Positions 1 through 32,567 of a stretch of DNA of 32,567 nucleotides are shown here, piece after piece. The notes under the pieces are model-generated. The model was given only the letters and a program-made list of their open reading frames with translations, did not search any database and had not been told where the DNA came from. Numbering within the stretch: position 1 is the stretch's first letter; the number at the start of each line of letters is the position of its first letter. A program made the position numbers and the translations under genes. Source of the DNA: a virus; the IMG/VR virus record IMGVR_UViG_3300030098_003509, positions 1-32,567 of that record; one strand, 5' to 3'.

Positions 1-177
1 TTCGAACATTTTAAAAACTTTGTTTCTTTCCTCAATTTTATCAGTTAATAAAACGGGATAAGAAATTCCTTCTATATAACAAGTTCTATCTTTTACAAAT
101 TTTTTAATAAAATTATTAGTTACTTGATGCTTTTTTACAAACATACTAGATTCAAATTCAAAACCTATTAACCACAT
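1..177 (-). CDS. Partial hypothetical protein, N-terminal 59 residues
   Basis: The gene starts at an ATG whose last base (177) overlaps the TAA of the preceding gene (TAATG), and it stays open to the window edge, so its C-terminus is missing. The visible peptide starts MWLIGFEFESSMFVKKHQVT and continues in a Lys/Glu-rich mixed pattern. I do not recognise it. The first residues are hydrophobic but the stretch is too short and too acidic for a signal peptide, so a cytoplasmic product is likely. The coupled start is the same arrangement seen at most junctions in this block, which supports it as a real gene. No function is proposed. Confidence 0.6.
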   Translation of the reverse strand, partial: MWLIGFEFESSMFVKKHQVTNNFIKKFVKDRTCYIEGISYPVLLTDKIEERNKVFKMFE

Positions 178-320
178 TATTCACTAAATACTGCATAAGC
201 ATATACCTTTCGCTTTTTTCCAAAAGGTATTGTAGCTATTAATTCTTTTCTCTCTTTAACTTCCTCTTCTTTTATAGGATAGTATTTAGGATTTGTACTG
301 TTTAATTTTCTTTTTTTCAT
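177..320 (-). CDS. Small basic hypothetical protein, 47 aa
   Basis: A short gene coupled at both ends by TAATG overlaps: its start overlaps the stop of the thioredoxin-like gene, and its stop overlaps the start of the next gene. The protein begins MKKRKLNSTNPKYYPIKEEE and ends in VYAYAVFSE. It is strongly basic at the N-terminus, has a Glu/Lys-rich middle, and a short hydrophobic and aromatic tail. There is no signal peptide or recognisable domain. Tight coupling on both sides is the main evidence that it is translated. Function unknown. Confidence 0.6.
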   Translation of the reverse strand: MKKRKLNSTNPKYYPIKEEEVKERKELIATIPFGKKRKVYAYAVFSE

Positions 321-718
321 TAAAATTGACTTGCAGTGTTTACCTCATTAACTGCTTCTTGTATTTGATTTAAATTTGCCGGTAATTCTAAATCTAGTCC
401 AGCTTTGAATACCGTTTGTTTTATTCCGTCTTTAAATATAATTAATGTAGGAGCCATACGAACTTTATATTTCTTTTTAGCTACAGGACAAACGGCTATA
501 TCTGCTCTGTAATATATAACATTTTCTAATTTTTCCCACTCATTAAATTTATTAGCATCGTTAAACTTAGCGTAAAACTCTACTATTACAGGTTTTGATT
601 TATCATCACCAAAAGCCTGTCTTTCATTTATTTTACTATCAAAATTATCATCAGTAATCCACTCTTGAGAAAATCCACTCAATGATATTAAAAATAGTAG
701 TATATTAAAATATTTCAT
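320..718 (-). CDS. Secreted thioredoxin-fold protein lacking the CXXC active site
   Basis: This 132-residue protein has a signal peptide (hydrophobic residues 4-16, probable cleavage before Q18, in the flavobacterial GFS|QE style). It is followed by a thioredoxin-like core. The strand and active-site region is VIVEFYAKFNDANKF (44-58), where the usual Trp-Cys-x-x-Cys is replaced by non-cysteine residues. The conserved cis-proline segment is present as VRMAPTLIIFKDG (86-98, P90). The only cysteine is C77. A redox-active dithiol is therefore absent, so a binding, chaperone-like or inhibitory role in the periplasm is more likely than disulfide exchange. It is coupled by TAATG overlaps to the membrane protein upstream and a small basic protein downstream. 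The fold call is fairly secure; the function is not known. Confidence 0.72.
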   Translation of the reverse strand: MKYFNILLFLISLSGFSQEWITDDNFDSKINERQAFGDDKSKPVIVEFYAKFNDANKFNEWEKLENVIYYRADIAVCPVAKKKYKVRMAPTLIIFKDGIKQTVFKAGLDLELPANLNQIQEAVNEVNTASQF

Positions 719-1008
719 TATCTTTGTTTGCTTTGTATCTCGTACAATCTTTCATCTATTTTATCAATAGTTTGTTTTATTTCTTCAACATCTTCCTGTG
801 TATCCATGATTGTCTGACGTATTAACTCGTCTTTTAATTCATATTCAATTCTATCAATAGCTGGTTCAGGTAAGTTTTTTGCTTCAGCTATATCTGCCTG
901 TAATCCAAACCACATACCAGCAAGTGTAATTACAAAACCCACTATCATGCCTATTGTTTTAAGATCTACTGTTATTTTAGTTTCTTCGCTTATTTCCGGT
1001 GCTGCCAT
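718..1008 (-). CDS. Single-pass membrane protein with C-terminal coiled coil; candidate inner-membrane spanin
   Basis: This 96-residue protein has a charged N-terminus, one transmembrane helix at about residues 18-38 (IGMIVGFVITLAGMWFGL), and then a heptad-like Glu/Ile/Lys-rich helix to the end (about 50-96). There is no signal peptide. An N-in, C-out topology with a periplasmic coiled coil is typical of inner-membrane spanins, but also of some holin-associated and other phage membrane proteins. Its first 32 bases overlap the end of the lipoprotein gene in another frame. That partnership suggests a two-component spanin, although the usual order (inner-membrane component first) is reversed. 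Downstream it couples by TAATG to the thioredoxin-like gene. The membrane and coiled-coil description is secure; the spanin role is inference. Confidence 0.68.
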   Translation of the reverse strand: MAAPEISEETKITVDLKTIGMIVGFVITLAGMWFGLQADIAEAKNLPEPAIDRIEYELKDELIRQTIMDTQEDVEEIKQTIDKIDERLYEIQSKQR

Positions 1009-1408
1009 TTGATTTGTTTATAGTGTTGTTAGATGGTGTAGTTAAACTTGGTGATAACGATGGTCCTGTTCCTGTATTATTTGGTTTGTTAGGTTTATTA
1101 TTTGGTAATGTAATATTAGGTATATTAGGCGTGCCAACCTGTGGTTTTGGCACTGTGTAATAATAATTATTCCAACCCCATGGTCCATAATAATTAGATG
1201 GTCTCCAATAATTGTGATAGTAAGGATAAGTGTGATAAATATTTTGATATACCCTAGGTCTTAGCGAATTAACATCAAGTTGAATAGTATCACCTTCATG
1301 AGTAACCGCTAGTACTTTAATAGTGTTTTTTGGTGCTTGCGTGTAAGTTCCACAACTAGCAAAGGCCACAATAGCCGCCGCAAATATGACAGTTTTCCAT
1401 AATTTCAT
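977..1408 (-). CDS. Phage-encoded lipoprotein rich in Tyr, Asn and Pro; candidate outer-membrane spanin
   Basis: This 143-residue protein has a lipoprotein signal: positive start (MKLWK), hydrophobic core, and lipobox FASC with the lipidated cysteine at residue 19, followed by Gly-Thr. The mature part has a Tyr/Trp/Asn-rich stretch (about 55-90) and a low-complexity tail of Asn, Pro, Thr and Ser ending in a basic KRRN. Such a tail could span the peptidoglycan. It starts at a TAATG overlap with the preceding gene, and its 3' end overlaps the coiled-coil membrane gene by 32 bases. Possible roles are outer-membrane spanin or a surface lipoprotein that excludes other phages, as several phage lipoproteins do. 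Lipid attachment is well supported by the motif; the role is open. Confidence 0.7.
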   Translation of the reverse strand: MKLWKTVIFAAAIVAFASCGTYTQAPKNTIKVLAVTHEGDTIQLDVNSLRPRVYQNIYHTYPYYHNYWRPSNYYGPWGWNNYYYTVPKPQVGTPNIPNITLPNNKPNKPNNTGTGPSLSPSLTTPSNNTINKSNGSTGNKRRN

Positions 1409-1839
1409 TATTTTTCTTTATTTTTATTACAAAATGATCTAGCTTCTCCTTTACTAGAAAAACCCCATTTTTTTAAAGCCATAGCTAGTTTACTTGGTTC
1501 GCCGTTGTCGTCAGTCATACTACCATCCATACCAGCAAATCTACAGGCAAATGAAACTCGCCTTTTACCAGTACCACTAGTTTGTCTACTGCCTAAAGTT
1601 TTACCAGTTTCTTTTTTATGCTCAGACCTCATTTTTCTATTCTGCTTTTCATAAGCTTCTTCCTTTATTTTAAAAGGAGCACCAGGCATTGAAAAAGAAC
1701 CTATTTGGCTTCTCATTTCCTGATTATGTTTTATACCTTCTTTGTTGCCTGTAGTGCCTGGACTATTTATTGTTCTCATTTTAGCCCATCCACCTTGATG
1801 CATCATTTCAGATTCGCAATGTTTAATTGGTGATTTCAT
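1408..1839 (-). CDS. Basic protein with C-terminal RVSF...KWGF domain, unknown function
   Basis: This 143-residue, Lys/Arg/Gly/Met-rich protein starts MKSPIKHCES. The first half is low in hydrophobic residues and probably disordered. The C-terminal 50 residues form a compact motif: RRVSFACRFAGM (about 93-104), then a short acidic turn, then LAMALKKWGF and an SFCNKNK end. I recall RVSF...CAR...GM...L+KW domains of unknown function at the C-termini of marine phage and large-virus proteins; I have not checked this. The opening M-K-S-P-I resembles the M-A-K-S-P-L element of the three genes just upstream. There is no signal peptide. It is coupled by TAATG to the lipoprotein gene. Binding to nucleic acid or virion components is possible from the charge, but nothing shows it. 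Confidence 0.62.
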   Translation of the reverse strand: MKSPIKHCESEMMHQGGWAKMRTINSPGTTGNKEGIKHNQEMRSQIGSFSMPGAPFKIKEEAYEKQNRKMRSEHKKETGKTLGSRQTSGTGKRRVSFACRFAGMDGSMTDDNGEPSKLAMALKKWGFSSKGEARSFCNKNKEK

Positions 1840-1843
1840 ACTT

Positions 1844-1999
1844 TTATTGTTCTTTCATTCCTCTTTGTACATAATCTTCCCAACAAGGATCATCTGCTGG
1901 TTTAGATAATCTTTTTTTACCGCTTCCTCTAGGCACACAGTTAGGAACTTTTTTGTCTAAAGGACTTTTTGCCATAAATGGACTTGAAAATTTACTCAT
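1844..1999 (-). CDS. Small protein of the shared PFMAKSPL N-terminus family, 51 aa (copy 3 in transcription order)
   Basis: The gene starts at the ATG at 1999 and stops at a TAA at 1844-1846. The protein begins MSKFSSPFMAKSPLDKK and ends DYVQRGMKEQ. The first 14 residues equal those of the 72-residue neighbour, and the third copy differs only slightly. The remainder is unrelated and contains two cysteines, several Lys/Arg and a Trp. The start is preceded by an A/T-only element identical to that of the adjacent copy. There is no signal peptide or known domain. The conserved N-terminus with diverging C-termini suggests a common targeting, packaging or processing signal, but no function is known. 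Confidence 0.68.
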   Translation of the reverse strand: MSKFSSPFMAKSPLDKKVPNCVPRGSGKKRLSKPADDPCWEDYVQRGMKEQ

Positions 2000-2011
2000 A
2001 ATTATTTATTT
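2000..2011 (-). promoter_or_regulatory. A/T-only translation start element
   Basis: In the transcript the sequence AAATAAATAATT lies immediately before the ATG at 1999. The same 12 bases stand before the starts at 2236 and 15866. There is no purine-rich Shine-Dalgarno sequence. A-rich leaders of this kind are used for initiation in Flavobacteriia, so this probably sets the start. Confidence 0.45.
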
Positions 2012-2017
2012 TAATGT

Positions 2018-2236
2018 TTATTTTTTATAATTTGGATTTGGCATTCTAGATAAAGCTCCATCTTCTGGATCAATTTGCACGCCTTTATAAGTGTGTCCTT
2101 TACCATTCTTTCTAGCTATATCACGTTGTTCATCTTTTTCTTCTTGAGTTAGCTCATCAAACTTAGGATTTCGAATACTACTTTTTTCTGTATTTAATGG
2201 GCTTTTTGCCATGAAAGGGGAACTAAATTTACTCAT
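2018..2236 (-). CDS. Small protein of the shared PFMAKSPL N-terminus family, 72 aa (copy 2)
   Basis: This protein begins MSKFSSPFMAKSPLNTEK, followed by a hydrophilic body rich in Asp, Glu, Lys and Gly that ends in NPNYKK. The first 14 residues are identical to those of the 51-residue downstream neighbour, and the same A/T-only element precedes both starts. The rest shows no evident similarity to the other copies and no recognisable domain. It lies two bases after the stop of the preceding copy, so translation is probably linked. The gene is likely real because coding similarity and the upstream element are shared between copies. Function unknown. Confidence 0.7.
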   Translation of the reverse strand: MSKFSSPFMAKSPLNTEKSSIRNPKFDELTQEEKDEQRDIARKNGKGHTYKGVQIDPEDGALSRMPNPNYKK

Positions 2237-2248
2237 AATTATTTATTT
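2237..2248 (-). promoter_or_regulatory. A/T-only translation start element
   Basis: The same 12-base AAATAAATAATT directly ahead of the ATG at 2236. Most of it lies inside the final codons and stop of the preceding gene, so one stretch serves as both coding end and initiation region. Confidence 0.45.
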
Positions 2249-2496
2249 ACAATTTTACCATCTTTAACAGTATAGTCATCATCAGAAAGATAACCACTAT
2301 CCATTTTACCTGATTGTTTTCCTTTAATAAATTTTTGGAAGTTTTTACCATCAGCTGGACGAATAGTATCATTATCATACGTTACATATTCGCCTTTGTC
2401 ATCACTTTTTATTTCACTAGTATCTTGTCCTACTATTTTTTTTACGTCGTTTAATGGACTTTTAGCCATAAACGGAGTGCTAAATTTACTACTCAT
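2239..2496 (-). CDS. Small protein of the shared PFMAKSPL N-terminus family, 85 aa (copy 1)
   Basis: The first of three tandem genes with the same N-terminal peptide, here MSSKFSTPFMAKSPLND with one extra Ser and a Ser-to-Thr change. The body is acidic and hydrophilic, with Asp/Lys/Gly-rich segments (about 25-60) and the end DGKIVNK. No hydrophobic segment or domain is seen. The last codons and stop also form the A/T-rich region just ahead of the next start. It follows the outer-membrane-type gene after a five-base gap. As with its paralogues, the conserved part is confined to the N-terminus, so that peptide rather than the body probably carries a common function. Function unknown. Confidence 0.7.
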   Translation of the reverse strand: MSSKFSTPFMAKSPLNDVKKIVGQDTSEIKSDDKGEYVTYDNDTIRPADGKNFQKFIKGKQSGKMDSGYLSDDDYTVKDGKIVNK

Positions 2497-2501
2497 AATT
2501 T

Positions 2502-3680
2502 TTATTTTAATGTTATATTCAAACCTACTGAACTATTATATATTCTACTATCCCAAAACTTAGTGTATTCGCCTTCAACAAACACCCCTATGTTTTTGCT
2601 AAGTTTCCAACCAAACTGTACTCCTGTTTGATAATCTTCCCACTGTTCTTTTACAGCGTCCTGTACTAATCCTCCGAGTCCCCAGTTATTTCTATTATGA
2701 TAACTAAAATCCTCATCACCTTTTACATACTTATGATATGGTAATAAATAAGAACCATAAGCATGAAGCCAGAAATTATTCTTGTAATGATAGAAGTCAA
2801 AACCGACGACAGGTGATACTACACCAAATGGATCTAATAAATCCCACTGCTCGTTATTATAACGATTAATCAATGATTCAAATATAGTGTCACGGAACTG
2901 TAAATCAGTATAAGCAACAACTTCACCTTCTGGGTTATACCAGTAATAATCATATACTTGTTCACCATCAATATCTATAGTAACCCATTGATCAGTGTAA
3001 CCATAATTGTAACCTAATTGGTACCAATAATTAACCGGCCAACCATTACTATCTGTTTCATTTAACCATATCTCTACAGGGTTATATCCGTAAGGTCTTT
3101 CATGTGTACGATACATAGCTCCGGCAGATACGCTCAACTTTTTACCGATAGGTAATTTAGCTCTAATTTCTGCAGACTTATAATTAAAATTAACTTTGCC
3201 TTGTTTTCTACTTTCAAGCTTAACAATATGATATTTACCACTGTGTTTTAAAAAATATCTATGATTTTTAAACACATCATCTCTGGATCTTTCTTTTTCA
3301 ATATGTATAACATATTCTAAACCCTTAATAGATGAATTAGGAGCTGTCATAGCAACGTTAGATTCAGTCCCGTTATAATATTGTTTACCTTTAATCTCGT
3401 AATCAAACCTTGCTATTTTACGAATACCAAAACCATAGCGATAATCAAAGTCATGATAGTCTGTACCATCAACAACAACAGGTGGTGTGTATAAATTACC
3501 ATCTGGATTTGTTCTTACAAAATAATCTTTTGGATTTTCTCTAGGATTTTTAATATCACCTGCCACATATATTGTACCGTATTTAAACAGTTCATCATAA
3601 ACAGACTTAAATATATTTTTCTTTTCCTGTGCTTGAAAAGAAAATGTTAATAATAAAATAAGAGCTAATATTTTCTTCAT
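2502..3680 (-). CDS. Signal-peptide protein with outer-membrane beta-barrel character, 392 aa
   Basis: The protein has a clear signal peptide (MKKILALILLLTFSF, probable cleavage before Q18). The mature part is rich in Tyr, Trp, Asn and Gly, with alternating hydrophobic and polar strands. Examples are the segments around VNFNYKSAEIRAKLPIGKKLSVSAGAMYR (about 165-195), the central VGFDFYHYKNNFWLHAYGSYLL, and the C-terminal VQFGWKLSKNIGVFVEGEYTKF. It ends in GLNITLK, a strand-like terminus such as outer-membrane barrels use for insertion. It is coupled by TAATG to the small secreted protein gene upstream. A phage-encoded outer-membrane protein could modify the host surface, for example to block further infection or assist release. 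A virion role is less likely because of the signal peptide. I do not recognise a specific family. Confidence 0.66.
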   Translation of the reverse strand: MKKILALILLLTFSFQAQEKKNIFKSVYDELFKYGTIYVAGDIKNPRENPKDYFVRTNPDGNLYTPPVVVDGTDYHDFDYRYGFGIRKIARFDYEIKGKQYYNGTESNVAMTAPNSSIKGLEYVIHIEKERSRDDVFKNHRYFLKHSGKYHIVKLESRKQGKVNFNYKSAEIRAKLPIGKKLSVSAGAMYRTHERPYGYNPVEIWLNETDSNGWPVNYWYQLGYNYGYTDQWVTIDIDGEQVYDYYWYNPEGEVVAYTDLQFRDTIFESLINRYNNEQWDLLDPFGVVSPVVGFDFYHYKNNFWLHAYGSYLLPYHKYVKGDEDFSYHNRNNWGLGGLVQDAVKEQWEDYQTGVQFGWKLSKNIGVFVEGEYTKFWDSRIYNSSVGLNITLK

Positions 3681-3907
3681 TATTTATTTCTTTTTTTTCT
3701 TAGTTTTCTTTTTTTCTGTAGTGCTTGCCAGTCTTTTCTTAAATATGTTTGAATTTTTATAACTACTTGATCACCACACGTGTTTTTTCTGATAACTTTT
3801 ACTCTGTGTTCACCTACTTTTTCAATTGTAGTTGTTATACATTTTTTTCTTTCTTGTGCATTTGTTGTTAAAGTAAATGCTAATAAAATTATAATTATTT
3901 TTTTCAT
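3680..3907 (-). CDS. Small secreted basic protein, 75 aa
   Basis: The protein has a signal peptide (MKKIIIILLAFTLTTNA, cleavage before Q18, typical of flavobacterial exports). The mature peptide is about 58 residues long and strongly basic, with two cysteines (C23 and C44) that could form a disulfide in the periplasm, and a Lys/Arg-rich C-terminus (KKRKLRKKRNK). The mature middle could form a small beta structure. It overlaps the giant gene by ATGA and the barrel-type gene by TAATG, so it sits in the same coupled chain. The charge suggests binding to an acidic partner such as lipopolysaccharide, peptidoglycan or nucleic acid; this is inference. No family recognised. Confidence 0.64.
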   Translation of the reverse strand: MKKIIIILLAFTLTTNAQERKKCITTTIEKVGEHRVKVIRKNTCGDQVVIKIQTYLRKDWQALQKKRKLRKKRNK

Positions 3908-6900
3908 GGTTTTTTATAATATTGAATTTTGCCGTCAGGCCTTTCTAATTGTACATAATCTATTCCTAATTTTAATCCTTTTGGTATTCCCTCCATTGAC
4001 CATGAATTAGGACCTGTCAATGGTACTCGCTTAGTGAATCCATTGGCTTTCGCTTTTTTAATAGATTCTCCATATTTTGTTTTTAATTTTATATCTTCTG
4101 CTTCTTCACGAGCTATTGTGCTTTCTCTTCCCCAATACGGTAAATCTAAATTCCAGCCAGACCAACCTAATAATAATGCTACTTTTTGCCAAGTTCTAGT
4201 ATTTTCATCAAAAGCTTGAGCAACATTCATCATTTTTCTCATAACTCTATCTACAGGAATATTAGTTGTAGCTGATATTATTTGGCTTACAGCTAAATAA
4301 GCAGGATTGTCTAAGCTCCAACCTCTTCTTTTAATTTCTTTCATGTTCCAATCAAAAGTTTTAGCAGCAGTTCTTAGCTTTCTAACTTTTGAATCTAAAA
4401 CTGGTGAAACATCAAAAACATCCCACACAATATCTCTATAGTTTGTGGTTTCTTTTTCTGACTCATCTAGTATTTTAAGCCCTATATTTTTTACTGTAGA
4501 TATTATAGCTCCTCCAAATCCTAAACCAAACAATAAAGAGTCAGTCATTCCATTTGCTATGTTAGCCATTCTATCTTTTTCTTTTTCATCTTCTTCATCA
4601 AACAATCCAGCAAACAGCGCTTGTTGTAACGCATTAAATAATAAGTTCTGTGCTCCAACATAATATATTATACTAGATAAATTACTTAAATCACTTTCGC
4701 GTTGAGTCATTCCAGGTTTTTTACGTCTATTATAAAGATCCTGTATAGATTTTTTAGTCTTCCTATTATACTGCATTGTAACGTTTTGAAACGCTAATAG
4801 CACACGACCCGCCATACTAGCTTGCTGTTGTGATATTTTACTAGGATTACTTGATTGTTGTGTTTCTTCTGCTATTTCATAAAAATCATCAAAAGCTTTA
4901 GCTTCTGCCTCTGCTTCAGTGTATAGCTTGCCGGTTTTTTCGTTAACTCTTTTTAATAATGATTTTTTTCTATTAATAAAAAATGTAGCTCCACCAATTG
5001 CTATAGCTAAACTATCCATTATTCTTGTTATAGCAAAACCTTTATCTAATAAATAACTTATAACACCTTGTATACCTCCTTTTCTACCTCTATCAACAAG
5101 CTCAGCTTCGTTAACATTAATTTTAAGGCCGTCACGTCTGTTAACTAAATAATCAGAATTAAGTAATTTAAATACTGTAGGGAAATATTCAAGACTTGCA
5201 AAAGCTTTACCAGCGTTTATAAAATTATTATCACCCCAGTTTATAAAGTTTACAGCAGATATAGTTTGCAGTAAACCAGATCTCATATTTAAGAACATTA
5301 TAGCTGCAACAGAAGAATTTAACCAATCTAGCATTTCATTAACCATTCTAGATCCTGGCCCTTGATAATTAGGTCTATTTGTACCTGATTTCATTCTGGA
5401 TAAAGAATCTTCTAAAGCCTCTCTAAATTTACTTCCGTAAAGTGCTTCTATTTTATTTAAATTTTTTTCAGAAAATATTATATCACTGTTTTCATTAAAC
5501 TCAGTCATAAGCTTAGTTCTAAATCCACTATTTAATCCTTGTATTATATCTGTTTTAATATTACCTGACAACCAGTTTTTACTTGGAGGAGGATATTGTT
5601 GATCTTTTTGAATTAATATTACTTCATCTGCAAATACATTAAGCTCAGAATCTGCTTCAACTGCTTTAACAAGTGCATTTATATCTCTTTTAGACATACC
5701 TGGAATATCCATACCTTGTTTATTCCACATATAAACTCTCATTGCTTGAGATTTTGTATAAGGACCCACTCCAATGGGTTGTAATAAAGGATTTTTTAAA
5801 CCTTTTCTTTTTAAACTAGGAAACTGTTTTTTAAGCGCCGCAAAATCATTAGCCACAGCAATTTTAGCTGACATTAATTCTTGCTCTGCTTTATTATAAA
5901 TATCTACTAAGTTATCCTTAATAAATTTCATATGTTTATTACCTTGTTCGCCTTTACCAATCATAGCATACATTAATCCCATGAAATCATCAGCTGAAGG
6001 AGTAATTGTAAATTGTTTTAAAAATCTTTTTATTAATCCCTTATCTTTTTGTTTACCCTCTAATTTAGCTCTTGCTGTAGAGTATTCTTTAAAACTTTCC
6101 TTGCCAGTTACTTCTTCTAATTGTTTATTAAAATCATTGTCTAGCTTAACAGCTTTATTTGCTTTAGCTACTTGAACTTTTGATTTAACATCTACAGCAT
6201 CTAACACAGCTTTTACACCCGCTACGTTAGCAAATGAATCATCTGCAAAATAAAAATCATTATATCCTTCAGCGGTTTTATTTAAAACCCAATCAGCTTT
6301 AGCTTGTGGAGAACCATCTTCTAAACCAGTTATGTTTTCTACTGGTATATTTATACCTATACCATCTAAAAATGTTTTAATAGCTGTAGCAGATGTTTGA
6401 GGTCTTGCGGTAAGAACAAATATATTTTTACTACCAAATTTACCTTGTCTTTTTCTAGCTAGCTCTGCCAATGGTCCTTCAGCTGTATCTTTAGAAACTT
6501 GTTCGAAATTACTAAAATCAAATGTTGCTCCAGCCTCTGTTAGTGCATCTGCTTGTTGAGCAAATTGACTCGCGGATATTTCAGTAACTGTGCCGTCTGG
6601 ATTAGTAACTATTACTTTTTCTTTAGTTTTTGCCAATGTGTCATCAAAATCAAATACACTTATTCCTTTTGTTTCTTTGTTTAAAGCTTTATTGGCTTTA
6701 ACTCTAGTTTCAAAAGAATTAACCATTGTGTTTTTAATTTGCTCACCAGTTCTATTCTCATTAAATATTTCTGAATTTAAAGCTTTATTAGCTTTTTTAA
6801 CATTATTATTTTTTAAAGATTGTATTGGCATACTAATATTTAATTTCTTTTTTGACTCAGATAATGTTAATTCAGGATTTAAAGCCATGTCAACCATTAA

Positions 6901-9900
6901 TTTATTTTGATAATTAATAGCGCTAGGATTATTAAATTCAGATTTTGGTATAACTAGTCCTACGGTTTCAGCGAAAGTTTTACCTGTTTTTAAATCAGTT
7001 ATAGTATTTAAATTAATAGTATTAGCTCCATTAACTTCTGCAGCTGCTAATCGCAACATACCTACATTTGGAGTTAATATACTCATTCCTTCTGGTAAAG
7101 TTTTATCTAATTTTGATAAATCTAATTTTCTATCATCAGCAGTAGATAATTGAACTTGAATAAAATTATCTCGTATACCCTGCATTACAGCATCAGCTTG
7201 ATTATTTTTTAATCCCCAAATCATAGCGGCACCAATAGAAGAAGCTGGTGGACTATGTTCTTCTATAAAATCCGCTTTAAGTTTTACTTGCTTGCCATCG
7301 GTTGCTCTAACAAACGCATCAGAAACGCCTACAAAAGGAGCTGCAATTTTTATTAAAGAAGCTGTCCCTTGGTAAGCTTGAGAAATAAGCAAAGCTGAAT
7401 CATTTATAGGTATAACTAATTTACCATTTTTATCTCTTGTATTTAAAATATCATAGAAATCATTTAACGCCTGCATATTTATTTTTTCTTGCGCTGCGTT
7501 TTTCTTTTTTATTTCAGGAGTTAGCTTTTGACCTTCTTTTATTTTAATTCTTTTTACTTTATTAAAATTATTTAAAACATCTTGATCAAAAGATTTGCTG
7601 TTTTCTTTAGCTGCTTTTTCTAAAGCTAAATAAGCTGGATCATTTTTACCTGCAAAAAGAGAACCTCTATTAGCTTGAAGATATACACCTTCGCCATGAA
7701 CCTCTTGTATTTGCTCTAGTGTTGGAGGATCATATAATTTTTTACCATCTTTACCTTTTCTAATTTTTCCGTTTTTGTCCAAGCGAGGATTACCCAACAT
7801 TCTTTTACCATTGTCTAAAACATATTCATAATCTCCATTTTCATTTGCAATTCTTTGAGCTCCAAAGTTTTTAAGCCCTAATAATTTAAGCATTTCAAAC
7901 GGAACTTTACCTTTTTTAACACTTTTTATAACAGACTTTTGTCTAGCTTTTCTATTTTCAGGTGTTACAGTTGTTTCTCCTGGTAAATCTTTAGCTATAA
8001 TATCTATGCCGCTTGTTTGCATTATTTTAGCTAAAGCAGCTTCATCTAATACAGCTAAATCAGTTTCATTTAATTTAGCTATATCCTTTTTAGAAACTAA
8101 CGCTTTGTTCGCCTTTACAACATCTAATGATGTATCTTCTTTAGTTCTTTGATCTAAACTATTTTCTAACTCAGACATGTATTGGTCAGCTGTCATGTCA
8201 ATACCTCTTAACTGTAAAGTATTGTTTAGCTTATCCATAAACGCTTTATCTTGTTTTAAATCATTAAGCCCTTCTACAATAGTTCCTTCTGCTAACATAC
8301 TAAATAAAGACTGCTGTCTTTTTTCTCCAGCTTTATAATACTCTTTTAATTTAGCATTGTCTATTTTATTAATTTTATAAACTGGTTTGTCAAAATATGT
8401 TTTCTTTCCTTCTTTAGTTACATTAATAGTAGGCGTAGTACCTGTTTGTTCATAATCTATTAAGCCTGATTCTACATTCGCCTTTCTTCCTAACCTACGT
8501 TTTATAGTAGCAGCAGGAATAGTTTTAGTTAAACCTTCATTTACTACATTATCAACAAATTGATTATATGAATCACTATTAAATTTTCCAATGTCTTTTC
8601 TCATCTGCTGCATAACAGATTTATCTTTTGTAGAAGCTATAATATCTTTAGCTACTCCTTCAGAACTTAATTTTTTACCTACACCTTGAATTATAGTTTT
8701 AGCTGCTCCCGTAGCTCTACCTGCTTCATCAACGCTACCTACTAAAGCTTTTTTACTTTCATTTGATATATTTTCTCTAACTGCTTTTAAAGAAGATGGA
8801 TATTTCTTTTTTCTACTTGTATCTTTTTGCTCTTTAGCATCAAAATCTTTTTGTGTAGTTGTTTCTAATGAAACACCTTTTTCATTTAAAACATCTTGAC
8901 TGACCTGTTTTCCTTTTCTAGTAGCTTCTTGTACTAATGCTGTACCAACTCTAGGACCAATAGCTTTATCTAAATAAGTAGTAAGAGAAACTTTTTTACC
9001 ATTTACTACAGGTTTGTAAGTTCTCATTATATCTGTAAACTCTGAACCAATTTTTGAAAGTGCTTCCCTACCTTGTTCCGTTAAACTTCCTTCTTTTGTA
9101 TAAAGATTTAAAGGAACACCTCTTTTAGCAGCCCATCTATTAAGAGCGTCTAAACTAGCAGCTGTATATTGACCTTTTAATTCTTTACTAGGATTTGCTT
9201 GAGGATTTTCTTGCAACTCTTGTTGGTAGTTATTAGTTAAATCGTTTAAAGCTTTATTTTCTTTAGCTATATTTACCCTGCCTAAATCGCCTTCGCTTCC
9301 TTGGAATCTTCTAATATCTTTACCAACCTCAGCACCTTCTTCCATCACTTTTATTTGAGCTTGATTTAATTTTCCCTTTTTAATAGAAGCATTGTAATCT
9401 TTTAAGAAATTATAAACATCTCTTCCGCTATTAAACTTAACATCTCTAAGTCCAGCTGCTTGTAAAAATCTTCTTATTTGATCTCCAATTTTAGTAAATA
9501 TATTTTCATTAAACTTTATATCTCCACTTTCAAGAGCATCAGCAAACAAAACAATTTTTTCTTCTGCTTTGATAGCGGCTGGGTCTTTTTTATATAATTC
9601 TAATTTTCTAGCAAATTTACTATTACCAACAGCCATGTAGTCTTCTGGATTTAATTTTGATAATTGATCATCTAAAGAAGCCGCTAAACCTCTAGCTACA
9701 TTTTTACCTTGTATATTACCATCACCATCTACTTCGTATAAAGTATTAAATAAAACCTTGTGTAAAAGTTCGTGAGCAGCTGTGTTACCCTCTCTCACTA
9801 AAGCTGCCATCTTTTTATCCATTACGATTTTACCATCATTGGTATAAAAACCTACTGTAAGGTTATCATTATCTAAAGCTATATTTTCTTTTTTAGCCTG

Positions 9901-12900
9901 TCTTTGTAAAGCCGCATTATCTTCAACAACAATCATATCTCCAGACTTACCCATCTCTGTCAATATTTTTTGAACATTACCCGTGGTTCTCTCTGCTTTA
10001 ATTATTTCAGTTTGAAAATCTATTAATAGGTTTTGTTCTTCTCTTAATGCTTTTTCTAGTGGCTTGTTTTTATCTTTTCTTGCTTTTTCAATTTCAGCTT
10101 CAAAAGTATTTATATCTACTTGAGTGTTTAATAAGTTAGCGTATTGATCATCACTCATGTTTGCTAAATACTCTTGACCAAACAATTGTTGATTAGCTGT
10201 TCTTACATTATTTAATGTATTTAACTCTTCGTAGTATTTTCTTTTTTGCTCAGCATCTGTTTCTCTATTAGGATATTTATCTCCTAATTCTTTTGTACTA
10301 TCTTTAAACCATTGCTCTAATTTTAAAGCAGCTTGTGCTCTATTACTGCCTGGTCTATATCTAACAGCCATATCACTAGCTATGTTTCTTATTTCTCTTT
10401 TAGTTTGAGTAGCTATTTGACCAGAAAATGGCAATACAAAACCTGTTATAGCACCACCTATACCAGCTTGTAGAGAAGCTTTAGTGTCTATTAAAGCGTC
10501 ATAAGCTCTTCCACTTTGAGTAGCTGCAGAAACCTGACCTAATATTTCCTGCATATATTCTGTACCAAATTCTTCTAAAGCATTACCTCCTTTTTCTATA
10601 GCTCCACGTAGCAACCATTTACCAGTGTCGTCCCAAGAAGTTTTAAATAAACTATTCATGGTTAAACCTTTAGCTCCTTTAACACCTTTCAAAGCATCTA
10701 TAGTTCCTTCTACTATTTGATTTGCACCATAACTTTCTAATATAGTTTGTGCGGCAGCAAATGCGGCTGAACTTGCCATGTCAGCACCTTCACCTGACTC
10801 AAGATTAGCTATAGCTTCTTTTTTATACATTTCATCTATTTCAGCTCTTGTTGCGTCTGGAAATTTTCTAGCTAATGATTCTTTGTCTAAACCTTTATCA
10901 GCTAGGTTTTGCTCTATAGCTCCCCAATAATTATCTCCATACATTTGTAAACCCATCATTGCTGTTCCCGCGTAGGTTAATAATGGAGCAACTGCAGCTA
11001 AAGAAGTACCACCTGTAAAAGCGGCTGCAACTGTACCAGCTGTAGCCATTCCTATATGAGGAGCAGCTTGACCAACTGTTAAAAAAACATCTTCAAAACT
11101 TATACCATCATCAAAATTAGCTTGTTTAAAAAGCGATAAATATTCTTCACTTTCCATCATATCTTCTATTTGCTCTACTACTTCAGCTTGATGATGAGAA
11201 ACATCGTCTTTATACCTATCTAATCTTTGCTTAATAGTCATTCTTTTGTCAGACTTGTTTTTGCTTTCAACATATTTACCTAGTTTTGTATCATAGTAAA
11301 CAGCTGTGTCTGGACTTAATCCTTCTTCAATAGCTTTATTTAAAGCATTAACTCGTTCTTTTGATTTTCTAAGTTGGTTGCCATGCCAGCTACCTTTTGC
11401 TTTATCACCAATAGAAACTTTTATTCCTTCTACACCAGAACCAAAACCTTCAAGCAAATTAGCAATACTATCGTTAAAAGGCAGCATATCATCTTCACCA
11501 CCAGCAATAAAATCAACCATGCTTAACCACAAGCTTTCATCTCTACCAAAAGCAATGTCATATTCCGCGGCAACCTCACCAACAGCTAATCCTATTTGAG
11601 AAACTCTTTTTTGAAATCTGAGATCTTGCGTCATAGCTCCAACAGTTAGCTCATTTTGTTTAGATTTCATTAAATCATTTATCTTTTCTACATCTTCATC
11701 ATTTTTAAGATCATATTTACCACTTGACAATAAGCTTTCTTTATATTTTTTTAGTTTAGGAATAGAATCTTCAGCATACTCATTTATAAGATCTTTTACA
11801 ACATAGTCACTACCTATCCATTCTTGCATTGCAATATCAGTTTTTTCTAATTTCTGCTCATCAGATAGATTAACCATTTCATTCATATCTCCTAGATATT
11901 CTCTAGCTTGATCTTTACCTTCATCAGTGGCTTCCATTACAGCTATGCTTTTACCTAAAAATGTTTCGTCAGTAGAATTGTTTACAACTTTTTGCCAACC
12001 ATCGTTCCAAGTGTTTTGAGTATATCTTTTAGTTTCTAATATTTTATTTAAATCTTGTCCTATTTGATCTTTTTTACCTGATAAAGCGTTGTTCCAGTTT
12101 TTAGAACCAATACCATCTGCAACAAGTTGTATGATTTCTGCCTCGTCTTCTATTCCAAAAGTTGTTTTAAAATATTCTAAATCTTCATCTGTTATTACAT
12201 TTTGGATTCCAGCTATTGTTGCCGCCTCTGCCTTGTTCCACAAACCTCCAGTACCTTGAGTGTATTGACTTGCACTTCTAGAAAGTGCATCTAAACGTTT
12301 ATCAAGTTTATCATCGCCAAATTCCCTAACATAGTTTTTAAGATATGGGCTAAATTGATAAAGAGATTCAACACCACCATCGCTAACAGCTTGTTCAAAT
12401 AATCTTTTTCTAATTTCCGCAGCACGATCACCAGCGCCATCTAAATTAATAAAATCTTGGTAAGCTTTAAATTCTTCTTCAGTTTGAAAATCTTCTCTTA
12501 CAGGTTCTTTCATATTAAACTCTGCTTGTTCTAACTTAGATTGTAGAGTTTTTAGATCTGCTAATTCAGCTTCTGTAGGATTTTCAGCATCTTCATAGGC
12601 AAATGTTTCTATTTGCTCTTTAGTGTCCTCATACTGTTTTTTAGCATCTGCAATACGTTTTTGCGTATCTGTAATTGTATCTAATGGATCATCAATATTA
12701 GAAATACTTACCTCCTTTGCAATTGAATTATTTATATCCCAGTTGAGAGCTTTTAATTCTTCAAAATCAGCTTCGGCTTGTTCTATTTGCTCTACAGATA
12801 GTTGATTAGGATCTGGGTTACCATTTTCATTATAAAACTCGTTGTTAGCTGCTAGTATTTCTAAACCTTCTTGTGTTAATTTACCGTTATCATCAAAACT

Positions 12901-13611
12901 AACAAGACCTTCTATATTACCAGTAAACCAACCAGGTGCATCAACTAATTGAATACCACCTTTTGTATCGCCCTGATCAGCTGTAATTAAAGAACCTAAG
13001 TTACTTTTTATTCTTTTTTCAGCTTCAAGTTTTAATTTAGTAGCATGTTCTAATCTTCTGTTATAAGCAGCTTCTTCATCACTTCCTGGCACTAAGTAAT
13101 CCGCGTTTTTACTAACACCAAAAGTTTTTCCATATCTTTTGATTCCTCTTTGCTTGCCTTCAGGAAGTTCATCAAAATTGTAATATTCAAATTTTTTAGT
13201 ATTTTGATTATATAGTTTATATTCTTTTTTTACATTTTTATCCCAATCAAAATCTCTAGCTGTTTTTATATCTGCTACTTCATCAGCTAATCTTTTATTT
13301 TCTGCCTCTTGTTCTTGTTTTAGTTTTTCATACTCAGCATACTGTTTATCGTATTCTGCTTTTAATTTTTTTCTTTTTTCATTTTCTGTTTCAATAACAG
13401 AATTTATATTTTGAGGATCTATTTGTTTAGTTATATACAATCGTTGATCAAACGTAGGTCCTTTACCAGTATACTTTTCGTAAATAGTATCTATAACTGC
13501 TTGTTGATCTGGTACAGATGAAGCATATTTTACTTTTTCAGCAATTTGCTCATCTGTTAAATCTGTAGCGTATTTTTTATACAATTCAGTATATAAATTT
13601 TCTCTACTCAT
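3904..13611 (-). CDS. Giant multidomain ejection-type (polyvalent) virion protein with zincin and HAD domains, 3235 aa
   Basis: The N-terminal 800 residues are mainly charged helices and coiled coil. Gly/Ala-rich hydrophobic segments follow at about 838-905 and 1044-1060. A zinc-protease motif HELLH is at 1280-1284, with EEKIVLFADA at 1350-1359 as a likely further ligand region. A HAD phosphatase-type domain spans about 2316-2482 (DFDDTLA at 2321-2327, LTARP, a Lys in QAKADW, then DDS). The C-terminal 500 residues contain further hydrophobic segments and the conserved-looking SGLLQTISAVNFINWGDN. A short motif K-A/E-N-K-A-L/V recurs at 1450, 1833, 2273, 2305 and 2483, two copies flanking the HAD domain. 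Position after two smaller internal-protein candidates matches the T7-type ejection set, whose last member is the largest. Large injected polyvalent proteins commonly combine such domains. No RNA-polymerase signature was seen. Start follows AAAATTAAATA; the gene overlaps the next by ATGA. Confidence 0.8.
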   Translation of the reverse strand: MSRENLYTELYKKYATDLTDEQIAEKVKYASSVPDQQAVIDTIYEKYTGKGPTFDQRLYITKQIDPQNINSVIETENEKRKKLKAEYDKQYAEYEKLKQEQEAENKRLADEVADIKTARDFDWDKNVKKEYKLYNQNTKKFEYYNFDELPEGKQRGIKRYGKTFGVSKNADYLVPGSDEEAAYNRRLEHATKLKLEAEKRIKSNLGSLITADQGDTKGGIQLVDAPGWFTGNIEGLVSFDDNGKLTQEGLEILAANNEFYNENGNPDPNQLSVEQIEQAEADFEELKALNWDINNSIAKEVSISNIDDPLDTITDTQKRIADAKKQYEDTKEQIETFAYEDAENPTEAELADLKTLQSKLEQAEFNMKEPVREDFQTEEEFKAYQDFINLDGAGDRAAEIRKRLFEQAVSDGGVESLYQFSPYLKNYVREFGDDKLDKRLDALSRSASQYTQGTGGLWNKAEAATIAGIQNVITDEDLEYFKTTFGIEDEAEIIQLVADGIGSKNWNNALSGKKDQIGQDLNKILETKRYTQNTWNDGWQKVVNNSTDETFLGKSIAVMEATDEGKDQAREYLGDMNEMVNLSDEQKLEKTDIAMQEWIGSDYVVKDLINEYAEDSIPKLKKYKESLLSSGKYDLKNDEDVEKINDLMKSKQNELTVGAMTQDLRFQKRVSQIGLAVGEVAAEYDIAFGRDESLWLSMVDFIAGGEDDMLPFNDSIANLLEGFGSGVEGIKVSIGDKAKGSWHGNQLRKSKERVNALNKAIEEGLSPDTAVYYDTKLGKYVESKNKSDKRMTIKQRLDRYKDDVSHHQAEVVEQIEDMMESEEYLSLFKQANFDDGISFEDVFLTVGQAAPHIGMATAGTVAAAFTGGTSLAAVAPLLTYAGTAMMGLQMYGDNYWGAIEQNLADKGLDKESLARKFPDATRAEIDEMYKKEAIANLESGEGADMASSAAFAAAQTILESYGANQIVEGTIDALKGVKGAKGLTMNSLFKTSWDDTGKWLLRGAIEKGGNALEEFGTEYMQEILGQVSAATQSGRAYDALIDTKASLQAGIGGAITGFVLPFSGQIATQTKREIRNIASDMAVRYRPGSNRAQAALKLEQWFKDSTKELGDKYPNRETDAEQKRKYYEELNTLNNVRTANQQLFGQEYLANMSDDQYANLLNTQVDINTFEAEIEKARKDKNKPLEKALREEQNLLIDFQTEIIKAERTTGNVQKILTEMGKSGDMIVVEDNAALQRQAKKENIALDNDNLTVGFYTNDGKIVMDKKMAALVREGNTAAHELLHKVLFNTLYEVDGDGNIQGKNVARGLAASLDDQLSKLNPEDYMAVGNSKFARKLELYKKDPAAIKAEEKIVLFADALESGDIKFNENIFTKIGDQIRRFLQAAGLRDVKFNSGRDVYNFLKDYNASIKKGKLNQAQIKVMEEGAEVGKDIRRFQGSEGDLGRVNIAKENKALNDLTNNYQQELQENPQANPSKELKGQYTAASLDALNRWAAKRGVPLNLYTKEGSLTEQGREALSKIGSEFTDIMRTYKPVVNGKKVSLTTYLDKAIGPRVGTALVQEATRKGKQVSQDVLNEKGVSLETTTQKDFDAKEQKDTSRKKKYPSSLKAVRENISNESKKALVGSVDEAGRATGAAKTIIQGVGKKLSSEGVAKDIIASTKDKSVMQQMRKDIGKFNSDSYNQFVDNVVNEGLTKTIPAATIKRRLGRKANVESGLIDYEQTGTTPTINVTKEGKKTYFDKPVYKINKIDNAKLKEYYKAGEKRQQSLFSMLAEGTIVEGLNDLKQDKAFMDKLNNTLQLRGIDMTADQYMSELENSLDQRTKEDTSLDVVKANKALVSKKDIAKLNETDLAVLDEAALAKIMQTSGIDIIAKDLPGETTVTPENRKARQKSVIKSVKKGKVPFEMLKLLGLKNFGAQRIANENGDYEYVLDNGKRMLGNPRLDKNGKIRKGKDGKKLYDPPTLEQIQEVHGEGVYLQANRGSLFAGKNDPAYLALEKAAKENSKSFDQDVLNNFNKVKRIKIKEGQKLTPEIKKKNAAQEKINMQALNDFYDILNTRDKNGKLVIPINDSALLISQAYQGTASLIKIAAPFVGVSDAFVRATDGKQVKLKADFIEEHSPPASSIGAAMIWGLKNNQADAVMQGIRDNFIQVQLSTADDRKLDLSKLDKTLPEGMSILTPNVGMLRLAAAEVNGANTINLNTITDLKTGKTFAETVGLVIPKSEFNNPSAINYQNKLMVDMALNPELTLSESKKKLNISMPIQSLKNNNVKKANKALNSEIFNENRTGEQIKNTMVNSFETRVKANKALNKETKGISVFDFDDTLAKTKEKVIVTNPDGTVTEISASQFAQQADALTEAGATFDFSNFEQVSKDTAEGPLAELARKRQGKFGSKNIFVLTARPQTSATAIKTFLDGIGINIPVENITGLEDGSPQAKADWVLNKTAEGYNDFYFADDSFANVAGVKAVLDAVDVKSKVQVAKANKAVKLDNDFNKQLEEVTGKESFKEYSTARAKLEGKQKDKGLIKRFLKQFTITPSADDFMGLMYAMIGKGEQGNKHMKFIKDNLVDIYNKAEQELMSAKIAVANDFAALKKQFPSLKRKGLKNPLLQPIGVGPYTKSQAMRVYMWNKQGMDIPGMSKRDINALVKAVEADSELNVFADEVILIQKDQQYPPPSKNWLSGNIKTDIIQGLNSGFRTKLMTEFNENSDIIFSEKNLNKIEALYGSKFREALEDSLSRMKSGTNRPNYQGPGSRMVNEMLDWLNSSVAAIMFLNMRSGLLQTISAVNFINWGDNNFINAGKAFASLEYFPTVFKLLNSDYLVNRRDGLKINVNEAELVDRGRKGGIQGVISYLLDKGFAITRIMDSLAIAIGGATFFINRKKSLLKRVNEKTGKLYTEAEAEAKAFDDFYEIAEETQQSSNPSKISQQQASMAGRVLLAFQNVTMQYNRKTKKSIQDLYNRRKKPGMTQRESDLSNLSSIIYYVGAQNLLFNALQQALFAGLFDEEDEKEKDRMANIANGMTDSLLFGLGFGGAIISTVKNIGLKILDESEKETTNYRDIVWDVFDVSPVLDSKVRKLRTAAKTFDWNMKEIKRRGWSLDNPAYLAVSQIISATTNIPVDRVMRKMMNVAQAFDENTRTWQKVALLLGWSGWNLDLPYWGRESTIAREEAEDIKLKTKYGESIKKAKANGFTKRVPLTGPNSWSMEGIPKGLKLGIDYVQLERPDGKIQYYKKP

Positions 13612-13621
13612 TATTTAATTT

Positions 13622-15016
13622 TTATAATTTTCCTGTGTCAACCTTTGGATTAGCAGTTCCTTCTTGAACTGGTTTATAAGCTCTTTGTTGTTTATATAAT
13701 TCGTTACCCATTAATCCTACAATCTCATCTACAGCATATTCACTATATAAATGCTTAAACAATGCTAATTGTCTTTCACTTAAACCATTGGGATCATTAT
13801 AACTCCATGTTTTTAAATCTTCTTCTGTTGGCGCAAATCCTATAGCTTTTTCTACTTCTTCTACATTTATGTCACTTAAATCTTTTTTAGATAAAACCTT
13901 ATTCCAAAGCGCAATAGCTTGACCTTGATTTTGAGGTTCTGAGTAATAATTAAACTTTGTAAGAAGTTCAGTGCCTATATGATCTTCTACTTTTTTTCTA
14001 TCAATTTTATTATAAGACATATTTAATGCCATAGCTGAATCACCCTCACCTACAGTTCCTTCTTGTATTGTAACAAATTGATCAAAACCTTCATCATCTT
14101 GTAGTTTAAATTTCTGAATATCAAAAGTACCAGTTCCTTTTATTATATTACCTTTATCATCTTTTTCTGCACCAATTAATAATTCTGACGTTGTTATTAT
14201 ATCTTGCATTTCATTAGACATTTTAGGAGTTCTAACAAAAACACTACCCGGTGGACTACCTGATGTTTGTTGTTTAAGACCAGCACTGTTTATTTTAAAG
14301 TTATCTCCTTCAAATTTCATTTTATTAATAAGAGCATCAATATCATCACATCCTTTTTGTGTAGGCATTTTTTTACAATCAGCTTCAAGTTGTTTTCTAG
14401 CTTTGTCTTCATCAAATTTAAAAACCCAATTATAACTACCGTCATAAGTCATTTCACCATTTTCACCTTCAACTTGATTTTCTTCTATATCATATGAATA
14501 ACCATATGCTGGGGTAAACTGTCCTTTGCCTCCCAACACATTGGCTGCTAATATAAAATTACCACCTTGATTTTCATCAAAGTTTTCATAATCATCATAA
14601 TTTACGTGAGCATATATATCCTCAGCAAAATCTTTAATTACTTCTGGAGCTTTGTTTAATGTAGCTAATCTAGCATTTAACTCAGCACAATTACCTGTTT
14701 TATTACAAGGAGCGTCAGGACCAGTTGTTTGCATTGTTAAATCACCAACTATTGGTCCAGTACCAGTAAAAAAATTACCAATTGCACCTCGTGTAGTTTG
14801 ATCACCATACGTGTTGCTTTGCGAACCTGCAGTTACATAAGCTTGATTAGCTCCGTTTCCAGCCTCAACTCTAGCCGCATTAACTTTTTGTTTTTCTTCT
14901 CGTATATCTTTTTCTTGATCTGCTATATCAGCACCAGCTTTTACACCAGCGTTTATCAAGTTTTGATAATATGAAGCGTGCGATTGATATGTATATTTAG
15001 GATTTCTATATGACAT
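13622..15016 (-). CDS. Probable internal virion (ejection) protein, 464 aa
   Basis: This hydrophilic protein starts MSYRNPKYTYQSHASYYQNL, followed by a charged helix (residues about 30-55, DIADQEKDIREEKQKV) and long stretches rich in Gly, Asn, Asp and Gln. It has no signal peptide and no strong transmembrane segment. It contains four cysteines in two closely spaced pairs (PCNKTGNC near 103-110 and DCKKMPTQKGC near 214-224), which is unusual for a cytoplasmically assembled protein. It sits between a small Ala/Gly-rich protein and the giant protein, the position taken by the middle ejection protein in T7-like podoviruses. I recognise no domain; the role comes from gene order. Confidence 0.62.
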   Translation of the reverse strand: MSYRNPKYTYQSHASYYQNLINAGVKAGADIADQEKDIREEKQKVNAARVEAGNGANQAYVTAGSQSNTYGDQTTRGAIGNFFTGTGPIVGDLTMQTTGPDAPCNKTGNCAELNARLATLNKAPEVIKDFAEDIYAHVNYDDYENFDENQGGNFILAANVLGGKGQFTPAYGYSYDIEENQVEGENGEMTYDGSYNWVFKFDEDKARKQLEADCKKMPTQKGCDDIDALINKMKFEGDNFKINSAGLKQQTSGSPPGSVFVRTPKMSNEMQDIITTSELLIGAEKDDKGNIIKGTGTFDIQKFKLQDDEGFDQFVTIQEGTVGEGDSAMALNMSYNKIDRKKVEDHIGTELLTKFNYYSEPQNQGQAIALWNKVLSKKDLSDINVEEVEKAIGFAPTEEDLKTWSYNDPNGLSERQLALFKHLYSEYAVDEIVGLMGNELYKQQRAYKPVQEGTANPKVDTGKL

Positions 15017-15032
15017 TTTTTATAATTTTATT

Positions 15033-15866
15033 TTAACTTGGTGGAGCATAAGCGTTTCTTCCAGCACTTCTCCATTCTGATCTACTAGGCGGTTCACCTG
15101 TGTTATTGCTATCGGCTTGCCAATCAGCCACATAATCAGCATAACTATTACCACCACCTAAATCTATATTAGATAAAGAACTAGTTATACCACCAATCAT
15201 TCCTGTAAGAGCAGCTGTTCTATCAGCACCAGCTTGCGCCACTTGCATTCTAGCATTGTCTAACATAGCAGCTGTTCTGTCTATTTGCATTTGCTCTCTA
15301 GCTTCTCTTTGTTGATACATAAATTGCTCACCTGAAACCTCAGCTTGTTGTACTCTTTGAGCTTGACTCATTTGTATTCCTTCAATTCTTTGTTTTTCTT
15401 GAATTATTCTAGACTCTAAAGCTTGCTCACCTTGAGCTCTTAATTTTTCATTTTGAGCTTCTTGCTGTTCTATACTTGCTGCAACTTGTTTTTTGCTAGC
15501 AGCAGCTGCTTTTGCTAATGCTGTAGCTCCACCTGCTCCACCACCCGTTTGAGCTAAAGTATCTAATGTATTAGCCAGAGCTATATCAGTTTGTTCTATT
15601 TGCATTTCAGCAGCTTGAGTAGCCACTGATAAATTAGCATAAGGGTTGCTAAATTGATTAGAATAATCTGTAGCCATAGAAGAAAGATCTGTTATACCAT
15701 CATAAGGATTTATAATAGGTTGTCTATTTGCTTCTAAAGTTGCTAATCTTGATTGAAGTCTAGCAGCTTCTCGTTTAGCTTGAGCCTCTGCTTGTTTAGC
15801 TCTACTTCCTCCCAGTATTCCACCGAGGACGCTGCTTGCTACTCCTAATGCTACTCCTAATGCCAT
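15033..15866 (-). CDS. Probable internal virion protein with glycine-zipper N-terminus, 277 aa
   Basis: The N-terminus (MALGVALGVASSVLGGILGG) is a hydrophobic Gly/Ala-rich helix of glycine-zipper type. It is followed by a long coiled coil rich in Ala, Gln, Glu and Arg (about 22-215), interrupted by a Gly-rich linker (TGGGAGG near 107-113) and ending in a disordered tail with PPSRSEWRS. The small N-terminal hydrophobic helix plus helical body resembles the smallest ejected proteins of podoviruses (T7 gp14 or P22 gp7 type). It stands two bases after the tail gene, and the end of that gene supplies its A/T-rich start region. It precedes the two larger ejection candidates. The role is inferred from composition and order. 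Confidence 0.66.
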   Translation of the reverse strand: MALGVALGVASSVLGGILGGSRAKQAEAQAKREAARLQSRLATLEANRQPIINPYDGITDLSSMATDYSNQFSNPYANLSVATQAAEMQIEQTDIALANTLDTLAQTGGGAGGATALAKAAAASKKQVAASIEQQEAQNEKLRAQGEQALESRIIQEKQRIEGIQMSQAQRVQQAEVSGEQFMYQQREAREQMQIDRTAAMLDNARMQVAQAGADRTAALTGMIGGITSSLSNIDLGGGNSYADYVADWQADSNNTGEPPSRSEWRSAGRNAYAPPS

Positions 15867-15878
15867 AATTATTTATTT
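15867..15878 (-). promoter_or_regulatory. A/T-only translation start element
   Basis: AAATAAATAATT in the transcript, immediately before the ATG at 15866 and identical to the elements at 2000-2011 and 2237-2248. It overlaps the final codons and stop of the 492-residue tail protein, which suggests coupled translation of the two virion proteins. Confidence 0.45.
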
Positions 15879-17347
15879 ATATATTCACTGCTCGCGGCAA
15901 ATAATGCTTTTGGTCCGCCAACATTTGTTGATTGATCTGTACTCATAGTTACAGTTGTATAATATCCCTTTATTCCCATAGTTTGATTACCCCATATTAC
16001 TTCACCCGGCATTGGGTCTACCGTGTTATTAGGTATAACTGCATAATATTTATTTTGTTTTCTGTCAAATCCCGCTCTATACTCTATATTGTTTTCTGTA
16101 TACAGTCCCTCGTTATAACTCCATATTTTATCATATGCAATACCTGAATTTGCTCCATCTAATTCTCTTACATCTCCAGTAGCTTCATCATCATAATTAT
16201 AATATAAACCGGATAGTGTAGGAAACTCTGTTTCACCTGTTTGATCTGAAACTATATTTGTTACTTCCCATCCATTACTACCCTCATAATTTATAGTTTT
16301 AAATGTTTTTATAAAATTAGGTTGAGGGTTAAAAACAAACTGTATCACTGAAGGAGCTGTTGAACCATAGAATTCATTTCTTAATGCAGATGATTCATAG
16401 TGTTGATATAATTCACTACCTTTACATGAATAAAATTTACCAATAGAACTAAAAATTTGATCTGGTGAGTATGTAAAAAAGCTAGTCCAACCAGCGCTTC
16501 TTTCGTCCCATGTTAATGTTTTAAACGCTCCTTCTTTAAATCTACCTGATGGTTGTAAAGATAGTACATAGTTTTTATTATATATGTCATAACCACCTAC
16601 AATAGCTCCAGAATTTTCCATTTCATTAAATTCATTTCTAAAGAAGTTAGTCATACCAGCTACAGATATTTCTTGTATACTAGTGCCTTGCATTTTTAAA
16701 ACTGCATTTTGTTCTTTATCTACAAAATATTTTGTATAACCATAAGTAGCAAAAGATTCTGGATTATTTCCAATACCCCAATTTCCTGCAACCGGAGTTA
16801 TTTGACCTATAACTTGTTTGCCTGTTGTGCTTAAACCTAAACCTTCAGCTGTAAATATAGCGTCTTTATCTATTAAAGCTACATTTACTTTTCTTTGTTG
16901 GAAAACTATTAAATTTGTATCCTCTGCGTATAGTCTTTGTATTGTTCCACCAACTGGATCAACTCCTCTTGTAATTTCTTCACCAACACTAAATTGATTA
17001 GTATTATTTACACCTGTCCTAGCATTAAATATACCTGAATAAATTAACGTGTTAGAAAGTAATTGTTGGTTTGGATTATCTTCTACTATATAAGCTTTAA
17101 CTCCAAAGTCAACACTTGTATTATTAAAGCCACATCTTATTCTAGAAGCTTCTATACACCAATCATAAGTTGTATCACCTAATATAGGATTATACCATAT
17201 ACAAGTATCGCAAGCAACTTCACCTTGCTCATATGCGTATGGTATATTACCAGGCGCTACAACTCCAGCATCATCAACATCACCTCTTCCATAAAGTCTC
17301 TTTGCGTAGAAGGAGTTAAAATAGTTTACGTTTATACTTATTGCCAT
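15869..17347 (-). CDS. Tail stabilization-type protein, C-terminal portion of the family, 492 aa
   Basis: The N-terminus contains NVNYFNSFYAKRLYGRGDV, then a Cys-containing stretch (CDTC near 47-50, then further cysteines up to about 72). The region at about 186-236 (GNWGIGNNPESFATYGYTKY, then FVDKEQNAVLKM and EISVAGMTNFF) matches what I recall as the conserved later part of crAss-like tail stabilization proteins (compare NPESFA-YG-KYF-D...AVL). The C-terminal part is a Trp/Tyr-rich beta-structured domain. The gene directly upstream carries the early part of the same family, so the ancestral protein appears split or rearranged over two genes. The likely role is in the nozzle of a short tail. 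Without structure or profile comparison, receptor-binding protein is an alternative. Confidence 0.66.
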   Translation of the reverse strand: MAISINVNYFNSFYAKRLYGRGDVDDAGVVAPGNIPYAYEQGEVACDTCIWYNPILGDTTYDWCIEASRIRCGFNNTSVDFGVKAYIVEDNPNQQLLSNTLIYSGIFNARTGVNNTNQFSVGEEITRGVDPVGGTIQRLYAEDTNLIVFQQRKVNVALIDKDAIFTAEGLGLSTTGKQVIGQITPVAGNWGIGNNPESFATYGYTKYFVDKEQNAVLKMQGTSIQEISVAGMTNFFRNEFNEMENSGAIVGGYDIYNKNYVLSLQPSGRFKEGAFKTLTWDERSAGWTSFFTYSPDQIFSSIGKFYSCKGSELYQHYESSALRNEFYGSTAPSVIQFVFNPQPNFIKTFKTINYEGSNGWEVTNIVSDQTGETEFPTLSGLYYNYDDEATGDVRELDGANSGIAYDKIWSYNEGLYTENNIEYRAGFDRKQNKYYAVIPNNTVDPMPGEVIWGNQTMGIKGYYTTVTMSTDQSTNVGGPKALFAASSEYINK

Positions 17348-17378
17348 TTATATATATAGTTACTTGTTTTTTAATAAA

Positions 17379-20300
17379 TTAAGGTATACACGGTGCCGCA
17401 GCTGATCCAACGTATGTGCCATCACTGTAAGTTATATACCAACCCCAATCAGGACCATTACTACCAGATGTTTTACATAATATTCTATATTCACCTATTT
17501 GATCAAATTTATATCTATAACCGTATTGATCACCTACTGAATCAAGAGGACTTGCAGGCACAGAAACAACGCTTTGTGTAGCCAACCATGTAGTATCTAA
17601 AGCTGGATCTGGTGCTTTAGTAACTGCAACACTATCAATGTTAGCCCATGCTGAACTAGAATTAGGTCTATATTGTATATTAAATTCTCCTATTAACGAT
17701 CCTACAGATCCTATAGTATTAGTTACTTTTTGGAAATAAACTGTAAACTGAGCTGTACCTTGAAATAAATCTCCTCTTTGTTTTTCACCTGCAGGACATC
17801 CTGGTGGAGAAGCAAGTGTATCAAATTTATCTGCTAAATTCCAACAATAATAATTTAAACTACCACAACCACTTGGCGTAGAAGCGTTGTAGCCGTCGCA
17901 TAAATAAGGAGTAAGACTTCCAGATTGATTTGTAAATGCAAATTCACCACATCTTGATCCAGAAAAAGCTGGATAAGGACTAGTACTTAAATATCTGTTA
18001 GGAAAAGTAGAAGGTATAAACACAGTTGCTGGTCCAGTAGCTATAGGTTTTGGAGCTGGTTGAGTTCCAAATGTAACAAGTATATCTACTTCAGTAAATA
18101 AAGAACCAGTACCTTGGTCTGCGTCTTCTAATTTTATTGTTATAGCATATTGAGTTTCTGCCACAACTTCAACTGTATTTCTTAATATTACAGATCCTTC
18201 TACTGGTCCAGTAATTAATTCAAAGTCTGAAACAGAGCCACCTAACACACTTTCAATGCTCCATATTAATTGTTTTTTGTTATTACTAGCATCATCAGAA
18301 CCATTAAGACCATACAGAGTAATTATATCACTAGGCGTTACAGGTGGAGTATCTGGATAATCTGGTAAACTAGGTATAGTTACGCTTGAACCAGAAACAT
18401 CATTAGTATATCCTGCATCATCATATATAGATGGTGTTATATTATCTAGAGTAAGAGTTAAAGCATCTGTAAGAGTATCAGTAAATGTTTCAGCACCACT
18501 TGTAGACTCTACCTCAAGTGATAAAACATATACATCATCTCCTGGATTTAATGATCTTTCTCTAAACCAATATTCTTTAGCAAGTTCAATTTGAGCTTGA
18601 TTGGCACCTGGTAAATTAACTGTAAAATAATCACTAATATTTGCTATTGGTGATGATGGATCAGCTAACGTGTACATGCTTGAAATGCTTACAGCGGTTA
18701 TTGTAGCTGTTGCACCACTTCCGTTTATAAAGTTAAAAGGTGAACCAACTGCGGTTCCAGAAGGCAAGTCTTCTTCAAATGATTGATTACTAACACTAGC
18801 AGCAATAACACCATTATAATTAGAAGCAATAGAGCTATTAAGAGTTTCTAGATCTCCACTTAATGTTGATTCCCAATATATATCTAATAAAGAAAAAACA
18901 GGTTTTGTTTCTACTATAGATAATATAGGTTGCATCGTTCTAATACCATCAGCATAATTAGTATCATGTGGTATTGCTGGAGGAGGAGAAAACTCTAAAG
19001 GTGCTCCACAAACAATAGCTCCAATAGGATTTTCAAAGTTATTAACTTGACCTATTTTCATTATAAAAGGATTTTGGTCAGAGCCATAAAAAGATTGTTT
19101 ATCCGCCACGTCTCCATACGGTATGGATCCTGTAGGAACTCTTTTTACATTACCTAATATATCACCACCATCATCAATACATCCACCCGCTTCTTCTGTT
19201 GTACTACCATACTCACCTTTAAATCCTTTTGCAGCTCCACCTGATAATTCAGTACATGGTACATGACCTGTAGTTGTATAATTAGTTCCATTGTAAAAAG
19301 CATCCATTTGAAATGCTTCAAAAGGAATAGCTGCTAATTCTGTTTCTCTAGCAGTACCAATGTTTAACACGTTTTGCTGTATTTGACCTGGATAATACTG
19401 TAAATTTCTTACACCTGTATTTGTTTGCTCTGTAGCATTTGGATTATTAACTCTAGTAAATAATATTTCTTCACTATTAAACTCTCTGTCAGTAGGACCA
19501 ACTTCGTTTAAACTTCTAGGTATTTTATTTACATTTTCACTAAGTAATGTAGCAAATGCTATTTTTCCTCTTTGAGTTTCTATAGGTTCTACACTTGGAT
19601 TAGTACTAACAGGACCTACTTGTTGTCTAGAAACACCGTCCCAAACTTGATTTTGTATAGGTAAACCATTAACAAATCCTGGTAAAAATACATTATAATA
19701 TTCTTGTTCTTGTTGTTTAACAACAACCTTATATGTATACCAACCTAAAGGATTAGCTTCACCTATTTCTGTTATTTCTAATGTAGCATCAGAAACAGTA
19801 CCAGTTAAATCAACAGTATCTCCTACTTCATAACCATGACCAGCTGTCGCGATTATATATTTGTCTACTTCTCCAGGAGCACCAGTAATTTCGGTTACTC
19901 TTATAGTTAACCCTTCACCAGAACCACCAATAGCTTTATAAGTTTTATTAGCTATAAATCCTTCGCCAGGATCACTTAAGTTAGTTGCTTTTACCCAACC
20001 TTCTCTTCTGTATAAACCAGGTTTACCTTGAGAAGGATTATATTCTGTACCTATTTGTTCACTAATACTTAAGGTTAAGTTTCTTCCTATCCAGTCTATA
20101 ACAGGAGCATCTATTGCGTCTCCTTCTGCTCGGTAAGGAACATATACTGTTGAGCCTTCAAACTCATTAGCTGAATCTAAAGATGATAATATTACGTCAG
20201 ATTGTCTACCATAATAATCTGCTAATACAAAACCTACTTGATAAGTTCTATTTTGTTTAACATTAGAAAAAGGATATTCTGTAGAATAATCTGATGTTTG

Positions 20301-22127
20301 ATAGTTTCTTTCTGTCCAATTAGCTGTATACTCAATTGATTCAGGCGGAGTCATACCTTGAACATAATTACCGTAAACAACCCTGTTAGATATAAGCTCT
20401 TGACTTAAAGCTTTAATAGGTACTTTATCATAAACTCTTACTGTTTGGTTTTCTGGTAAAGTTTTATAAGGTTTATTAGATGTATATTGATAATTATAAA
20501 ACACTTTATCTATCAAGCCATTTATGTCGTCATCATAATTTACTATATTTAATTGAGAGTCTTGTATGTCAGAAACATTAATAGTATCTAAAACTTTTAT
20601 TGATTCAGCATCAGATTCTTTATATAGTATATCTATTTCTTTTACTTTAAATTGAGATAATAAATTATTTGTTGCGCTGGATTTAGCTACAATACCATCA
20701 GTTTTAGGCAATGGAATATTTAAAGCTATACTATCAATATCATTTTCAAACCATTCTAATATAGTGCTTGTGTAAGCATCGTTTTCATCTTGATAATAAT
20801 TGTTTCTAACACTTCCTGATTCAACAGGAGTGTTCATTTGACCTAATCCAAACTGCCCTTGTTGTTTAGGTATAAACATTATTTGACTAAAAGGCGCTAT
20901 CAAAGAATATTCATTATTAATAAATCTAAACCTATAACTAAACCTTACAAATCTATCATCTAAATAATTAGTATCACCATCAAAACTAGAATCATAATTA
21001 GGATTTACACCAAAAGCTATTTGGTCTCCATTAGTAAAACCATGAGCTTGATCAAATTCAATATAAAATTGATTATCTGGTGGCGGCGCGCCTTGACCCA
21101 CCACTCTAAACGCTGATTTTTTTATTCTTAAACTTGCTGGAGACGCAGCAGGGTTTGTTAAATTTTCAACTAAATCCCCATTTCTAGGAAAACCACCAAA
21201 AACCCAATCATCAAATCTAGCTTGAGTAGTTGGATCTGCTGGAGCAAAAGGTACGTTAGTGTTTCCACCCCATGTTTGTACAGAGTAATTAGAAACATAT
21301 CTGTCTGATCTATTTTCCATAGATGTTCTACTAAAATCTATCAAAATACCAGCTGCTAATGCTCCTGGTAATATAGCTGGACTTACTTCAAACTCTGTAT
21401 TACTTATAACCTTTGTAACTCTTACTGGTGGCAACACATTTTGAATAGGAAAATTAACAATTTCTGTTTTATCATTAGGCGTCACTATATCACCTACTTT
21501 AATATTGTCATTACCAACTGTTATTTCAATTAATGTATCACTTCCTGTGGCAACTGTAGTTACAGTTTGTCTTTCTAAAGGTATTATAGGATCAAAAGGA
21601 TAATACTGAGCTACAGATATTTGATTTTCTTCTTGATAAAAAGCGCTATCATTAGCGGCTAAACTAACATCTATTCTTCTAGGTTGATTAAAATTATCAG
21701 TAAAAAATAATAGTGTATCTACGAGATTAGTTTGATTTATAGGAAATTCTTTGTTAAAATTTAAAAAATGACCACTTACTAATGTTTGTGGACCAGTACC
21801 AGTTGTTAAATTAAATGAAGCAATTAGGCATGTATTAGCATTAGTTGCTCTAGAATTAGAATCTGTATTACTAAAATTAGTAGCAAAAACATAAAGTGTG
21901 TTTGTTATTTCATCTACAAACTTACCTATTATACTCATATTAGAACCAGCTACTCCAGTTCCAACAATTATATTTCCTTCTACATTTTCAAATTCACCAA
22001 CAGTTGAACCTGCTGATCTACTTATTAATAAATTAATAGCTTCTCTGTATTCACCCTCTGGCAAAATACGGGCATCAATGTCTTGGTTCATTCTACCTTT
22101 TAAAAAGGTATTTTTAACTTCTGCCAT
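17379..22127 (-). CDS. Tail stabilization-type protein with large Ig-like and Cys-rich C-terminal extension, 1582 aa
   Basis: Residues 10-36 (KGRMNQDIDARILPEGEYRE and onward to NLLIS) and about 550-600 (PYKTLPENQTVRVYDKVPIK, then ISNRVVYGNYV) match the early part of crAss-like stabilization proteins as I recall them. About 610-640 (RTYQVGFVLADYYGRQSDV) continues that pattern. After that come roughly 900 residues outside the recalled core: mixed Gly/Thr/Asn-rich beta regions, cadherin/Ig-like segments near 1100-1370 (for example VVAETQYAITIKLEDAD), and a terminal domain of about 190 residues with several cysteines (SRCGEF, YCWNL, GCPAGE, ILCKTS, APCIP). The extension is a candidate receptor or surface-binding module. 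It lies between the connector genes and the second stabilization-type gene. The core assignment is moderate; the extension's function is unknown. Confidence 0.7.
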   Translation of the reverse strand: MAEVKNTFLKGRMNQDIDARILPEGEYREAINLLISRSAGSTVGEFENVEGNIIVGTGVAGSNMSIIGKFVDEITNTLYVFATNFSNTDSNSRATNANTCLIASFNLTTGTGPQTLVSGHFLNFNKEFPINQTNLVDTLLFFTDNFNQPRRIDVSLAANDSAFYQEENQISVAQYYPFDPIIPLERQTVTTVATGSDTLIEITVGNDNIKVGDIVTPNDKTEIVNFPIQNVLPPVRVTKVISNTEFEVSPAILPGALAAGILIDFSRTSMENRSDRYVSNYSVQTWGGNTNVPFAPADPTTQARFDDWVFGGFPRNGDLVENLTNPAASPASLRIKKSAFRVVGQGAPPPDNQFYIEFDQAHGFTNGDQIAFGVNPNYDSSFDGDTNYLDDRFVRFSYRFRFINNEYSLIAPFSQIMFIPKQQGQFGLGQMNTPVESGSVRNNYYQDENDAYTSTILEWFENDIDSIALNIPLPKTDGIVAKSSATNNLLSQFKVKEIDILYKESDAESIKVLDTINVSDIQDSQLNIVNYDDDINGLIDKVFYNYQYTSNKPYKTLPENQTVRVYDKVPIKALSQELISNRVVYGNYVQGMTPPESIEYTANWTERNYQTSDYSTEYPFSNVKQNRTYQVGFVLADYYGRQSDVILSSLDSANEFEGSTVYVPYRAEGDAIDAPVIDWIGRNLTLSISEQIGTEYNPSQGKPGLYRREGWVKATNLSDPGEGFIANKTYKAIGGSGEGLTIRVTEITGAPGEVDKYIIATAGHGYEVGDTVDLTGTVSDATLEITEIGEANPLGWYTYKVVVKQQEQEYYNVFLPGFVNGLPIQNQVWDGVSRQQVGPVSTNPSVEPIETQRGKIAFATLLSENVNKIPRSLNEVGPTDREFNSEEILFTRVNNPNATEQTNTGVRNLQYYPGQIQQNVLNIGTARETELAAIPFEAFQMDAFYNGTNYTTTGHVPCTELSGGAAKGFKGEYGSTTEEAGGCIDDGGDILGNVKRVPTGSIPYGDVADKQSFYGSDQNPFIMKIGQVNNFENPIGAIVCGAPLEFSPPPAIPHDTNYADGIRTMQPILSIVETKPVFSLLDIYWESTLSGDLETLNSSIASNYNGVIAASVSNQSFEEDLPSGTAVGSPFNFINGSGATATITAVSISSMYTLADPSSPIANISDYFTVNLPGANQAQIELAKEYWFRERSLNPGDDVYVLSLEVESTSGAETFTDTLTDALTLTLDNITPSIYDDAGYTNDVSGSSVTIPSLPDYPDTPPVTPSDIITLYGLNGSDDASNNKKQLIWSIESVLGGSVSDFELITGPVEGSVILRNTVEVVAETQYAITIKLEDADQGTGSLFTEVDILVTFGTQPAPKPIATGPATVFIPSTFPNRYLSTSPYPAFSGSRCGEFAFTNQSGSLTPYLCDGYNASTPSGCGSLNYYCWNLADKFDTLASPPGCPAGEKQRGDLFQGTAQFTVYFQKVTNTIGSVGSLIGEFNIQYRPNSSSAWANIDSVAVTKAPDPALDTTWLATQSVVSVPASPLDSVGDQYGYRYKFDQIGEYRILCKTSGSNGPDWGWYITYSDGTYVGSAAAPCIP

Positions 22128-22130
22128 GTA

Positions 22131-23372
22131 TTAACGTTTTATCCATTTAGATTTACCTCTCATTACTTGAGCTATTTCGTCTAACTTAATATTAGATAAT
22201 CTTATTTTAGCATTACGTAACGCGGCATATCTTTGTTTTTTATATTGTGGTGCGATTGCAGCTGTACTTGTTCTTGTAGATAATATAGAATATAGTAAGT
22301 GTTGATACATTGCTTCTTCTGCTAATTTAGGTATTCTACTATCTAAATCATAAGCTAAACCATCTGATATGTATTCTATTATTACTAGTTGTCCTTTTAA
22401 ATTACTTGAAAAAGATATTTTACCTTCACGCTCGTTCATGTTAAACCACCCATTAGTTTGCGCGTATTGAGGTTCCATACCATATAACTCACCATAATTG
22501 TAATACCAAAATCCTCCATAACCCCAATCATATCCCCACCAATCAGCTCCTTGATTAAATAAAGAATTATTAAAGTTTTGGTTTATTAAATTAGTATTAG
22601 CTCTTTTCCATCTTTCTTCTGTAAGTGAAGTACCTTCTGTATTTTCGCCAAAGTTATCTTGAGTTGGTTGCCCAAGATTATCTTGTAAAGGCATTTCATA
22701 AGGCGCATCAGTTAAATTATTTGTAGGATATAATATGTGTTGTACTCCTAAAGCATCTATCCTAGATATTCTAACATAGTTTACGTAGTCCTGTGGTAAA
22801 GCTAAACTTAAATTGTGTGGAACTGTTAACTCTTGAGATTTAATACTTTTTAATGTATCATAACTAAACTCTTGTAAACCTCTTTTAGTATGAAATATTA
22901 CATCTGTTCTATCAACTCTAGGTATTATTTTATCTTGACCAACATAAGCCACCATAAAATTGTTAACTAAGTCTTTTACTGTGATATAAGCATAACCACC
23001 ATAGTTTTGCTCTACTGTCATACCATAAGCATCTTTATTGCCATAACTACCACCAGTTAAAGTTTTTAATTGACAAACTAAAGTATGACCAACAGGTATA
23101 CCACCAACCGCAGCTATTTGAACTACGTTATCTATTACATCGTAAGGTAATATATATTCTGTATAAGTTAATCCATCTGGACTGCTATATAGTTTAAAAT
23201 TATTTTTAGCATAATTTATATCTGCAGGATCAAAGTTTCCAAAAACTAAATCAGTATCAAATGTAAATGTAAAATCATTTTGACCAGCTGGATCAGATAC
23301 TGTAAATCCCTGCGCACCCGCGTAATATTGTTGATTAGTTTCGGTTATTAAACCACCATTTGGTTGTGCCAT
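22131..23372 (-). CDS. Ring/connector protein of the neck (crAss-like type), 413 aa
   Basis: The section at about 130-230 is the most telling: TVKDLVNNFMVAYVGQDKII, then a DVIFHTKRGLQEFSYDTLKS stretch, LALPQDYVNYVRIS and LGVQHILYPT. I recall the same ordered motifs (AYVG-DK-IP..RTDV.FH..RG.QEFSYDTL and ALP.DYV.YVR) in ring or tail-tubular proteins of crAss-like and related marine phages, which connect portal to tail nozzle. The N-terminal 100 residues are beta-rich, the middle is Trp/Tyr/Gly-rich (WWGYDWGYGGFWYYNYGEL), and the C-terminal end is helical and basic (KSKWIKR). It lies between a smaller neck protein and the stabilization-type gene, as expected. The family match is from memory. Confidence 0.74.
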   Translation of the reverse strand: MAQPNGGLITETNQQYYAGAQGFTVSDPAGQNDFTFTFDTDLVFGNFDPADINYAKNNFKLYSSPDGLTYTEYILPYDVIDNVVQIAAVGGIPVGHTLVCQLKTLTGGSYGNKDAYGMTVEQNYGGYAYITVKDLVNNFMVAYVGQDKIIPRVDRTDVIFHTKRGLQEFSYDTLKSIKSQELTVPHNLSLALPQDYVNYVRISRIDALGVQHILYPTNNLTDAPYEMPLQDNLGQPTQDNFGENTEGTSLTEERWKRANTNLINQNFNNSLFNQGADWWGYDWGYGGFWYYNYGELYGMEPQYAQTNGWFNMNEREGKISFSSNLKGQLVIIEYISDGLAYDLDSRIPKLAEEAMYQHLLYSILSTRTSTAAIAPQYKKQRYAALRNAKIRLSNIKLDEIAQVMRGKSKWIKR

Positions 23373-23375
23373 GTT

Positions 23376-24083
23376 TTATGATTTTGCGTTTTGTTCTTCT
23401 GCAGCTACCGCTTGGCCAGCTACTTGTATTATTGTAGGATCATTAATTATAACACCCGCGTATGCTAATATTCTCATTATTATATTAGTTTGCTCAGATG
23501 GTGCTAATTCAAAAGCTGTAGATGCGGGAGGTGCTTGATATTCAAATTGACCTAAAGAACCTACACCGTATTGCCAAACAACATCTGAAGGTTTTTTTAA
23601 ATATGAAAAACTTATATCAGACTGTATACTTTGAGGATACACTTCTAACACATCATTCTCATATAAGTATATGGGGAAGTGCTCAGTTGGTTGAGTTAAC
23701 GGGGAAAGTAATATTTGTGTTAACTCATTTCTTTGCGAGTATTGAGTAAGCTCTTTGCCTTTATAAAATACACTACCTAATCTATATAACACCTCTCCAG
23801 GAGGTACTATAACAGGAAAAGCATTGTCTAGAGGACTATAAAGACTAACAGTTTGTCTTTGAAAAAACTGTAGTTTCTGTTGTATATTTTTTACTCGGTC
23901 TGCGTACTCGGTATCGTTTTGAGGAACACGGTATTGTTGATTTAAACTTTCAAAGTAACTTTCAAATATATCTAGTTGCACTTGAGTAGCTACTTTATTG
24001 AACTCATCAGGTGTCATATATCCTCTTTGTTGTTGATTTAATATTAACAACACAGTTTTATATACAGTGTTTACGTTTACCAT
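23376..24083 (-). CDS. Neck ring/head-completion-type protein, 235 aa
   Basis: The protein begins MVNVNTVYKTVLLILNQQQR, then GYMTPDEFNKVATQVQLDIF (about 21-40), a pattern I recall from a small ring protein of crAss-like phages (K-G-.-.-.-PDEFN......Q.D.F). The middle is beta-rich with Pro and Tyr (YSPLDNAFPVIVPPGEVLYR), and the C-terminal 50 residues are helical (IIMRILAYAGVIIND, VAGQAVAAEEQN). A protein of this size placed after the capsid gene and before the larger ring protein fits a portal-proximal ring. It follows a UUCG-loop hairpin. No catalytic motif is present. The structural role is likely, the exact position in the neck uncertain. Confidence 0.66.
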   Translation of the reverse strand: MVNVNTVYKTVLLILNQQQRGYMTPDEFNKVATQVQLDIFESYFESLNQQYRVPQNDTEYADRVKNIQQKLQFFQRQTVSLYSPLDNAFPVIVPPGEVLYRLGSVFYKGKELTQYSQRNELTQILLSPLTQPTEHFPIYLYENDVLEVYPQSIQSDISFSYLKKPSDVVWQYGVGSLGQFEYQAPPASTAFELAPSEQTNIIMRILAYAGVIINDPTIIQVAGQAVAAEEQNAKS

Positions 24084-24105
24084 TATATTTTTATTGTTTA
24101 ATATA

Positions 24106-24125
24106 GAGGCGGACGAATCCGCCCC
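24106..24125 (-). terminator. UUCG-loop hairpin downstream of the 271-residue gene
   Basis: In the transcript an eight-pair stem (GGGGCGGA with UCCGCCUC, one G-U pair) closes a UUCG loop. It starts about 9 bases after the stop of the preceding gene and lies 22 bases ahead of the next start. No U-run follows closely, so it may be a weak terminator, an RNA-processing site or a 3'-end protection element. Confidence 0.55.
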
Positions 24126-24134
24126 TGATATTTA

Positions 24135-24950
24135 TTATAGTCTTTTTTCAATAGACTTATACACTTCAACTCCTTCATCAGTTTTAAACCATGATGCTAA
24201 AGCTGAATATGGATTTTCATCAAATGGAACAGCCATTAATTTTCTGTCATTACTTCCCCAATGGAAAGATCTCTGATCAGATGATAATTTAATAATACCA
24301 AGCTCAACAGCATTGATACCAAAATTTCTAAGCTGTACATTGTCATCATTTGCAAGAGCTAAAAATAATTGAGGATTTTTCTTAGCAAGTAATAATAAAT
24401 CTCTTTTTAATTCTTTAGATGATAAAGATGAAACTTTTGAACCAATTTCAACTCTTACTATAGCTTCTGCATGATCAATATCCATGTTTTTAGCAGCGTT
24501 CAACGCTTCTATTTCAAACTCTATATCTTGTAATTGATCTTGAGCTACTCTTTGAGGAACATGCTCCATATATTTTTTATCACGCATAGGGTGATATAAA
24601 GAAAGTAATTGTTGTAAACCTACGTTCTCTTTAGGTACAGATAATATTCCGTCTCTAAAAATAATGTGACCCATAGTTACTTCTCCTTTTTGTTCATCAA
24701 CAAATGGTGAACTCATATTTGTAGCATACCTAAGTTCTCTCTGAGTATTTTTTTCCGCATCAAACCATAACAGAGGATGTCTTCTGGTATGTTTACTAGG
24801 TATAGTAAATGTAAGTGGTTCTTTATTTCCTTTTAATAGATAAGTTCTATCTTTTATTTCCCAGCTATTTTTTTTAACTGGTTTCTCTTTAACAGGAGCA
24901 TGAGCTGTTACAACTTCTTCTACCTGTTCTTCTTTTTTCTTTTTTGCCAT
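24135..24950 (-). CDS. Hypothetical protein encoded between capsid and neck genes, 271 aa
   Basis: The N-terminal 30 residues are strongly charged and disordered (MAKKKKEEQVEEVV, KEKPVKK). A beta-rich section follows (about 33-110: RTYLLKGNKEPLTFTIPSKH, and HIIFRDGILSVPKENVG), then a mainly helical section with a coiled-coil-like stretch (about 140-190). The C-terminus is mixed, with FHWGSND and ALASWFKTDEG. There is no signal peptide or transmembrane helix. It stands between the major capsid gene and the first ring gene and is isolated on both sides by GC-rich UUCG hairpins, so it may be made at a level different from its neighbours. A head accessory or decoration protein is plausible; DNA binding via the Lys-rich start is another possibility. 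No family recognised. Confidence 0.66.
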   Translation of the reverse strand: MAKKKKEEQVEEVVTAHAPVKEKPVKKNSWEIKDRTYLLKGNKEPLTFTIPSKHTRRHPLLWFDAEKNTQRELRYATNMSSPFVDEQKGEVTMGHIIFRDGILSVPKENVGLQQLLSLYHPMRDKKYMEHVPQRVAQDQLQDIEFEIEALNAAKNMDIDHAEAIVRVEIGSKVSSLSSKELKRDLLLLAKKNPQLFLALANDDNVQLRNFGINAVELGIIKLSSDQRSFHWGSNDRKLMAVPFDENPYSALASWFKTDEGVEVYKSIEKRL

Positions 24951-24970
24951 AATATAATATAATTAAATAG

Positions 24971-25010
24971 TTAAAAAGGTATATGGGCGCCGAAGCGCCC
25001 TTACCTTATA
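24971..25010 (-). terminator. Strong UUCG-loop terminator after the major capsid gene
   Basis: In the transcript the stem GGGCGC pairs with GCGCCC around a cUUCGg loop, an exceptionally stable tetraloop. An outer stem AAGGUA/UACCUU extends it, with UUUUU following. It begins 8 bases after the capsid stop codon. This is a convincing factor-independent terminator or 3'-stabilising hairpin, and could raise the level of capsid mRNA over downstream genes. Confidence 0.75.
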
Positions 25011-25014
25011 ATAG

Positions 25015-26472
25015 TTATACTCCTTGGAATAAAACAAAGTTGTTAGCAGCTTGAGTTACTAAACATCTTTCTGATAGGAAGTTAACTTCCATAGCATCAA
25101 GATCTGAAGTAAATGCTCCACCTGCAGAACCTGTTAACCAAGACTTCATTCTTCTATCATCACTTTGTGAAGCTCTATATCTTACGTGTAAGAAAGGTCT
25201 TCTGATGTTAGTACCAAGAACTTGATCGTATACTGTAGTAGTACCAGCTGGTATTAATACACCTTCAATAGAAGCAGGACCAACCATACCACCACGCGTA
25301 GAAGCGTCGTTTAAGTATTTCCAGTCTGTTTTATAGAAGTCATATGAACCTCTTCTGAAACCGCTAAAACCTAAGTTTAAAGCCATTTCTTCTGAGTTTT
25401 CAAATAAACCATAAGCAGTACCACCTGCAGCACCTGAAGAAATGTTAGCTAACATATCATCAAATTCTAAAGCAGTTTCTCTATTCAAGAAAAGCATGTT
25501 TTCTTCAATAGCACCTTGAGTATCTAAGTTTCTAAGAACCTCGTCAAAATCTCCAATACCTGTAGCTGTAGAGAAACCAACTAATACATTACCTCTATCT
25601 TGGATAGCAGCAAATAAACCTTGAGAACCAATAGCTCCTGAAGCACCACCAGCAACTGCAGAACCTGCAGCAGTTAATTCTGATTCAACGCACATCATTT
25701 CTAAATAGTCTTCAAATCTAAGTCTAGTTTCAGATTCAGCTTTTAGATACCATAAATATCCTCCTGTTCCATCTTCTGTAGCAACTTCTACCCAACCAAT
25801 TTGAGCCATATCAGAACCATTAACAACATATTTGTTTCTGATAATGATAGGGTTATTTTGGAATTGAGTAAATGCAGGGTCAACACTAATGTATTGTCCA
25901 TTTGCAAGAGTTGAAGTAGCACCAGCTCCTGGTACAAAGTTAGGAGTAACTGATCCTTTTGCATATTCAGCACCGTAAACAAATACTTTTACATTACCTA
26001 CTAAACCAGCTCCTGCAATTGTAGCAGCAGTATAAGGTTCAACAGTAATAGTGTTAGCACCTGGGTCAGATACAGATACTAGCGCTTTTACTTCAGCGCC
26101 AAAGTCGTCCATAATTACTACAGTCGCTCTAGCAGAAATAACGTTGTTAATATCAGTAGCAGCAGTAGGGTTAACGTTAATTACGTTACCAGCTACAGTA
26201 CAACCATCATATGCAATGTGTAATCTATTTTGTTCAGACCAGATTACTTGGTCACTTGTCATAGGAAGTTCAGCACCAACCATTCTTAAGAATCCAGATA
26301 AAGTTCTGTTACCATATCTTTCAACTTCTTGTTCGTAGATTTCCGGTAAATACTGCTGTGCAAAATCCGCAAAGTTAGCAGCTCCAGCGTCTGTCCACTG
26401 TAAATAGTTAGACTGTAAAACCTCCTGTCTTTGTGATGGTACAATAGTACCAAATTGTGGGGTTAAAGCCAT
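25015..26472 (-). CDS. Major capsid protein, 485 aa
   Basis: The protein forms the icosahedral head, HK97-type fold by inference. It begins MALTPQFGTIVPSQRQEVLQ, then a helical segment (FADFAQQYLPEIYEQEVERY, about 35-54), consistent with the N-arm of phage capsid proteins. The middle contains alternating beta-rich segments (VNVNPTAATDINNVI, ITVEPYTAATIAG), and the C-terminal half has Gly/Ala-rich loops and helices, ending in SERCLVTQAANNFVLFQGV. Length fits the roughly 490-residue capsid proteins of crAss-like phages. It follows a scaffold-type gene and precedes the terminator, as expected for an abundant structural product. G+C and codon choice look higher than in nearby genes, which fits high expression. 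The call rests on context, length and composition more than a named motif. Confidence 0.78.
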   Translation of the reverse strand: MALTPQFGTIVPSQRQEVLQSNYLQWTDAGAANFADFAQQYLPEIYEQEVERYGNRTLSGFLRMVGAELPMTSDQVIWSEQNRLHIAYDGCTVAGNVINVNPTAATDINNVISARATVVIMDDFGAEVKALVSVSDPGANTITVEPYTAATIAGAGLVGNVKVFVYGAEYAKGSVTPNFVPGAGATSTLANGQYISVDPAFTQFQNNPIIIRNKYVVNGSDMAQIGWVEVATEDGTGGYLWYLKAESETRLRFEDYLEMMCVESELTAAGSAVAGGASGAIGSQGLFAAIQDRGNVLVGFSTATGIGDFDEVLRNLDTQGAIEENMLFLNRETALEFDDMLANISSGAAGGTAYGLFENSEEMALNLGFSGFRRGSYDFYKTDWKYLNDASTRGGMVGPASIEGVLIPAGTTTVYDQVLGTNIRRPFLHVRYRASQSDDRRMKSWLTGSAGGAFTSDLDAMEVNFLSERCLVTQAANNFVLFQGV

Positions 26473-26483
26473 TTTTATTAATT

Positions 26484-27683
26484 TTAATTGTTAAAACTTC
26501 TCTTTTTAATTCTAAGTTTTGACGAATCCGTACCACTGACAGCTTTGACTTTAAAACCTTTTACAAATACATCCCCACCGGCAACTTGCCTCGGCGTATC
26601 TATAGATGGATTTTTAGAGCCGTCCACAACTTGTTTAATACCATCAGCTTTACCTTGCTCATAAAAATGAGTAGCAAGTTGATCGGCATTCATAGCTGTG
26701 TACATAGCTTTATGATAACCAGCTGCATCAACCATATCTCCTTTATCATTTAAATAAGGATTTACAAAGTTGTTAATATTAGACTGCTTATCAGCAACAG
26801 CGTTAGGATTTTTAACAGTATATCTAAATTTTTGGTCACCTACTTTAAAATCAAAACCTTTGAAATCTTCAGAAAACAATTTTTTAGTGTTGTCTTTAAA
26901 TCTTTTATGCTGTTCTTCAACGACTTGTTGTTCGTCTTTATATCTATTGAAAAATTCTGTAGCCTTTTTTTGATCTTCATTAATTACATTACGAGACTTA
27001 ATAGAATCATAATATTTATTTTTTAAATCATCTAAATGATTACGAGCTTCTGCAATAGCTTCTTTTTTAGCAAGTTTCTTTTTTCTGATGTCTCGCTCTT
27101 CATCAACTTCCTCGTCATAACTAAAGCTATCTTCCAGCATGAAAGATACTTCATCGTCATTTAAATGAGGTTTAGTATTTTTATAGTATTCCTTTAATAA
27201 TACATTTTCATCTATATTAGTATAATCTCTATTTAATCTAACATAGTCTTCTAATGTTCCACCAGTTTGATTCATAAAATCAACTAGTTTGTTTAAGTTT
27301 TCAGGAACTTTTATTTCTTGTTCTACTTGTTTAACAGGTTGTTGCTCAACAGTTTCTTCAACACGCTCAATGGTTGGCTCTTCTGTCTCATCTGTATTGA
27401 TGATCCGTACTTCTTCTTCCACTTCTGGTAAATCTCCGGATGGTTTATCATCAGGTAATTTTTCTGTTTTAGACTCTTGAACGGCATCTTCTTTGGGTTT
27501 TTCTGTTAAATCCATTTTTACAACTTCAGGTATAACTTCACCTTGAGCTTCTGGTTTTGTTAAATCAACCTTAACTGGCTCATCGGTAGTTTTACTTAAG
27601 TCTTTAGTTTTTCTTTTAGGTTTAGACTTTATTTTAAAGTCACCTTCTTGTTTGACCTCTACGGCCGCTTTTTGTTCTGCCAT
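26484..27683 (-). CDS. Scaffold-like head assembly protein, 399 aa
   Basis: The first 130 residues are disordered and highly acidic with Lys/Glu/Pro runs (for example TEEPTIERVEETVEQQPVKQ). A helical section follows: MNQTGGTLEDYVRLNRDYTN (about 135-155), then DVSFML-like acidic segments with YDEEVDEERDIRKKKLAKKE, and a coiled coil with ATEFFNRYKDEQQ. The C-terminal 130 residues are mixed and basic at the very end (KLRIKKRSFNN). The TGGTLEDYVRLN...LL.EYY motif is one I recall from scaffold proteins of marine and crAss-like phages. The position between portal and capsid genes is the classic one for a scaffold. No protease active site is seen, so it does not appear to be a fused protease-scaffold. 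Confidence 0.68.
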   Translation of the reverse strand: MAEQKAAVEVKQEGDFKIKSKPKRKTKDLSKTTDEPVKVDLTKPEAQGEVIPEVVKMDLTEKPKEDAVQESKTEKLPDDKPSGDLPEVEEEVRIINTDETEEPTIERVEETVEQQPVKQVEQEIKVPENLNKLVDFMNQTGGTLEDYVRLNRDYTNIDENVLLKEYYKNTKPHLNDDEVSFMLEDSFSYDEEVDEERDIRKKKLAKKEAIAEARNHLDDLKNKYYDSIKSRNVINEDQKKATEFFNRYKDEQQVVEEQHKRFKDNTKKLFSEDFKGFDFKVGDQKFRYTVKNPNAVADKQSNINNFVNPYLNDKGDMVDAAGYHKAMYTAMNADQLATHFYEQGKADGIKQVVDGSKNPSIDTPRQVAGGDVFVKGFKVKAVSGTDSSKLRIKKRSFNN

Positions 27684-27700
27684 AATAAAATATTATAAAA

Positions 27701-30094
27701 TTAATTAATATCCGCGGTACCACTATACATACCAGGACTTTCTTGTTCAAAATTTACAGGTAAACCGTTAGAATTTCTTTGTTCAATCATTCTACTTTGT
27801 TGTGTACCTTCCATTTTAGTTCTTTTATCTTTTCTATCTTCAATAAAAGATTCTTTTTCTTTCATAGCTTCAACTCTTAATTTTTCAATTTCCATGTTTA
27901 ATTCATGCTGCATTTGCATTTTTTGCATATCTAATTGAGCTTGAGTTTGAAGTCTTTGTATTTCCATTTGATTTTTAGCTTGCTCATATTGCACGTTTGA
28001 TGCGGTTAAAGCTTGCTGTTTTTGCATCTCAGCTTGAGCTTGCCTTTCACTAGCTTCTGCATTTGCATTTGCTTGTGCTTTTATATTAGCTTGCTGAGCT
28101 TCTTGCATTTGTTTTTGCTTCTGCTTTCTTTTTTGCTTAAGCATTTGATTAGCAAGTTTTAAATTTTTAACTTGTCTAATATCAATTGCATCTTCTAAAT
28201 CTATTCCACCCTGCTGTAGAGACATTTGTATGTTTTGCTCTAGCATAGCTTTTTCTTCTTCTTCTGGTTCTAATTCTAAGAATATACCAAAATCATGTAA
28301 AGAAAGATTTTGTATTTCACTTAATGTACCCACATTATAAGTAGAAATAGAATTTTTTAAAGAGTTTAAAGTTAAAGGATCTTTTAATGAATCAGCTATT
28401 TTAAGAGAAATATTTTCACATGTTCTCAGTGTTAACCATAAACTTGCAGTTAAAATATGTCTAGTAGCTGTGTTAGAAGCATTGGCAGCCATTTTTTGTA
28501 AACCTACTAATGTATCTTTTTCAGGCAAACTACCATCTCTTGCTTCATTTAATCCGGTCACATCTCTTATTAGTTGTAAATAATATTGATATGTCTGTAT
28601 TAAACTTTGTATTTTAGCTCCACCACTAGACGTTTGAAGTTCTTGAATAGGTACTTTACCAGGATTCATATCACCTTCTTGAGTTAATGATCTACCAACT
28701 ATACTACCAGTTTGAAAATACATGTTTAATGCTTCTGCTGGATTATAATTAGTTCCATTACCTAAATCTACTTCTGCAAGTCCGTCCATATCTAGGAACA
28801 CGCCATCTGGAACCATTCTAGCAATAACCTGTTGTAGTTTTAAATGTGTTATTTGGATCATGTCTGCAAATCCAGTAACTCTGCTAACTAAACTTTCAAT
28901 ACGACCCTTGTACATGCGAGGCGCACAAATAGTATAACTCATTTCTACTTTAGTTGTATCAGAAAAAGGTCTTGTCATATTTTCTGATAACTTCCATTCT
29001 ATAAGTTGATTATTACCTATGATTTTAGCACCTTGATATAATACTTCTATTTTTCTAGAAACTGTTTCAAAGTTTTCATTTTCTGGTGGATTAAATTGAT
29101 CATCTTTTACTAATGCTTTTTGTAAACCTTGATCAGTTTGTTTTATTTTAAAAACTTGAGTATTATAAGTTTTATATTCAAAAAATAATACCTGCACTGT
29201 ATTAGGATCATAGGTCTGCCAACCATACATAGTTTGAGAACTATAACCTTGAGTTTCTTGTATTTTAGTTAATTCTGCTTCTGATAAACCAGGAAATCTT
29301 TTTGCAACCTCTGGTATAGTCATTGCTTTAACTTCACCTACATAATATATATCTTCAAAATTTGGATCTTCTGTGTAAGAATATATTAAATAAGCTGGAT
29401 CGACATAATCTACTGTTACTCCATTAGCTTTATTCCAGCTAGTTTTTACAGCGCCTATACCTAATGTAACTAAGTCTTGATTAAATCTTCTTTTAATATT
29501 TTCAAATCTATTCTTGCTAAGTTCATTATTTATAACTTCTTCTTCAGCAATTTCAATTGATTGTTTGTAAGAAAGCTGCATGTGTAAATCTAATTCTTCC
29601 TTAGATTCAGGCAGTTTTGCTTTATCAGTTTGATACTCATCTAGACCTAAAGTATCTTGCAAACCATCAAGATAAGGTTTAGCTGCCATATCTTGCATTA
29701 TAGCTGTAGCATAATCAGTTCGCTTTTTTAACGCTACTGGATCTTGAGCAAACGCTTTTATTTCATAATCTTTATTAGATAAACCATTAACAACAATATC
29801 TACAAATTTAGCTATAATAGGTACAGGTTTCCAGTCTAAATTAAGATATGATAAATCACCATTTATAGATAATTCATCTTTATATTTTTGAACTGGTTGT
29901 TCGCCTTTAGCATATAATCTTCTTTGATGAAATAAGTTATAAGATAACGCGAAACGTGTACCATTACCTCCTTGTCTCCACCATTCTGTTTCAATAGCTT
30001 GAGCAACTTGCCTACCGTATTCGGGAGTAGCTTTTTCGGCATCAGGCACTGTCTGACTAGGAAAAGTACTAGAGTAGTTTGTTGTAATATTCAT
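27701..30094 (-). CDS. Portal protein, 797 aa
   Basis: The protein forms the DNA gateway at one capsid vertex. Features seen: ATPEYGRQVAQAIETEWWRQ near the N-terminus, DWKPVPIIAKFVDIVVNGL (about 92-110), a central section with NRFENIKRRFNQDLVTLGIG and a VDYVDPAYLIYSYTEDPNFE stretch, and a long helical section around QTYQYYLQLIRDVTGLNEAR (about 507-526), which matches the long crown/stem helix region of phage portals (DVTGLNEARDG being typical). The last 140 residues are an extended, Gln/Met/Ala/Lys-rich helix (for example KQKRKQKQKQMQEAQQ), probably a coiled-coil barrel extension into the capsid. The gene follows the large terminase directly. Length fits portals of crAss-like phages. Strong assignment. 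Confidence 0.85.
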   Translation of the reverse strand: MNITTNYSSTFPSQTVPDAEKATPEYGRQVAQAIETEWWRQGGNGTRFALSYNLFHQRRLYAKGEQPVQKYKDELSINGDLSYLNLDWKPVPIIAKFVDIVVNGLSNKDYEIKAFAQDPVALKKRTDYATAIMQDMAAKPYLDGLQDTLGLDEYQTDKAKLPESKEELDLHMQLSYKQSIEIAEEEVINNELSKNRFENIKRRFNQDLVTLGIGAVKTSWNKANGVTVDYVDPAYLIYSYTEDPNFEDIYYVGEVKAMTIPEVAKRFPGLSEAELTKIQETQGYSSQTMYGWQTYDPNTVQVLFFEYKTYNTQVFKIKQTDQGLQKALVKDDQFNPPENENFETVSRKIEVLYQGAKIIGNNQLIEWKLSENMTRPFSDTTKVEMSYTICAPRMYKGRIESLVSRVTGFADMIQITHLKLQQVIARMVPDGVFLDMDGLAEVDLGNGTNYNPAEALNMYFQTGSIVGRSLTQEGDMNPGKVPIQELQTSSGGAKIQSLIQTYQYYLQLIRDVTGLNEARDGSLPEKDTLVGLQKMAANASNTATRHILTASLWLTLRTCENISLKIADSLKDPLTLNSLKNSISTYNVGTLSEIQNLSLHDFGIFLELEPEEEEKAMLEQNIQMSLQQGGIDLEDAIDIRQVKNLKLANQMLKQKRKQKQKQMQEAQQANIKAQANANAEASERQAQAEMQKQQALTASNVQYEQAKNQMEIQRLQTQAQLDMQKMQMQHELNMEIEKLRVEAMKEKESFIEDRKDKRTKMEGTQQSRMIEQRNSNGLPVNFEQESPGMYSGTADIN

Positions 30095-32305
30095 TTATTT
30101 AATTATTTTTGAAACTAAACCGCTGTTGTTGTATTTCTTTATACCTAATTCTATAGGCTCTCTTTTTCTTCTACTTACTGGTGCATATCTATTCTTATTA
30201 CAAGCCATTAAAGCTAAACCAGAACTAATTGATGCATCGTGAGTAGTTCTATTATTTATATCAAACCTAGCCCAATCTTCTAGTGTTCTTTGAAAATATA
30301 CATCTCCATAAGAATCACCATTAAATCCAACCATAGTTTCTATATAAGATTCTATAGCTGCAGCGTGAGCTTGTTTTATGTCTTCACTTGAATTAGGTAT
30401 ACCACCTATTTCTTTTTCTGTAACTGATAATTTATTCCAAATTTTATCAGGTCTATTCATTGCAAAACCTCTATATCCTCTTCGTTTAAAATGATATAAA
30501 AGTCTTGGTTTGTTATTTTCTACTAGTATTGGCATTCCATAAAACACACAAGCCATTAAAACATCTTCAAAAAATATTTCAGCGGTTTGAGGTCTAGCTA
30601 TGTATTCTAAGAAAAAATGATTAGCAGGAGCATTTTCCATGCTAAATTTAGTTAAACCATGCAAAGAACCATTAGAGCCTCTTTTATCTACTGTTCCAGA
30701 TATATCGTATGGATCACATCCAAAAGCACCCATGTGATCATTACCTGGGTATTTAACACCATTTTTTTCAATATATCTATTTTGTATTATATTATCAGGA
30801 ATCCATGTAATAAAAAACCTTCCTTGATTACTTGGATAAAATATAACCCTACTATCTTTAATCCCACTTTCCCATTGAAAATTACCTTGTGTTATTAATT
30901 TTTTACTACTTATATCTTCATTGTAATCAATTTGTTGATAAATTTTCGTTAAATTAAATAAAGAAGACTTAGATTCGTCTCTAAAAGCATGTTTTGTAGT
31001 TCTTGGAAATTGTCTATAAAATTCATTTAAAGCATCAGCATCTTCCTTTAAACCATCAACTTCATTTTGCCAATAATCAATTACACCTAAATATATATCT
31101 TCTCCTTGCGGTCCTTGAACGGCTTGTTTTGGAGTGTCGAATACAGGTATGCCATAAGAATCAATGTATCCTTCGTAGTTCCATTCCATAGGTATGAACA
31201 AACTATATAATCCCGAGCGAGTCTGTCCATTGGCGTTTCTTTGTGTAACATCTGAGTCATCGTATAATTTTTTAAAATTTCTACCACCTTTATCTAAAGC
31301 GTTTGATGTTGAACCCATCATACATTTTCCAACAATTCTACTACCTAATCGCAATGTTGTTTTTGTTACTCGCCAGTTGTTAAGAATATTATTTGGCTTT
31401 TCCCATTTACCAGATTCGTCGTGTACTAATAGTTTTAATTTTTCACCATCATAACTATTATCTCCTGTATTTTTCCAATCAATAGTTGTATCTAGACCTT
31501 GAAGCTCAGTAGTAGCTTCATTAGCAGTTAGTTTTCGTCTAGTTAATTTTGTAGCAGGAACCCTATATGCTAATTCAGTTTTTGGTCTATCCATACCATC
31601 TTGAATAGGTTTAAAGAAAAAAGGATAGTTAACTGATATAGGCACTACTTTATCGGTAAACATAGTTTTAGCATCTGGTCCTGATTTAGATAATATACCG
31701 TACCTTGAATCAGAGTTTAATGTAGCTAAATTAACAGTTTCACCTGATGCCATAAATGAAAAACCAGAACGTCTATTTTTTAAATAACACATGCCGTAAG
31801 ATCTAGGATCTGCCTTGCAAGCTTCCCAAAATATAAAAAATAATCTATTTGCTTCTCTAAAATCAGGTTTACCCACATCAATTTTACTCCATTGTAAATA
31901 CATATAATGACCGCCAGTTAAATATGTTGACTTACCTTTGTTATAAAACCAAAAACCTTTTTCTCTACGATTAAATTCTTCATCTATATAATCATACCAT
32001 GTTTCTTTGAAATCTAAAGGATATTCCTCCCAGTCAAATATAGTTTTTATTCGCCTTAGTTCTTTAGGTAACGGCGTGTATTCCCATTTATCTTCTGAAA
32101 ATTTATGAGTATTTTTTTCTAATGGTAAAGCTATTTTTAAGTTTTGTATTTCGTATATTTCACCTATTTCACCTGTTTTACTTATAACAATTATATCATG
32201 CTCTTTGTTATAACCATACTTCCACTTTTTATATCTATTTTGTTGTTTAAGTATTTTAGGCTTTATATGATTTTTTAATACTTTGTATAATTCTTGCTTA
32301 TACAT
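30095..32305 (-). CDS. terL: Terminase large subunit, 736 aa
   Basis: The ATPase and nuclease that packages phage DNA through the portal. The N-terminal ATPase carries a Walker A-type segment KNRRSGFSF (176-184), in which the usual Gly-Lys-Thr is replaced, as in some large terminases with R-R-x-G-F-S. The Walker B is LLVHDESGKWE with D296 and E297. The C-terminal nuclease domain shows acidic residues of the RNase H-like site: D531 in GCDPYDISG, probably the Glu in LVENNKPR, and D690 in THDASISSGLAL. The upstream gene overlaps its start by TAATG, and the portal gene follows one base after its stop. Length is near that of crAss-like large terminases. Function is confident; exact catalytic assignment of the middle acid is tentative. 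Confidence 0.88.
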   Translation of the reverse strand: MYKQELYKVLKNHIKPKILKQQNRYKKWKYGYNKEHDIIVISKTGEIGEIYEIQNLKIALPLEKNTHKFSEDKWEYTPLPKELRRIKTIFDWEEYPLDFKETWYDYIDEEFNRREKGFWFYNKGKSTYLTGGHYMYLQWSKIDVGKPDFREANRLFFIFWEACKADPRSYGMCYLKNRRSGFSFMASGETVNLATLNSDSRYGILSKSGPDAKTMFTDKVVPISVNYPFFFKPIQDGMDRPKTELAYRVPATKLTRRKLTANEATTELQGLDTTIDWKNTGDNSYDGEKLKLLVHDESGKWEKPNNILNNWRVTKTTLRLGSRIVGKCMMGSTSNALDKGGRNFKKLYDDSDVTQRNANGQTRSGLYSLFIPMEWNYEGYIDSYGIPVFDTPKQAVQGPQGEDIYLGVIDYWQNEVDGLKEDADALNEFYRQFPRTTKHAFRDESKSSLFNLTKIYQQIDYNEDISSKKLITQGNFQWESGIKDSRVIFYPSNQGRFFITWIPDNIIQNRYIEKNGVKYPGNDHMGAFGCDPYDISGTVDKRGSNGSLHGLTKFSMENAPANHFFLEYIARPQTAEIFFEDVLMACVFYGMPILVENNKPRLLYHFKRRGYRGFAMNRPDKIWNKLSVTEKEIGGIPNSSEDIKQAHAAAIESYIETMVGFNGDSYGDVYFQRTLEDWARFDINNRTTHDASISSGLALMACNKNRYAPVSRRKREPIELGIKKYNNSGLVSKIIK

Positions 32306-32567
32306 TATTTAGACCTCCCTTCTGCAAAACCTTTAAATTCTTTTGGTTTTTTAGTTTCTTGTTCTACTTTACCTTCTATAATATTTTCTTCTTCATTGAT
32401 TTTTGAAAGTATTTCAAAAGCATCAAATATAGCTAATTTTTTTGTAGCAGCTGCATTTTTTAACCTATCAGCTGAAATATCTGGACCAAAGTCTATAATA
32501 GGTTCTTTTGCAACTTTTATTAACTCATCAACAGCTATGCGCCCAGCTTGGATTATATTCCTTTTGA
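32305..32567 (-). CDS. Partial protein upstream of terL, C-terminal 86 residues; possible small terminase subunit
   Basis: An open frame enters from the window edge and stops at a TAA that overlaps the large terminase start (TAATG). The visible part begins with helical sequence (NIIQAGRIAVDELIKVAKEP), continues with SADRLKNAAATKKLAIFDAF and ends in a charged tail with EFKGFAEGRSK. It is Lys/Ala/Glu-rich and soluble. Small terminase subunits usually lie just upstream of the large subunit and have helical oligomerisation and basic tail regions, so that is the leading possibility. The DNA-binding N-terminus, which would settle it, is outside the window. Confidence 0.6.
   Translation of the reverse strand, partial: KRNIIQAGRIAVDELIKVAKEPIIDFGPDISADRLKNAAATKKLAIFDAFEILSKINEEENIIEGKVEQETKKPKEFKGFAEGRSK

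Follow-up and report, generated by a model that had tools for sequence, protein, structure and literature searches.

A recurrent K-x-N-K-A motif at module borders of a giant crAss-like phage protein: candidate cleavage sites for an embedded zincin-like domain

The virus record IMGVR_UViG_3300030098_003509, analyzed here as a window of 32,567 nt (the whole stretch of DNA under study), encodes a giant protein of 3,235 aa (hereafter W, a label used also for its phage) whose gene adjoins virion genes and in which unrelated enzyme-like domains are joined: a zincin-like domain, a module with an EEHxPP motif, and a HAD domain. A first-pass annotation reported that a short motif, K-x-N-K-A, recurs five times in this protein, apparently at the borders of modules, and offered three roles for it: sites of protease processing, points at which modules are swapped by recombination, or a signal for unfolding and threading through the tail. 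The question raised by this locus is whether the motif does mark module borders and, if so, which of these roles it most probably serves. The features concerned are as follows (residue numbers are those of W).

3904..13611, (-) strand: giant protein ORF, 3,235 aa, polyprotein-like
9298..10044, (-) strand: zincin-like domain (residues ~1190-1438), HELLH at 1280-1284, third-ligand candidate E1351
9244..9264, (-) strand: site 1, KENKALN (residues 1450-1456), directly after the zincin-like domain
8128..9249, (-) strand: module A (residues 1455-1828), two folded parts with a linker between them at ~1568-1597
8095..8115, (-) strand: site 2, KANKALV (residues 1833-1839), pLDDT <50 in both models
6796..8052, (-) strand: module B (residues 1854-2272), confident fold, mostly pLDDT >90
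6775..6795, (-) strand: site 3, KANKALN (residues 2273-2279), helix end, pLDDT 65 dropping to 54
6679..6699, (-) strand: site 4, KANKALN (residues 2305-2311), HAD N-edge, pLDDT ~55
6160..6675, (-) strand: HAD phosphatase-like domain (residues 2313-2484), structure alignment to T4 Pnkp
6148..6165, (-) strand: site 5, KANKAV (residues 2483-2488), HAD C-edge, pLDDT 52 dropping to 44
3907..6129, (-) strand: conserved C-terminal module (residues 2495-3235), site-like motifs few in relatives

The window carries genes for the terminase (TerL), the portal, the major capsid protein (MCP), and other structural proteins in crAss-type order (PHROGs), and its muzzle protein carries the Crassvirales C-terminal domain PF25729 (E 1.2e-12, above cut-off). 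The phage is crAss-like and probably a member of Crassvirales or a close relative. Its MCP is nearest to that of Maribacter phage Panino (48%), followed by those of a Manatee Spring genome, Flavobacterium elemo phages, and Cellulophaga phages, and because of these affinities the host is probably a Bacteroidota bacterium. The phages nearest by MCP (Panino and others) are filed only as Caudoviricetes, and MCP relatives of the Panino, elemo, and Cellulophaga type have the same gene order as W, up to a syntenic giant. No RNA families or tRNAs were found in the window. W matched no Pfam family at cut-off and no PHROG, and none of the classical polyvalent Pfam domains was found in it. Its C-terminal 1,796 residues had no tblastn match among 50,697 phage records and many matches in environmental viral contigs; the C-terminal part of another giant, L013 (L-numbers denote relatives), likewise had no tblastn match among the giants of cultured phages. 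The set used for comparison comprised 125 unique giants, counting W, none of them shorter than 2,000 aa.

All five copies of the motif were recovered where they had been reported (KENKALN at 1450, KANKALV at 1833, KANKALN at 2273 and 2305, and KANKAV at 2483), the spacings of 383, 440, 32, and 178 residues between them are correct, and no K.NKA occurs elsewhere in the six frames of the window (32.6 kb of genome). By composition, 0.21 K.NKA would be expected in W against the 5 observed, and 500 first-order Markov versions of the protein held a mean of 0.23 and never more than 3. When the pattern was chosen freely, one or more of the 500 Markov versions held a most frequent four-of-five pattern with 5 occurrences, so that by count alone the five copies are borderline. 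The extended repeat (an 8-residue seed with its three best other copies) scored 92 in W, whereas shuffles gave 74-75, and of the giants scanned W ranked at the top together with its close relative L001. The four KANKA copies are encoded as AAGGCGAACAAAGCG, AAAGCTAATAAAGCT, AAAGCCAATAAAGCT, and AAAGCAAATAAAGCT, with the first Ala written GCG, GCT, GCC, and GCA; since all four Ala codons are used, the repeat is kept at the level of the protein and not of the codon.

Two AlphaFold models with family alignments span residues 1150-2560 of W. In these, every copy falls in a low-confidence linker and none of the five lies inside a confidently folded domain, which bears out the earlier description of W as polyprotein-like, with a linker that recurs where modules meet; the low pLDDT of the models at the copies suggests that these linkers are disordered. 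Site 1 does follow the zincin-like domain, as had been proposed, and at model residues 301-307 overlaps the tail of a stretch in which pLDDT is <50 (model residues 291-303). The linker inside module A carries no motif. Sites 3 and 4 sit in a stretch of pLDDT 50-65 that separates module B from HAD, and site 5 opens a low-confidence stretch beyond HAD. That two copies bracket the HAD domain was likewise confirmed, AlphaFold and structural alignment both placing the fold at residues 2313-2484. Its best structural match is the 3'-phosphatase of T4 Pnkp (5uj0_B, Z 13.1, rmsd 3.0, 126 residues aligned), and the HAD signature DxDxT is present (GISVFDFDDT at residue 2316); the modeled domain and the T4 polynucleotide kinase 3'-phosphatase are alike in fold at ~14% identity, and phosphatase activity in W is putative. 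Ends of BLAST matches gather near site 1 (30 ends at residues 1420-1440) and at site 2 (15 ends at 1820-1840), and 32 match starts lie at sites 3 and 4 (2260-2320). Within module B, an EEHSPPAS segment (residues 2117-2124, window 7240-7263) has its E, H, and P invariant in 45 aligned giants.

The zincin-like domain of W has the HExxH motif and a downstream Glu ligand (H1280, E1281, H1284, and E1351). Across the 108 giants with such a domain, E1281, H1284, and E1351 are invariant and the first His is kept in 94%. A profile made from the HELLH domain detected the domain in 102 of 102 HExxH giants and in six EExxH giants (L003, L015, L023, L044, L061, and L170), in which EELFH or EEIFH replaces HExxH and the other conserved residues are kept. 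The domain of W itself had no Pfam match, Peptidase_M78 was weakly matched by 2 of 38 members, and a PDB profile search with the domain gave no hit. Foldseek and VIA-align, queried with a 701-residue multidomain model, listed no zincin and yielded helical coincidences only.

As a set, the literal K-x-N-K-A was found in W and L001 only among the relatives searched. A test on that spelling would have dismissed the finding, because the site is broader and KANKA is how a single lineage spells it, so that a literal search alone misses the sites of the relatives. An unsupervised scan for 8-mer repeats left most other giants at noise level, and a targeted test was needed. The aligned HAD C-edge, i.e., the position of site 5, was read in the 125 giants, and most relatives hold a variant there (AKFSKS, AKASKR, AKSSKK, AKESKA, or ALESKG), with copies of the same spelling within one protein at -10, ~-45, ~-400 to -490, and ~-770 to -870 relative to HAD. 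For example, in L041 KFSKSLN stands at -11 and +167, the places taken in W by KANKALN and KANKAV; L017 has AKFSKARK at -481 and AKESKARK at +167; and L040 has VKASKKRK at -453 and AKASKKRN at +173. In 75 zincin-bearing representatives, the stretch from zincin to the end of HAD held 53 further copies of each phage's own HAD C-edge 7-mer, compared to 12.7 +- 3.6 copies (maximum 28 in 20,000) when 7-mers were swapped among phages, a control that is conservative because the phages are related, and to 3 copies in reversed stretches. About half of the zincin-bearing representatives have no second copy at the threshold chosen. Judged from these sequences, the family-wide consensus would be roughly [KR]-x-[SN]-K-x, of which KANKA is the form in W.

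Several further repeats and neighboring ORFs were seen in the relatives. L006 has a single KANKAL at residue 449, N-terminal of its zincin, and a divergent HAD-edge site (ARVQNS). Tandem YENIK-like repeats (YENIKYENIKYEEIIYENIEYE) occupy residues 2965-2986 at the very C-terminus of the L011 giant, and a GLTKKEIK-type segment occurs in 2-3 copies, mostly toward the C-terminus, in L051, L056, and L093.

Related giants were examined for the position of sites, which was found not to be random: sites lie at shared borders. The patterns counted were set after the HAD-edge sequences had been seen, and the HAD C-edge site was excluded from the counts. The pattern [KR][AFYE][SN]K[ASTKR] outnumbered its mirror pattern by 83 to 14 between zincin and the end of HAD, with 14 versus 7 N-terminal of zincin, 5 versus 9 in the C-terminal module, and 3 versus 1 in giants that lack HExxH; for [KR][FY]S[KRL][STAN], the counts in the same four regions were 42 versus 4, 1 versus 0, 2 versus 1, and 3 versus 0. 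Density peaks 150-200 residues past HExxH (19 versus 4 for the mirror), ~450-600 residues past HExxH, at most 50 residues before HAD (29 versus 11), and directly after HAD (29 versus 5), and the count inside HAD is near zero. The 53 mid-region sites have a mean local homology-breakpoint percentile of 0.71 (p 2e-6), and 21 mirror-pattern places have a mean of 0.62, which does not differ significantly from the sites; as evidence against random positions the breakpoint test is strong, but it does not set the sites apart from the mirror control.

The sites are associated with the zincin-like domain. Of the 17 zincin-less giants, 16 have a non-site sequence, AIxxK, at the HAD edge, versus 1 of 108 with zincin (Fisher 5e-18, uncorrected for relatedness). 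There is one exception of each kind: L043 has zincin yet AIADK at the HAD edge, and L007 has AKASKRR there without zincin. On a tree of the C-terminal module, zincin changed 5 times, with a matching change of site in 4, none in 1, and an opposite change in 0; a sign test on these 5 independent contrasts can reach p 0.125 at the lowest and so never 0.05. The form of the site also varies with that of the domain, as SKG stands at the HAD-edge site in 5 of 6 EExxH giants and in none of the HExxH giants among the C-edge sequences listed. When similarity along the protein was correlated with zincin distance and the distance of the C-terminal module was removed, the HAD C-edge windows (residues 2484 and 2482) ranked 2 and 6 of 226; with partial Mantel values of 0.15-0.17, this is a weak but specific signal. 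No separate zincin gene was found among ORFs of at least 300 aa in the flanks examined of the zincin-less phages. It should be noted that L004, L007, L012, L025, and L030 have shorter zincin-less giants (~2,250-2,400 aa) preceded by an extra ~369-aa ORF, possibly a split-off N-terminal part.

Among cultured phages, the Flavobacterium elemo phage protein gp18 (NC_055854.1; L224 12852-23936) is a giant structural protein of 3,694 aa in the syntenic position, and its zincin is homologous to that of the W family (E 6.7e-10). The giants of elemo (gp18) and MW202828 have a zincin-like HExxH and no cluster of W-type sites; for gp18, a zincin without clear sites implies either that the spelling differs strongly or that the rule is confined to the environmental phage group of W. 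The syntenic giant of Maribacter phage Panino (L221 31768-37257; 1,829 aa) is annotated as 'tRNA methyltransferase' and is without HExxH.

Taken from the sequences and models, these observations suggest that the tags are probably cleavage sites, used by the phage to divide its own giant protein into functional parts. Of the three roles first offered, protease processing is the best supported, because the sites are found together with the embedded zincin and nearly all of them are C-terminal to it. More specifically, we consider it fairly likely that W is a polyprotein whose embedded zincin cuts it within inter-domain linkers, at sites tuned to the lineage. W would be a cargo polyprotein of the virion with an embedded zincin-type metallopeptidase that reads the tag in the linkers and cuts in cis or on a neighboring copy, either in the head during assembly or after ejection. 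Cuts would fall after zincin, between modules A and B, and on either side of HAD and, if made inside the motif, would yield predicted products of 162.8, 42.5, 48.3, 3.7, 19.0, and 84.8 kDa. The sites of one phage would be spelled alike because a single enzyme has to recognize all of them; the spelling would drift between lineages along with the enzyme, and where zincin is lost the sites would decay. A broader proposal, which we hold only tentatively and at somewhat less than an even chance, is that these giants form a self-processing family in which zincin and cut sites co-evolve under per-lineage codes (KANKA, KFSKS, KASKR, and ESKG), the EExxH variant active site goes with SKG, and cut sites double as joints at which cargo modules are swapped.

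The gathering of match ends at sites 1 and 2 and of match starts at sites 3 and 4, the nearness of the mid-region sites to breakpoints, and the occurrence of the intervening modules in differing subsets of relatives could also be read as the work of shuffling linkers, in which short permissive junction sequences have been spread by recombination and have no cutting role. Module swapping does hold as a description, given that breakpoints coincide with sites, but is not supported as the cause of the repeat, whose synonymous codons differ among copies and point to maintenance as protein rather than to fresh copying. Moreover, HAD and the C-terminal module travel together yet have a site between them, a pure linker need not vanish when zincin is lost, and the mirror pattern also lies somewhat near breakpoints; mere shuffling is thus an unlikely explanation. 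One spelling per phage would also be expected if the tags were docking peptides for a portal, scaffold, or chaperone, used in loading or threading and tuned in spelling to that partner, and part of a PhiCrAss001 cargo protein does bind the portal (PMC10172136). Docking, however, explains neither the link to zincin nor the scarcity of sites before zincin and in the C-terminal module, and we regard it as decidedly unlikely.

Lysine-rich linkers are generally protease-prone, which counts in favor of sites cut by another enzyme, either a phage protease of head maturation or a host protease. The prohead protease of SPN3US cuts many head proteins after AXE (PMC10052503). Against this stand the confinement of K.NKA to a single protein of the 32.6-kb window, the portal, MCP, and other structural genes being without it, and the tracking of zincin by sites within the same protein, so that cutting by another enzyme appears very unlikely. 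Chance, or low-complexity linkers rich in Lys, Asn, and Ala in an AT-rich genome, is suggested by the composition of the window (GC 32%) and of W (Lys 10%, Asn 7%), but matches are far fewer in the mirror and swap controls, which preserve composition, and site positions are not random, which makes this reading the most improbable of those considered.

The polyproteins of RNA viruses have an embedded protease and several commonly spelled sites at domain borders; they resemble W in its proposed working and are unrelated to it in protease fold and genome type. Among phages, the closest parallel lies in the polyvalent proteins, which like W are large multidomain proteins with an internal HExxH...E domain and predicted self-processing (Iyer et al., 2017; PMC5512222). 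In the parts of that study drawn on here, zincin-like domains are the most common domain of polyvalent proteins, their processing role is a prediction for which both timings are discussed, and the N4 virion RNA polymerase has a zincin-like domain and is packaged uncut. Those parts describe no cleavage sites, whereas W has a recurrent set of sites with a lineage-specific spelling. In the T4 and SPN3US prohead protease systems (PMC10052503), as putatively in W, proteins stored in the head are cut at a short motif; there, however, a separate protease acts on many proteins, mostly by removal of N-terminal propeptides, whereas in W the candidate is a domain within the substrate itself. Unlike AXE of SPN3US, the W motif lacks Glu and, within the window, occurs in a single protein. 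The PhiCrAss001 cargo proteins gp45-gp50 resemble W in that a giant protein of the late region accompanies a muzzle and crAss-type structural genes, but W shows no sequence match to any phage record; the 2023 structure paper on PhiCrAss001 does not mention cleavage or a protease (PMC10172136). No description of a matching set of cleavage sites was found in the open literature searched. Processing by zincin was thus already predicted in 2017, and the matching set of sites appears to be new.

For the predicted processing of polyvalent proteins, the locus puts names to the sites and the products, and its zincin-less relatives serve as a natural negative control. If the proposed self-cleavage is correct, it would help explain how cargo proteins of thousands of residues could get through a narrow tail and work as separate enzymes. 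The family would in that case also supply site-specific proteases that have diverged naturally and may be orthogonal.
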